From contig CAJNDT010005334.1 of NCBI GenBank assembly GCA_905221615.1, forward strand, positions 1,618,001 to 1,682,000: a DNA stretch of 64,000 nucleotides, read 5' to 3'. The notes under the pieces are model-generated. The model saw nothing but the letters and a program-made list of their open reading frames with translations, was not told the origin of the DNA and ran no database searches. Below are positions 1 through 64,000 of this stretch, one piece after another. A program made the translations under genes and the position numbers. Position 1 is the stretch's first letter. Every line of letters begins with the position of its first letter. The DNA comes from Symbiodinium sp. CCMP2592 (taxonomy: Eukaryota; Sar; Dinophyceae; Suessiales; Symbiodiniaceae).

Positions 1-1
1 G

Positions 2-304
2 CGCATCTTTCAGCAGCCTACAAAAGCCAGTGTTTGGTTTCAAGATCATTTCACTGGCGTTCACTCCGAATCCGGCATCACCAGATGGTTTGGTGCCATC
101 AAAGGCATCAGCGACAAACAAAAAACACAGGTAAAAAAGTACCTTGACATTGTTGCTTCGGAATTCCCTTCACTCAGCAACTCACAAGAGCAGACACTGC
201 AGACCGCTGCAGTCGCTTGGGGTGTCCCGCCCAAAGCCATCGACAAATTTGGCTCCCCAGCACTGATCAAACTTGTCGCCATCATCAGTCAGATGACAGA
301 GTGA
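2..304 (+). CDS. C-terminal part of an unrecognised ORF upstream of the reverse transcriptase
   Basis: This frame is open from the left edge of the window and stops at TGA 302-304, giving at least 100 codons. I do not recognise the protein. The visible part is a soluble mixed helix-rich sequence with a GITRWFGAIKG stretch near the start and a hydrophobic C-terminus (ALIKLVAIISQ). Its codons are A/C-rich, exactly like the reverse transcriptase frame that follows. The next ORF lies in the same frame directly after the TGA, so the two may be one protein interrupted by a leaky stop. The start lies outside the window. It could be an element-encoded accessory (gag-like) protein; that is inference. 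Confidence 0.5.
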   Translation, partial: RIFQQPTKASVWFQDHFTGVHSESGITRWFGAIKGISDKQKTQVKKYLDIVASEFPSLSNSQEQTLQTAAVAWGVPPKAIDKFGSPALIKLVAIISQMTE

Positions 305-3082
305 CTCAGGCAGTACTTGATTCAACACCGACAGACACTAGATCACACAACAATTTTCCGACAAAAACAATTCAAGAACATCATACGCATTCTGGATCAA
401 GGCAGATCCATCTTACAATTCGTCGCACCATTGGCAGAACCAGTCTCCACACAATTCCATCAAATCATACTCTGGCTTCAAGGCCTGACTTTGTTACTTC
501 GTACACAGCATTTCTACCTCAAACATGAGGAAGGACATTTCTCCAACCTGCAGAGACTGTTTGCACATTCAAACATTTCTTTTCCATCGTACACACTCTC
601 TTTCTTTCGTCAGCCACAGGTGGTATACTGCAGAGTCACCACACAACAACCTTTTCGTGGCTACGTCTACATCGGCAGCACAAGTCACTCTCTCACACAA
701 CGAGAGGGCACACGCAATCGAAAATTCAAGCAACTTCAACAACACAAGATTGTACAAGCCGAACTTGCCTTACGATGGTGGCATAAACACAAATGCTACC
801 ACCAATACACACCAATTGTACTACAAGCCAACATACCCACCGAGCAATTAGAAGCCACGGAGAACACTCTCATACAACACCACCAATCCAAGCTCAACTT
901 TCCTTACATCACATCACACATGAAAGGAGCTTTTTCCGGCTTCACAAAAGCAGCCAACAACAAGCACAACGGCACAGCCACCTTATGGGCGAAGCAGCGC
1001 CGAGGCAAACTACACCACTCCATTCGGAGCTTCACCAATTCCACCTTATTCAACACCAGAAAACAGGCATGGACCACAGTATCACATCTTACTTCCAACA
1101 CTCGCACCAGATTCGACACAACAAAACAACTGCTTCGCTCAGACACACCAGCAGCCACAGTTTACGCTTTACACAAACTCTCAAACAACTTACCACGACG
1201 TGACCGCAGACACGCTCACAAAGCTCTCAACACCGTCTTCAAAAAGCGACGACTAAAACCACCTCCTGTCACAAAACCCATTTACCTACAGCCACTCTTG
1301 CACCCCACCTTCACCCAACAACTACGACAATTTTTGCGCTCTCGTTTAACAAGCAACAAACAACACATTCCACCATTCCACCTTCCCAGCACAAAACCTG
1401 TCTACAAAAAGCACCCACCCATGCAACAACTTCTACACAATTGGCGCGATGCCCACACCACATGGCAACCTGATTCACCACCACCCTGTACATGCTCACC
1501 ATTACACTCACAAGTACCCCAGGAGCACATTTTCCACAATCACATTGCTATCCAACTTGCAGAACTACAACCACAACATCAGTTTTTGGCATACTCCGGC
1601 AAAAGCAATTGCCTTCAAAAGCCCACACAGTTGGCCTCACAAGTATGCCGAGCCATACGCACATGGCATCGACACTATGGACTACCTTACAACCATCAAA
1701 CTGCAAAGCAGTTTGTATCTGAACAAATACCACAACACAACACACACTGCAGTAAAAACAACATACTACAGGTCAAGATGCTCAAGCAAGTCCAACACAA
1801 AATACCCACGGGTATCATCCATTGCGAAGATCACTTCCCGAACCGACTCACGTGGTACTGCCCAGCACTATACCACACTGCCATACACAACACTTCTTTA
1901 GACAAAGAGATCTTTCGGATCTCGCAGCGCCAACCTCTACAACACCACTTCGATGTCTACACAGACATCCGCAGTCTTCTACCAACTTACACATGGGCGT
2001 TTCCACAATGGGGCCGCATCCCACGTGCCTACATTCTACCGAAAAGAAAAAAGCAATTCGCGAAAGGACGTCCTATAGTGGCGTTCATCGACACCATGGG
2101 CCGAAAATTATGGGAAGCCTTAGCAGACGTACTGCAGCTGATGACACTTCAAGCATGCCCAAACTCCTTTCACCAAGGAGACGGGATAACACAGCTCAAA
2201 CAAACAGCACTCTTCTTGCAGCAACGCAGGAAATTACAAGATTCAACAGATTACATCCTGTACAATCAGGATTTGGCGGGCTTCTTTACATCGGTCGATC
2301 AGAGCCGGTTTCTTTCAGCATACAGCATCATGGTTCGATGGTACAGAGAGAAGAACCCACTACACTCTTCCAAATTCTTCATTGACCACTCACAGAAAGA
2401 CCCCACACATCGAGTCCACAGGGGCAAAAGCAGACAAAAGCAGCAAGAAGCCTCCTCCGGCAACAAACTTTGCATACAATTACAACACATACCACAACTC
2501 ATCATTGCAGTGCTCCGACTCAACTATTTCACTGTTGGTACATCACTCATTGAGCAATTTCGCGGTGCACCTATGGGCTCGCCCTGCAGCCCAGCCCTAT
2601 GCAACATCGTGGTTGCCGTCGAAGAACAGTGTTGGCACCACACATACAAACAACTTTTCAAGAACCACAAGCATTTTCCAGACCACAACAAGCAGGATCA
2701 AGCTTTCTTTTTTGCTACCAGATACGTCGACAACCGCGTCCTTCTTTTACCTGCACAGCTGACCCGACTGCCTCCTTTTGCACAGCTTACTGACGCATCT
2801 TTCTACAAACCACCGGTTCAGCTTGAAACTGAACCGGCCAACATTTTCCTGGGTTTCGCCATAAACCCTCAGCACAGCAGCCTTACGCATCAATGCACTT
2901 TGCACAAGGCGGACATTTTACACCCACAGTCAGCCACATCTGTTGCAACACTTCGCAGCAGTTTTCAGGCCCGCACCCGCATGGTACGCAGAGTGACAAC
3001 ACCATGCAGCGAGGCCACATCAGCCATTCGAGCCATGCGCGATCTCTACATCGCTGCCGGCTATACTGATCAACAGCTGTAA
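305..3082 (+). CDS. Penelope-like retroelement protein: N-terminal GIY-YIG nuclease plus reverse transcriptase
   Basis: About 925 codons are open between the TGA at 302-304 and TAA at 3080-3082. Around 638-930 is a GIY-YIG nuclease: VVYC, then VYIGST, a following Arg region, and ATENTLIQHH with the expected catalytic Glu, ending in KLNFPY. The reverse transcriptase follows at about 2030-2860: GRPIVAFIDTMGRKLWEAL, motif A NQDLAGFFTSVD, motif B GAPMGSPCSPALCN, motif C RYVDNR and a downstream IFLGF. N-terminal GIY-YIG ahead of the reverse transcriptase is the domain order of Naiad/Chlamys-type Penelope-like elements. Motif C has Asn in place of the second Asp. No ATG occurs before the nuclease; the first is near residue 200 of the frame, so translation probably enters from the upstream frame through the TGA or from a non-AUG codon. 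The strand is strikingly rich in A and C. The family call is firm; activity is unknown. Confidence 0.85.
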   Translation, partial: LRQYLIQHRQTLDHTTIFRQKQFKNIIRILDQGRSILQFVAPLAEPVSTQFHQIILWLQGLTLLLRTQHFYLKHEEGHFSNLQRLFAHSNISFPSYTLSFFRQPQVVYCRVTTQQPFRGYVYIGSTSHSLTQREGTRNRKFKQLQQHKIVQAELALRWWHKHKCYHQYTPIVLQANIPTEQLEATENTLIQHHQSKLNFPYITSHMKGAFSGFTKAANNKHNGTATLWAKQRRGKLHHSIRSFTNSTLFNTRKQAWTTVSHLTSNTRTRFDTTKQLLRSDTPAATVYALHKLSNNLPRRDRRHAHKALNTVFKKRRLKPPPVTKPIYLQPLLHPTFTQQLRQFLRSRLTSNKQHIPPFHLPSTKPVYKKHPPMQQLLHNWRDAHTTWQPDSPPPCTCSPLHSQVPQEHIFHNHIAIQLAELQPQHQFLAYSGKSNCLQKPTQLASQVCRAIRTWHRHYGLPYNHQTAKQFVSEQIPQHNTHCSKNNILQVKMLKQVQHKIPTGIIHCEDHFPNRLTWYCPALYHTAIHNTSLDKEIFRISQRQPLQHHFDVYTDIRSLLPTYTWAFPQWGRIPRAYILPKRKKQFAKGRPIVAFIDTMGRKLWEALADVLQLMTLQACPNSFHQGDGITQLKQTALFLQQRRKLQDSTDYILYNQDLAGFFTSVDQSRFLSAYSIMVRWYREKNPLHSSKFFIDHSQKDPTHRVHRGKSRQKQQEASSGNKLCIQLQHIPQLIIAVLRLNYFTVGTSLIEQFRGAPMGSPCSPALCNIVVAVEEQCWHHTYKQLFKNHKHFPDHNKQDQAFFFATRYVDNRVLLLPAQLTRLPPFAQLTDASFYKPPVQLETEPANIFLGFAINPQHSSLTHQCTLHKADILHPQSATSVATLRSSFQARTRMVRRVTTPCSEATSAIRAMRDLYIAAGYTDQQL

Positions 3083-3206
3083 GCAAAACACTGTGCTAAG
3101 TTGCCGTGCGTGTGTCCAGAGCCATGCAACTTTGCAACATGAGAGCCGCCTTGTATCAACACAGTGCTTCCCGCAGCCATTTACAGGGTTTAACTGAGGC
3201 ATCATC

Positions 3207-3698
3207 ATGTATAAAAGTGCCATGACTGGCAGATTGCAGCCGAGCCACAAAGCGCTGAGCGGCCGTCCTCGGCCATCCATCTCCAAGCATAGCAGACGCC
3301 GCAACGAGCAACCTGCGGTTGGCAGCCACAATCAACAGCCGGCGCTTTTGCGCTCTCAGTTCCTACGTGTTGCAGAAGACGAAGATTTCCAAGATTACCA
3401 AGAGCAACACCAAGATCCGGAAGAACAGCAGGACGCAGCAGTGGCTGCACCGGCGACCCCGCCATTTCCACCTCCGCATCATTCTGATCCGGATTCATCG
3501 ACTGAGATTATGGCAGCAATAACGCAGTTTCACAATTCGTTGCTTGAATCGAATGCCAAACTCGAGCGCCTGATACAACAGGCTACAACGGTGTTGACCA
3601 CTCAACACGAGGCTACCACGGCGATTCTCGCCTCGTGCAAACAGCAGCTCGACGTACTCGAAAGCCTCATCAGGCAAAACGCGCCTGATTGGTCGTGA
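3207..3698 (+). CDS. Small coiled-coil protein, 163 aa, of the left element
   Basis: The ATG at 3207 opens 163 codons to TGA 3696-3698. The N-terminal third is basic (RPRPSISKHSRRR), the middle is acidic and Gln/Pro-rich (DEDFQDYQEQHQDPEEQQD, then a proline stretch), and the C-terminal 60 residues form a heptad-like helix (FHNSLLESNAKLERLIQQA) suited to coiled-coil oligomerisation. I recognise no family. It begins 124 bases after the reverse transcriptase stop on the same strand, and three more ORFs of similar size follow, so it most likely belongs to the element. A structural or nucleic-acid-binding role is inference. TATAAAAG at 3210-3217 overlaps the start codon region and is probably chance. 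Confidence 0.6.
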   Translation: MYKSAMTGRLQPSHKALSGRPRPSISKHSRRRNEQPAVGSHNQQPALLRSQFLRVAEDEDFQDYQEQHQDPEEQQDAAVAAPATPPFPPPHHSDPDSSTEIMAAITQFHNSLLESNAKLERLIQQATTVLTTQHEATTAILASCKQQLDVLESLIRQNAPDWS

Positions 3699-3720
3699 AT
3701 ATGCTGCTAAGGTACGCTGG

Positions 3721-3728
3721 TATAAAAA
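3721..3728 (+). promoter_or_regulatory. TATA-like box ahead of the 86-aa gene
   Basis: TATAAAAA lies 121 bases before the ATG at 3849, in the short gap between two ORFs. Dinoflagellate host promoters generally lack TATA boxes, so a real TATA box here would fit a separately transcribed element gene. This rests on one motif match and could be chance. Confidence 0.2.
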
Positions 3729-3848
3729 GAGCCAGGTAGTGCACACTTCTCGCATTTCAACACATGTTGCTTTCAGACACACACCATAACTGTGCCTTCT
3801 GAAGTTTTTGCCTCAGAGTGACACCTATCGGAATCCCGACATCGAGCC

Positions 3849-4109
3849 ATGAGCGAAGCATCTCTTCCGACAAACACAGTGACTACAGATTCGCCACCCG
3901 TCGATGAGTCACGACGTGAAGCTCTCTCCGAGGCCCTCATGGAGATTTTGACACAGCATCGGGACTATGATTCCGAAACTGGAAGTGAACCTTCCACATT
4001 CAGTGACGAGGCTCTACGCGACCAATTAGCCGAGTTTATTCTGCAAACAACCCGGCAGATCACAGAGCTAAAGCAACGAGTGGAAAGACTCGAAGCTTCG
4101 CAACATTAG
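3849..4109 (+). CDS. Small acidic coiled-coil protein, 86 aa, of the left element
   Basis: The ATG at 3849 (context GCCATGA) gives 86 codons to TAG at 4107-4109. The N-terminal 25 residues are Ser/Thr/Pro-rich and probably disordered; the rest is acidic and helical, ending in a classical heptad pattern (ITELKQRVERLEASQ). No family is recognised. The helical tail resembles that of the preceding 163-aa protein in style but not in sequence. Spacing to neighbours is 150 bases upstream and about 175 downstream. It is likely an oligomerising accessory protein of the element; function not known. Confidence 0.55.
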   Translation: MSEASLPTNTVTTDSPPVDESRREALSEALMEILTQHRDYDSETGSEPSTFSDEALRDQLAEFILQTTRQITELKQRVERLEASQH

Positions 4110-4284
4110 GTGATCAACCATGTTCATACCACCATTGGGTGCTTTGCAGCGGACGGTTAAAACAACGATTGTCGTTGTTGCCAATTGTGACAGTCAGTGC
4201 GCTCACTTCATATATGTTTGGTATGCAGCGATTGATGCACTCTTTCCCGCAGCATTTTGCAAAACAACCAGTTGTGTTAGCACC

Positions 4285-4518
4285 ATGGAGCAACGCACCA
4301 GATCGCGATCTCCCACGGCATCACAATGGAGATGGCATTGGGCCACTAACGGCTCTTCATGGTGGCGTGAGTACTTTATCGCATCTCAAGAGTGGATTCG
4401 AAAGCATTCGGAGCAACCTGATCAGCGTCCGACATCAACGACTCCTACCCAAAAGGAGACAGTATCTACTACATCAACTCCTACATCCAACAAGAGAAAG
4501 CGGTCAAGAACTCCGTGA
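4285..4518 (+). CDS. Small basic protein, 77 aa, of the left element
   Basis: I chose the ATG at 4285 because of its strong context (CACCATGG); the frame is also open upstream but with no better start. The product has an Arg/Ser-rich start (MEQRTRSRSPT), a Trp-rich middle (WRWHWATNGSSWWREYF), a Thr/Ser/Pro stretch and a basic nuclear-localisation-like end (NKRKRSRTP) just before the stop. RS-type and KRKR sequences suggest nuclear entry and nucleic-acid binding, but no family is recognised. It is the third of four small co-oriented genes behind the reverse transcriptase. Confidence 0.5.
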   Translation: MEQRTRSRSPTASQWRWHWATNGSSWWREYFIASQEWIRKHSEQPDQRPTSTTPTQKETVSTTSTPTSNKRKRSRTP

Positions 4519-4803
4519 GCAACATTGCTGAGTTGACAATTAGATGCACATTTGCTGCCCCCGGCAGCCAACAACCACACAGCAAAGCTGTGCTGCGAAC
4601 TCCATCATTCCTGATGAGGTTCAACATTAAGAGCATCATGTTGAAAGGTCATGCCGGTCGGCGAGGTTGCTCAATTGATGTCTCTGTGTACCTCTCTCTC
4701 TCTCTTCTGAAGATCAGCGTATGCACATGCCTCAATGCAGTTGTGACTCCGCAGCCATTTCTCAGAACTACAGTTGCTGAAACATATTTAGGATCGCACA
4801 CAG

Positions 4804-5843
4804 ATGGACGAGGATGACGACAGCAGCCTATGGGGATCCGAAGAGATTGATGCCTTCCTGAGGAAGGATGACACCACCACATCCTCCCATGCAGTCAGTC
4901 ACACACACAAGCAAAAAACAAAGCACACAACGAGGACAAAAAAGAAGAAAGACAACAAAGACAAAAAGGACAAAACAGTCATGAAAACAAAGAAAACACG
5001 CAACATCTCACCACCATCCCAATCCACAACACAGCAACGACGCCAACATCCACATACTACAAGACGAAAGAGGACACGCTCTTCGCATTCAACATCATCA
5101 GCGTCACCTACGGCAACGTCACACATGGCTGAGGACGCACACCGGTCTCCATCTCGAGATCCTTGGTCTTCTGACTCGATTGCACCTTACGATATTGTGC
5201 ATCCTACTATTCAGCACAAGCGGTCCAAAACCGCTTGTGCAAAAATGCTGGTACGTGCAGGTTTTAGGTGTCGATGCCATTTCAAGATCATGAGTGACTG
5301 CCCCAACAAACTCGCTGTTGGGCCATAATTCTCAGGACGGATTAGGGCTGCAAGATCCGCTAAGCGTGACAAAAAGCCTGCACATGCGAGTGTCAGGACG
5401 ACACCACTTTGTTGTTTTGCCAGAGCACACATCATGTCCATGTTGATTTGCATTCCTTGTTCAAGCTTTTGTCGGTTGGTAGCAGCAAAAATATGACAAA
5501 GCGAAAGGCTGCCGAGGCCGGCCTTCCATGGTACTCCATGGCAGGACAATGTTTTCGGATGACTGTTGAAATTCCACCCGACCGCATCACCAGAGACAAG
5601 CACATGTTCTTACACGTGGTGCTTTGTCTGGGTGACAACGTTATCCAAGCTCGCAAGATCTTCTCCTACCGCATCAAGGAGATCACCGGCAGAACTCCTA
5701 AAATCCCAGCTTTCTTCTTCGAACAAAACCGTCGACGACTACATGATTGGGATTCAGTCACCACATTAGCCACGTTGATGCCGGTGCTTTTTGTTAGAAC
5801 CTGTTCGGATCAGGAAATACGACAATCACCCGATCGCTCTTGA
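4804..5843 (+). CDS. Basic nuclear-type protein of the left element, probably two exons (4804-5250 and 5424-5843)
   Basis: The ATG at 4804 (CAGATGG) starts an acidic N-terminus (MDEDDDSSLWGSEEID), followed by a long Lys/Thr and Arg/His-rich region with several nuclear-localisation-like clusters. Read without splicing it stops at 5328. A GTACGT donor at 5251 and a pyrimidine-rich acceptor ending TTTTGCCAG at 5423 join codon to codon without a frame break and add 139 residues, giving about 288. The second exon encodes a compact domain (KRKAAEAGLPWYSMAGQCF, then VTTLATLMPVLFVRTC) that I do not recognise. If the intron is not used, the downstream part can start at the ATG at 5493 (116 aa). Function unknown. 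Confidence 0.5.
5251..5423 (+). other. Predicted 173-base GT-AG intron
   Basis: Donor GTACGT, acceptor tract TTTGTTGTTTTGCCAG, phase 0 on both sides. It removes the TAA-containing tail of the first frame and fuses it to a second open frame. It differs from the host introns in this window, which have GC or GA donors and a G after the AG; here the base after the AG is A. Confidence 0.5.
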
Positions 5844-6869
5844 CAGCGAGAAAAGTGCGCCATTCACTCCTATTGCCGCGCATCAGACCTTTCACTCTAC
5901 TTGAAGCATGTACGCCCCATTGGGGCTGTGTGTGTGTGAACCTCCCTAGCACATGGGAGCAGAGGGTCACTCCTACACTGTTTGCAATTTCGCTTTTCAA
6001 CATAATCCGGCATTAGACATTTACAAAATCAACTGTTGCAGGGGGCATGCGGCCATTACGCAAACGCATGCCAACGAAGCTATGCGTAATGGTGGATACC
6101 AGACCTGATCAGTCTGGCGTACCTGCATAAAATTGAGCTGGGGCCCCTGTGCCAGCCAGATTAGAAGGCCCCTGTGCCAAGATTAGATTTTCAATTGCCA
6201 CAATTGAAGTTTGATGCGACAACAAGCAAGAACAACATGCCTCTCTTTTTCCTCTTGCACTCGTACTCTTGGCCGAATCCATCAGTGTGTTTGTTTGAGG
6301 TCTTCTGCTGTCAGTCCTTCAGAAGCTGTTGATACTTGGACACTGCAGTGGTCGTCATGCCCACGACCTGTCAAAGAGCGAGACACAAAGGAGTGCCCCC
6401 GAGCTAATCTCCTCCTCAGCAATTCGGCCAAAGTCGAGCAAAAGCTTTGACAGCAAAAGTGCTCGCAACTGCATAAGCCCTGCTTAGCAGCGGCACCTGC
6501 ATTTCACGTAGAACGGCCAGCTTTCGATCTCGGTCAAGAGCCTCACTAGCTGAGAGGAGTCAGTTGCAATGCATGCCGATATGCTTCTGCCAGCTCCTAC
6601 ATATTCTGTCGATTGAAAATTGGCTCTTTGTTTCCGTTGAGCGGAAACATTCATGCGATTGCAGTTTTAGACAGTGTTAACCTTGTCGTGCAGAAAAGAA
6701 GACGAAAGCTGTCGCACACAGGCAACCTTCTCCCGTGCAGGCATCGCGATTTGCCATCTCTACAGAACTTCGCAAGGTTCAGGCGTTTTGGGACACCGTG
6801 GCTTCAGTGTTTCATGACTGTCGCTGTAATTAACATACTGATGTTCGAACGACGCTCAATGCAACCCAT
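5844..6869. other. Stretch without a supported gene
   Basis: No convincing coding frame. It holds the stem-loop at 6053-6092 and, at about 6140-6187, two close copies of a GGCCCCTGTGCCA block followed by an AGATTAGA block. This is the likely 3' boundary zone of the left element, but no terminal repeat was found. Confidence 0.4.
6053..6092 (+). other. Perfect 10-bp stem-loop
   Basis: CCATTACGCA at 6053-6062 is the exact reverse complement of TGCGTAATGG at 6083-6092, with a 20-base loop. It lies about 210 bases after the last small gene of the left element, so it may be a 3' RNA structure of that element or chance. Confidence 0.4.
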
Positions 6870-7110
6870 ATACCTGACTTAAGCCAAGAGGCAGCTCGAC
6901 TCTCTGCGTTCCGTTCAAGCAAATGCGCAAGCTCAGGGAGTACACCTCGTGCTTCTTCATGCGCCTGTGCAGCTCCAGCAACTTTTTGAGCAACATCCAT
7001 GCAGCTACGGCTGCAAGCATCAAGTCGCACCGAGGAACCTCCACAAGCCACTGGCGGTAGCACTCGCGACGTTGCGGCGGCAGCAGCCGCCACAAGTTCT
7101 GGCAAGGCAC
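6870..7110 (-). CDS. Helicase gene, exon with LWRLLPPQRRECYRQWL
   Basis: This open segment encodes NLWRLLPPQRRECYRQWLVE and a long amphipathic helix region (LLKKLLELHRRMKKHEVYSL). NFX1-type helicases carry a similar Trp-x-Leu...Arg-Trp-x-x-Tyr-x-x-Trp segment between the RecA motifs, so I assign it to the helicase; this is a judgement by resemblance. Splice ends were not fixed. Confidence 0.4.
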
Positions 7111-10100
7111 TCGCTTCCCACCAAAGTCACCAGAGCAACCGGTTCAGCGCTGTGGCTTCCAACTTAGATCACGCTGCACCAGCGGGCGGGCAAGTGGCAT
7201 GGAATGCCATCAGCCTCCTCTCGCCAGTCCAAACTGCGCATCTCCGGCGTCAAGGTCTCATAGTACTCATCCACATATGGCAGCCTGCACGACATGGCAA
7301 ATCAGATTCTGCTAGCTGGCGCAGCAGATTGGATTGAATGGCTGGGTCGAAACAAAACATTGCGATCAAGTTGCCAGGCATTGTTCAACTCCTGGAAGAA
7401 ATCCATCCGGCTCCTTTGTCCACTCGAATGCAAGGAATCAACGAATCCGGAAAATGCCTCTGGTAGCTTAGGAACGCGCTTTCGCTTTTCATCCACCTGC
7501 TCCGTCTGCTCGTTGTCTACATCCAGCTTGCGCTCATAAATCTCGTTCGCCGCCTGCATGACACTGCGCTGCAGCGCTTTGATGAGACCCTGTTTGTGAT
7601 TGCAATTAGACTCACTAGAGCAGTGCAATGCCTCCTCTTCATCTCCATCGTCTTTTGAACCATACGGTGCGTAGTCGTCGTCGTCGCTGTCTTCCGTGAG
7701 TCCGAAAGTCTTGAACTGGCGCGTTGAAGACGGCTGCGTTTTTTTGACTGACCGTGCTACAAACCTTCTATCACGCCGGTGGCTGCACAACTTGGGTTCC
7801 GTGCCGACGGCAGGCCACCACCCTGATGTTTCGGCACCGGAGCGAATCTTGAAGGATCGCTTGTTCCGAGCCACTCCTTCACCATGCATGCTGCTCGAAG
7901 CGACTTGGAATGCCAATCGTAAGAAGATCGGTTGCTCACACGGGAAAACCCTCCTTCATGACTCTCGACCAGATCTCATCATCGACCACCCAAGCATCCT
8001 GCAAAGCCGGGAAAACACAAAGCTTGACTGCAGCGGCTTGCGCTGCAGGACAGTGGGGCCTCTGGAAAGTCATCCTTGGCATCGCCCAAATAGTCCAAGA
8101 AACCCTTCAGTAGTGACAGATTTGTGCAGGGGGGCATTTTGGGACATGTTCTTGGTGGCAGATGTGGCAGGCAAGTTCATGTGCCCTGTGCTTCTCTCAC
8201 TGTTGCTGCTTCGGAATGCTTCAGAAGGAACGGGCTGCTTCGCGGGGAGGGTGTAGTAACGTCTGCAAACCTAATCCGTGAACCCCTGCCTCCAGGGATA
8301 CAACAGGTACGGCTTCAGGTTTTTTTGCCTCTATGATAACGATGCTCCTGATGCGGGCACATTCACAAAACTTAAAGACTGCAAGCACTATCTCGATGGA
8401 TTCGGCTCCTTCTCCGTGCTACCCAAAGCATTGAATGTGATCAGCTTGCTTTGGCTGCCCTCTGCCGCTTTTGACGAACAACAGTCAGTGGATGATTGAC
8501 TCGGTTAACTCCATAGATACAGCTTGAACTGGTTTATCCTACGTACCGATTCCAGAGGGACGTTCTCGGTCTTGTTCGTGGCCACGTCTTACCAATATAT
8601 CAAGGCAGAGACACGACTTTCTCGACTTTACAGAAAGCACCTCATGAAGCTTCGCGAACTACTTCGGCTAGAAGCTTGCTGGGATTTGCGTCGGTGTTTT
8701 GCTCTGATTGCTGTAGACCTCTTGTCATGGTGAATCTAATGATTCTGTTCAGCCTCGGACTCGGGTCCTGCTCATGACCTGAAGTCGGGCCCGGGATGTC
8801 AAGAGAACTCGTGGCGAGCTGAAGCCGTCCTTCTGGGCCGGGGCAAGAAGCCCCGGAAGTGACGGTTGAAGCCTCGAACACCTAAACCTGAGTTCTGCTA
8901 ATGCAGCTTCAAGCTTGATGGGGTCAAAAAAAAGGAAAACGCATTGCGCCCGGGCATGCCCAAACATCTCTGCGGGTTCAGTTCTGGAAGTGGTTTGTGT
9001 GATGATTTTATGTACTAATACTGGGACAAAAGTTTTATTAGCAAGGTTTTTGGCCACTACATGTTCTGGAGTTTCGCGTGTAGTGATGACGCTCACAACG
9101 ACTGTGTCGTTGCTGTTGGGATGATCTGTGCTATGTGTGTGGGGTGAGTTGCGAGTTCCAATACTACTGCTGTTGTGTGCTGCCCTGAGTCGTGCTGATG
9201 CTGTTGCTGCGATTGCCACTACGATGGTGCGCGTTATGTGGGTGGTTGATGTTGTGCGAGAAATCGAGTTTCTGCGACAAGACTGGACGGGATATGGCCG
9301 GCGCATACAAGGAGCCCTCGCCTAGGTCGCAGCTGTTCGCCAGTTCAGGTACAGCACCGCAATCGGTTGTGGTTGTGACCGGATGCCTTCAAGAAAGTTG
9401 AGAGCAACCTGTATGCACCCCTGCATGTGACAGTAAACACTGGCGGGGCACTGTTGCAGTCCATGAGAAATAAACATTTTTGCAGAACTGCTGTGCAGTG
9501 TCGGGTAAGGGGTTTCAGACTTGAAGGTTGTTCTCGTGTGCTCCAGATGTGTTTACTGTGAAACAGTACGTCATGAAACCCCCCACCCCACCCACCCCAA
9601 CCCCCCACCCCAAAGAGGAAGCAGAGCACGTCACCGAACACAGAAAAGACGCAGAATCGCAAAATGCGCAGAATAGCAAACAAACATGGCTTCAGGATGT
9701 GAGGAATAAAATGGAACATACCAGGACGAGGTCGCAACCAATCATGTACCACCAAAAGCGACCGTCGGTTCTGGTGCAACGAACACAGAGAGCGTTAATC
9801 AGACACAACCCTCGACTATGCAAAGCGGAACATATGCAACAGGATGAAACCCTCTCGCAGGGTTGCGAATTCGAAGTCATCGAGCGGCTGTGGCGGGGCA
9901 TGCAAAGGCAGGCACGCAACAGCAAAAGCCGCCCCCCCCAGAACTGAATCCGCTCGGCTAAACATGCAGTGATCTTTCCGGAAGACATTCGTTCGATGGT
10001 TTGAAGCTTTGGCCCTCTGGTGCCCTCCGTCTCGCCAGCCGGCTGCGATCTGACTCCCCCAGCAGCAGAGTGGAGAGCTTCAGCGTCTCGGCTCTTGCTG

Positions 10101-13100
10101 GTTTATCATCCAGCATGAAATTTTTCAGTCCACCTGTTTGACGGAGACCTCGCTTGCATACGCTGCAGATGTCGGGTCAGCATTCGGAACCAGAGACGAA
10201 GTCTGAAGAAACCCTGCCCGGGGCCGAAACATGCCGCCCCAAAGACTTGAAGACGGACTTTTTAAACACTGTCGGAGTCGTCTCTCGGGTTGCATATCAT
10301 GACAGCCAATGCCCCTCAAGGCCGAACATAGCTCATTGATCATGCTGTAGCATTTATGGAATTGTTCACCAGATCTTAACTGCAGCCCGCCTGGTAGAAT
10401 TCCTCGAACTGCTGCTCGGACATTAGCGACTGGCAGGTCATGCTTGCTTGGGCTTGGCAGACGGAAACTCGGCATCGATGCCACTCCATGCTCAACTACA
10501 TCTATCATTTTGACAGGCACACGGAAAACAGGGCCGAACCTACCCAACTTGGGTGCACTGTAAGACAGCATAGAACAAATAACATCTCAACCTTGCAACG
10601 GTTGAAAGTACAGTACATGAGCCGTCAGCTCCCTGCCACTCGGTTTCAAGTGTGCATAGTAGGCAAACGCTGTGGCTGTATTGGGAATGCTTGTTGCTGC
10701 TGACCCGTCGTTCTGGCTGAGTAACTTGCAAGAACCTAACATAAAATACCACACGCAGATCAGCTGGTGTTTCCGGGGGTCTAAACAAGGTGCGTGCACA
10801 CTCTGCTCCAGGTCATGTAGCCGACCGCTGTACCAGAGTGAAAGAACAGACGGCAACCGACAAGGGATACGTACAAAATGCAAGCAAGTGTGTAATGTAT
10901 GCATGCATGCATGTATGTATGTAATGCAGATACATATGACAATTTGTCGTGCTCGATGCTGCAAAGGGTCCACGGAGGGGTGGGTTCGAGTGATCTCTCG
11001 CCACTTGCAGTGACTTCAGTCCCAACGCTACAATGTCAGACTGCCAGCAGACGAGCCCTGTGAATGTGATGTGATGACTGTAAGATAGCCACGTCTGCAT
11101 AACACCTTGCAACTAAGAAACCACATCGCTTGAAGATGCTTGGAGCGCCATCCAGCGACAAGAACCCAGAAAATGAATGAATGATCCTTGATGACTTCGA
11201 CGGATTACCTGCGCGCCTTGGCTTGAGCAGCAGAGACCGTGTGGCTGTCGACCTGCACAATCGCCTCGCAGTCAGTTTTTCTGAAAAATCCCAGGACGTC
11301 CGAAGCCTGAAGCAATTCAGCAGGCGTTCACCTTCGACAGCTCGTCTCGCAGGTAGTCCCGACCTGTGACGGCCGTCAAACCGTAAGTGTGCGCAGCGTT
11401 TTGGAAGTTTGCGATGGAACATAGCACTGGACGAGCACTTCGAATGTAACAAGGCCGGCACGCTCTGTCAAACACTTCCTCGCCTGAGAAACGCCAGGAA
11501 AGAATCCGCTTCTCCGACCATCAGGCTGCCGGCCTGGTTGAACTCCCTCGATGGCGGCACGCTCATGACGAGTTCCTGGCTAGGCCAGACACTTCCACAA
11601 GGCAGCTCAGACTAAGGTGAAATCAACCAAGTCCTTGAGGTTTCGTCGCATCATCTGCTCGCTCTTTGAGCGGGAGCCTCGCGCGAGACAACGGCACAGA
11701 TCCACTGCAGTTTCGAAGTCACTGTCTCATCAACATTCTATGGATATAAACCAGCCAGCCGCCTATGCGTACAATGTTCTCACAGAACTTGAAGATTCCT
11801 TCGAGGAACCTGCGCAAAATGTCAGTTGGCGACTGCAGAAGCTGCGCCCTCAAGACTTGCCGGGTTGGCTGGTCCAATGCATGATTCGTGTAGCACACCA
11901 CCAGAACCGGCGAATGACGAAGGACTTTGGTGTTGTCCAAGATTGCCTGCTGTCAAGGGCTGTCTCGCTGTGTTGTGTCACGTCGACGGCCTCTCCTGCA
12001 CGATCTTCAACCCAACAAAGGTCCTACCAGGACAAGCGAGAAGACGGACGAGACTTCAACTCGATAAAACGAAGTCGCTAAGGCCGTGGCTTGCCCGTGC
12101 CAGGGGGACCCTGAATTAAGGCCATCTGGTTGGTCAACGCCTGAGACAGGGGGCTGCCATTGCAATGCTTGGGTCTGCGCTTCGTTTGACTTCATTTGCA
12201 CTGGGCAGCGCGCATGCTGCACGGCGTCCAACTGCGATGGGTCCAGATCCAGAGCCCTCAACAGACTTGTGACTTTGCTTTGGACCGGTGAGGAGAGATG
12301 TTCCTGGGCTTCAAGCTGTCGGAGAGCCGGTGGCCACTCTGCCAGAATACGGAAGGACTTCGGAGCGGAGACTTCGCAATCCACCTTTGCCAGGTTACTC
12401 ATGCCGCTGAAGCAATTTTGCTCAGACTGGCCTTCTCGCAACTGGAGAAGACGTTGTGGAAGTGGAACATGTCGGTCTCTTCCTGTTCTGACGATGACTG
12501 GCTCGAGTCCACGAGCTCAAACTGAAACCCTGCGTCCTTTAGATATGTTGGGGGCAATGGATCTGGCTGCTGGCTCAGCAGCGTGTGCTGAAAGGGGACC
12601 TGAAGGAAAAACATAATACTAAAGGAAGCCCACGTCTGCGAAATGTCAACGTACGAGGTCATGACATCTGTGGCCCGCATGTTTTGCAGCGCAATCAAGA
12701 CGTGCCTGTACGCCTGTAAAGAAGAATCGTCTTGGTGAAGCTGCGACCGCAACACACGTCGTGGTCTGATCGGACTGATGGCCTCGAAGTAAATCGTCAC
12801 ATTTTCTATGCAGCAAAACACCTGCGCCATGAGCCGAAGCAGGAACTAAGTAACAGATATGACACTCATATTAGCCATTCTCACAGCCATCACGTAAAGC
12901 TTGAGCCGTTCCTTGCCGGGTGAGAGTCTGTCGTCCCAAGGATCGAAAGGCAGTCGAACGTCCAGCTGCGCCTTTCCACCAACGTGACAGCTAAGATAGG
13001 GAGAACTTATGAACTCTCTTTGGGGTCGGGATGGAAGGAATCGTCTGGCGAGCTGCATGGGGTCGGAAGTCCACAATAAAGGTATACTGGAGTCGTTTAG

Positions 13101-14496
13101 TTCCTTTTTGCGCAGGTGTTGGCATATTCTGGTGCTGCATGTGGTGCCGTTCAGCAGACGGCTGAACGTTGTCATTGCATTTACGATAGATTTGTTCCTG
13201 CCCCAGTGCGTTGGTCCTGCATGTCCTGTTTCCATGCGAGACTACGCTAATGTCTGGTGACTGGTCGACGTGCTTTAAGCCCTCTCTTGGATCCTTTGTT
13301 CCTCATCAGAGGGATATTTCCAAACTACTATCGTTTGACCTAGATTCGAAGTACATCGAAGCGATATGCTTCAATGCTTGCACAAGCTGTTTGCCCTGGA
13401 GTCCCTGGAGGAGCTTGCAGGTCGATGAAACTTGCCTGTGAAATCCTTCGCTTGTTGGGTCAGAAGCTTGATTTCTCCCTCCAAAATCACAGAGGGAGCT
13501 GGCGAACCTTCGAAGAAATGAGCGCAGGGTCTCGACGCCAAACCTCGGAATGCGTTGAGTGCTTGTGAGACCAGAAGCTGTGTCACGAGCTGACCGAGCG
13601 AGGATCCGTTGCCCAGATGAGGGACTTGAAGTCGTCGTCCGAGAAGCAAAGCAAACTTCCGTACCTGCAGGGATGGCCCACCGCTAAAAGCTAGTTTCGG
13701 CTTGCCGTTCCGTCACAGGCTAACTTGAAGAGTCGGCCACAACAAACAGTATGTCGGTGCATCCTGTGAACACGGCGCACATGAGCTGCTTTGACTTGTC
13801 CCAGCTGACTTTGCGAATCTGTCAGCATTCTCCAGAGCTACGTGCATGTCTGTGCTGAGAACTAGGTTCAACATGCGACTGTGAGAAAGACAACACTTTG
13901 GAGCGTCGAAATACTGCTTCCTGACCAAGCCAAGTCGTTTGGGCGAAAGCCCAAACAAATCGAACTTGCCGTGGGATCCATGCAGGGACGGTTCAACTTG
14001 AAACTACTTCAGACCACATGTACATGGACTGTCTTGAACCAGCACCACCTCTTCACGGCGGAGCTCGATGCGGTAAACGAGACCTTCTGGGCACCAGATG
14101 GCACCAGGACCCGAGCAAAGCCGATGCGCCCCCAGGAGCTGAGATCCTGACCTTCCCATGTGCTCAACACACCAACAACCTCCGAAACACGGGTTTTGGC
14201 GTGTTGTCACTGCAGAACAATTATGCTGACTTGCAGAAACCGTCGCTCTGCTCTTGCACCGAACATATCAACAACCCCTAAAGCTGCATTCCTTGATCGA
14301 AAAACTTGATAACCTAAGGAAGAGTTGGATGTTGACGTTGGCATTGGCATTCCCTACCACCAATCACGCACGTAAGGGTTTACGAACGGGTTTGCGGACA
14401 TGTGCGGGTGCATAGATGTATCTGTATGTGTATGTGTGTACGTGCGTACGGTGTATGCATGCATGCATGTGTGTATCTGCATGCGAATATCCCTGG

Positions 14497-14528
<32 letters not shown>

Positions 14529-16610
14529 TTGGGTGTCTTGCTTGCTTGCTTGGTGTCGCCTACAGGTCGTCCCCCTCACAAGGATCACCCCCCCCCGCCA
14601 AGCCACACAACCGAGTTGGTCACGCCAAGGGTACGGGTCTGTTGTCGCAGCGGCTGTGGGTACGAGACTCCGGGTTTGAAGGGGTACTCTCTGGTAACAA
14701 CACCGCATGCCCTAACATGCATGTTGCGCCCAAACTACGTCGCGGCTTTCTCCGCTCGGGTGGAGAGTTAGCTGCTGCCTCTTCCAACAAAACGCGTGCG
14801 TGCGTGTGTGTGTGCGTGTGTGTTGTGTGTGTGTGTGTGCGTGTTGTGTGTGTGTGTGTGTGTGTTTGTGCGTGTTTGCGTGCGCTTGCGTGTGTCTCTC
14901 GTCTGTAGGAGTGTGTACCTTTTCAGTACACGGAAGCAGGGTCTCACACCCAGCTTTTCTTGCCGCTTGCCAACCACTTTTTCCACGTTTCTTTGACAGT
15001 GAAACCAATTTGTTTTGATGCAGCAGGAGCGCACGGCATCCTTCCGTGACCAACGAAGCTACGGTTGTGGCAGCCCTAATCACCTAGCCTAGATGTGCCT
15101 GCCGTGGGATACCCTGTGGTATCCAGATTGGCTGATGGCCCCTCTGTGGCATACACGTGGAAGCACTGGGAATCATGAAAATAGCTTTTCTGTGAGAAAT
15201 CTGTGAGCGGGTTCTGTGAGAAATCTATGAGAGACCTGTGAGACATGAAATCTGGTTGCCCTGGATCCGTGAGAAAAGCTGTGAGAAGGCTATGAGGGAA
15301 TGGATCCATTGGTCATCCAAACCCCACCTGCTTACAGGTTTCTCGCAGATTTCTCACAGGTTTCTCGCAGGATCCTCACGCAGGCCTCTCCAAACTCGCT
15401 CCCAGTTTGCTCAAAAGATTCTCTGCAATAAATACTTTAAAGCCTTACGCCACTTCAGCCATTCCAAGACCCGGCGGTCGCAATGGTAGCATGCATGAAA
15501 CCGACATAGTGGTTTGCGTGCAAGTTTGTCTCCATCTCTTTCGCTCGTGTCTGTGTATGTGCCTCTGCTTTGGTGTGCATTTGAGTGTCGGTAATTACCT
15601 CTGTTGTCTCTCCCTGTCGGAGTGCATCTGTCCGTTTGTGTGTTCTTCATGCTTTCATTTTGTGTATGTGTGTGCTTGCGTGCATTGCATGGTGCGCCCT
15701 TGTGGCAGGTATGCCCGTGTGGCTTTCAGGTGCTGTATGGCTTGGGTTCTTGCATCTTGCATCTGACTATCCATGCCGAGGCATCCGACACTGTGCCACA
15801 GTTTATTGATGTGGCATGTAGTAGGTTCACATAGACAGGCCTGCTCAAGTCAAAGGGACTTGCAAGAACAACAGCTCATTATAGCTCATTGGAGCTCCAG
15901 CTTTGAAGCATGTCAAGCGCATGCATCCACAGCAATCATCCGGTAGACCACCTTGACACCGGTGTAAACATGCAGATCCTGCGCAAGCTGGTCTTGTTCA
16001 TCTTGAAACGTGGGCTTTTGTTAGCACTAGCTCGGCTTGCAGCTTGTCACAATAGCATCAACACAAGAAGATCATTCGGAAATATTCGGAAATGTCCAAG
16101 AGCACTCCTTTGGAGAGTGGCGCCCTTGCATGAAGAGCTTGATGCCGGCACGGAGAGGCTCGATGTAGTCCTATTGTCCATGTAGCACACTTCTCGACAA
16201 TCCTAAAGAACAGCCAAGCGAGGCTTGTTGAACATTTTGCAAGTACTGTAATTGTGATATCCTCTCTGAGAAGCATGAAGTGAGTCTGAATGTAGTCTGC
16301 GCATTTCTCATAGGTCTGCATGTTCTCCTCAGGTAGCAGCTGATCAAGACCAACACCACTCCGTTGCAAACAGTGCAGCTCAGGGTGCTGAAACTTCGAA
16401 GGCGCAATGTCCAATCCTGTTCAATAGCGAAGACATGCTGTCCCAACAGGCAGCAACTTCCTGCACTGGCCGCCCTCAGACTATGCGCATTGATGTCATG
16501 GTGTCGCACGCCCGGTTGCCTAGGGCCAGCCTACACCTTTTGCCGAGAACGCGACATTTCTGCTGAGGTAGGAAGAATGGGCATTTCCTGGAAGGACGTG
16601 TGCAGGCTCG
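6870..16610 (-). CDS. ZNFX1/NFX1-type superfamily 1 helicase (multi-exon gene span)
   Basis: Exons scattered over this span spell, in order, the signature of NFX1-type zinc-finger helicases (UPF1-like SF1 RNA helicases with roles in RNA surveillance and silencing). They are: SFQEMPILPTSAEMSR near 16,560; YIQTHFMLLRE spliced to DYIEPLRAGIKLF near 16,270-16,130; LDLDPSQLDAVQHA near 12,220; the Walker A GPPGTGK at 12,110-12,090; VLVVCYTNHALDQ at 11,910-11,870; FLEGIFKFCENIVRIGG at 11,809-11,760; SRSKSEQMMRRNLKDLV at 11,677; and further exons near 7.9-6.9 kb. Short introns with GC or GA donors separate them. The Walker B and C-terminal helicase motifs were not found and may lie in unread exons or beyond. 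Exact ends are unknown; the gene may start upstream of 16.6 kb. Confidence 0.75.
7178..7283 (-). CDS. Helicase gene, short exon (YVDEYYETLTPEMRSLDW)
   Basis: The acceptor CATGTCGTGCAG followed by G at 7283 opens LPYVDEYYETLTPEMRSLDW, reading to a GT-type donor (GTGATC) near 7178. The protein is acidic and aromatic and sits between two larger open segments on the same strand. Assigned to the helicase by position. Confidence 0.4.
7302..7916 (-). CDS. Helicase gene, large exon with acidic linker
   Basis: Over 200 codons are open without an ATG near the 5' end, as expected for an internal exon. It contains an acidic tract (LTEDSDDDDYAPYGSKDD), then a helical part (LIKALQRSVMQAANEIYER) and FFQELNNAWQLDRN. 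No domain is recognised within it. It is the longest uninterrupted host coding segment in the left half of the window and lies just upstream of two other probable helicase exons. The link to the helicase is by order and strand only. Confidence 0.4.
   Translation of the reverse strand: MAFQVASSSMHGEGVARNKRSFKIRSGAETSGWWPAVGTEPKLCSHRRDRRFVARSVKKTQPSSTRQFKTFGLTEDSDDDDYAPYGSKDDGDEEEALHCSSESNCNHKQGLIKALQRSVMQAANEIYERKLDVDNEQTEQVDEKRKRVPKLPEAFSGFVDSLHSSGQRSRMDFFQELNNAWQLDRNVLFRPSHSIQSAAPASRI
7917..9570. other. Stretch without a supported gene
   Basis: Probably intronic to the helicase gene. Long frames on both strands here are low in conserved features and look random. Nothing else identifiable. 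Confidence 0.3.
9577..9613 (-). other. G-quadruplex-forming tract
   Basis: The plus strand has seven runs of 3-6 C separated by 1-2 A, so the minus strand (the sense strand of the surrounding gene) has seven G runs with one- or two-base loops, ideal for a G-quadruplex. Confidence 0.6.
10895..10925. repeat. ATGC/ATGT tetranucleotide microsatellite
   Basis: Alternating ATGC and ATGT units, within presumed intron sequence. Confidence 0.8.
11330..11400 (-). CDS. Helicase gene, probable exon (YGLTAVTGRDYLRDEL)
   Basis: The minus strand reads LRTYGLTAVTGRDYLRDELSKV. The pattern is like the segment of NFX1-type helicases that follows the IVRVGG region, but the match is weak. Splice ends not resolved. 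Confidence 0.3.
11620..11677 (-). CDS. Helicase gene, exon with SRSKSEQMMRRNLKDLV
   Basis: Starts at 11,677 after the acceptor GCGCGAG. The first two bases complete the Gly codon left open by the previous exon, so the joined protein reads IVRIGG, then SRSKSEQMMRRN. This is the conserved Gly-Gly-Arg-Ser-Lys-Ser-Glu segment after helicase motif Ia. The downstream donor was not fixed. Confidence 0.65.
11760..11809 (-). CDS. Helicase gene, exon with FLEGIFKFCENIVRIGG
   Basis: Lies between two GC-AG introns (11,869-11,810 and 11,759-11,678). Joined to the exon before, it gives HALDQFLEGI, the textbook motif Ia region of ZNFX1-type helicases. Confidence 0.7.
11870..11940 (-). CDS. Helicase gene, exon with VLVVCYTNHALDQ
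   Basis: Encodes PVLVVCYTNHALDQ, helicase motif Ia of NFX1-type proteins. The last codon is split by a 60-base intron with a GC donor. Confidence 0.75.
12090..12110 (-). CDS. Helicase gene, Walker A (GPPGTGK)
   Basis: The acceptor CTTAATTCAG is followed directly by codons for Gly-Pro-Pro-Gly-Thr-Gly-Lys, the ATP-binding P-loop. The upstream exon near 12,220 ends with the Q-motif-like LDPSQLDAVQHA. The exon continues past the given end by an unknown amount. Confidence 0.7.
12399..12830 (-). CDS. Helicase gene, N-terminal region exons (AYRHVLIALQ; TYLKDAGFQFELV)
   Basis: The open segment contains QAYRHVLIALQNM and PLPPTYLKDAGFQFELV, arranged as in the region of ZNFX1-type helicases just before the Q motif. 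At least one intron probably lies inside. Confidence 0.45.
   Translation of the reverse strand: MAQVFCCIENVTIYFEAISPIRPRRVLRSQLHQDDSSLQAYRHVLIALQNMRATDVMTSYVDISQTWASFSIMFFLQVPFQHTLLSQQPDPLPPTYLKDAGFQFELVDSSQSSSEQEETDMFHFHNVFSSCEKASLSKIASAA
14402..14530. repeat. TG-rich microsatellite
   Basis: Degenerate TGTATG units followed by a pure (TG)n run at about 14,499-14,523. Reading frames here are repeat artefacts. Confidence 0.9.
14793..14890. repeat. Second TG/CG microsatellite
   Basis: (TG)n mixed with TGCG units, about 100 bases. Confidence 0.9.
15190..15385. repeat. Clustered direct and inverted short repeats (TGTGAGAAATCT)
   Basis: TGTGAGAAATCT occurs at about 15,191 and 15,215 with further TGTGAG units, and the reverse complement (AGATTTCTCACAGG) at about 15,347. 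The arms can pair to form a hairpin. Confidence 0.5.
16100..16170 (-). CDS. Helicase gene, exon with DYIEPLRAGIKLFMQG
   Basis: Begins at 16,170 after the acceptor GACAATAG. With the previous exon it reads LLRE then DYIEPLRAGIKLF, the conserved N-terminal segment of ZNFX1-type helicases. The 91-base intron (16,261-16,171) has a GA donor. The 3' end is approximate. Confidence 0.65.
16262..16400 (-). CDS. Helicase gene, exon with YIQTHFMLLRE
   Basis: Encodes DQLLPEENMQTYEKCADY then IQTHFMLLRE, ending at a GA donor. The pattern matches the pre-helicase region of ZNFX1-type proteins. The upstream boundary was not fixed. Confidence 0.6.
16531..16610 (-). CDS. Helicase gene, exon with SFQEMPILPTSAEMSR
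   Basis: The segment matches the start of the conserved N-terminal region (family form: F-R-x-x-P-I-x-P-T-x-x-E-L). It is the most 5' helicase exon I can identify; boundaries are approximate. Confidence 0.55.
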
Positions 16611-17493
16611 AACCCTGTTGGTAGATCTGTGACACACTGCATGGTGCAACATACTGCGACATGGACACATCAGCACCTGCAGAAGCATCAGCGGCTTCAG
16701 ACCAAATGAACATGAATCTTCGGCAGATCCTGGTAGTGGCTAGCTTCCAGGATCTCGGTGGCATCTTCAGCCACTGTTCTTTGCTTCTTGGGTGCTTTGG
16801 CACCGAGCACCTGGCTTCAGTGCTTCAGCATGCTTCAGCGGTGGGTAGCCTTTGACAGCTGGCACGGCATCGCAGTCACGAGTCTCGAGGTCCTGGCCCT
16901 GCCCAGTGAAACCTACACAGATTGAAAGGATGATGTGTCCGCCCTTGATGCTCGCAGCACGAAGCAGGGCAAGCCTCTTCGGGAAACGTCTTCTCCAAGC
17001 ACTTTAGCATTGTAATCACGTCATCAGAAAGTCCTTCAAGAGTTGTGATTCCACTGCGGTGGGCCGCGATCTCAAACTTTGTCCCTCCTTTGCGTGCCAC
17101 TGACGAACCGACCCGCACACTGTTCTCCCAGGCCTGCGAGATGATGAAACGACCAATGCAAGTTGCGGCAACAGCAATGCGAGGTTAACTCTGAAAAAGA
17201 GATGCAACAGTCTTCGTGACAGCAAACGCCAACAACAGCAATTGCATGCGACGACGACGATGATGATGACGACGAATGCTGCTTCAGCTGCCGATGATGG
17301 TGATAAGGAGGAGGATTCTCATGATGTCCCTGGCAGTGACAATTATTGACGACTACTGGGACGAACGTAACCATTGAATTTTGCATTGCCGTCGTCGTCG
17401 TCGTCATCGTCCCGGTCGTCGTCCGTCGTGTGCTTCCACATCGTGCTAGGCGAAGGCAGCTCGTGTACTTTTCCAACACATCCATCTCAGCTC

Positions 17494-17607
17494 TCAGCGC
17501 CGGAACAGGTTCGATTTGGGTATGCAATAGCGCCTGGCTTGCTCTACGCTCACCTGCGAGGGCTTCACTTGAATCTCGTACAAATGTGGCCACAGCTTGC
17601 CAGTAAC
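17494..17607 (-). CDS. Glutaminyl cyclotransferase, last visible exon (VTGKLWPHLYEIQ)
   Basis: Starts after the acceptor CTCTAAG at 17,608. The joined junction RLF-VTGKLWP is the conserved C-terminal motif of the family. TGA at 17,496-17,494. Confidence 0.75.
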   Translation of the reverse strand, partial: VTGKLWPHLYEIQVKPSQVSVEQARRYCIPKSNLFRR

Positions 17608-19515
17608 CTTAGAGATCGACAAACCTACCAGGGTCTCCTCAGCATGCAATTTGATCACCTCAATCAAGGTGCAAAGAGGCGCTTGCTGGCTGCGTCCCAT
17701 GCAATGCCATTCAGAACATCTGGTGCATCGGACCCAGCATCGCCAGCGCGCCAAGTCGCACCTTTGCTGCTCCGACCGGCACTCGGTGGCAAACCGAACT
17801 CCCTTAGATACGCCAATCGGCCACTACCTGGCTTTGTTGTATTGTTTTATCCTGCCATGGCAGGGATGACATTGTGACTATACCAGCCGTTTGAACTCCA
17901 CCATGCCATTGCAGGTTGGCCTGTTTTGCAGGAGAGTCGCTGGAGCTTTGGTAGCACAAAGCGAACAAACGAGGCGAATACATTTCTTCTTCACATGTGC
18001 ATGCCTTCCGCGTGTGCTAGAACTTCAGAGGCCCACGGCAGGCCCCCAGAAAACCCAAATGCCCCCAAAACTCTCAGATTTCTCGGCCTGCTTCCGTTCC
18101 GTGGTGTCCTGGTTTCCAGTTGGCGGTGCAGCCTGGCTTCCGTTGCCTGTGCACGGTTTCCGTTACAATGTTTACACGTTGATGTAACGATCAGAAGTCA
18201 ACCAAGTCACGAATACGACGTGCGCACTTGTGTCGCCATGTGAGGCACAAGCAGGCAGTAGGCAGGCCAGCAGCCCAAAACTCAAACGCTTGCACCGTAG
18301 GCTCTCCCAAGACTCACCGCCCTTGCAGAAGTTGTTCAATTCAAGGTGCGCTCCTTATCCAGCAGCCCATGCAGCAGCACCCAGCCAGTTACGGAACCAG
18401 ATTCCGTGTCGATGCGGGCAAGACATTCTGTTCCGTACACATTAGCCCAGAGCTCTTCACCTGCAAGTGGCTGAAGGATGCCTCCTAGGTCCTATAATCC
18501 CTATCCTATGCCGGAACTTCCTTCGGTGCCTACCATCTCGAGCTCGTTGACCATCTCAACGAAGGCACCGGCATCGTTGACGGGCACCTGTAGTACACTG
18601 ACTGCACACCACACAACTTTATCTACCAATGAAGATTTCGACTCCTTGCAGGCCCACATGGCACTGCTTAGAATCTGCAGAAGAGCTGCTCTTCTGACAA
18701 CCTCAAAGTTCTCGTCGACCGTAATCAATTCATGGCCGCTGTCCTGAGAGTGCTTGCGAAATGGAGAGGCGGGCCACAGCGGTAGCCACAATTTTCCAAT
18801 GCAACGTCTTAGAAGTTTCAGCTCCAGCAGCAGTCAGGATCAGCTGGTTTTCGTATGCTTCGATCCTCGACCGGTCTGCGCATCGGCTGGAGTGGTGATC
18901 CGCAGCTCAGAAACCCTCGGGTTGCAACTGGGAGGCCCCCAGCCGTCATTCAAAGGAGTCCGGAATCTGCCAGCCTTTTTCAGCCGGCCACCTTCACCCG
19001 CACGAGCCCGATAGCCTGAGCGGCCAATCGCTAGGACTTGGACTCAACAGGACGCATCTCGAAAGGCCTCTCTTTCGTGTACGTGCTCGTGCCTTGGTGC
19101 CAAGTGGTGCCAAGGGGCGAATGCCTTCACCTCGTCGCCACAGCAACTGGAGCAGCTGACCCCTGAATAGGGAGGTCTATGCACGAAGCCCAGATGTGGC
19201 GACGGGACGTGACCTCCTCTGGACGAGCCCTTCTCCAAAGTCTCGGCCATCCAACTCCAGCTTTCGCAGCAAGCGAACTTCACCTGGCAGTAGACAGCAG
19301 GGTAGCAAGTGCAGAAGCTTTCAATGTTGGAAGTACATTCTTGATTCAGCATGTGCTGTCAACCGCCACCATCCCACCTCCCGGTCCCAGCTGAAACTCT
19401 CGAATCGATGAGCGCCCATAGAGCCCGGTCGACTCGTAGAGTGATCCGTTCGACCACAAAAGACCCTGAGTGAATGCCTCCGGATCATGTGGATAAGTCT
19501 CGACCTTGAACGCCG
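17494..19515 (-). CDS. Glutaminyl-peptide cyclotransferase (plant/bacterial type), multi-exon
   Basis: This enzyme converts N-terminal glutamine of peptides to pyroglutamate; the plant/bacterial type is a five-bladed propeller. Exons in order spell the family: TYPHDPEAFTQGLLWSNG and SLYESTGLYGRSSIREFQ (19,499-19,390), LLRKLELDGRDFGEGL (about 19,268-19,214), LLWRRGEG (about 19,150), VPVNDAGAFVEMVNELEMVG (about 18,595-18,530), ELWANVYGTECLARIDTESG and GWVLLHGLLDKE (about 18,455-18,340), DVLNGIAWDAASKRLF (to 17,673) and VTGKLWPHLYEI (from 17,607). The last intron is GC-AG, 65 bases. The last frame stops at 17,494-17,496, unless the GTGAGC after PSQ is used as a donor. No start codon or signal peptide was identified upstream of 19.5 kb. 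Confidence 0.85.
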
Positions 19516-20835
19516 GCGATGCACTCTGGATTTGCCGAACATGTCAGAACTTGCGTGCTTCAGACTTGCTTCGCATGCAGAGGCGACATGTGGCGAACAG
19601 TGTTGAGGCCCCGCGCCACATCGAAGCCATAAATCTTGGGATCGCCGCTGGAGCTGTGGCCACTCTCCGTAGAATCGTGCAAGAGCTGCTTGCCTTCGAC
19701 TCGGGGAAGCGAACTGGATAGGTGCAAATGGGTTAATTCAAACAATACGTACTCCCCAGGCACAGCCACTCCAAGTGAATCCTACTGAAATGCAGGACAT
19801 AGATGGCCAAACTAGGTATTGGAATTCTTGAGGCCTTGAGTCTAGTAGTCTAATCAAGGCGACAAGATTGTATTGACAGACACAAGTACCAATGTCGCAG
19901 GACAAAGACATGTTCAGCAACCTTGCACTGATCCCAGTGGCCTGCCAAGCCAGCCACTGCCACGGCAGCTGCAACTCCCAGTGCAGTGGCAACTCTTCTG
20001 GAGCTTGGTTGCCGCTCCTCTGCAGCGCTTGGTTCCTCAATATGTGTCTGGGCATGGGCATGTTTCGGCAGTTGGTCTAAGACAGCGTCCCGAAGGCTTG
20101 CTGTTGCCCTTTTTGTGCATGCAAGCCGATGTTGATCCTCTGCGGGCACAGGCACAGAGCGTTTCACGATTTGGAGCTTCACCACTGGATGAGCAATACT
20201 GATTCGGTCTCGGAAGGCTTCACAAATACTGCGAGTCGCTCCTAGCCGCTAGCCCTAGAATCTATGTTTTAGCCGCCTCCTTCCACCTTTGAAGGGGCAA
20301 TTGTGCCTGTCTGTGAGGGGCCAGGCCAGGAGGTTTGAGTTAGCCAGGACTCGTCGGATGCACTGCTGCGGTCACCACGCTTTCGAGAACGGGCTCCGCT
20401 CGGCATCTTCAGCACTGGCTCCGGTGGTGGCACCCGACATGCCCAGCCGCACCCTACATCAAACTCAACTGCCCACTACCAGTAATCATGCTGTTGGGAG
20501 TCCAGACTTCATTCAGTTAGAGCTTCTCTAGCAGAAGTGTCGCAGAGATGTTTGAGAGGTCATGCTGTCCCTTGAAGCTACTCCCACATTGCCTAAGAAC
20601 AGCAGGAGCGGTGACCCGACCACACGGTTCTTGCAGGTTAAAGAAGTGCAGACTCAGAATAGCATTCATGACAGCTTTCTTGGCTCGCGGTATGGTATGG
20701 CATGCCCAGGCATGCTCAAAGCTGTCCCGCAGGCAGCTGCTGCTGCAACAGCCACTCGTAAAGATCCGTTTCAGCCTGCCAGGCTCAGGGGCCCGGGAAA
20801 CGCAAACAAGAACTGAACGCTGACACCAACTGGCA
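19516..20835. other. Stretch without a supported gene
   Basis: Gap between the end of the alpha/beta hydrolase gene and the first visible cyclotransferase exon. It may hold the cyclotransferase 5' exon(s). No convincing motif on either strand. Confidence 0.3.
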
Positions 20836-23800
20836 CTATGTCACTATGTCCTGCCAATTCACGTAAGCTGGGATCGTGCTGGCATGCCCGAAGTAATCAG
20901 GCCAGCCGTGAGGCGCGGGTGCATTGTCATAGAGCGTGACTTTGACGTCTTCCTTCCCGTAGATAGCCCCCCGGAATTCTTAATGCAACGGACATGTCCC
21001 ATCATGTCGCGTCAACAATTGCACACTGAGTGGCCTGACTGGCCCCGTTTCGCCACAGAGCTTGAATAAGCTCGGATGTGATGTAGCTCGGCACGATCAC
21101 ATCATTCTTGCCATGAAAAGCCCAAATCGGCACTCCTGTTTGGCGTTGTGACAGCTGGCAGCTCTTCCGAGACTGCCAGGGTGCAACGCCTCTAAGCTTC
21201 TCCGCCGGAGGTGCGGCGGAAGCAGCAACCGGGACCACAGCTGCAAAGCCTGACGCTCATGCCGTGGCATGGTGTCGGACCCGAAGGGACTGGTGTGCCG
21301 TCCAAGTTGCGGCGGCTCGTCGCGGCAAGCAAAGCTCCCGCGCCACCCATCGAATGTCCGGTGACATACAACCTCGACAGGGCTCTCCCTTGCAGAAGAA
21401 ACTTGAAACTGAGTTCCCCGAACGTTAGTTCCTGGAGCCAGGCCTGGCTGGATCCAGATCCAAGTCGGATCTCAATAAGAAGTCCAAGAACTTCACGACC
21501 CGCTGCACGCTCCAGCCCTGTCGGAAACACACGCGGCACCGTTTCACTTACCACTGTAAACAGCGTTTCGGCAGCCACGACATGCCGTGAGAATGCAATT
21601 CAGTCAGCAAGAAAAGCTGACACACGTGCCTGCATGTGTATGTATTTATGTATGTATGCATGTAGGGCCCAAGTTGCCGCACAGGGCGGAAAATTGAAGC
21701 GCCCCAGCACCCGCCATAGGTGCGTCTGCCGGCTACGGTCAAGGCTCGGGTCAGGCAGTGCATGATCGCATGCGTGCCATGCACAAGCTGGGAATTTAGG
21801 TTTGGCCCGCACCCGACGTGATGGTGCTCATAGGACACACTATGCAAGGTGGCCATGTTCAATCGAACATTGCTTTGGAGGACGCACTTGCATACTAGAA
21901 AACTCCTGTGTGCCAGATAAAGGCCTTCGAAAATGTCGAACTAATCGATCAGCTCTCCACTCGTCTTCTCAGAAGATATATGTCAACTCTCTCAGGCTCG
22001 CTGTATGCAAGTTGTCCAGCAAGAGACGGGACCCTTGTTCACATGAAGCCATGCAGCAGGTGTTGGGTCAGTGAAGGAAGTATATGCAAGCAGGAGTTTG
22101 CTTTTATGACTAGGAAAGGGATCGATCACGGCAGCATACGCAACTCGATGAAAGCAATGGAAGGCTTTCCGTTTTCGTTTCGTACTCCCGCAAGTATAGG
22201 GGTATGCCAGGCGTGGATCTTGGCAGGGGGAGCGAGCATTTGCATATATAGACAGATTGCATTATCTTATATTATGTTATATTGTATCATGTTCGTATCG
22301 TATACTATTATTTGTTATATGTCATTATATTGTCTTGTATTGTATTGTACTATGTTATATTATGGTAAATTATAGTGTTTATATATTCGGTACACACATG
22401 CCGTTCTATGCATAAATACACACATATGCACATGTGTATATAATCTGTATATATACAAATCATACGCACATACATGTGCAGAAGCGCACACACACAGAGG
22501 CACAGACTGTATTCATTTTGATCGCATTGCTTTGCGGTTCGTGATGTCTCATCACAGGCTGCCTTCGGGATGAGACGGAACTCCATTCATTCATGTGCAC
22601 GCCATATCCTAAGTCTGTTTCTTCCGGCGACAGGAAGACGAGACCGGATCAACCTCTTGCAAAAGCACATTCGTGCGTTCGAAAACCTCATGGGTGACAC
22701 AATGGTGCCCCGTGATGCTCGCTTCATTGATTTATCATTACGGGGCTTTCTGAAGCGAAACGCGAGCCCAACACGGCGAACAAGGTGCCCGCCCCTTGCG
22801 GCTGTATTACACCTGATATTTCTTTTATCTTTCCTTCACTTTCGGGGGGCTTAGGGGTCGATGCTGCTACTCATCACGGGCCGCATCCTACCCCAAGACT
22901 CCAAACCAAGCCACATTCAAGTTCTGACAGCCTTCCTTCATCTTCCGTCCGTTGGGGCGAGGTCCCAGGGCACTCCCCCTCGCTCTTAAGTTCTTGAGAG
23001 AAGAGGTTGCGGCTTTGGGGTGAGCGGAGTGCTTTCCACCCCAGTGGACGGTATGCGTGGGAGCGTGCGTTTGTCGTGGAACCAGCCCTTACGGGTGAAC
23101 TTTATGTCGCACATCCCGGCCCCGTCTCTGTGCCCTCTATGGCAAGTCCTGGGTTCCTCGACGAATGCTCCCGCCAAGCTGGTCACAGTGGTTGGCAGCT
23201 TCCCCCCGTCATTATAATAATTATGTGGCCTACGCAGAAGCAGCAACGAAGCAAAGCGCAGGACAGAATGTGCTCACTCTCTCTGTCTCTTGCTTGCTTG
23301 CTTGCTTGCTTGCTTGCTCAGGGTGTGGGTCAGCAAGGCGGGCCCGCTAACCCTGCGCGCAACGAAGCTGTGTGTCCACGTCCTGGACGAGTGAAACTTT
23401 TCGGGGTTGTTTTGCAAGCTGAGCTGGAGGCTTTCGCCTTGAGGAAAGCTTGACCCATGGCATGTCCCCGTTTAGCTTACGTGTCCCCGCATTGCTCATG
23501 CATCATGCCCAGCCTTGCCCAGATCGTTGCGTCACACACTAGGGCGCCCGCCGGTATTGTGGTGGTGCTGTTGGCGGTTGGCTTTCCCGTTGCGACCCTC
23601 TACTCGTGTGCATGAGCCATGTTCTCCTCTTTCACCCAGGGGCCCCCTACAGTGCCATAAAACCGTTAGTCGCTGTCGAACATGGCGTGCATGCGTCGGC
23701 GGCGGTGTGTCCCGCCTAGGACTTGGATGCCTCCTCCGTCCTTGTTAGCCTACCTCGGGCTCTCACTAGTCTCCCTTGGCTGTGTCTCCGGTCGTGTAGT

Positions 23801-24870
23801 AGGCGTTTCCGCAGGCCCAGTACGCGTGTCCTGCTGGCTTCGTCGTCGTTTGTTGTGGCCCCAGGCCTCGTCCTCTGTGTCAGTTCCCGGGATCTGGTCT
23901 GAGGGCCAGCTCTCAAAGCCGCAGGGCTTCTCTTTGCGAGCAGGGGCTTCTATGTGCCCGGTGTTGGCCCCGGCAGGGCTCCATAACCTCGCGTCCCCTT
24001 CTTCCACATTGGCCGATGGCGGTGGGTCCCATGGCGAGGTAGCCTCGAGGTCGGAGTCGACCAGGGCTGTGGGGTGTCCCCAGAGCGCATGCGTCCAACC
24101 TTGAAGAAGTTGAAGGGCTTCGGCGCCGAGGGCGATCTGCTCCCCGATCAGTGTCGGCATCAGCTCTCTGTCTCTTTCTTTCTCCAGGCTTGAGGGCACG
24201 CCCCCGCTGGGGCAGCCTGTGCTGTTGGCGGTGTGCACGGTTTTACGTGCAACTAGTGTTCGAGCTGTCTCTCTCTCTCTCTCCGTGTCTCTGCTTTCTT
24301 TCATGTCATTTCCTTTCATCTTGCTTGGGGCAATCTGCCTTGTTGCAAGACTCGGATCATAAGGCAAATGGAGCTTAAGTTTTCCTACGTCCCACTAACA
24401 CGCTCAACATCACGAAGCGCTGCAGACTGTCATGTGCTCTTAAAGCCCGCCTCTGCCGTGTGGGGTGCCACCACCACGAAACCTTGGCTCTGTATGCCAG
24501 CAGCACGCTTCAATGCTAATTTTCAGTGAGCCATCATTCATTAGATATCACGAATGACGGAACCTCGGTTTGACCCAACCAACGTCTTTAACATCTGACT
24601 TTCGCGCCATGGACGTGACAAGATCTTCGGAGCGCGTGCATATGTCAGTTCCACCGGAGGTGTGCCAGTTGCTCCCTGCAGGGAGTGCAGTGCAATATGC
24701 AGAATGATCTCTATCCGTCTCTGAGCAGCAACCCCGCCTCCGAGATGATCTCATGAAGGCTCCCATGCATCTCACCGGCCCCATGGAGATAGAGCAGAAG
24801 CGGAAGATTCTCCCCCGGCCCCTCTTGCGGCCGGAAAACCAAAGCCTTCCGTGCTCCAGTCTTGTCTCCA
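20836..24870 (-). CDS. Alpha/beta hydrolase (esterase/peptidase-like), multi-exon
   Basis: Exons in order: RKALVFRPQEGPGENLPLLL with the oxyanion strand YLHGAGEMHG (about 24,868-24,755); VKFLDFLLRSDLDLDPAR ending at 21,444; LYVTGHSMGGAGALLAATS (21,372-21,299) with the nucleophile Ser in GHSMGG; FAAVVPVAA and GVPIWAFHGKNDVIVP (21,249 to about 21,060) with the acid residue; and VTLYDNAPAPHGWPDYFG (about 20,940 to TAG at 20,838-20,836) with a probable catalytic His. The triad order and the HGAGE and HGKND motifs fit the LpqC/predicted-peptidase branch of alpha/beta hydrolases. Introns of 71 and 49 bases with GC donors flank the Ser exon. The 3.3-kb gap between 24.75 and 21.5 kb is a large intron or holds unread exons. 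Substrate unknown. Confidence 0.75.
21299..21372 (-). CDS. Alpha/beta hydrolase, nucleophile exon (GHSMGG)
   Basis: A 74-base exon between two short GC-AG introns (21,443-21,373 and 21,298-21,250). Both joins keep the frame and give DPAR-LYVTGHSMGG and RNLDG-FAAVVPVA, as in homologues. Confidence 0.75.
22240..22480. repeat. AT-rich degenerate TATAT/TTATAT tract
   Basis: Strongly AT-rich, with many TATTATATTGTAT-like units, inside GC-richer sequence. No gene. Confidence 0.6.
23283..23318. repeat. (CTTG)n tetranucleotide microsatellite
   Basis: About seven to nine CTTG units. Confidence 0.9.
23750..24367 (-). CDS. Unrecognised open frame, 205 codons
   Basis: A long minus-strand open frame without an ATG at its 5' end. 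The product is hydrophilic, rich in Glu, Arg, Ser, Thr and Pro, with tracts such as DTEDEAWGHNKRRRSQQD. It lies in the large gap of the alpha/beta hydrolase gene, in a stretch (22.7-24.4 kb) whose base composition differs from its surroundings. It may be part of an old mobile element or a chance frame. No family recognised. Confidence 0.2.
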   Translation of the reverse strand: MPYDPSLATRQIAPSKMKGNDMKESRDTERERETARTLVARKTVHTANSTGCPSGGVPSSLEKERDRELMPTLIGEQIALGAEALQLLQGWTHALWGHPTALVDSDLEATSPWDPPPSANVEEGDARLWSPAGANTGHIEAPARKEKPCGFESWPSDQIPGTDTEDEAWGHNKRRRSQQDTRTGPAETPTTRPETQPRETSESPR

Positions 24871-27800
24871 ACGTGCCGTTGCCGGATTGTGCTGGACACC
24901 CGCGGACATCCTACGCTACGCAGTTCAACCATGTCCTTTGCCTCGTAACTGTCCGGGTCCTTCACTACGCTCGAGACAGAGGCTGCATGGACTGTGGCAG
25001 ACGCCGACACCTCAAAGAGAGCTGACCAAAGGTGCTTGGAACCCGAGGACGCTGATAAAGTCAGATTCAGGCACAGTCGAGTGCACAATACCAGTGCTTC
25101 CAGCACGAGCCATGAATACCACAGCAGCCAATCCAATCACCTACAGATGCTACAAGTATGAGCTGGGAAGCTTCAGGCAAACAGGATCTGAATCGGAAAA
25201 CTGCTAAACAAGCGTTCACATCCAGGCATCTTGCGAGGCAAAGCTGAGGCATCCAGCGCGGAAATGCCATGGACACAACGGCCGATGATCCGAGGCTCTT
25301 GTTTTCCTAGGTACTTGCTGTCATCGAATCTCCATCAGGACCAAGCAAAAGGATGCAGTTCTATGTGTGGGAACCTTCGATCCGTGTAGCAGCTATAGTC
25401 TTGCGAGGTGCAGGATTGCACTTTCAGATGGCATGCATGTGTGGGCTGCACCACCCTCCGATCAAGAACTTGCGGAGATGACGTACATGTCATGCGTACG
25501 CCGTACACGGTTCATAAGCAGTACAGTTAAATCCAAAAGGTCTTGACCAGAAAGAAGTGACTGGACCAACGGACTTTGCATCACATGCCCAGGATGCCTG
25601 CTCTGAATCGGATGCATCGCTGCATCCGGGCGAGCTTGCTGCTGAGAATAAATCACCACAACTTGTTTTGTTGGAACTGACACCGAACTGGACACGGGTT
25701 CTTGGCAAAGCCACGATCTCAAACCGATTGCATTCAAACTCGCCCATGTCCAGGAGCGGGTGGAGATCCCAAGCAATGCTCTGAGAACCGGAGTGACTGG
25801 ATTACAGGGCGTTAAGGCCGACCATGATTTGCAGAGTTCCATGTCCGACAGTCACGCAACTGACCGGTTTGATCGGCAGGTAACGGGATAGGACAATTTC
25901 AAATTTGCATGTACAGCCGCCCGAGGCTTGCCTCCACCAATTCAACTAGTGGCAGCTGGCCACGAAGCTCCTTGAAGGGAGCACACAACTCCAGTGAAAG
26001 CGGTCTTGCGACGTGGTGACAAATGCTGTTTCCTTCGGCGCAGCGCTCCGCATGACAATCTCCACCATCACTTTCAGGCATTCCTGCGAAGTGCATCTTC
26101 ATGAAGAGTGATCTTCGTTGACATGAAGCTGACATCCGCACTGCCTGTCTTTTGTTTTCTGAGACAACGCGCAGAATGTCTGCGCATGCGATTAGCCCAC
26201 ATTCCACCGCGATGGACGAACAAAGAAAGGACGCTACCAGCACGAACATGCCAACTTTTTCGCAAGTCTTTGTCGCCAATCGTGACAGATCGTGTCTGGA
26301 GCATCCTTACTTTCTGTTGCCATTTCATGTGGTCAAGCTCTAAAGATCGAAACCTGTCATGCTAGCTACACGTGTCCCATGCATGATGAGAATCTGCAAA
26401 GGTCGCTTGGAAAGCAGAAGACGCGAAGACGGCAGAGTTCGGAAAGGCAAGAACGTCGCACTTCGCGTAGATGCGTCCCTTGGGCAGGTCGCCATGGTCT
26501 GTCGGGTTGATCATCAGAGATAGGTTTTATGGCGCTCGAGCGAACCATACCCAATGAAACCGGAGCTTCTGCAACCTTCCTTTATCTGCGTTGCTGGTGA
26601 GCTAGAACGGCTCGAAATTGTGCAACCTCTACTGTCTGGCGCCCAAGAACGCTGTTCTGTGCCGTCTCAACTGACATCGCATGACAGACATGATAGACAC
26701 ACGCACACAAACACACAGGGCATGTATATGCATGCATGGCATCTGACCACATGCTCGACAAATAATTGTTTCACCCCCTGTGCAGCAATGCTGCCAGACC
26801 TTGCTCGGTTCCTGCGAACCGAAACCTGTCACTGCCAAGCCAGGCCCAAGTCAATGCAAGGCACACAACACACGAATTCGGGTGGGGACTTCCTCCGAAT
26901 CTAGCCGCGATTCTCTGCTGGAGTCTTTCATTATGCAGGGCTTTACCTGGACCGTCGCACTAGCATTGAGACATGGTCTTCTTTGCCGCACTCGGGAGGC
27001 CACAACGGGTCGTTCCGCGACAAACTAAATCCTGCTGCTTGCCGCAGTCTCACTTGCTCGCATTCCGAATAGTAGCCTGCTATATACAGGCTGCCTATCA
27101 CTGCAAGTTGATTCAGGCATTGCATCCCGAGGGATTGGATTGCTCAAACCGTGCTGCATGATGGACAGCAGCGCAATGAAGGCAGCTGCAGCTCGGCGAC
27201 AAGGAAGCGACATGAGCATGCAAGCGCACACATAGACAGGTTGTCCTCCAAAAAGTTTCCGTGATGACGGCCTGGCGAATTCAGGCTGAGCAATCGTCAC
27301 AAAATCTGAGGAAGGGTCCCTGCAAAATCGAGCCTGCCCCTTGCTTGATGATGGTTGTTCGAAGACATGCCTATTCCAATGACAGGTCGGCCTACCGGCC
27401 TACACATGCTTTTCGCGCCTGGCCTGCATTGCATTGGACTCCAGAAAAAGTCGATAGATCCGATCTGAGCGGGTGTCTTCCAGCAAATCCTGGCACCAAA
27501 AGCGCATGAGGTTCATGCAGAGCTGGGTAACATGGTCCGCGGAACGGCTGCGTCGACGTGTTTATAGTAACAACTAGTACAAGCGTCTGTCCTTAGATGC
27601 CAGCATCGTGATGACTTTGTACAAGTGCGAGAATTCAAACTCGGGACCTGTCATGGAGGCAGATCTTGCGAATGAATCGCATGGTTTGGGTTCGAAGTGA
27701 AGGATCCCGGCTGTCCAGGATGTCCTTAAAGAGCGTTGCATTCTGCAGGACCTGTGGTGAGCACAGCCAGGGTCTCTCAGATGACTAGTCCTTGTTCACG

Positions 27801-28853
27801 TGCCTCTGAGGATGTACAATTTCACTGGTCATGCCACGAAATGTTGAAAATTACAGCGATTTCTCATCCAGTCTCCAGTCACCCTTCATGCGCACTATCT
27901 GGAGCACAGAAGCTTCTTGGATCTGTGTGGCCTGATCTGTGTCCATCGCCGTCAGGCGCTTAACCTTGAACCACTTCACCGGCAACTCGGCTCACGCAAG
28001 AATCGGCCCATGTCTGCCTGATCTTTGATGGTTTCTTTCTTTTCCTTTACGCCAGGAAGTCGTCGACCGCGATTTGTTCTCCAGGCACCCTTTCGTTCCT
28101 CGTTCGGGTGACGAGGCACAGTGTGTCATGTCGGTTCTGTACATTGAAGCGAATCCTTCACCACCGAAGCGGCGCATGGCTTCCCAGTCAGGTCCTGCAC
28201 TTAGAAAGCTCTGAATGTCTCATGGCTTCAGAGTCAAGTGCTGCAATCAAAAAGCTCGAATATCTCTAAACCGATGAAGTCCCTCGCGACTGCCCAGCAG
28301 TTGCAGCAAGGTCAGTCCACTGCGCCCAAACGGGCCAGCACCAGCACAAGCATCAACCAACCAAAGGCCAGGAGTTTATTCTTCAGCCAGCAAATGTCGA
28401 TGCAAACTTGCTGCGAGCCCAGCCACTACATCTTGATTCTGTCATAGCTTGGAGGTTGCTTTCCTACGAAAAGCTGCACCGGCAGTCTCCTTGGACATGA
28501 CAAATGACACCTCATCCTCGAGATTGATGTAGAACTTCTTGGAGCTAGTCCTACAGCTCTGGCAGCACCAGATTTGATATTCATTCAGTTCATTCATGCT
28601 CGCAGAGATGGGACAGCCAGTTGAACGAACTCATGATGTTAAGACAAGGAAAGCCAAGGTCTCCTCAAGTTGATCTCCAAACCTCTCATCATGGCCCGGG
28701 TAATCAAGCAAAGCGCAAGACGCAGGACGAAGATCCAAATCAAGCTTGAGACCCCGGCATTCGGTCGAAGCACTTCCGGGCTCCAGGCAATTGATGCCTT
28801 TCAGAGGTGGGGGCTTGTCGCCGTCTCAAAGGCAGCTGTGGATGCGATGCCAC
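24871..28853. other. Stretch without a supported gene
   Basis: Minus-strand open segments here, for example one starting MFVLVASFLCSSIAVECG near 26,240, could be exons, but no motif supports them. No repeats longer than short microsatellites. Confidence 0.3.
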
Positions 28854-28954
28854 CTATAACGTCGGCTGCCCGAAAGAAGATGTCTTGACCGTCGCCGTCG
28901 TTGCCAAGTTGTTTGAGGAATCCAAACCCGCCATAGACGTTCACAATTCGGCCC
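28854..28954 (-). CDS. Cold-shock-domain exon
   Basis: The acceptor CCTGCCAAG followed by G at 28,954, and a GTGGCA donor after 28,854, bound a 101-base exon encoding GRIVNVYGGFGFLKQ and GQDIFFRAADVIG. This matches a cold-shock (Y-box) domain: the RNP1-like GFGFL and the DIFFRAxDV strand typical of dinoflagellate cold-shock proteins, which bind single-stranded nucleic acid. Other exons of this gene were not found; flanking minus segments at 28.7 and 29.0 kb are possible. Confidence 0.55.
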
Positions 28955-30979
28955 CTTGGCAGGTCAAGAGGGTGAGCAGGAAGGCAGCGCAAAGTCACAG
29001 GAGGTGCATCTTTGGGGCCATGGCCACAAGCAGCTTTCCAGATCTTGAGCTGGCTCCTGCTCAGATGGTCACCAGGCCCAGTTCATGAAGAGTTTCTCCC
29101 AAACTGTGTGGATGACGGAGTGTCACAAGCTCCGCAGCTGTCTGCCAGCACAGCATCCGCTCTCTGGGTTTACCCTCTCTCGCAGGCTTTTGGAGGGCTG
29201 AGGTCGGTCAGCCCTGGCTTCTAAAGTTCCTCGTGGATGCTGTTAAGCGAAACACCCGTCAGCCAGATTGTACTCGATTTCACACACGCATCTTTTAGCC
29301 GGATTGCAAACTTGTTTCACATTGACTCTCTGTCCATCTGAGCACCTGCATCATACCTCGAAGAAATGCGTACTCACCACTCAACGGTGTGTAAACAAGG
29401 AAAAGGCTCGAGGCCTAACAACAGACTTCATTCTCAGCGCAGTTCTAAGACCCAATCCGGATCGGCGAGCCGCTTTTGTGGAGCATTTTTTGGGAGGGAG
29501 AGGCGGGGGGGGCAGGACCTGTCATTTTCAACGTTTTGTCGTGGGTTGGCCCAGCAGTTTGGGTTTGGGTCCCTTTCTTTTCAGGCCCCGTCGGCTGCTT
29601 TCAGACCAGCGCCGAGCCATGACGTATCATGCTAACTTCGCTGCTTGCAACGCATGAAGCAGCTGCGGACAGGTATAACGGAGCTAGGATAAGGTGAGAA
29701 ACTTGACACAACATCTGTGCAGATCTCCAAACAAGACGAGATGCATCGGCCTCAAGAAGGTGAAAATAACAGAAGCACAGGAAGAACCCGAAGGCGGCGA
29801 GGCTGCTGGGAGGCTTCATGCACGGAGCAGCTCGAAAGATCAAGCATTCACGTGAGCAATCATGAGCACGCAGATGTGCTGCAGCCCCACTCAAGGGTAT
29901 AAGGACAAACTATGGCGTGACGTGTGCGCAACATTTTGTCCGATTCTGTGTGCTGCCTCCACGGTTACGGGATTTTCACGCAGAAGATCAGTTTCGGCTT
30001 CTTTCTCAGGTTGAATGGGCTTGTCAGTGCCGTCTCGGTTCTGCTTTTGAACTTTCGGTCTTATACGATCTGCGAAAACTTTGGATGAAACCTGATTAGA
30101 TTGAAGTTCCAGTCTGAGTGCACCTCATCGGTATCTAGTCTCACATCTCTGACAGGCTGTTGCCGCACAATTTCCGGGTGCCTCGGCCGGCTTGGTCTCC
30201 TGCATCCGCTGTCGACACTATTGCTATCGTACTAATTATCTTGCTTGCCCTCCGCCGAACCTCTTTTGGCTTTGCGCTGCTCCCTGCGAAAACCACATGC
30301 ATGGAAACAGTTGTATCTGCAGGCTCGGGAATGCTTTCGAGGCCTGTGAAAGGTGCCAGCGTGCCACCGGGTCTGAGCGACCTGCGAGTCTCAGAACGTC
30401 TGCAATTGGTCTTGTCGTCAAGTCTGCGAAGTGCTCCAAGGTTCCGACACAGGGCCGGAGAGCCTTCCAGCTGCTTTGGAGCTTGGTCCTTCAAGTCTGG
30501 CTGGAGCTTGCAGCTGCTGTTGGAACTACTGACATTGCAACAACTGCGCACCGCTCTCAGTGCTTGGTGCACGAAACAGGCAACGCAAGTCCCAGCAAAC
30601 ATCAGCTTCAAAGGCTATCTTGTCCAAGCCAATTCGCATGATTTGCGCAAGTGAGCGTCCTACGCCGCACGACTTTTACCCTTGATTCCCCGGCGTAGGT
30701 CCCGACCTAATGATATACAAAAAAATCCGGCGTCAAGCAGGTGTGCCGATAAAAGCATCGTGCACTTGTCAGACAAGTGTGCCACATGAACACGCAAGTT
30801 TTTTGCCGTCATGTGGCACATGCGGCTGTGAGAGCTATCAAACAAGAGCTCACCGTTCTCAGGTGCGAAAGCACCCCGAAAGCTCATTAGCATCGCGCAT
30901 GCATAGCATCTCAAGGCGGAGCTGCGACGATTGAACCAACATGCCATGGTGGCCAAAACTTCAGAGTCGCGCGTCCTGA

Positions 30980-32270
30980 ATCGAGCAGGAGAGTGATTTC
31001 GTTTGCGTCGTACCGGAGCGTCGAAAACGTTGCTGAGCAACCGGCCGATGATGTTTTCGAGAGGAAGGGGGCCCCAAACGTGCCCATCCAGAGATTGGTT
31101 CCTGCATCGAGTCGCACCAAGACTGCACAGGGCGAAAGTGCTTCGTCTCAAGTGCTCTGAATCTGAAGCGGTACCCGTGATGAAATAACCGAAGCATCAG
31201 GTCTCCTGTTGTCGCCGAGGACGAAGACACATCCGTCTGGAACTGTAATAGGTCCAAAGTCGTACTTTGCGGCCTCATGCAGCCGAAGCACGAAACCTCT
31301 GCCTGACCCTTCAGTCCCAGCTATGGGGGGCCTCGTTCGTGAAAGGTTCGTCCTGTGCTTCACCGTTGATGTACCTCTGCACGAACCATTAGTTAGTAGG
31401 TCTCCCCTAGTACTTTTGCTTGGCACGTTCGTCATGTCAACATCCGTGCAGTGGCAAACGTGAGCTTGGCAAAGTGCTCTCTCCAACTCTTTTTTGCCAG
31501 GTTGGCGCACAAGGTTCCGCCATTCTTTATCTCGACCGTGTCCCCTGCAAGAGCGACCTGCTGCGTACAAATGTCGCTTCTTCCGGAATCTCGCTGTCGA
31601 ACATTGGGATAATGGCGATTCGCTTGATCAAGGCATCTCCAGATCTGTCACCGCCTCGGACCAGATTGGGACACGCAGCAAAATTCCAAGATGCTCTTCT
31701 AACCATGGGGTTCTGATGCCGTCTCGGTCAGGATTGTGGATCTGTCCCCAGGTCGGTGGGGTTATGTGAATATCGTGCTCAGCCTTTTGCTTCCACTGGC
31801 AGGAATAGCCACACAGGAGCCAACAGTGTACTGCCCTGAGGTCACAGCCAACAACCAGGCTAAAAGCTGGTGGTGGGTTGAAGACGACAACATCTCTGCG
31901 CTGGTACTCGCGCCTGAGCAGCACGAAGCAAGGACAGTAGACATGCAGCGCAGGACAGCAACTGTCGTTAACAAGGCATGTAATTTGTGTTCACGGGCCG
32001 CGACCAACGTTTTGAGACCTTGTCAACTGTCAGCTGGTCACCTTGAGAAGACTAGCAGCAGATCCGATCGCCCCCCAACAAAACAGTAGAGAGCGCCTAT
32101 GTCGAAGTTCGGGTACATGGACAAGGACGGAATAAAGCGTGGCCTTGAGATGAACCGCATATACGGGGGCCGTGCAACGCTGTCACCTCCTGAGGTTCCA
32201 ACTCGACCAGGAAGCCTCTGATCAAAAGAGCCTGAAATTGCAGAAATCGTGGCGACACGCTTCGTTGAGG
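30980..32270 (-). CDS. Thylakoidal-type signal peptidase I (Plsp1/LepB family), multi-exon
   Basis: Type I signal peptidases cleave transit or signal peptides with a Ser-Lys dyad; the thylakoid type matures lumen proteins. Visible in order: RPRFIPSLSMYPNFDIG (nucleophile Ser; exon ends 32,097), then GDQLTVDKVSKRWSRPV (32,041 to about 31,990), REYQRRDVVVFNPPP (31,913 to about 31,872), RSGDALIKRI with the catalytic Lys (to 31,617), VALAGDTVEIKNGGTLCANL (from 31,557), FVLRLHEAAKYDFGPITVP with CVFVLGDNR (to 31,206) and NQSLDGHVWGPLPLENIIGR (from 31,101). All family boxes B-E are present and intact. PSLSMYP-x-FD is the hallmark of the plastid enzyme. Introns of 55, 59 and 104 bases have GC, GC and GA donors. 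The N-terminal transit region and the terminal exon were not resolved. Confidence 0.88.
31101..31206 (-). other. GA-AG intron (31,102-31,205) inside the signal peptidase
   Basis: The exon ending AACAG at 31,206 and the exon starting GAACCAA at 31,101 join to GDNRNQSLDGHVWG, the expected family sequence. The intron begins GAGACC and ends GATGCAG. Confidence 0.75.
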
Positions 32271-34145
32271 GTGGCCAGCCAGGTTGCCGGCCACGGTGAG
32301 TGATGTGAAAAACGTCTTCACATCCTGTCAAGAAAACCGAAGCTTTTCAAACTGCGGCTCCCAGATCTTAAGAAGCCAAGGGCCTCCTGAAACTCAGGGT
32401 CTTCCTGCAATCAAAAGGAACAGACGGGTGTCATGAGAATTTGTGCTCCGAAGTGACAGAGCTGCGGCGCAGCCTTCAATTTTCGGACAAACCCCTTCAA
32501 GCCATCGTCGCTTTCACCTTGCACTCATGCAGCATCAGCGAAACACTCCGTTGAAGTCTTGGGCACGGACCCCTGCGGGCGGCTTCAGCGGCCTTTCCAG
32601 CGAGGCCGGAGCAAATGTCGACTGCACACACAGGCGCACAGCGACACTGGCACCAAGCTTTCCAATCCTGTGCTTCTGGATCCCGGGCCACCTGCATGCC
32701 AAGTTAATCACAGCATTCCAGATGAGCGCTGGAGAAGTTCATGCGAAAGCTTAGGTTCAAACCCGTTCGGCCCCTGCTTCTGGATCCCGAGCCGTCTGCC
32801 CGTAACGCTGGCTCTAGGATGCTCTAGGCGTGTCAGCTCCGCATCAGTGCAGTGGCCGATGGAGGCCTCTCCGTCTGCCTGTGCAGACATCCGGCCTGCA
32901 AAGCTTGAGCTCGGAAGAACGCAAAGTTTGCTGAAGCTGGCACTCGTCTGGCATCTGACACAACTAATCTTCATGCTGCACAGCCTAGGCTTGCCAAACA
33001 CCGAGATGCAGAAATCCCGATCTGGTGCAACAGACGGACCACCTTTTGATGACAGCTTGACGGCGGATGGTGGAGGATAGGACCGTCTATGTACTTTCAT
33101 TTGGCTTTGACTGTGGCAGCTGATTGGAACCCTTTAAGGTGCTAAACTCCATGACTGTCTTGCCGCAAACTGGGAGCTCCCTTCTCTGTTTGGTTCTTTG
33201 AGCAAACAAGACTGCCGACTGCGTCAGCCTTGATTCCTCCGCATTCGACATGTCGCTGCTTTTGCTCGTTTGGGGGTAGGCCATCGCTTCTCTTGGGCCA
33301 GAAGCACTCTCATGGATGCTGCCATTTTCTCGACATGTCAGAACGGCATCAAATTTGGCATGCAACGCTTATTGGAACTTCCATACGACCAATCTTGCTG
33401 TGTTAACTGAGCAACATTGAATGCATACGTGTACTTGCTTTACTTGACTCCAGGACGGCACGCTTCCAGAATCTGTGATTTTCGCTAAGGCCTACCTGGC
33501 GCAATTCTGCCTGACGAGTGGCTTCGCATTATGATGCTTTCTACACTGCGGAGACTCGGTTTCTCGTCTAGCTCGCCTTGTTTGCCGTTGGTTGGTTGCC
33601 GACATTAGTAACGATTTTTCGTTCATGCCTGGTTGGCTCTGAGGATGTAGATTATGACAACGGGGCTCGGACTTTAAACCGTATGTCAGTGAGCCCTTCT
33701 TGCTTTCGCGGCTGCATCCCCAGGAGTCGAGCCAAGCATTGCATGTTGACCTCCAGAAGGAATCTAAACACTTGGACTGAGTTTGGACTACGTGCTCAGC
33801 ACCTTGCCGCACATCAGACAGCCAAAATAACAACTTGAAGAACGTGCATGGTCGGTTTGTGTTGGTGTGCATGTTCATCGCAGCTGCGAACGACGGCCAG
33901 AGAGCAGTTGCTGTCGGCGGAAGATGAGAACACCGTTGATTCAAGAAGTCGTTTCCCGACAATCAACATGAACATGTGACACACTCAGAATTTCTGCGCT
34001 TACGACCACTCCATCCGGGCCGTACACAGCATCACACCGCGTTAAGCGCAGCGAATGATGAACCTCGTTTGTGTGGAGCAAAGCGTCCGTCATGCTTATG
34101 ATGTCGAGCCAGCATTCTTGCATACCCTGAAATTCGAAAGTAAGG
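32271..34145. other. Stretch without a supported gene
   Basis: Upstream of the signal peptidase on the minus strand. Segments such as AVKLSSKGGPSVAPDRDFCI near 33,040 and QRRELPVCGKTVMEFSTLKG near 33,140 look protein-like and may be 5' exons of that gene or of another; I could not place splice sites. Confidence 0.3.
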
Positions 34146-34288
34146 GTGCACTAGCAACCTACGTCGATCCCACCGTCCACCCCTGCACCTCCTAGCACAA
34201 GGAGTGGGCAGACTGAGACGCATTGTTTTATCTGTGGCGGCAGATCCCTGTAGCCCGGAGATGCCTAGCTTCGAGCTAGCAAAACTCC
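34146..34288 (-). repeat. B2 copy of the split direct repeat (143 bp)
   Basis: Identical, base for base, to 34,477-34,619. Marks the 3' end of the element. A 17-base G-rich spacer (34,289-34,305) separates it from the A2 repeat. Confidence 0.9.
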
Positions 34289-34305
34289 AGGGAGGGTTGG
34301 GTGGG

Positions 34306-34476
34306 TACTCTGAAAATCTTCTACCCCCCAAAGGGGTTCTAGCCGTAACGGCGACGGATAGAACACATTTAGCGAAAACACCTTCGATGTTTTAGCTGTC
34401 GACACCTTCGATGTCGAAGGAGGAACTTCGGGTTGCTAGCACACACAGTTGTCCCTCGTCCCTCGTTACAAGAAGC
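34306..34476 (-). repeat. A2 copy of the split direct repeat (171 bp)
   Basis: Identical to 43,236-43,406. Contains two CACCTTCGATGT units, the palindrome CCTTCGATGTCGAAGG and the short inverted repeat GCCGTAACGGC. Confidence 0.9.
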
Positions 34477-34619
34477 GTGCACTAGCAACCTACGTCGATC
34501 CCACCGTCCACCCCTGCACCTCCTAGCACAAGGAGTGGGCAGACTGAGACGCATTGTTTTATCTGTGGCGGCAGATCCCTGTAGCCCGGAGATGCCTAGC
34601 TTCGAGCTAGCAAAACTCC
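34477..34619 (-). repeat. B1 copy of the split direct repeat (143 bp)
   Basis: Identical to 34,146-34,288; abuts A2 without a gap and directly follows the RNase H gene. Confidence 0.9.
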
Positions 34620-34636
34620 TAGCAACGCCACTCGGG

Positions 34637-35272
34637 CTACCAGGGTTCTAGCTTCTTGGGCTTCTTTCTGAAACGCATCGGTTTCACCGACCTAGCTGCT
34701 TTCCGCTTCTTAACTTCGCCGAAAAAGCTTGCAGAGTGTTCTAGCAGCTTGCCCAAGACTCGCCACCGAAGTTCGCTGCCAACTAGCGGGACCCGGAACT
34801 CTGGAGAAAAGTGATCGAACTTTTCGTTCGTCAGGTCGTCTGCTAGCTGGTTCAGGTCACGGCGGACCCACTGTAGCTGGAGTTCGCAGTTTCTAGCTTC
34901 CAGCTCTTCTGCTAGCTCCATCAGGACTAGCCCCGAAGGAAACTTTGTGGTCATCAGCTTCTTTAGCAGAGCTTCGTTGGACTGGTTGTCCGTATAGCCT
35001 CTCAGAGCTACACGGGACAAGGTCCTAGCCCTGCCTTCTGGGATCCAAAGCCGAACTGCAACAAGGGTTGCCAGTAGCTCTAGAGCCGCGATGACCTTGT
35101 TGGGGTCACCTTTAGCGAAAGCCCAAGGTGCCCAATCAGCCTCCACTTCCAGCGAAAACCAAGGGCCCTGGCAGCCGGGAACTAGCTCCAAGAAACCCCC
35201 GATCCAGGCCCGGCCCGCCTCGGCCTTAGCGTCGGTGAAAAAGCTGAGCGGCGCCTCCGTAACTTCTAACGG
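34637..35272 (-). CDS. RNase H domain of the YR retrotransposon
   Basis: The frame is open from 35,272 with no ATG near its start and overlaps the end of the reverse transcriptase frame by 47 bases, so it needs a +1 (or -2) shift to be made. It begins APLSFFTDAKAEAGRAWIGG, with the first catalytic Asp in the T-D-A form usual for RNase H of DIRS-like elements, has the Glu region VIAALELLATL, then YTDNQSNEALL with the next Asp, and ends with a His/Asp-containing segment (VRRDLNQLADDLTNE). A T5 run at 35,238-35,242 (plus-strand A5) lies in the overlap. It removes the RNA of the RNA-DNA hybrid during reverse transcription. Confidence 0.8.
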   Translation of the reverse strand, partial: PLEVTEAPLSFFTDAKAEAGRAWIGGFLELVPGCQGPWFSLEVEADWAPWAFAKGDPNKVIAALELLATLVAVRLWIPEGRARTLSRVALRGYTDNQSNEALLKKLMTTKFPSGLVLMELAEELEARNCELQLQWVRRDLNQLADDLTNEKFDHFSPEFRVPLVGSELRWRVLGKLLEHSASFFGEVKKRKAARSVKPMRFRKKPKKLEPW

Positions 35273-36170
35273 CTATCCAGCTACAGAGCACTCTTATCAT
35301 GGTGGGCAACTTTAGCGGACCTTGGCAACCTTGCACCGCCGAGGACCAGGCATATAGCGGTCCGAGGAAGGGCTTCTCCCAATCTAGGGACATCGCCGCA
35401 AATCCCAGCCTGCCTAGGCCCTGCGCCATCTCCTTGGCCGAGACGTAGCCAGCTGTAACGGTGTTCCGTAGCCAGGAGACCAGCCAGCCTGCTCTCTTCG
35501 CCGAAAGCCCCAGGCGGTGGCTAGCGTACTCGGTCTCCATGCCTAGCCACTCCACCCGGAAGCCCCCTCTCGACTTGGCCCACTTGAAGGGAAAGCCCAG
35601 ACTAGCGAAGTAAAGGTAGCTGAGCGGGATGCCCTGTCTCCCCTTTGGGCCGCAGCCTAGCGACTCCAGGTCGTCCGCATATAGCAGCATGTCTATCGGG
35701 TACTCTGGCCCCACTAGATGGTGGACCAGTCTCAGACCGCAGGCGGCGATCCTTGACCACCAATAGCTCGCGCAGGAGAGGCCGAAAGTGCCTACCAGAT
35801 TGACGTAGACAGTCTGTGTAGCGGGGTCCCCGGGGACCTCTTCCTCTAGGCTTATCTGGCATGCCAGATAGCCGTGCTCCTTGCTCTGGTGCTTGTAGCG
35901 GCGGTGGGCTTTAGCTATGTCGCCAACAACCGAAAAGGCCACCTTCTTCTCCGCTAGCATCTCCCGGAGCAACTGCTTTTTCTCCCGGGCTCCTGGAGCG
36001 CGTAGCTTATCACGACATTTGATGCGGTGATTGACTCTCACTCCATGAGTAGCATCATGGATGATGCGCTTCTTGTTAGCTGCCTCGTCCTCAACAATGA
36101 CGGCTAGCGCAGCTATAGCTCTGTGGTCGCCGTACTTCTCGACAAACTCACCTAGAGTCATCTTTAGCAT
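35226..36170 (-). CDS. Reverse transcriptase of the YR retrotransposon
   Basis: 314 codons from the ATG at 36,170. The finger region has KKRIIHDATHGVRVN, motif A is SVVGDIAKAHRRYKH (catalytic Asp), a middle block is GTFGLSCASYWWSR, and motif C is LLYADDLESLG with an intact YADD, followed by FPFKWAKSRGGFRVEWLG. This is the reverse transcriptase of DIRS/Ngaro-type elements. The same frame continues upstream through a single TAG (36,198-36,200) into the preceding ORF, and the codons between (reading EFDE-like sequence after the stop) look coding. It probably forms a polyprotein with its neighbours. Confidence 0.88.
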   Translation of the reverse strand: MLKMTLGEFVEKYGDHRAIAALAVIVEDEAANKKRIIHDATHGVRVNHRIKCRDKLRAPGAREKKQLLREMLAEKKVAFSVVGDIAKAHRRYKHQSKEHGYLACQISLEEEVPGDPATQTVYVNLVGTFGLSCASYWWSRIAACGLRLVHHLVGPEYPIDMLLYADDLESLGCGPKGRQGIPLSYLYFASLGFPFKWAKSRGGFRVEWLGMETEYASHRLGLSAKRAGWLVSWLRNTVTAGYVSAKEMAQGLGRLGFAAMSLDWEKPFLGPLYAWSSAVQGCQGPLKLPTMIRVLCSWIAVRSYGGAAQLFHRR

Positions 36171-36197
36171 GAGGCCTTCGGCTACGTCCTCGTCGAA

Positions 36198-36902
36198 CTA
36201 GGTGTAGTTAGGGACCCACGCTAGCGAAGCCTCCCAGGGAGCATTCTCCAGCGGCCACTTTAGCTGCTCCTCGTAGACGTGAGGCGTGCGAGGTAGCGGG
36301 TCGAGGATCCCCACAGGAAGTCCTGTCTCCGCTGCCAGGAGGAACTCTCTATCCGGGTCCCCTGCAGCTTCTAGCAGCGCCCGCATGAGCCGTAGATAGA
36401 GAGGCTGGCCCTCCGCCACTTCTAGCAGCTTCGGGTCTGTAAGGTCTTGGGCCTCTAGCCAAGCTTTCCAGACTTCCCTGAGCTCCGACTGTAGCTGAGG
36501 GTCCGACGCCAAAGAGCAAGCCGTAGCACCTCCCGAAGCCATGCGGAAGGCCTCCTTCTCTAGCTCCTTCTCGGAGCCCAGCTTCCCAAGGACCACCTCC
36601 TTCATTCTACTCCGTAGCCAGTCCCAGTTGTTGCCGCTAGCGAGGTTACGACGCTCCGGTGGCCAACGGCCAGGGGAACAAAGTCCCCCGCCGTCGTGGA
36701 AGTCCTTGTAGCCACCCACCTGCCAGCAGCGACGGGGTGGTCCGTGACCTCCTTGTAGCCTCGGGCCCTCCGGCTGGCAAACAGGAAAAGCCTCCGGAGT
36801 AGAGTTCGGGTGCTCCGTAGCGGGGGCCCCCAAAGTCTCGCCGCAAGCAGTCGAAGCTGAGGCCACCGTGTGGAGCACCAAGGCTGCTAGCCAGCTGCAC
36901 AT
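36198..36902 (-). CDS. Linker/N-terminal part of the reverse transcriptase polyprotein, 234 aa
   Basis: The ATG at 36,902 overlaps the end of the methyltransferase-like frame by 16 bases in another frame. The first 80 residues are Gly/Pro/Arg-rich and low in structure; the rest is helical and acidic (LGSEKELEKEAFRMAS, QSELREVWKAWLEAQ), ending in a conserved-looking PHVYEEQLKWPLE before TAG. The following reverse transcriptase is in the same frame. Known dinoflagellate DIRS-like polyproteins place such a helical segment before the reverse transcriptase (my recollection, not checked). No enzymatic motif seen. Confidence 0.55.
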   Translation of the reverse strand: MCSWLAALVLHTVASASTACGETLGAPATEHPNSTPEAFPVCQPEGPRLQGGHGPPRRCWQVGGYKDFHDGGGLCSPGRWPPERRNLASGNNWDWLRSRMKEVVLGKLGSEKELEKEAFRMASGGATACSLASDPQLQSELREVWKAWLEAQDLTDPKLLEVAEGQPLYLRLMRALLEAAGDPDREFLLAAETGLPVGILDPLPRTPHVYEEQLKWPLENAPWEASLAWVPNYT

Positions 36903-37639
36903 TTGCGGTGGCCAAGCCGCTGTACCTGTGGTAGCGAAAGCAGTCGAGGTCCTGCAGGCAAGGGACCAGTGTAGTAGCCTTCGGAATCAAAGGCAGGCAG
37001 TGCTTCGTAGCAGCAGTCAGGTAGATGCAGAGGCGTCTTTAGCAACAGTCGAGTAGGTTTGCTGTAGCTTGTACCAAAGGAGCGTTGCTGAAAAGCTGCC
37101 GTGCGGAAGCCTGCTGAAAGTAGCTCCGGAAACTGGGGCCATTGCCACATAGATGCGGGTCTCTGGCCTTTGTATGGCCCGGAGGCTAGCGCACCTAAGT
37201 CCTCTGGCTGCTCTAGCACGAAGGCTGAGGCAGCCCCCTGGGCTACTAGCTGAGCGACTTCAAAAGAAAAATCAGCAAAAATGTTGCCTAATATAGCTTG
37301 GTCCCTCTGGGCTGCCGTTAGCTGCGCGTTGCCTCTGGGACAGTCGTAGCTCCTGACCGGCAGCGGCCCACGGAAGTTCGCCCAGGCTGCTCTGGAGAAA
37401 GTAGCGCAGGGTGGCGAAAGCAAAATTGCACTGAACTCTCTAGCTGCGATCCGCTGCAAGTAGGCCGTGCGAACCTTTTCTAGCGAAAGGTCATATCGCT
37501 TATCGCGCAGGATGTCTACGCACTCGACAGAGACGTCCAGACCCATAGCAGTAGCAGTGTGGTGAAGACACGTAGCCATGTCCCATGGGCGCACCTCACC
37601 CGCGAACAGGTAGAGGACCTTGTAGCTGTGCGGCGGGCT
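36887..37639 (-). CDS. Methyltransferase-like domain of the YR retrotransposon
   Basis: Open in the Gag frame directly after Gag's TGA (37,642-37,640), with no ATG before the first motif. It begins YKVLYLFAGEVRPWD, resembling the SAM-binding Gly motif of DNA methyltransferases, continues with CVDILRDKRYDL (acidic loop) and ILLSPPCATFSRA, the S-P-P-C-x-x-F-S catalytic loop seen in cytosine-type methyltransferase relatives, then AFVLEQPEDLG. DIRS-like elements often carry a methyltransferase domain, but normally near the RNase H; here it follows Gag. Whether it methylates DNA is unknown. Confidence 0.6.
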   Translation of the reverse strand, partial: SPPHSYKVLYLFAGEVRPWDMATCLHHTATAMGLDVSVECVDILRDKRYDLSLEKVRTAYLQRIAAREFSAILLSPPCATFSRAAWANFRGPLPVRSYDCPRGNAQLTAAQRDQAILGNIFADFSFEVAQLVAQGAASAFVLEQPEDLGALASGPYKGQRPASMWQWPQFPELLSAGFRTAAFQQRSFGTSYSKPTRLLLKTPLHLPDCCYEALPAFDSEGYYTGPLPAGPRLLSLPQVQRLGHRKCAAG

Positions 37640-38878
37640 TCAGTTGGAGGGCTTGCCTCCGTCGCCTTTGGCACCTCCCGAGTTGGGGGTAGCCACAGGA
37701 CGGCCGCCGGCTTTGCACTGGTAGGCCGGATGCTTAGCGAAGCATAGCTGGCAAACATGCTTGAAGCGGCAAGCCTTCTTGTGCGGGCAGCCTTGCTTGC
37801 TATTGTAGCGAAAGCAAATTGCCTCGCCTTCCGGCGTTGTGGTAGCCCCATTCGCCACGCCTTTGCCCTTGCCTTCGCCCTTAGCGCCCTTGGTGCCCTT
37901 GCCTTTGCGTGGCTGTCGGATCCAAGGGCTATCGGGCGGGGGGGCGGGGCGTTTAGCGTGAAGGGCCAGCGGCGTTGTGAAGTGCCGCTCCTTGAGTGCC
38001 GCATCCTTGTAGCTTTGCTTCAAGGCCTCTGCGAAGGAGAGGGACTGCTGGGCCATGAGCTTGTAGCTGTGTTTGCGTATCGCGTGCTCGTAGCTGAGGA
38101 CCAGATGCCACGGCGGCACCAGAGCACCGGAATCTTCACTAGATCGTAGCCCATAGCAAAAATCTCCCAGCAAGTATTCTTTATATTTTTCGAAGACAGC
38201 CTGCGTCACGTCCTTTAGCTCCGAGCGGGACGGGTGCTTTAGGCGGATCATGATCAGGGCATTGGCTAGCACTGTGAGGCGTAGCCGTAGCTGCTCTGGA
38301 CCCGAGGGCATCGTTGTGCGTGACCCGCCTTTCCTTAGCGAGAGGGTGCCCTTAGCATCCCAGGCGGGTAGCAGGACCTCGGGGTCGACTTCGTCTCGGC
38401 TAAGCACTTCTGTTAGCGGCTCGGCTCGGAATTCCCCGGTCTCTAGCTCGTGCAACTTCTTCTCGATATACTCTTTAGCAGGAACGTGGCGGTCTTCAAC
38501 TTCCCCAAACTGGGTAGCAAAGGCCTGTCGCATGGCGATGTAGTCCGTCTGTGGGATGGGTTTAGCCCAGTCCCGGACCTCACTTGTAGCTTCAGCCTCG
38601 GCCTGTGTCTTGACCCTAGCAGAAGCTGTCTGCCATGCCACAATGAAGCTAGCGATCTGGCCTCTGGAGGCAAGCGTGCCATCAGGAGCCATGGCGAAGG
38701 CGTCCTGAAGCACCTTGCGGAGATCTTCTTCGCTAGCAACAAAAGCAGCAAATTTCGCCATTGTATCGATGCCATTGTCGAAAAGTGTAGCCTGGTTAGC
38801 ATCGCTGACCCTGTTCTGGGTCAACATGTGTCGGAGGTCAGATGCCCCTTTAGCCAGCTTGGCGGCGTCCGCTGCCAT
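37640..38878 (-). CDS. Gag-like protein with CCCH zinc finger, 412 aa
   Basis: The ATG at 38,878 gives 412 codons. The first 300 residues are helical and soluble with no named domain; a Gly/Lys-rich basic linker follows (GKGTKGAKGEGKGKG), then zinc-binding clusters CFRYNSKQGCPHKKACRFKH (CCCH) and CQLCFAKHPAYQC. This layout (assembly domain plus nucleic-acid-binding knuckles) is that of a retroelement Gag. It ends in TGA, after which the same frame stays open for 250 codons into the methyltransferase-like domain, so a Gag-fusion by stop readthrough is plausible. Confidence 0.7.
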   Translation of the reverse strand: MAADAAKLAKGASDLRHMLTQNRVSDANQATLFDNGIDTMAKFAAFVASEEDLRKVLQDAFAMAPDGTLASRGQIASFIVAWQTASARVKTQAEAEATSEVRDWAKPIPQTDYIAMRQAFATQFGEVEDRHVPAKEYIEKKLHELETGEFRAEPLTEVLSRDEVDPEVLLPAWDAKGTLSLRKGGSRTTMPSGPEQLRLRLTVLANALIMIRLKHPSRSELKDVTQAVFEKYKEYLLGDFCYGLRSSEDSGALVPPWHLVLSYEHAIRKHSYKLMAQQSLSFAEALKQSYKDAALKERHFTTPLALHAKRPAPPPDSPWIRQPRKGKGTKGAKGEGKGKGVANGATTTPEGEAICFRYNSKQGCPHKKACRFKHVCQLCFAKHPAYQCKAGGRPVATPNSGGAKGDGGKPSN

Positions 38879-39207
38879 GGCTAGCCCGGAGGTCTTACAC
38901 TAGGGAGGCCAGGAGAGCACAACGAGGCTGTAGCGGGTGCAGAGTGGAGGTAGCACAGCACAAGCGGCCTGCTCCTGGCAACTCTCGGAGACCTAGCGAG
39001 ACGGCCCCGTTCCCAGACCCCCCCCCCCCCAGGCCCAGCAGGGAAGGTGGGGAGGAAGTGGTCGGGTCCCTCCTTTTGTGGGCGCCTCAGTTTTCCCCCC
39101 TAAAAGGCTTTGCCCCTTAGCGGAAAACCTCTCTCTCGCGCCTCCCTTCTTTCTGGCAAACGGAGTCCTAGCGCAACGGCCTTTATAGCGGGCCCTCAAA
39201 AGCAGAG
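38879..39207 (-). other. Non-coding spacer of the YR element
   Basis: Between the zinc-ribbon gene and Gag. It has a run of twelve C at about 39,008 and six or more TAGC (GCTA in the sense strand) copies although it is not coding. Confidence 0.6.
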
Positions 39208-39801
39208 TTAGCGCATGCACTGGGTGCACCAGTGAGCGTGGTGGTCGTCTAGCGGCCACCACATGCGCCTGTTGCACATGTTAGCGTGGCAATTGGGGCA
39301 CCGTATGATACATCTAAAAATATAGTTTCTATCGTCCCAACGGCCAAAGCCGAAGGTATCGTCCTCATCATTAGCAACATGTAGCGGGAAGGGCACGTCC
39401 CGCTGCATCCAGGTCGCCAGCTCTAGCGCCCGGCCGGTCGGAGGCATCGCACAGATCTGCTCCAGGTCGTAGCCCGTCAGGTCTTGTAGCCACGCCGGGT
39501 TGGTAGCATTGGCTGGTGCCATCTTGTCCTTGCCTTTAGCGGTGCCCTTCCCCTTGCCTTTAGCTGCAGCCGGCGGCCCCTCCTCCAAGGTCCAGGTGCC
39601 TAGCGGCCAAAGAGGCCGCGGCACTGACGACCAGGAGAGCTCTAGCAGGTTGCCCTCTTCGCCCTGTGGCCGGCTGTTAGCATGGGCTCCCACCGGCGGT
39701 GGCATGACGAGCTCGATCGGCACGGTTGTGCCACGTAGCTCGGCCACCGAGCGGTTGTCATGTAGCGAAGTGAGAGGGCCATCGCGCAAGGTCGGCCTCA
39801 T
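39208..39801 (-). CDS. Zinc-ribbon protein of the YR retrotransposon
   Basis: I use the ATG at 39,801; the frame is open further upstream to about 39,950. The middle is Gly/Lys-rich (AAAKGKGKGTAKGKDK) and the C-terminus has paired cysteines and histidines: CIIRCPNCHANMCNRR, then DDHHAHWCTQCMR at the very end, a likely zinc ribbon. The product is probably a nucleic-acid-binding accessory protein. Upstream (39.8-40.1 kb) all three frames are open for a while, so a longer product by frame change cannot be excluded. No family recognised. Confidence 0.5.
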   Translation of the reverse strand: MRPTLRDGPLTSLHDNRSVAELRGTTVPIELVMPPPVGAHANSRPQGEEGNLLELSWSSVPRPLWPLGTWTLEEGPPAAAKGKGKGTAKGKDKMAPANATNPAWLQDLTGYDLEQICAMPPTGRALELATWMQRDVPFPLHVANDEDDTFGFGRWDDRNYIFRCIIRCPNCHANMCNRRMWWPLDDHHAHWCTQCMR

Positions 39802-40062
39802 GGGCCTAGCCGCTAGCAGCACCACGTCCCAAGTGCGGTTGGGATCTGGTAGCGCCGTTGGTGGCTGCTGCTGGCCGCCGCCCGACCTGCTTAGCGACCG
39901 CCTCGGTGTATGCGAGCGCGACCCAACGTGCGAGCTGGCAGAGGGTTAGCTTCCTGTAGCGGTGGAAAGCTCCCTCGCCCCATCTTGTTGGGCGTAGCCG
40001 AGCGGCGCCGGGCATCGTCCATTGTAGCAGCAGCGGCTGGAGCGGCAGTAGCGGGGCCCGGG

Positions 40063-40686
40063 TCATTGCTGCCCCGCGGTGCCTCGGCAGCTGTAAGCGG
40101 CACTCTGTGTGGCCCGGGCCAACTGTGCTCGCTCTAGCTCTTGCTGCTGCCTCTGCTGCAACTCCTCTAGCGTCTGGCGGAGCTGCGCCTCCTGTGCTTG
40201 CTGCTGCTTTAGCTGTTCCGCTTGGAACTCAGCTAGCAGCTCTTCCTGTCTCTTCTCTAGCTCTGCCAGGTGCTGCGCCTTCATGGTAGCGAGGTCGATG
40301 ACTTCATCAGGTGGTAGCGGCTCCTGCTGCACCACTCCGTGGACCTTGTCCACTAGCAGGGCCCTCTCGACCTCGTTTAGCTCCTTCTCCTCCTCCACGG
40401 TGAGGTCATCTAGCGAGGTCAAGCTCGCTAGCCAGTCAAGGCGGTTGGTGTAGCGGGAGCCCTCCGGGAAGCGTTGCTTGGAGGCCCCTTCCGCTGTAGC
40501 CGCACGGAGGCCTAGCGGAACCTGGGCCTTCCTGACCGTGTCCACTAGCGCCTGCAGCTCGTCGGGATGCAGCCGAGCTCGGAGCACGCCTTCTAGCGTG
40601 TCCTTGTCGGACTGCACCCAGTGCTTGACCGCTGTAGCGCAGTCAATCGCCGAGTGCTCTGTAGCGGGCACTTGGGAGCTAGCCAT
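40063..40686 (-). CDS. Coiled-coil protein of the YR retrotransposon, 207 aa
   Basis: The ATG at 40,686. The N-terminal half is mixed and soluble; residues of about 125-195 form a long Glu/Gln/Leu-rich coiled coil (HLAELEKRQEELLAEFQAEQ and onward). It may be a structural or Gag-related oligomerisation protein. No family recognised. Confidence 0.55.
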   Translation of the reverse strand: MASSQVPATEHSAIDCATAVKHWVQSDKDTLEGVLRARLHPDELQALVDTVRKAQVPLGLRAATAEGASKQRFPEGSRYTNRLDWLASLTSLDDLTVEEEKELNEVERALLVDKVHGVVQQEPLPPDEVIDLATMKAQHLAELEKRQEELLAEFQAEQLKQQQAQEAQLRQTLEELQQRQQQELERAQLARATQSAAYSCRGTAGQQ

Positions 40687-41113
40687 GCCGATGGCTGCTA
40701 GCTGTCGCTTTCGCTAGGGTTTTCCTAGCACAGATATCTCGAGAAAGAGAGCTGTAGCGAAAACGTTTCCCATAGCGAACCCTTGCGCACTCACTGCCTG
40801 ACCTAGCCCGCCTCGCAACCTTCGAAATGGGGTTAGGGACAAAGGGGAAAACCCGAGGGAAGCCTAGCGCACACAGCGACCGCAAGGACATGTAGCAAGA
40901 CCGCAGCAAGAACATGTAGCAGAACGTGATTCTCTCCCCTCCTCTTCTGTCTTCCCCCCCCCCGAGAGAGACCCCCCCCAAGGAGACCCCCCCAGAGGAG
41001 AAAAAGCAAAACGAAAGCAAGATTCATTTTAGCGTGCCAAAGGTACTTGCGTAGCCGTGGCAGTTGCCAGGCCCCCATTAGCCAGAGCATTCGCACTCAG
41101 GCCCGGGATGCTA
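40687..41113 (-). other. Non-coding spacer of the YR element
   Basis: Between the recombinase and the coiled-coil gene. C-rich tracts at 40,957-40,990; TAGC motifs remain frequent here. No open frame with support. Confidence 0.6.
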
Positions 41114-42463
41114 TCAAGCAGCCGGCTCTACCTCTAGCTGCGGTTCATCCCCCGAGTGAGCCGTGGAGGTCTCCGACCCATTTTCTAGCTCCTCGGGAAC
41201 GTCGTCTTGCTGAGGCCAGCAGAGGCGGCACACATGAGTATACTCGGTGCTTGCTGGAAGGGCGTCAAAATTTTTAGCATTCCGAAAGTAGCGGCGCTGG
41301 CCCATCCAGCATCCTTTCCCGCAAGCCTTGTGTAGCCTGAAGACCGCCCCCGGCTGCCCCACGACCACATAGGCCGTCTTCCTGCCCTGCAGTCTAGCAG
41401 GTTTGGGTGCCCGCTCCTCGCTGGAGCTGCTGCTGTCCCCACTCGACGTGGTGGAGCTGCTTGAAGAGCTAGCACTGGACTCTAAAATCGGCGGGGGCAC
41501 CACTCCAGCCACCGGTCCATCTAGCTCCACATCCGTTTTCCAGGTGATTTCTAGCACCCGAGCCTGCCACTCAGCCTGCGCTGGCGGCAGCCCTTTCTTA
41601 TCAACAAGCCAGTCCCGCAGCGAAGTGCCTATCTCGCGTTCGTCTAGCACCTCGCTGTGGCCGGCTCCTTTTGCAGCTTTGGCAAAAATTGCCTGCAGCC
41701 GAGCGACCCTTCCTGGGAAGGTTCTAGCATACGTGTCGGAGCTCTCTGGCTTCCAACGACCTAGCAAATCTTTGTCGGCAGGTGGCGTCTCTTGTAGCGA
41801 GAGGCCTGTTGGCAAGACCGACCGCTCACTATGCTCAGTCCAGAACCCTTGGACCACAGAAGGCAGCCCAAGAAGATGTAGCAGCGCTGCTGTAGCCACC
41901 ACCGCGTCCGGGTACTCCGCAATCTTGTTCTCTAGCAAGCCTTGGCCACCCAGACGCGGGAGAAGGTAGTCCCGCTTATAGGGTGCTCTTTCCTTTAGCA
42001 ACTGAAAGCCAACTTGTAGCCACGTCTTGCGTTTGAAGAACGCGTGCTCGGACACGCACACTGGTAGCTCTTTGACCTTCTTGTTGGGGCCGGAAGTTTT
42101 CGTCTTCCGTAGCGTGGTGGTCAGCCTCCCCTCCACCAGCCGTAGCTCATGTGGTAGAATGGCCTGAAGGTCGGACCACCTGAGTGTAGCCCATGTCTTC
42201 ACCAGTTTGGCCCAGGCCCATATGCGGTGCCCCACAGCTTGTGTAGCGTCAAGGACCAGGTCTTCTAGCTTCACTAGGATGAAGACAGGGTAGCGTGGCG
42301 CCCTCTTCGTGAGAGGTGTCCCCTGTGATAGCTCTTCCGTAATGCTGTCTCTAGCTGCCAGTGCGAGACGTCCCGCGGTAGCTCTTTCTTCCGCTGGGAA
42401 CTCCCGACCTTTTCCAGCCAAAGTATAGCACTGTAGATGGAAGCTGGTATAGAGCGCCCACAT
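41114..42463 (-). CDS. Tyrosine recombinase, catalytic domain (449 aa frame)
   Basis: The ATG at 42,463. Catalytic residues are visible: Arg in TLRWSDLQ, a Lys in LRKTKTSG, the His-x-x-Arg box in TEHSERSVLP, and LLGRWKPESSDTYAR with the Trp and the nucleophile Tyr. This is the integrase of DIRS/Ngaro-type elements, joining the circular DNA intermediate to the genome. The C-terminal 120 residues are Ser-rich and then Cys-rich (HKACGKGCWMGQRRYF, THVCRLCW), perhaps a zinc-binding tail. The frame overlaps by 190 bases with the upstream frame that holds the core-binding domain, and a -1 shift near the A4 run at 42,410-42,413 would join them. Confidence 0.85.
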   Translation of the reverse strand: MWALYTSFHLQCYTLAGKGREFPAEERATAGRLALAARDSITEELSQGTPLTKRAPRYPVFILVKLEDLVLDATQAVGHRIWAWAKLVKTWATLRWSDLQAILPHELRLVEGRLTTTLRKTKTSGPNKKVKELPVCVSEHAFFKRKTWLQVGFQLLKERAPYKRDYLLPRLGGQGLLENKIAEYPDAVVATAALLHLLGLPSVVQGFWTEHSERSVLPTGLSLQETPPADKDLLGRWKPESSDTYARTFPGRVARLQAIFAKAAKGAGHSEVLDEREIGTSLRDWLVDKKGLPPAQAEWQARVLEITWKTDVELDGPVAGVVPPPILESSASSSSSSTTSSGDSSSSSEERAPKPARLQGRKTAYVVVGQPGAVFRLHKACGKGCWMGQRRYFRNAKNFDALPASTEYTHVCRLCWPQQDDVPEELENGSETSTAHSGDEPQLEVEPAA

Positions 42464-43194
42464 GGTTCGTCTCGCCGGACCACCAGATAATCTACCAAGT
42501 CAGCGGGGCGGCCCGGCGGCCTTTTAAGTTTAGCCTCCCAGAGCCATAGCCGCCACCTTTTGTAGATAGTGAGGTAGCGCTTCAAGGTGGTGGCTCGCGT
42601 GCTGCCTGCTAGCATGCTAGCGGCACGTGGCGGGTCCAGGCTGCTCTCAAGTTGCTCTAGCACAGGTGCCCGACACTCCCGGAGTTCTTCGTGTAGCCGA
42701 AGGGTCCACACTTCCAGAAGTTTCTCTCCCCTGGCTTGTAGCACACTTCCCTCTAGGATCAGCTTCCTGCGTCGCTCCCCGGGTGGGGGTCTAGCAGGAT
42801 CTTCTTGCTCCTCTGGGTCCGCACCACGTAGCCTCTTCTCCGGCGGTTCCAAGGCCGCCCAGTAGAGAGGCTCCCGGTGGAAGCCAGCCATCCTTATCTC
42901 GACTGGGCCTTTCCCCCTAGCTTCCTCGATCAAGAAGCGGAGCAATTGTTCTAGCTCCGCACTAAAGGGGATCCTCAGCTCGAGGGCCAGCTGTCTAGCT
43001 AGGCCCGGAACGTCCTCGTCCCGTACAGTGGCAAGCTCCGGATTGCGGAACCCTTGTTCTAGCAGGTAGTCGCGGCACTTCCGTAGCAGAGGGTCACGGA
43101 TCTCCACTTCGGGTTCCGGTGACAGTGGCTGCGCATCTAGCATTGCCTCCACCTCAGATAGAGCCGGACTATCCGGAACTTCTTCCACTTCCAT
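42274..43194 (-). CDS. Tyrosine recombinase, N-terminal region and core-binding domain (306 aa frame)
   Basis: The ATG at 43,194, just inside the A1 repeat. An acidic N-terminus (MEVEEVPDSPALSEVEAML) precedes a helical region. Residues of about 195-260 resemble the core-binding domain of tyrosine recombinases (TTLKRYLTIYKRWRLWLWEA, IYSAILWLEKVG). The frame runs on 140 bases past the point where the catalytic-domain frame takes over, with unconserved sequence. It sits at the 5' end of the element, whereas recombinases of Ngaro and DIRS are usually last. Confidence 0.7.
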   Translation of the reverse strand: MEVEEVPDSPALSEVEAMLDAQPLSPEPEVEIRDPLLRKCRDYLLEQGFRNPELATVRDEDVPGLARQLALELRIPFSAELEQLLRFLIEEARGKGPVEIRMAGFHREPLYWAALEPPEKRLRGADPEEQEDPARPPPGERRRKLILEGSVLQARGEKLLEVWTLRLHEELRECRAPVLEQLESSLDPPRAASMLAGSTRATTLKRYLTIYKRWRLWLWEAKLKRPPGRPADLVDYLVVRRDEPCGRSIPASIYSAILWLEKVGSSQRKKELPRDVSHWQLETALRKSYHRGHLSRRGRHATLSSS

Positions 43195-43235
43195 AGCGGC
43201 GAGCGGGGGCCTAGCCCCCGTTTCCTTTCCTATAA

Positions 43236-43406
43236 TACTCTGAAAATCTTCTACCCCCCAAAGGGGTTCTAGCCGTAACGGCGACGGATAGAACACATTT
43301 AGCGAAAACACCTTCGATGTTTTAGCTGTCGACACCTTCGATGTCGAAGGAGGAACTTCGGGTTGCTAGCACACACAGTTGTCCCTCGTCCCTCGTTACA
43401 AGAAGC
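43236..43406 (-). repeat. A1 copy of the split direct repeat (171 bp)
   Basis: The 5' end of the element; identical to 34,306-34,476. The host sequence resumes at 43,407. Confidence 0.9.
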
Positions 43407-45245
43407 AAAACTTTACGAAGGCTCCCAAAGCATCCAGATGCATCTGTCAAAACACAGACTAGCGCAGAGAACATAGAAGCTGCAGCCGCAACACACAATA
43501 CTACCGCTAGAGGCAGTTAAAGGGCACGCACGGGCACGCTCGCTTGGCATGACGAAACTCAATCCGAAGCCTGAAGCCGTGGTCGGCTTGAAATAAATCG
43601 CAGTTGAAACCAAGGCGCTATCATTATCATCATGATCAGGCCCCCCCAACCCGCCCTTCCCCCCCTTGATGCGGCAAGATGGAGCCTGGCAGACAGCATG
43701 CCGCACCGAAGCAACCCGACACAAAAAACAGTAAGTATCATTTTGCACGTGTAACAGCTTTTGAGCCTTGGAATTGAATTTAGGGCTCTGGGGCACCACA
43801 CTTGCGCATCAGGCATGTCGTGTTGCGAACTATATCGGGCAGTTTAGGCTTCTGCCACTCTGCAGTCCTGGTGCGGGAACCACGCACGGCTTGAAAGAGC
43901 ATTGTGAACATTGGCCGCGAATGATGAAACACTGAAGCGAGTTTGTGTATGGCAGTGTGTGGACGTGTGTGACAGTGTTTGAGAGTGGTCGCGGCCTGTG
44001 ACTGACCTGCGCCGACGGGAGTTGGCGGCGGCACCTGGCCACCCGCTTGCTCTACCGTACAGCTTCTGAAACAGCCGAGGCCCCACCAGCTCCCGCTCCA
44101 GCCAGAAGTGCCACAGGAGCTGCAAGGGTTCGGCCAGAACTGCTCACAGGGCATTCTGTGCTGTGCTTGGACTTCGGCGGCCGGCTTGGGCCTGGGCTTC
44201 TGCCTGGCAGAGGACACCTGCAGTGCCGACTCGAGAGACTCTTCCGGCCTATCCAAGACAAATCTCTGAGTCTGAGGTCGGATCATGCGGGGTGCTAGTG
44301 AGATGCTCGCGACTCAGCGGTCGACCTCCCGGAGCCCGCCATGCATCCAAACTGAAACCTTCATCAAACATCATCAAACCAGATTCAAGCTGCTTCGTGA
44401 GACCCGCAGGCTTGGCGAGCTTGCCTGAGTCTTGCAACATGCGGCTGTCTGAGCTGCCTCAAAAGCTGAGGGCAGAACAAAACAGAGATGCGGCGCACAG
44501 CTCAACTGCAGCCTGCATCCCAAGGCTGCGCACGGCTCTTGGCGACATTTGGCGATGTCTCGATGCCTCCATAGAAGCAGCCCACACATGCCAGCCTCCA
44601 GCGAACACAATTAACAAAAAAATGCTTAGAAGCGGTTGCTGGGGGCGTTGCGATGCTTGCTTTGAGGGCTCGCCGGTCTCCAGGCTTGAGGTCCAGCTGG
44701 CCCTGCAGAAGATCCAATGCCCTCTAACGTCGCAACTTCAACGGCTCTCCTGCACCGCCATGGCCGTAAGCCGCCTGTGTGGCTAGGCCGAGTGTCCTTC
44801 CCCCACCCTTTTGAGCACTGCCGGCGAGACGGGAGCGTCGAGAAATGCTGGCTGAATTCATGACACCATGCTGCAAAACGACTCTGGTGCACCGGAGGCC
44901 TAAAGTGAGACCGCCGCCGGTGAGTGAGCCAGCTTTGGAAGCCGTGTGAACTGTTGTAGACTTCAGAACTTGCCCTTCCTGTGCCAGAGGGGCCACCAAG
45001 GCGCAGCGCCCTGTGCCTGCCGCTTTGTGCAGCCCGGAGCCTCTTTCAGGTCGGTGTCCTTTGGAAGCTTCTTTACTTTGGAACCATACAGCCTGATAAG
45101 CATGCCCCGTGACAATGACTGGACCAGAATGCCACAAAAAAGCCCGACGCTCTGAGAGACGCACTTTCTGTCCAAACCTTGGCCACAGCCACAGGCTGTG
45201 TGTGAACATGTTGCCCCATGTTGCCTGTGCCTGCCAAGCTCTCAC
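43407..45245. other. Stretch without a recognised gene
   Basis: Minus-strand segments such as GMLIRLYGSKVKKLPKDTDL near 45,080 look protein-like, probably exons of the same unidentified gene as the exon at 45,246-45,311. No other feature. Confidence 0.3.
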
Positions 45246-45311
45246 CCGATACAAGAGATGCTCAATCGGCTCCGGACCTTCAACAACGTCAAACTCGACA
45301 ATATCCTCGAC
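45246..45311 (-). CDS. Unrecognised exon, 22 codons (VEDIVEFDVVEGPEPIEHLL)
   Basis: Bounded by the acceptor GAGTTGTCAG followed by G, and a canonical donor (CGG followed by GTGAGA). The peptide is acidic and well formed. The upstream minus frame (45.3-45.5 kb, LVMYFSRYVARLLDVAERC) may be the preceding exon. Gene identity unknown. Confidence 0.4.
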
Positions 45312-46999
45312 CTGACAACTCAGCTTTCGGGAGGATTGCCAGTCCCATGAGAAACATCGAAGTTTCAACAACTGCAACTTCGGACGTGTGCCTCAATCTC
45401 TCCTTCCGCGACATCGGCCAAATCGAAGAACACCTTTCAGCTACATCAAGAAGTCTAGCAACATACCTGGAAAAATACATGACTAGTTTCACCTGACTAG
45501 GCCACAGGCATCCTTCTCTCCATCTGCCCGTTGAATGAACCCACTCGGCTTGCCAGCCACGAACCTGGCATGCCATCTCATGCCCTTGAGCACGAACGTG
45601 CTCTCGCTCTGATTTCCCTTCGGCTCTTGTCAGGCATGGCTTGCAAATTTGTGCCCCACGGCTGGGTCCCCCTTTCCAGACAGGGCAGCTGGGCTTGATC
45701 ACTTTACCTCTCAAGCCGGTTGAGACCACTTTGACCTGTCTTCTTGCAGAACTAGAAGAAACATGCCATTGGAGGTGCTGAAGAGGTGCAGATGAGAGTT
45801 TAAGGTGAGAATCGAGGCCTCTCTCTTCCCTTTGCCTTGCAGTCCCGGGGGGAAGAACGGCAGTGATCTTCAGGGTGGCTTGCTCAACATTTCTCTATTG
45901 CATGCCGCTTGCCTTTGTCTCCTTTGGCATCTCCCTTTCGATTGCCACTTTTGTCGCCTTTTCCTCCGCCCTTTCTTTCGCCTTTCTCGCTGCCCTTCCT
46001 TGAGCGTGATAAGAATTGCTCAAGCAAAGTCCATGAACTCTCAGACACCGAGGCGCTCATCAAACGCTGAGGATGCGGCCGCTCGCCCTTGCGGTCATCT
46101 GCAGGCACTTCTTTTATGTCACCTTGCCAAACCCATTGTTACGTTTCAGGATCCGAATGACTTGGCCTCTATGTGGCTCCACGTGGATTGCAAGATGATT
46201 GCAAAGCTGCCTTTGCCCTTACCTTCAGCTGATCTTCCTTTTCCATTGCTCTTGTAGCCTGACAAGCGGGCATGCCTGAAAAAAGGGATCAACAAACCGA
46301 CTCGACTTCGAAGGAGGCGCAAAACTTGCGAGGCACATGATTACACCGCGTAAAGCTCGACTGTAAAATTCCTTCCCTTTGCACTTGCCGGTGGTAGAGA
46401 AAGAAACCAGGAGTATGAAATGAAGAGCAGAAAGCACAACAACAATCACGCAAATTCCTGTCAGACGAATACTACCAGCGCAAATGTGACAGCCTCAGCA
46501 GATTGATGTCCAGCGTCCGCATGAAAATGGAATCCCCATGAGCAAAATGCCACCCGGTGCCATTTCGGTTTCTCTCGTTCCGGTCCCTGCACCGGACCTA
46601 TTGTGCGGGCATCTTGCACGGTCCTTGGGTGATGAGCAATCAATGGCACGGATCACAGAGACGATCCTCCAAACATTGATTGGACAAACAAGAAGTGCGA
46701 AAGACAATTTGCCACAGGAAGCTCCAGGCCACAGGTGAAACCACAGAGGCCAGGATGAGTGAGTACATCCGTCCAGGGGTTGAGTTAAAATCCCTCTTCA
46801 CATTCTTCACTTAAGACAGTGCTAGCTGCATGCCATTGCTGCACAATTGCAGAAGGATCTCCATCAGATTGAGCGAGGTTGGTATATTGTTGGACTTGTT
46901 CTTCAACAGGAGTGTAGTTTCCATCGGTTGCCCTTAACCAAGGCTATCGTTTTTGCAGGTCTTCCACAACGCATAACATGGGAAGGTAGTTGTCCTTCG
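45312..46999. other. Stretch without a supported gene
   Basis: A minus segment near 45.9-46.1 kb encodes a Gly/Lys-rich run (RKGGGKGDKSGNRKGDAKGD) of a type common in dinoflagellate proteins; it could be an exon. Nothing else stands out. Confidence 0.25.
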
Positions 47000-47290
47000 C
47001 GCTTTGAACGAATGGTCAAGAAGGATCAATCATCAAACCGAGCCATGCGTTGGCCTCAGCAAGCAGAGTCTTCTTCCAATTGAGTGGGGTGCCCAGTGCC
47101 AACAGAAGGTTGCAAGGATATGTCCATTAGCAGTGCGAAGCAGTCATGCGCAATCATCAGCGAAACCAAATCCCAATCAACTTCGGGGACAGCAGGACAA
47201 TTAGCAAACATGCAGCAAGCATGGGAGACATCTGCCTTGAGGATGCGCAAGAATGCACCAGCCCGGCACGGAATTCCGCTTCTTTGCCGG
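47000..47290 (-). pseudogene. Decayed reverse transcriptase fragment
   Basis: Three frames together carry reverse transcriptase features in the right order: FLRILKADVSHA (motif A-like) in one frame, GFADDC (motif C, F-A-D-D) in a second, and LALGTPLNWKKTLLAEANAW with LGLMID in a third. The layout of the last block parallels FPFKWAKSRGGFRVEWLG in the intact element at 35.6 kb. At least two frameshifts and an internal stop make it a pseudogene. No flanking repeats found. Confidence 0.5.
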
Positions 47291-50200
47291 CTTGCGTACG
47301 GATTTACAATGGCTAGGCTTTCCCAGGCTCCACCCTTGTAACAGTGTTTAGCCCCTGCCCAAGCAGCCATCCGGTAAACACAGGAACAGCGGCTTTGCTG
47401 AATGCGAAGATTCGCTCCACCCTTGGAGCCATCAAGGATTGTTCAGACTTTGCTAGAAAAATCGATCCCGGGCATAAGAACGGACAAAGTTCATCCGCCG
47501 TGCATCCACAGCGCACCGCGGGCTCTTGTTCGCCCGGATCTCATTGAAGGTCTCAGCTGCCGCCCGCGTCCAGTCACCGATACAAAGAGGCCGTGATCTG
47601 CCACTGTTGTGCAGGACGTGTCGCCACTCCAGGGAAGTCGTCCTCAGCCTCAACCGGCTGTCTGGATTGGCATCGGCTCGTGCGGCCGTGACTTTCTCGT
47701 CGCTTCCTTTAGTGAGGACTGCCACGGCTAACTCCACCTTCTTACGCTTGTCCGAAAGGGAGGCGGGATCAACGACGAACTTGGCAAAGGACTTCCTGCC
47801 GCATCCTCAATCATTTCGGCAGACGTCTCCGGCACGTCGCAAGCAGCTACTGGCAGCAAACAGCAGACCACCGGACTGCTTCCCCACTCAGCGAAGCAGC
47901 CCAGCACGCAGAGCAAGTCATGACCAGAATCCAGGCAGGCAAATCAGAAGCAACCGGGGGCAAGCCAACGCACTCGAAAGACGCAATCCAGTGAAATGAA
48001 TTATGACTGCGTCCCGGAAACATCTTGAGCTTGTGGCCGTGCGGAGTTTTAGCTGATCTTGGCAGCGTAAACCGGCAGGAAGTTGGGTCTTCCGAAAAGG
48101 GAAGCCACAAAATGAGAAATGAGACCGCGGCAGCGCTCGTCGTGCTACTGTACTGCTTCAATCCCTTCGGAAAATGATGCGGCTAGGCGGCTAGTCCTGT
48201 CGAGCTTTGATGCTTGCTCGACCCGGCACTTGCGCCATGCATTTTGCTTCTGGCTGTATCCAACAAGAAATCACAGGCCTGAAATCTGAAGCATAGAAGC
48301 TTTAATGCCATATAGGCCTGAAAGCAACAACAAGCACCGGCCCGGTCTCAGGCCGACGGTCGGCAGGTCCGGAAGGAGGGGTCGGCAGAACGGATGGACG
48401 GATGATGGAAAAGCGGAAGGAGACTACAGGTTTGCAACAGCTGAGAGCTGCCGGACGATGTGAAATCCTCATCTATTCTTTCGTGCTCGTCTTTCCGATT
48501 CGGTTGCATTCTGAATTCTGACATTTGTTCCTGCAGAGATGCATTTTTCGACCCTGCGCCTGCCCACTCGCCGGCAGAACTCATTCCGCTACCTGGACAG
48601 GAGGGCACTGCAGGGCAGGCTTGGCCTCTCAATACTCGGAGAAAAGACTAGGAACGGCAGGCGCGTGGCCGCACCTGATCCAAGATGGGAAGCACCCACG
48701 AGCCTGAAAGCGTAGCGGAGAAGCGTTTGCCTGAGTCGACGGATTGAAAACATCGTCAGATTCCGCTACTTCCTGAATGGACTAATCCACCTGCTAGGAG
48801 AGCGTTGAGAAGTTTCGATTCCTTCAGCCGTGAGTTGGTGCGGACTTGTGCATCTTGAGCGCTCTTCGGCTGACGCGCCTGTATGGAGCTTCTTGGTGAG
48901 TTGCGAGGTCCAGAGTCCGTGGCTCTCCAAAATCGGGTGATACCTAGATATTGACGGAGTCCACGTCTGAAGAATTGCATCTCTCTGGGATCTGTGCTGC
49001 TCTGCAGCCAACTCAGCAGCAACCTACAGAATGGTCACTTCCACGGATGTGGCACAGCATGTCAAGCTTGACTGTTGAACTGTTTTTCCAAAGGAAGCTG
49101 CCTGCCCAAGCAGAGAGTTTCTTTCTTGACCTGAAGACCATAAACAGTTTGACAGTGTTGATGCCACTGGGTGCAACTCACAGTTCTGTCTGCGGGCCTG
49201 TACACTCGAAACTAAGCAGTCATGCCGGAGCCCCTTTGAGGGGCTGGGACTGACCTCAGTACAAATCAGGCGGACCTGGTTCCTGTCGGCCTCATACTTT
49301 CAAACTCTGCGCTCCATCGCTAGGCCCGCTAGGGAGCCAGCGATGATCTGCCGACAAAAATCCTGGGGAAGCAGCCTGTGCCAAGAGCATGCCGGGAGCC
49401 ATTTCGCGGAAGCAGGTGAAGAAAGTTGAACTCGGGGCGCTGGCGAAATTCAACGTTGGATCTCTCAGATGACGAGGCTGGCCGGATCCTGAGCAGAAGA
49501 GCAAGCAAAAGGAGAGTCCCGTGTAACCGGCTGATCCGAGGCCCGTGCAGGTTCTTGTTTCTGCTCCTCGTTTCTGATACTTTTTAAGACTTTTGACGCC
49601 TTGACTTTGACTGGTACAATTGCCAAAAGCCAAGAGGCTGGAGACTGCAGAGCTTACCTTGGCCGCACCGTCAGGCACCGTGGCTTGCGCTATCTGCACT
49701 GGCTGTGATACGTTGCCACTTCAGCCCAGGCACCAGCTCAGTCAAAAGAGGTGCCCAGCAGTCTGTGGAAGTTTGGCATTACCCCACAACGTCGAGCTGC
49801 GTGGGCTAAGCGAGAGAAGCGATTTGGCAATTCAACTCTTCAGCGATTTCGCCGCATGCCGTTCGTACACCAAGGCAGGCAAGCCGAGTGCATTCGTGCA
49901 TTTTCGTGCTCCGGAGCACAATTCAACCACAAGCACTGAAGCATCTCAGCAGCACGTCAAGCCTTCAGCTGACGTTGGGATCCCTCTTAGATGATTCATG
50001 ACGTTTCGCAGCGAAGCTGACTTCCATGAGTGCCGTATTGAAGAACCCTCTGAGAGCAGGGTGACACAGACAGTTGGCTTCAGCCAACTTGGGCTGCCAA
50101 AGGATAAGCTTTGCAGAGTCTCAAAGAGTACGAGTATCTACCCACTTCCGACTCTTTGCACAACTCCAAAACGACACCCGTTCAAGCTTGTCCCGCGGTG

Positions 50201-50459
50201 TGAGGAGCTCAATGGAGCTCAGGACCGTCGCATGAACGATGCCTGCAGAGCATTCGCAGGTCAACGGAGACGGTCAATCGCCCAGTCCTGATGTCTTCGT
50301 TCCTTCTGGAAATTTTAAGTGACGACGTGAGCCTCAACCCGCTCTGTTTTCTGATGCTGAACATGGAAGCATTGCCTGGATTCACACGGCCCGTTCGGGT
50401 TTTCCATCTGGCATCATGCCATCGTGATTGATGTAGAGCTGCTCGCCTGCACGGCAAAT
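47291..50459. other. Stretch without a supported gene
   Basis: No conserved motif or splice-joined exon recognised on either strand. Confidence 0.3.
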
Positions 50460-50754
50460 CATGTGCCCGCCCGAAATAGAAACACACCACACCCACAAGA
50501 AGCACGGGCACCATCCAAGCATAGTTTAGCGGCAATGGCCCTGTAGTCGCCGTTGTGGTCTCGGTACAGCCTGCTGGCACGCCAGGGATGGAGCGCAATG
50601 TTCCTTCGAAACCTACACAGAACTTTGTGGACATGAAGCATACGGCGAGCTGTTTCTCTAAGCAAGATGCGCGCAAGTTGTGTGTTGGTCTGATTTTCTG
50701 TCCAGCGAGTCCCTGCACGGGACAGATATCAAACAGTTCCGCCGACTCTATCAA
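50460..50754 (-). CDS. Unrecognised exon with a single membrane segment
   Basis: The open minus segment encodes a Cys-containing soluble part (SAELFDICPVQGLAGQKI), a Thr-rich linker and one strong membrane helix (WMVPVLLVGVVCFYFGR) near 50,480-50,530, then basic residues. This is the pattern of a single-pass membrane protein with its C-terminus inside the cell. No ATG at the 5' end, so it is an internal or terminal exon. A further protein-like minus segment (FDGIQLSARYVLKEGKDING) at about 51,140-51,210 may belong to the same gene. Family unknown. Confidence 0.35.
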
Positions 50755-52499
50755 TCGCCTCTGACTGCTTGTAAACTGCGACTAGATTTATCCGCACAGG
50801 ACCTGCGTTTTTGTTGATCTACGAGGAGCAAAGCCAAAGCAGACATAGATTTTACCACAACTGCCTCCGGTGGTTCTTCTCGTTCACCAGCAACTCTAAA
50901 GTGGTTTTCTGCTCTGCATCGTACCTCAAACAATGGAATGCCACCGGCCACTGCTTTGCCGGATGTCAGCTTTGAGGTCAGTCGTGCAAGCTCATAGAAG
51001 CTCCGAAGCCCCGGCGCTGTGATCGCCAAGCTGCGTCCATCCGTTGCCTGTGCTTCGGAGATGCGCTGGGTGGTTCCTGCTGCCCACTTACGCGCGCAGA
51101 TCGCCCCGAGCATCCAGCCATCTCACAGAGGTAGAACACGCCATTGATGTCTTTGCCCTCTTTCAAGACGTACCTGGCCGAAAGCTGGATACCATCGAAG
51201 TCGCTGCCTCTCCTTTGCACCTCAAATCGTCTCCAGCAGACTCCTGACCGACTTCGCCTGGGGCAAGAGCACCGAGGGAGCCTGCAGCGATCGGGCTGGT
51301 TCACACCGTGCCACAGTGCGTTGTGGCATTGCGGCACAGAGCATCCCACAGCCAGGTTAGATCTAGGAGACTTGGAAGTCTCTTATCAAGTTCATTCAAG
51401 AGGGAACCTGTAGTCGTCGCCATGCCTTTGTTGGCCTGGTCACGACTCTGATTGGGGTTCAGGCACTGACCGTTGGGACAGTGGGCACTTAGTATATACA
51501 GCAGCTGGGCCAGGATTTTCGCTTAATGTCTTGAAGCCCGTCCTTTCCGGAGAGCGGGGTCAGGCTGCTTGACCTGCATGTAAAAACGCACTTCAAGTTA
51601 CCAAAACGCTGACGCCGCAATGCGAAGGCCTTGTCGGCACCTTCTTCTTTGTCAGAGTGAGAGGATATTCGCAGCTGTTCCTGCATTGTCATTCCAAGAG
51701 AAAGATGCGGCTCCAGCATCACAGACATTGCACCAATTTTACACATGCGCCCTCTTTTTTGGCATGCTTGGATCTTCGGCGAGGCGTGAACTGTCGACCT
51801 ACGTAACCTCTGCCACTTTGGCAGAGTTTGCATGTGGTTGGAAAATCGATCGCAGAACTGCTGCCCGCAAGCATGTCTTTTGCAGCGCATGGCACAGGGT
51901 ATTCTCGCCAGTCCCAGCTGAATACTTGCAGGGTGCACGCCCAAAAACTTCGCATGACCGCGAAACATTCGAGTCTGCTGCGCAATTCGTACAGCAAACT
52001 CTGCGTAATGGCATATTCCCACATGAAATTCATTGAGGCCAGTTGGCCACCAAAGTCCGCTCGACCGTGGAGTACCTGTCACTCAGCATTCATCCCACAA
52101 GCAAGCAATGCGACCCGACCTTTCAAACAGGGCTGCCGGATCAAGAGGACAATAAACAAGGATCAACATAATCAAATATTAGGATCAAACAATATCAAAC
52201 AAAACAAAAAGGATCAGCAAAAAAACAAAAGTCGCGAACCCGGGGAGTCACGGCTGTAAAACTGCGGCTACGCGCTAGACTTGCCATCCTGCAGGTAATA
52301 CTGCGTCTGAGGGCCCGAGGTGATCGATGTCTGCAACTGGTGTTTCTGGCTATCTTTTGCAAAAAGTACGATGGGAGCGCAAAACATGCTCCATGGTCAG
52401 AACATAAGGAACCGCCTGTCGCACGGATCCGTTGCAAACGGTAGAACGTGGGGACGAAATATGCATCCCCCCGCGACGACGACCACTGCTGCTTTTGTT

Positions 52500-52680
52500 A
52501 TCATTACTACTAATTACCACTACTACCACTACTACTATTACTACTCCTACTACTACTACTACTACTACTACTACTGCTGCTACTACTACTACTACTACTA
52601 CTACTCCTGCTGCTGCTGCTACTGCTGCTACTATTGCTACTATGAACACGACGACTACGACGACTACTACTTCTACTTCT
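52500..52680. repeat. (CTA)n / (CTG) trinucleotide microsatellite
   Basis: About 60 triplets, mostly CTA, with CTG, TTA and CGA variants. Open frames through it on both strands are artefacts. Confidence 0.9.
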
Positions 52681-52723
52681 TCTTCGTCTGCTTCTGCTCG
52701 TTTTCTTACAATTAAGAAAACGA

Positions 52724-53234
52724 GGGGCTCGATTTCTCATTTTAGTGGGTTCTGGGCTTGCATGGGCTTGCCTAATAAGGGCTTAATAAGGCCTTAATAA
52801 CAGCTTTGGAGGGCTCTGGAGGCTTTGTAAGGGCTTAATAAGTGCGTAAATAAGGCTTTGCCATGTAGGAAAAGAAACCACCAAAATAAGAAATTGAGGG
52901 GCTCGTTTTCTTAAAAAGACGAGGGGCGTGATTTCTTATTTTGGGGGGTGCTGGTCAGGGCTGCTTGCAAGCTGGGTAAAAAGTGGGATGAATATAGTGG
53001 CGTTTCAGGATTCTGGCGGCTGCCACGCCCGAGTGGATAAGCACATGAGCTGGAACGGAAAGTGCTGCGGGCTCGAATCCTGCTGTGCTCTCATTTCTTG
53101 TGTTGTTTTATGTTGTTTTTATTTGCTGCCGTTGCAAATTCAGAAATTTGGGTTGAGAAATCCATGGTACCCTCAAATCCGGAAACGTGTTTTTACAAGA
53201 AAACGTGCGCTTCAAACATAAGAAATCGAGCCCC
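52724..53234. mobile_element. Small inverted-repeat element with tRNA-like promoter boxes
   Basis: GGGGCTCGATTTCTCAT at 52,724-52,740 and its near reverse complement at 53,218-53,234 (16 of 17 match) bound 511 bases. Inside, CCAAAATAAGAAAT (52,881-52,894) is the exact reverse complement of 52,930-52,943, and CTCGTTTTCTTA-type hairpins recur at 52,697-52,723 (just outside the left end) and 52,902-52,922. A non-coding MITE or composite SINE is the best guess. Confidence 0.4.
53026..53080 (+). ncRNA. tRNA-like A and B boxes (SINE head or tRNA relic)
   Basis: CGCCCGAGTGG (53,026-53,036) resembles the A box of serine tRNAs, and GGCTCGAATCC (53,070-53,080) matches the B box with one difference. 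GCGGG and CCTGC can form the T stem. No acceptor stem and no proper anticodon arm pair, so it is not a working tRNA; it could be a pol III-driven SINE head. Confidence 0.45.
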
Positions 53235-53279
53235 CCCCCCACGAAACATTAACTGTTTCGTAACCGGCACTGTCGCTGT

Positions 53280-53448
53280 ATGATATAACGTGATATATTA
53301 CAACATCATGTAACATAATATAAAATGTGGATACAACAGATTCCAATATAATATAGGACAATATAACCGAAAATGGTATACGATACCATGACAAAATGAA
53401 ATAAACTATGATTTGGTATAATATATTACACAAAAATTTGATAGGATA

Positions 53449-53498
<50 letters not shown>

Positions 53499-53501
53499 GT
53501 A

Positions 53502-53540
<39 letters not shown>

Positions 53541-53840
53541 TAAAAAATCCAATATAATACTACAAATCATAATATATCATATTCTACAAAGACTATTTCA
53601 TATAATAGAATATGATCTACAGTGGTATAATTTGGTATGGTAAAATAAAACATAGTATAATATAGTAAAACATAATATAACATGATGTAATATCACATAA
53701 TGTAATATCATATATACAACATTGTACAATAAACTAGAAGATAATATACTTTTAATATAATGTGATGTACTTGAACAAAACATAATACAATATAACATAC
53801 TGTAACATAGTATAACATAAAACAATGACGCACCCCCTCT
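53280..53840. repeat. AT-rich island with a (TA)n microsatellite
   Basis: Over 80 percent A+T by eye, with many ATAATATA-type units and pure (AT)n at about 53,448-53,535. No gene. Confidence 0.8.
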
Positions 53841-55760
53841 TGCAAACATAATATCTTTATGATCAGTCTTGAAAAGCTTTGAAACAGTTTTGTGCTTGAT
53901 GCAAGTCTTGTTCATGGTGCGACGTTCTTGAAAGCAGGCCTGCGCGGCTCAAAATGAAAGCGGGGGGGTTTGGGGGGGCGAAGCCCTCCCCATTTGCAAA
54001 CACAACGTCTTTATCACGGGTTCTGAAAGGGTTCATAGGTTCTGTCTTTGCCGGCAGGATGATACCTGAAGCGATATTGCACAGCTAAGACAAGAAACAG
54101 GGACGCACCTCCCCAATTGGAAACAGAATGCCTTTATGCTGAGCTTTGAAAGCTCGAATGTGGTAGCAATAGGGTACCGGGGCACCACAAGACCAGGGGA
54201 CCAAAGGACCAGGGAACCAGGAAGCCCATAAGCCCCTAACCTTTGATCAAGCGTGTATTTTGTTTTTGATACTTTTTCCAAATATTTATTGATCATTTTC
54301 ATGTTTTTTGATCCCCATCACCCTAAACAGCAGCATGGGGCGCATCGTGTAGGCCACTGCCACGTACATGCTGCGCATGAAAAGATCGCGCGGGACCAGT
54401 CCACTCAGCCTTGTCCTGGAATGGCAAGGCGGCCAATGTGACTAATCTGTTGTGTGAATGCGCCTTCCGTTGGAGGTGTCCAAATATTGATTTTTCAGAA
54501 ACCTCGGCAAACTTTGATCACACTTCCTGAAACCTTGGCGCTGTGCACAGATGCGGCGACTCGGCAGCCCAACCCATCTCCGGTGAGTCTGTGCCAGACC
54601 CCAGTTCACTTTGACTCGATTTCGGACGAGGTCACACCAAGGTATCGGTTGCAAGAAGTAACGTGGTCTGGAAGACACATAACGGAGCGCGAGCACCGAG
54701 GATCAAACGGACACTCTTTCTCCCATGGCAGCTCATGACATACATAAGTCATTGGCGAAACCATTCTCTCCCTCTGCTCCGCGCCGGGAAGGGTCCTTGA
54801 CAGCCGACTTGGAGGATCAGACAAAAGACGGGAAGCAGAAAATCCAACTACTCACCAGTCCTCAGCTCTGGCGTTGTCACGGTGTAACTGTAAAGCTGGT
54901 GGACTGGGGCGGACAGGCAAGCTGCGCAAACCTCAGTGTGATTGGGTAGATCTAGATCCCTCGCATCTATTGGCATTTGCATAAGCTGCCGGCATTTCCA
55001 GCAAAATCTCCTGCCAGCGTAGTCCTTCAGCTGCGCTTCAACCCAAAATGAAAATGTCCGAAGCCAAGGACAGCATGCCCACCCTGGACGACTCAGGTAT
55101 GCACATTGAATTGCTATTGCCGGTCGCCTGGTGCGTGCGCTCGCGAGATCTCGCGAGCGAACGGATAGAAAGAGACTCACCAGCTGCCTTTTCAATAGCG
55201 GTTGTGCACGGTTTGCAGAACATTCGGAGTCCTGCCTGACGACAACAGATACAGCAGTCGCACGCATTGCTGAAAGATCCGAGCGCACCGTCGCAATCAC
55301 GTTCCGGAAGACGTGGATGCCGAATCCAGGGCCAAAAGGCTGGCAAAGGTGAAAAGCAGAATAACCCACATCTTCGATTCCTTGTGCTCGCCCAAACCTT
55401 CCATGACGGATGCACTGAAGGGATGCTGCCGGGGCCTGCAGCACGCATGGCTGCATGGCCTTCTTTGCAGGCAGTCCTTGGGCCGCGGCTTTTCTGGTTC
55501 ATCGCCAGCTGAGCATTCTTCGTCTCTGCTCCGTAAACGATCAGGGTCTGAGCGACACATCCATGGGTCAAAGCCACATCCACCGGCATCATCCTCTATC
55601 ATCTCTGGCTCTACTCTGCCGTCGCACCTCAGTGAGGCTGGTGAGGAGAACACCACCGCCTCTGACAGTCACGAACTCTACGTCCCATAGCAGGCAGCGG
55701 CAGCGATCCCACGACTTTTCAGACGTGCTGTTCGAGTATTCTAGTACGTGTACCTCATAC
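53841..55760. other. Stretch without a recognised gene
   Basis: A minus segment near 55.0 kb (AQLKDYAGRRFCWKCRQLMQ) has a Cys-x-x-Cys pair and looks protein-like, but no family or splice sites could be fixed. Confidence 0.25.
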
Positions 55761-55762
55761 CT

Positions 55763-55763
55763 C

Positions 55764-55794
<31 letters not shown>

Positions 55795-55800
55795 CATACA
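55763..55800. repeat. (TA)n microsatellite
   Basis: A (TA)n run followed by TACATACACACATACATA units. Confidence 0.9.
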
Positions 55801-56079
55801 CACATACATATCCGGTTTACACAATAGTTACATCATGCAATGAACTGACCATTGCTATGGGGCAGTCAGAATACCGTGGCCCGCACCGACACCTGAAAAC
55901 GAAGCATAGAAGTGGTATGCTGGTCCTGCTCAGCTTGCACCATTAAGTCGAGCAGAATCCAAAAACCTCGACTGACGCCATGCTCATGCTGACCATTGCC
56001 TAGGCATAGAAACTGTGGGCATGCTGCTCGCGCAGTAAAGGCACCGCCTGAGAGTTGGAATAGTCGTGGCATCGAGCAC

Positions 56080-56340
56080 ACTTCCGTGTTTTGCAAGAAA
56101 CCGCATATCGCCTGAGTCCAGCACCTGTCCAGCCTTTAGCAAGGCCCTGTGCAAAAACCTGGACTTCGCAGCTCGGGCGAATGACAAAAAAGGTTCAAAA
56201 GCAGTTTCGCTCCTACCGAGCCCGGCCTGCTGGTACAGCTCAACGGCACTTGCAGGACTTGTGGCACCTTGTGAACTGCGGGCGGATGGAGGCGCTGCTG
56301 AGCACGGGATGGCCAAGCTCAGGGCCCAGAGTGAGACCAT
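56080..56340 (-). CDS. First exon of an unrecognised secreted-type protein
   Basis: The ATG at 56,340 starts MVSLWALSLAIPCSAAPPSA, a good signal-peptide pattern (hydrophobic core, small residues before a probable cleavage site after SAA). A helical, soluble part follows (AFEPFLSFARAAKSRFLHRA; GQVLDSGDMRFLAKHG). The 3' boundary was not fixed and no further exon was identified with confidence. Function unknown. Confidence 0.35.
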
Positions 56341-58922
56341 TTCGGAAAGGCGTCACCTCGGCGCGGCAATGCCAAGTCATGGAAACACCTCACGCGGTGC
56401 ACGGCCGAGCAGAAACCTCACAGGCCTCTGACCAAGAACATTACCGCAGGACCTCCGAACCTTAGGACACGTCAAGGTTGAGAGGCGCATCCAGCGAGAG
56501 CTTGGCCGAGGAGGGGCTGCGCGCAACTCTGCGGGGATCTGTGTTGTGCCGGGTATCTTTTTTCTGGGCTGGCAAGGAGTAGGAGGTTTCGATCTAATGT
56601 TCACTTCATATTAAGAAAGGGCCCCCCCCCTTCCCCCCGCAAGGATGGGAGCCTCAGCCTCCGTAATAGTAATAAGAGTCCGGGTCCAGCATGAGAGCCA
56701 TTCATCAGTGTCATAGTGCAGTGTTCGCGAATTTGCTGAGCAGAACCCCCAACAGCCCCAAAGCCTTTTCTGCTCCTGTAGATTATGCTTACAGTTTTTT
56801 TTGATTTTTCCGCTAGGCCGCTTGGATTCTGCAAATACGGGGGGGGGGGGTTTCTAATTACGTGGGAATTGGATTTTGCAATTACGCGGGGATTCTAAAT
56901 ATGAGGTTGGCATTACGGCACTTCGGGGCATACGTTGGCATACATAGGCATAACATGGCAAATCACGCTCTTCTTTATTTATACACTCTTGTCGGTATCG
57001 CATGTCAAAAGTGGAGTTGCGTGAGTCGCCCAGCCTGCGTTGACTGGTTCAGATCGTTTTCACAAGACGGAGGATCAGCATCAGTTCTGAATTCCGGCCC
57101 GATTCAGTGATGGACCCAGGAGCCTGATTAGGCCGCATAGCATGCAAAAATGGGCACGCGATCGTGCAGGAGCACGATGCATCAAGTCGGACAGCGCCAA
57201 ATTATTGGAACTTACAAGTATGGGAATTTACATTGAAGCGTGGGTCTCTGGAGGATGTGGCTGCAGCAGGACTGTGGAAACAACACAGACGGCCAATACG
57301 CCATTGCGCCACTACGTGCCCATCCGCAGGCGCCTCCAGGTTCTTCGGGCAATGAAGATGCCCCCGAACTATGCGTCATTATTCACGTGATTCAAGCAAG
57401 CACAACAGATAGATGACGTTCAACACTTCTAAAATTCAAGAATAACAGGTGCTTGCGTGCTCGTCGATGCTTCAGGACGGAAGACGCAGCTCGACCCGCG
57501 GACGAATGGTGCGACGTGATCACAGAACTGGACTTGTTTGCCACGTCACAGAGGTCACCGAGGTCGCCGCCCGCCAGCTACGAGCACCGGCTTACTGGGG
57601 AGCTCAAACTCGAACGGCATACCTCGGTCAGTTCAGCCAAAAACCACCACAGCTCTTCAGGATCCCGCGCCCTGCGATGTCCTGCGAGTAGGTGGGTGCG
57701 AGTAGGTGGGCGATAGACAATATTTGCACGGCAACGCCGACAACATGAAAAGCTGATCTCGAGCACCCGCGTAGTAGTTGGGACGGATTTCAGTTGAAGC
57801 TCGCAGTGCGGTGATGAGAGTGAATACTTCAGTACAAGCACATACCGGTGTCTCATCGCCCCTTTCAACTGACGGATGTTTGCTGTGCACAGGGGTCTTC
57901 TCAGCGCAGGAAACCCGATGGTCCGAGCACCTAATAATGAGATTAACCTGCAAAACCATTATCCCAAACACATCGGAACCTGAGGGAACGTGCGGTCAAG
58001 GATTGCTGCAAGACTTGATGCACAATGCCTTTTCTTCACGTCTTATCCCGCCCCTCCAGGATTTTCGTGGCGAAAGACAATACTTCGTCGCGGGGTCGCA
58101 TTGTCTTGTAATTACCAAGCACTGACAACCGCGGCTGCCGACACAGATCATGCGATACAGTTTAAGAGCACTGAGCAGACGAAAGCTCCGCGTGTGAAGA
58201 CCCCCAAGCCACGTGCCTCCGAACCTGCGCACTCTCTGTGCTGCCGAGGACTTGCAACGCTCAATGGCTGCGGACATTCACAGTCAAAGGGACATCTATA
58301 CGAAGACAGCTTCACAGTAAGGCAGTATGAGGCAGTCACTATTTGGCGTGCCGGGCTACAACAATTGAAAAAGTGCAACAACTCAGCCGGCTCTGCTTGA
58401 GATAGGTCAGACTGCGTCGGTACGAGTCATCCCATTCGACGTGATTGTACACTGGCTGTGCCTGAGCTGTCGGAGGCAAGCTCTCCAGGCATTGGTATGA
58501 GAGCTGGATGAGCTGAAGACACTTGTGCAATGGTCGAATGCAGAGCAGTGATGCGGAATCGTGTCGAATACCATGAAATGCACTGCGCTGCCTGCTGGAT
58601 GCGCTTGAGAATGGCGAGGTTCTCCTAAGTTCAGGTGAGTTGTTAAAAAAACACACGGAGCATGCAGCCTTGCCATCCCACCTGCGTGATTCGCGACAGC
58701 TCAGCTTTTCGAGCATCTCGCGTGTTAATGGCCGGACTGCTTTGTGCACCTCGGGCCATCGAGGACAAACGATGCTCTGCAATGGCATGCGATGGCAACA
58801 GCAGCCAGCAGTGCAAGCATGTCAAAGGATGTCGCCAAGGCCAGATTTCACAGACGGCGTCTTCATGATGTCTGACCTTCTATCTCAAAGAAGCCAAAGG
58901 GTTGACGGGTGCGCGAGTACTC
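56341..58922. other. Stretch without a supported gene
   Basis: Contains homopolymer G and C tracts at about 56,624-56,640 and 56,840-56,850. Minus segment DPEELWWFLAELTEV near 57,640 may be an exon. Nothing else identifiable. Confidence 0.3.
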
Positions 58923-59430
58923 CTATAGGTCGGGATCGTGCCAAGTCTTTAAGCCATTTTCAGCCCACTGCATTTTCTGCAGAAGAATGCGGTTGTCGCG
59001 GTCGATAGCATGGTACCTTTCCAGGAACTGTGCATACATTTGGGATCCTTCCGTAGGTATGCTACCCTGCTCGCAGAAACGCGCCTCTCTTCGAGCAGCT
59101 GCTCCTGTCAACAAAGTCAGAAAGAAGAGTTTCATGTCAGGCCTGGGACCTTTGCAGCACCGGAGCACCGGTTATTGCTGGAGCTTGAACGGCAAAATCG
59201 CTCCCGCTTCAGGTTGTTCCGCACATGATCGAGGGCCATGCTGTCAGGAGGTCGTGTGTCGATCTGCCAGCAAGGCATTCTACACTAATTGCGAGCATCC
59301 CGTGGCTGGCAAGCTGTTGGGCCTGTGGCTTGACATTCTTGATGCGCGACTTCAACATCTCCTGCTCCCTTTTCCGCACCCGTGCTGCACATGCCTTGTT
59401 GGCCACCTCAACGAATCGAAAGCATTGCAC
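58923..59430 (-). CDS. Probable CFAP97/hemingway-domain protein, two exons visible
   Basis: The upstream segment (59,430 to about 59,300) encodes ACAARVRKREQEMLKSRIKN followed by VKPQAQ, and the downstream segment (about 59,100-58,935) encodes YAQFLERYHAIDRDNRILLQ then KMQWAENGLK. In CFAP97-domain proteins a basic helix ending in a V/A-K-P element is followed by E-R-x-x-x-I-x-R-D-N-R-x-L-L-x-K-M; both parts match. Such proteins act in motile cilia and flagella, which fits a flagellate alga. Splice sites between the two were not fixed, and the join is inferred. Confidence 0.45.
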
Positions 59431-60340
59431 AACACATTCTGCAATAAGTCTTGTCGGCGTGCGCCACGCTCATTCTCGCACACTAGTCGTCTGCCCAGTG
59501 GCATGCTCCGAACAAGGTCATTAGATGTCATGAGTATTGTGAGGCTACAGTGAAACTCCGAACTTTGGCAAGTGCACTGCATTGCACTGATACACATCAG
59601 CCGTGCGTCGGGCACATGAACATCTCCGAATCTCCAGGAAGACACAAAGGTTTACGTTGCTTTGTCGGGGAAGCGGGCAGCGGGCCCCCGAACCCGAAAG
59701 ACAACCCGGACATATCCGGACCTAGCGTTCGCGTATTTATGCAATTGAATACTGCTCCAGTTGCCACAACTGCTACAGGTAGCATACCCGCTGGACGAAC
59801 CTCTCGAGCAAGGAATGAGATGTCGAGCAAACATAAAACAACCCGATGCCCCGAAACCCCCACAGCTTTCTGTAAGAGCCATACCAGGTTGGGCTTCATG
59901 ACACCTGGACACGAGCAAGTCGGGATCTTCCACTTGCAAGCAAGACTGTGATCGGTGTGAGAGGTGCTGGGGTGTGCACTCGCGGGCCGTGCGCAATGTC
60001 AAACGAAGTCTGGCAACTCTGAGTGCAACTGGCCGTGTGTATATGCTCTGTGATGCCTTTCGCCCAAAGCTGCTTGGCTTTCCAGCAGATTATGACTTGA
60101 AGCATGAACCTCTCTTCGAGCCGATGGAGCATGTTCACACTCGTCTAGCGTGAATGCCCCGGTTCAAGAAGTACGATGACGATTGTGCCGTCTTTTTGTG
60201 GCATTGTCGCGCTGACAACGTAGCGGTGGGAGTACCTGCGGACAGGTTGCCATGGTGTCACTTCGATTCATGTGGCACGGAATGGCACATACAAACGCTT
60301 CAGCAGCGGTCTCGCACAGCGTGTCTGCTCACAGGCGCAC

Positions 60341-60404
60341 TTTTCGTCTGTAACTGTGGGGTGCCCTTGCCACTGCACGTGGACTCGAATCTGATGTCTG
60401 CGAC
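60341..60404 (-). CDS. Pseudouridine synthase gene, motif III exon
   Basis: 64 bases after the acceptor CATGTCAG, encoding GRRHQIRVHVQWQGHPTVTD, the last conserved RluA motif (family form G-R-x-H-Q-I-R-V-H). A GT donor (GTGCGC) follows. Confidence 0.7.
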
Positions 60405-63400
60405 CTGACATGAACTCGAAAGAAGATGCAAGATCAGCGTGGATGCCCGCATGACATTTTCTGTGCATGTCTGCGCCTGTGCAGATGGAAATGGAAACCA
60501 AGCTGAGATGTTCATCGCCTTGCGGCACTTAGCAATGCTTACAGGCATCTGTACAGGTACAGATCTAGGCGGTATATGGCAGAGCGTGCATGTGTTTAAT
60601 CACTGATCACCTGAATCTGCTAAGGTCGTGGCGTGACCAGGATCGTGCGTGAGCAAGGCCCTGAGCATACTTGGAATAGTGGACTCCAGATGACCCCAGC
60701 AGATTGGAGGGCAGTAGTGTGGCAGTGGGAAATCGCAACAATGGCTGCTTTAACTCGAGCACATGCGGTCTGCCTACATGCAGATGGCCTGACGCAGGAA
60801 TGCGCAGTTGTTTAAAACAGCCACATGAGACTGAGATCTTACAAATCGCAGCCGCTACGACTCGGCCTTGACTCGGGTTTCGGATGGTCGGCCATCGGCG
60901 CTCACGTGGCTGCGACCAGCAATAAAGTCTTGGACCTCAACAGTGGAAACTCAAGGGAGGTGGGAGGTGAGGCTCTAAATCCCAAAACCGAAGTGCATGG
61001 CTGTAACGAATGTGGTTTGGCCCTTAGCAAACTGACTGTGTTGGTTCATCCTCAGCTTGTCTGCCAGGTGTCTCCGATGTTCACAGGAAGGGGGCGTGGT
61101 TGGTTCGAGGAAACTCTGAATCCGTTGGGTCAAAGCCAGCGCCTCTTGCCGGCCAACCAAGAACAGAGTCTGGAGTCTGGAGCACGAGAGTTCAATGCAA
61201 CCTGCGCATGACAAACAACAACGGCAAGAGAAGCACAATCTTGATCACGACTTTCTTTTTCCGCGACGACCGCGCTGGTTTGAAGTAGCGGCAGCTGGTG
61301 ATCTTGAGAACAAAATGGGAATGCCACAAGCAAGCACAGCGACAGTCCGAGTCACGATCAAGTCGAGGAGAAAACCCAACAACACATCCAGCCAGCACAA
61401 GACGGCTTAGAGGCTTAGAGCGAACTTCCTGGATCGCATGGAGACATAGGCCGAAGTCAAGGAGTGCTTAGACAAAGCTGAGATCTCAAGAGATGTTTCC
61501 CCAGAAAATCAGGCTCGAATGATCGTTGGATGAGTTCAGAGCAGCTCGCAGGTTGGCGCGTGATTCGTTACCGACGCGGAAACTCAAGGGTGATTCCAGA
61601 CGCCAACTCGGAGCTCGAAGCAGGAGGCTGGACCAAAGGTTCCGGTTTTGGAACCTGCTGCATCCAAACGAGACAAACTCGCAGCTGCTGATAAGAAACA
61701 ATGGGCTAGGCACTCCGAGAGTTTGACGTTGACATTGATCTTCTGCATTGCCACTGGCCAAGTTCCAGCAAGAAGCACAACATATTCACGGCCTCAGTGC
61801 AGAACGCAGATGCAGCTCGCTACTGTCGTTACAGAGCTCACTGTGCCAAGTCGTGGGCAGATCGAGTATGTGTGCATTTGCCACTGCAGCCCTGCAAGCC
61901 CGCGAAAGCTTGTCCCCGCTAGAACCAAGCCAGAGCTGGGAATGTCCAAGCGATGCACGAAACCATACTCGAAAGCCGCCATGCGCACCACGCACGAAAA
62001 TGGGTGGGAGTGCTGCATGTAGGATGACAGATACAAACCACTTCCAGAGAGCTGGCCCTTGGCATCGACTTCCCAGTAAGGTGGTTTGAAAACAACGCTG
62101 ATGCCCTGCAGCTGCATGACCACGGTTGGTCGCTCCTTGCTCGACAACCTTTGATGATGCCGAGCCGACACAAGGTCGGGCAGATCCATGTTATCGAGGT
62201 ATGTCCCGATGCATCGCAGCGCATGCTGCAATTTGTCTTCGAGCTCTGGCCACAAGCGACTGGCGAAGGAGAAGGCCCAAACGAGTTGGCATATGTGCGT
62301 CAACTCGTTAGCCGCACGATTCCAATCAGATCGACCATCCCCAAAGTCCAGTGCAAGAAGCCGTTGGCCCAAGGCCGCAAAGGTGAGGCTGTCTGCCGAC
62401 TGCATGTTTGAAAGTGCCCATGCCATGTTGGCTAAACCTTGCAAATCGAGCTCATTCACAATTCTTGCTGTCTCTGCAACTTGAGCTATCAGGCCCATCA
62501 ATGGAATGTTTCTGTATTGTGCCAGGGCGAATGACCATGCCCAGTTTGAAAGGTTTTGTGGCCGCATCTCTGTGCATATCCGTGTGCTCTGAGCAGCCGA
62601 TGTATCCGAGAGAGGCTGCCCTTCAACCATCAGAGTGCCAGCCGTCCACAACGTGTTTGCAAGATCTTGCGGATTGAAGCAGTGAATGTTGGATACAGCT
62701 GCATTTGTCAGTGCTGCAATGACTGCTGCGCCGTCAGACACGAGAGTTGCAAAGGTCTGGAGTGTGTTGGATGCGTGTTGTCGGTCGAACTCCAGAAGGC
62801 GTGTCACTTGCTGTCTCAGGACATGCAGGAAAGGTCATTGCACAGAGGCCACGCGACCAAGACATCAAACAATGTTGACCAAGTTCTGATTGTCCAGTGC
62901 GGGCATGTTGCACGCAGCCCATGTCGAAACTGTTTCAGACAGAATCATGCTGTGGAGCTAGGGAGCGGCTGAACACCAGCCCAAATTGGCCGGGCCTTGC
63001 GCGGCGAGCTCGTCAGTACGAAGCATTGCAGCAGTGCCGGTTGCTTGAGTGATCAACTGGTGTTGGAGCAAAAGCGTGCTGCAGGCCTGTGCAATATTTG
63101 CCGAGTTCTGTGGAGAGAGCTCAGTCACCATCCCCAAAGCCTGGGTCGTCAAGCTTTCACAGGTCGCGATGTTGGAATGACCTAGGACGCCCAATGTTCA
63201 CAACAGGTTTGCCGCACCTTGGGCACTTAGACTCAGCTTCCTCCAGTCGTCCGATGTTAGCATTGCCGGCAAAGGCTTCGGTTTGGGAGAGGCCGTAGCA
63301 AAGGCCCATAGAATGTTCGAGATGCTCTGCCCTGTGCATTCACCTCCTTGAAGCTTCATCACGGCCTGCTGGCCGCTCACGGCAAGGAGAGCCACGCGCT

Positions 63401-63650
63401 TCAGCTTCAGAATCCCGACAGATCATACTATGTTGGCAGCTCCCTGTGCGTCAAACTGCAAAGCTTTGGAGGTTGCCTCAGCCAGCAAGCCCTCCAAGAA
63501 GTGTCCATGGGCCCCTCTGCGAGCTGCTGCCTGGCCCTCTGGCAGGGCTGTCCCTGCCGTCCTTGCATCATTCACGGAAGGTCGATGAAGGAACGCCCCC
63601 TCGGCTGCATCCTTCTCGGCCGTTGTGTCCAAATCTACTTGCAACAGTTG
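60341..63650 (-). CDS. Repeat-containing RluA-type pseudouridine synthase (organelle RNA type), multi-exon
   Basis: The N-terminal half consists of FASTK/RAP/OPR-like helical repeats with the core A-N-x-x-W-x-x-A: AQGAANI (to 63,429), SISNILWAFATA and AQGAANLL (about 63,320-63,200), SPQNSANIAQACSTLL and AAQGPANLGW (about 63,190-62,970), PQDLANTLWTAG, PQNLSNWAWSFAL and LQGLANMAWALSNM (62,815 onward). The C-terminal half is a pseudouridine synthase: VVFKPPYWEVDA (motif I), FVHRLDIPSSGLVLAG (motif II with the catalytic Asp; exon ends about 61,842), and, 1.4 kb on, GRRHQIRVHVQWQGHP (motif III; exon 60,404-60,341). In dinoflagellates and other algae such repeat proteins usually act on plastid or mitochondrial RNA. 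Start and last exon not resolved. Confidence 0.75.
61842..62815 (-). CDS. Pseudouridine synthase gene, large exon with repeats and catalytic Asp
   Basis: A frame of about 320 codons after the acceptor GTCCTGAGACAG. It contains three repeat cores and then synthase motifs I and II, with catalytic Asp in HRLDIPSSG. The probable donor is GTGAGC at 61,841. The repeats and the catalytic domain in one exon show that this is a true fusion and not two genes. Confidence 0.75.
63429..63650 (-). CDS. Pseudouridine synthase gene, upstream repeat exon
   Basis: Open minus segment ending LQFDAQGAANI at a GTATGA donor. The exon boundary falls inside the repeat core, at the same place as in the next exons. 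The 5' boundary is approximate; the gene may start further upstream, outside the window. Confidence 0.5.
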
Positions 63651-64000
63651 TGTCGACTATGTGCTTCATTTCCACACTGGATGCAAGATGACGGACCACA
63701 AGTAGACTTCAGGCAATGTGTGCTGCTGCTTCCTCAAGTAATGACCTGCCAGTTTGACCGAGCCTGTCAGCAATCGCAACGCTGCTTCTCTATCCCTATA
63801 CAGACAAGTCCCTGTCTGTGCTGAATATCTGAATTTCTTGTGAAGCTATTCCAAGGTGATAACCTGGCGATTTCGCGCCTAAATGGAAGGCAGGCACGCG
63901 GTCAGCAGCTCGAACTCCGTCAACAACGATCGACCCGGACACTCCACGGATATTTTCGGCACTCGCTATTTTCTAGCTTTTTCCGCTGCTGCCGTGCTCC

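Follow-up and report, generated by a model that had tools for sequence, protein, structure and literature searches.

A regularly spaced GCTA word on the sense strand of a Symbiodinium retroelement and its dialects among related lineages

Introduction

It has long been asked how the Gag protein of a retroelement or virus picks its own RNA amid cellular RNA. Packaging signals tend to be regarded as local structures. RNA-binding proteins are commonly recruited through dense arrays of short words. In bacteria, the DNA uptake sequences of Neisseria and Haemophilus are longer words that occur about once per kb and concern double-stranded DNA. In dispersed packaging signals, a short motif is repeated many times along a single RNA, each copy being weak, and the coat protein has been proposed as their reader (excerpts of PMC6475782). 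The Gag proteins of Ty1 and Ty3 are needed for RNA packaging, and Ty3 Gag carries a zinc finger; the excerpts of PMC4974528 present the packaging sequences as imprecisely defined and describe no genome-wide word. Unkempt, a protein of the CCCH type, recognises UAG followed downstream by a U/A-rich trimer (excerpts of PMC11009413).

Among retroelements, PAT, Ngaro and DIRS elements, including SymbioDIRS-Dnmt3 of Symbiodinium, have repeats in the order A-coding-B-A-B, separate recombinase and pol ORFs and a divergent reverse transcriptase; a planted word is not mentioned for SymbioDIRS-Dnmt3 in the excerpts of PMC5890265. Here we describe an element with the same repeat order in a 64,000-nt window of Symbiodinium sp. 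CCMP2592 (GCA_905221615.1, contig CAJNDT010005334.1, 1,618,001-1,682,000 of the forward strand), in which the tetramer GCTA recurs along the entire sense strand. No described counterpart of this array was found in the open-licence PMC literature, searched by titles and abstract openings.

Architecture of the element and its encoded proteins

All positions are window coordinates, and the sense strand of the element is the minus strand. Repeat comparison within the window revealed split direct repeats in the order A1-coding-B1A2B2, with identities of 171/171 (A) and 146/147 (B). The initial annotation had placed the start of the element at 34146, which we corrected to 34142, the edge of repeat B2. 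Counting the contig of the window, 14 contigs in the genome have matching ends, which are partial on C118 and C539.

34142..43406, minus strand: whole element, 9265 bp, with repeats at its ends
43236..43406, minus strand: terminal repeat A1, 171 nt
42274..43335, minus strand: putative tyrosine recombinase, N-terminal part (ORF list), in a frame different from the C-terminal part in the window copy
41114..42463, minus strand: putative tyrosine recombinase, C-terminal part, with HSER and LLGRW..Y boxes by eye, and a C-terminal Cys/His segment
40063..40686, minus strand: 207-aa ORF, Glu/Gln-rich, probably coiled coil (by eye)
39208..39825, minus strand: 205-aa ORF with a conserved Cys/His-rich C-terminus
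37640..38878, minus strand: Gag-like ORF, 412 aa, assigned by position and fingers, without Pfam match
37715..37816, minus strand: Gag zinc fingers, CX8CX5CX3H then CX2CX3HX4C, residues 355-388
36887..37594, minus strand: ORF with SPPC motif, methyltransferase-like by motif only
36198..36902, minus strand: 234-aa ORF, pol linker part in the broken window copy
35226..36170, minus strand: reverse transcriptase, YADD box by eye
34637..35191, minus strand: RNase H part, matching ribonuclease HI weakly (E 0.0018, well short of the cut-off)
34473..34619, minus strand: terminal repeat B1, 147 nt
34306..34476, minus strand: terminal repeat A2, 171 nt
34142..34288, minus strand: terminal repeat B2, 147 nt

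The element shares with the systems described in the excerpts of PMC5890265 the repeat order, separate ORFs for a putative recombinase and pol and a divergent putative reverse transcriptase, and SymbioDIRS-Dnmt3 likewise has a dinoflagellate host. Unlike SymbioDIRS-Dnmt3, the focal element has the putative recombinase first, a Gag with a CCCH finger and the planted word; a Dnmt3-type DNA methylase domain (PF00145) was not found, as the nine element ORFs matched 0 Pfam families at E 0.1.

The split direct repeats agree with the earlier designation of the element as a YR retrotransposon, whereas the recombinase was not confirmed by homology or fold. In particular, the putative recombinase had no Pfam match, its hhalign alignment with a PF00589-positive recombinase covered 10 columns at LLGRW and was not significant, and its AlphaFold model was unusable (pLDDT 34.8). 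The window copy is disrupted in places; several other copies carry the putative recombinase as a single open frame of about 750 codons. Neither the reverse transcriptase nor the SPPC ORF gave a Pfam match or a credible PDB match, and a search of IMG/VR for relatives with two peptide patterns taken from the reverse transcriptase yielded 132 pattern matches, of which 0 were confirmed. The predicted structure of Gag was poor (pLDDT 49.6).

GCTA excess in the window copy

The interval 34146-43406 contains 231 sense-strand GCTA (plus-strand TAGC) against 59.0 expected from dinucleotides, an excess of 3.9-fold, and the opposite-strand word occurs 39 times. GCTA is the most enriched tetramer, the second reaching 2.5-fold. 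In 1000 first-order Markov sequences the mean was 59.2 (SD 7.6) and the maximum 83; a trinucleotide model expects 142, with trimers that are inflated by GCTA itself. The excess is confirmed to be real and strong.

A word planted on the sense strand, equally dense in coding and non-coding sequence and falling off sharply at the element boundaries, was what the initial annotation had claimed, and our counts bear this out. The at least 39 TAGC reported in 34,620-36,225 became 40 on recounting; the non-coding density of 25.7/kb equals the coding density, the spacers at 38,879-39,207 and 40,687-41,113 holding 7 and 11 sites; and the number of GCTA per 250-nt bin is 4-8 inside the element and drops to 0-1 beyond both ends. 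The density of the element does not extend into adjacent host DNA, which has about 2 GCTA per kb: the remaining 54.7 kb of the window contain 108 GCTA and 93 TAGC, where 140 and 136 were expected.

Lineages and dialects in the same genome

The comparison set comprised 42 loci (L005-L046), in which L005 is the window copy and the pairs L012/L035 and L014/L036 each represent one element, leaving 39 other elements. Enrichment of a word on the sense strand only was found in the window copy and in all 39. As evident from the comparison, three lineages have three dialects: GCTA[CG]A in the focal lineage, CGCTA in the second lineage, that of L036, and GG[C/A]TA in the third lineage, which includes L038. 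The base preceding GCTA differs among the focal element, L036 and L038 (p = 1.3e-52); the focal dialect stands out only weakly from its own baseline (per-position p 0.008-0.02). In the third lineage GATA is also enriched (2.4-3.6-fold in nine loci); it avoids GCTA and fills the gaps, and the joint spacing is more even. GATA at most 12 nt from GCTA numbered 13 in L037 and 16 in L038, against 50.4 and 54.5 by rotation.

Two DIRS-like lineages of the same genome have no planted word, and a pattern scan of their fetched upstream ORFs found no CCCH-type finger. In the distant-lineage protein queries, 86-126 of 1825-2696 candidates were scored per query, mostly near families.

The mechanism had earlier been left open between RNA packaging, protection and cDNA sites. 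Because the dialects are lineage-specific, they now favour a reader encoded by the element, which we regard as likely. A host factor could instead read the word, for RNA export, anti-silencing, or protection from decay or the spliceosome, the element having evolved the sites; the frequent recruitment of RNA-binding proteins by such arrays, with Unkempt as a precedent (excerpts of PMC11009413), would suit this reading. We nevertheless judge it improbable, since different dialects in three lineages within one host argue against a common host reader, the genome has two further retroelement lineages without a planted word and the host DNA of the window has no excess of GCTA. Base-pairing to the dinoflagellate spliced leader, the complement of which contains GGCTAC, was rejected because the CGCTA and GGATA dialects disrupt the pairing.

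Spacing, site turnover and codon choice

Gaps between GCTA sites average 40.1 nt with a coefficient of variation (CV) of 0.51, compared with 0.98 for random placement, in agreement with the earlier impression of spacing more even than random; among 31 common tetramers, the next most even has a CV of 0.85. Only 6 gaps are shorter than 10 nt, against 47 at random, and the largest is 124 nt. The spacing of 15-70 nt first reported holds within 34620-35227 but not element-wide, where 16/230 gaps are below 15 nt and 18/230 above 70 nt. Gaps below 15 nt were also rarer than codon availability would give (2000 draws): 11 against 38.0 expected in the focal element (minimum draw 25), 21 against 58.8 in L036 (minimum 44) and 8 against 16.4 in L038, where the minimum draw, 6, lies below the observed 8. 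L038 is less even: its GCTA sites taken alone have a CV of 0.75 and rank third among 44 tetramers.

At 64% identity, 25 of 69 focal sites are common to L036, and the density is constant. Retention of GCTA between the two is 36%, compared with 22% for the average tetramer, although it ranks only 18th of 101. The unshared sites face many different tetramers, and between family copies the word positions differ less than the other positions do (0.032 vs 0.048 and 0.0135 vs 0.0223). GCTA might also be the signature of a deaminase, of context errors of reverse transcriptase or of repeat-induced mutation, processes that can be specific for strand and context. This origin was rejected as highly improbable: the facing tetramers are one or several changes away, not a single precursor with one base change; local mutation would yield neither even spacing nor mutual avoidance of GCTA and GATA; and divergence between copies is lower, not higher, at the word positions.

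In the reading frames, synonymous choice was shown to follow the four-base word. Where the preceding codon ends in G, Leu is written CTA in 100/165 cases (focal), 92/133 (L036) and 36/56 (L038), whereas the counts are 7/71, 0/67 and 1/44 where it ends in C. Similarly, Ala is GCT before A in 65/99, 97/119 and 36/63 cases, and in other contexts in 50/180, 13/140 and 11/68. As had been proposed, amino-acid choice is not the cause of the word, since synonymous Leu and Ala codons are picked by the GCTA context. Many sites are indeed Leu CTA or Ala GCT codons, as would be expected if these were simply preferred in translation; we give this explanation practically no weight and rejected it, because the preference is strong only where it makes the word, the non-coding density is equal and all three phases are used. 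In the reverse transcriptase frame, the use of all three phases was upheld, and the counts of 6/5/10 over 21 sites changed to 7/6/10 over 23. Most other ORFs have few sites in phase 1.

We regard it as near certain that the array is selected. Selection would then have reworked a selfish element toward a single end at hundreds of its synonymous and non-coding positions.

Gag finger as a candidate reader

The spacing CX7-8CX5CX3H was found in 13/13 Gag loci scanned, with short or broken frames in L035 and L040, and the finger type agrees with the dialect in 13/13 loci read; since dialect and finger both track phylogeny, these are only about three independent points. The third-lineage finger exceeds the Pfam zf-CCCH cut-off (24.8 bits vs 20.5), the second-lineage finger is below the cut-offs and the focal finger matched 0 Pfam families. 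The finger profile gave three weak PDB matches (E 0.0045-0.016), including tristetraprolin. The finger type CX8CX5CX3H of the CCCH proteins Unkempt and tristetraprolin is also present in the element Gag; unlike these proteins, the element has only one CCCH finger, with a zinc knuckle after it, and both belong to a retroelement Gag.

From these sequence comparisons, the reading to which we lean, by a modest measure, is that the words are putative weak binding sites on the sense RNA, read by an element protein, likeliest Gag, for RNA selection and packaging. A few hundred evenly spaced weak sites would be read by a sequence-specific nucleic-acid-binding protein encoded by the element, in which the CCCH finger and the adjoining zinc knuckle of Gag would be the likeliest reading part. 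Many Gag molecules, roughly one per 30-40 nt, would occupy each RNA, and the element's own RNA would be singled out, condensed and packaged in preference to host RNA and to the RNAs of sister lineages with other dialects. We infer the protein nature of the reader, its identity as Gag, its action on RNA and the packaging outcome, and RNA seems preferable to cDNA as the target. More tentatively, and with somewhat less than even confidence, the dialects, words of four to six bases evenly spaced through coding and non-coding sequence, may form a lineage-specific self-recognition code, one for each Gag finger, by which sister elements sharing a nucleus would sort their RNAs and avoid being parasitised by host RNA or by one another. 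Co-evolution of word and finger would follow, and each change would rewrite hundreds of sites.

Another element protein acting on single-stranded cDNA or RNA could be the reader, namely the recombinase, the methyltransferase-like domain or the Cys/His ORF at 39208-39825, with proposed roles in coating cDNA or guiding reverse transcription or circle formation. All are encoded in the element; the Cys/His segments of the recombinase C-terminus and of the 39208-39825 ORF have also diverged with lineage, and the strand bias would equally suit one cDNA strand. Recombinase sites, however, are expected at ends, not every 40 nt, and within the GG[C/A]TA dialect the methyltransferase-like motif is SPPC in L039 but SPPV in L037, L038, L041-L044 and L046. 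This change inside one dialect makes an enzyme mark unlikely, and we rejected such a mark; the reading as a whole we consider rather unlikely.

With regard to the Gag reading, the element resembles dispersed packaging signals in its many copies of a short motif, and differs from the system in the excerpts of PMC6475782 in having a word every ~30-40 nt over ~9 kb with lineage dialects, known here as linear sequence and not as stem-loops. Its Gag can be likened to the zinc-finger Gag of Ty3 (excerpts of PMC4974528), and, as in the bacterial DNA uptake sequences, a short putative self-identity word is spread over a genome. Predicted accessibility of GCUA (RNAplfold), compared with words of the same letters, was 0.129 vs 0.113, 0.159 vs 0.127 and, in L038, 0.101 vs 0.123, which is neutral on the binding-site reading and gives it no clear support.

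The entire RNA is apparently the signal. The word is simple enough for an in vitro test with the three dialects as natural controls, and regular word arrays offer a sequence-only test for similar codes elsewhere. Of three loci found by terminal-repeat similarity, L060 is a degenerate relative containing 59 GCTA, and L059 and L061 consist largely of other sequence, a small patch alone being dense in GCTA.

Structure and copies of the element

The window contained one element with split direct repeats on the minus strand (34142-43406); the repeats were as follows.

43236-43406, minus strand, split direct repeat A1
34473-34619, minus strand, split direct repeat B1
34306-34476, minus strand, split direct repeat A2
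34142-34288, minus strand, split direct repeat B2

Matching element ends were found on at least 14 contigs of the 1.1-Gb genome, the window's own included, and two of these were partial. In the window copy, pol (34637-36902) and the putative recombinase (41114-43335) were divided among several frames, whereas some other copies had longer open frames of up to 1040 codons in the reverse-transcriptase region and of approximately 750 codons for the recombinase; the window copy is therefore slightly broken, and better-preserved copies exist. At a further locus (L059, C3135:9000-15000), repeats approximately 75% identical to the focal ends were separated by 23 kb, and one repeat adjoined an unlike sequence rich in AGCGCC, an arrangement that may represent a nested insertion.

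Abundance and strand specificity of GCTA

The sense strand of the element contained 231 GCTA words, compared with 59.0 expected and a maximum of 83 in 1000 Markov sequences, and the opposite-strand word occurred 39 times. GCTA was the most enriched of all tetramers (3.9-fold; runner-up, 2.5-fold), which bore out the initial annotation of a word planted on the sense strand. Its confinement to the element was also upheld: the density fell within one 250-nt bin at either end, and the host DNA of the window was somewhat depleted in both strands' words (108 and 93 versus 140 and 136 expected). Coding and non-coding parts were equally dense, at approximately 25 per kb. When the window was scanned in 4-kb blocks, plus-strand TAGC ranked first only in the three blocks holding the element (z = 9.6, 14.5 and 13.1); the strongest block outside it was an AT microsatellite (ATAT, z = 9.7). 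The earlier GCTA observation is thereby confirmed and, with the results below, extended: the array is a selected, strand-specific and lineage-specific feature.

Genome-wide, triple GCTA words spaced 14-44 nt apart numbered 104352 + 101738 (reversed control, 38950 + 39439), simple repeats included. The 21-base dinoflagellate spliced leader was present in 217 + 212 copies (reversed control, 0), which marks this genome as that of a dinoflagellate.

Synonymous choice and spacing

In the frames of three lineages, represented by the focal element, L036 and L038, the share of CTA among leucine codons was 61-69% following a G-ending codon and 0-10% following a C-ending one (following a T-ending codon, 8/39 in the focal element), and the share of GCT among alanine codons was 57-82% before A and 9-28% elsewhere. 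Two DIRS-like control elements showed a mild shift at most (CTA after G, 5/32 and 1/20; GCT, 5/13 and 5/13 ahead of A versus 12/60 and 8/36 in other contexts). Synonymous codons thus depend on the word-making context, as expected from the earlier claim that amino-acid choice is not the cause, and the four-base word itself is what is chosen. Among protein-neutral places for the word, 166/342, 218/357 and 80/185 were used in the three lineages, compared with 20/186 in the controls. Gaps shorter than 15 nt between used places numbered 11, 21 and 8, versus 38.0, 58.8 and 16.4 when places were drawn at random from the possible ones; for the third lineage, the minimum over 2000 draws (6) lay below the observed 8.

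The spacing was more even than random, as previously noted: the coefficient of variation (CV) of GCTA, 0.51 in the focal element and 0.47 in L036, was smaller than that of any other tetramer among the 31 and 46 common ones, respectively (next, 0.85 and 0.77). In L038, GCTA alone showed a CV of 0.75, the third lowest of 44.

Lineage-specific dialects

In the focal family, GCTA was followed by C or G and then by A, the latter occupying +5 in 45%, and the preceding base showed no clear preference; against the element's own baseline, this effect was weak (p = 0.008-0.02 per position). In the second lineage (L035, L036, L040 and L045), C preceded GCTA in 46-59%, and in the shorter reverse-transcriptase windows L012-L034 in only 35-41%. 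In the third lineage (L037-L039, L041-L044, L046 and L064), G preceded GCTA in 68-77%, GATA was also enriched (2.4-3.6-fold), and G preceded GATA too in the eight tabulated loci. The preceding base differed among the focal element, L036 and L038 (p = 1.3e-52), as did the base at +5 among lineages (p = 4e-10). A decayed relative, L060, contained 59 GCTA and leaned toward the focal dialect, with T avoided at +4 and +5.

In L037 and L038, respectively, only 13 and 16 GATA lay within 12 nt of GCTA, compared with 50.4 and 54.5 upon rotation. In turn, 46/115 and 44/115 GATA fell into the 20 longest GCTA gaps, which together made up roughly a quarter of the length. Joint spacing was more even (CV 0.63 and 0.59) than that of GCTA alone (0.78 and 0.75). 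GCTA and GATA therefore behave as one site class.

Relatives and turnover of sites

Among the 126 of 1825 reverse-transcriptase candidates that were scored, the focal family showed 97-100% protein identity (one copy, 85%), and two further families showed 76-78% and 70-72%; their recombinases were about 56-59% and 49-53% identical. Loci L005-L046, in which L012/L035 and L014/L036 each denote a single element, comprised the window copy plus 39 others. Every one of them was rich in sense-strand GCTA, these relatives having been picked by protein similarity and not through the word. The focal element and L036 were 64% identical over a 3-kb codon alignment and had 25/69 GCTA sites in common (36%; all tetramers, 22%; GCTA rank 18/101); the focal element and L038 had 18/69 (26%; all tetramers, 19%). 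Many different words stood opposite unshared sites. The density is thus kept, and the places change. Within families, word positions differed less than other positions (0.032 versus 0.048, 7 loci; 0.0135 versus 0.0223, 23 loci), the compared pairs not being independent; one of 17 control words lay below GCTA in each family, namely CTAG (0.027, overlapping GCTA) and ACGT (0.0128). By eye, contig C5051 (L047-L050 and L058), which carried bacterial-type recombinases and a trigger-factor-like frame, has the appearance of a bacterial sequence within the assembly.

Candidate reader of the word

Different words occur in lineages of one nucleus, and a shared host reader is therefore unlikely and an element-encoded one likely. 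The Gag-like protein ended in CX7-8CX5CX3H followed by CX2CX3HX4C, and in the 13 loci read, each dialect had one finger type, as follows.

Focal finger: CFRYNSKQGCPHKKACRFKH
Second lineage (L035, L036, L040, L045): CFRYNAKGCKNG[SN]KCHFEH
Third lineage (L037-L039, L041-L044, L046): CFR[FY]N[LA]K[GS]GCKKGDKCHFVH

Only the third-lineage finger, of the three types, passed the Pfam zf-CCCH cut-off. The finger profile had three matches in the PDB, all CCCH-type proteins and tristetraprolin among them (E = 0.0045-0.016). This correlation of finger and dialect is the weakest step, comprising three points confounded with phylogeny. The two DIRS-like lineages (PF00589 recombinase) lacked the planted word, and a pattern scan of their fetched upstream stretches did not find the Gag-type finger; GCTAT was mildly raised in L052 and L054 (11 and 12 versus approximately 2, small numbers).

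The methyltransferase-like domain encoded downstream of Gag is an unpromising candidate, given that loci of one dialect differ in its SPPC/SPPV residue: seven of the eight third-lineage loci read (L037, L038, L041-L044 and L046) had SPPV, and L039 had SPPC. Judged by the motif, this substitution may reflect loss of activity.

We propose that Gag would coat its own RNA at many weak word sites. Three features fit such a Gag and make the hypothesis a supported one, namely a footprint-like spacing of 30-40 nt in which close neighbours are avoided and wide gaps are occupied, the location on the sense strand, and a finger of an RNA-binding type; RNA accessibility predictions were of no help to it. 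The coating would work in a manner like that of dispersed packaging signals, a likeness that implies no membership of that class. Among the open-licence PMC papers listed by literature searches, no title or abstract beginning described such a planted word.

Elsewhere in the window, a 921-aa frame (317-3082, plus strand) lay in a region without the planted word. It showed a weak RVT_1 match below the cut-off (E = 0.00017) and, by eye, a GIY-YIG-like start, and is probably a Penelope-like element.
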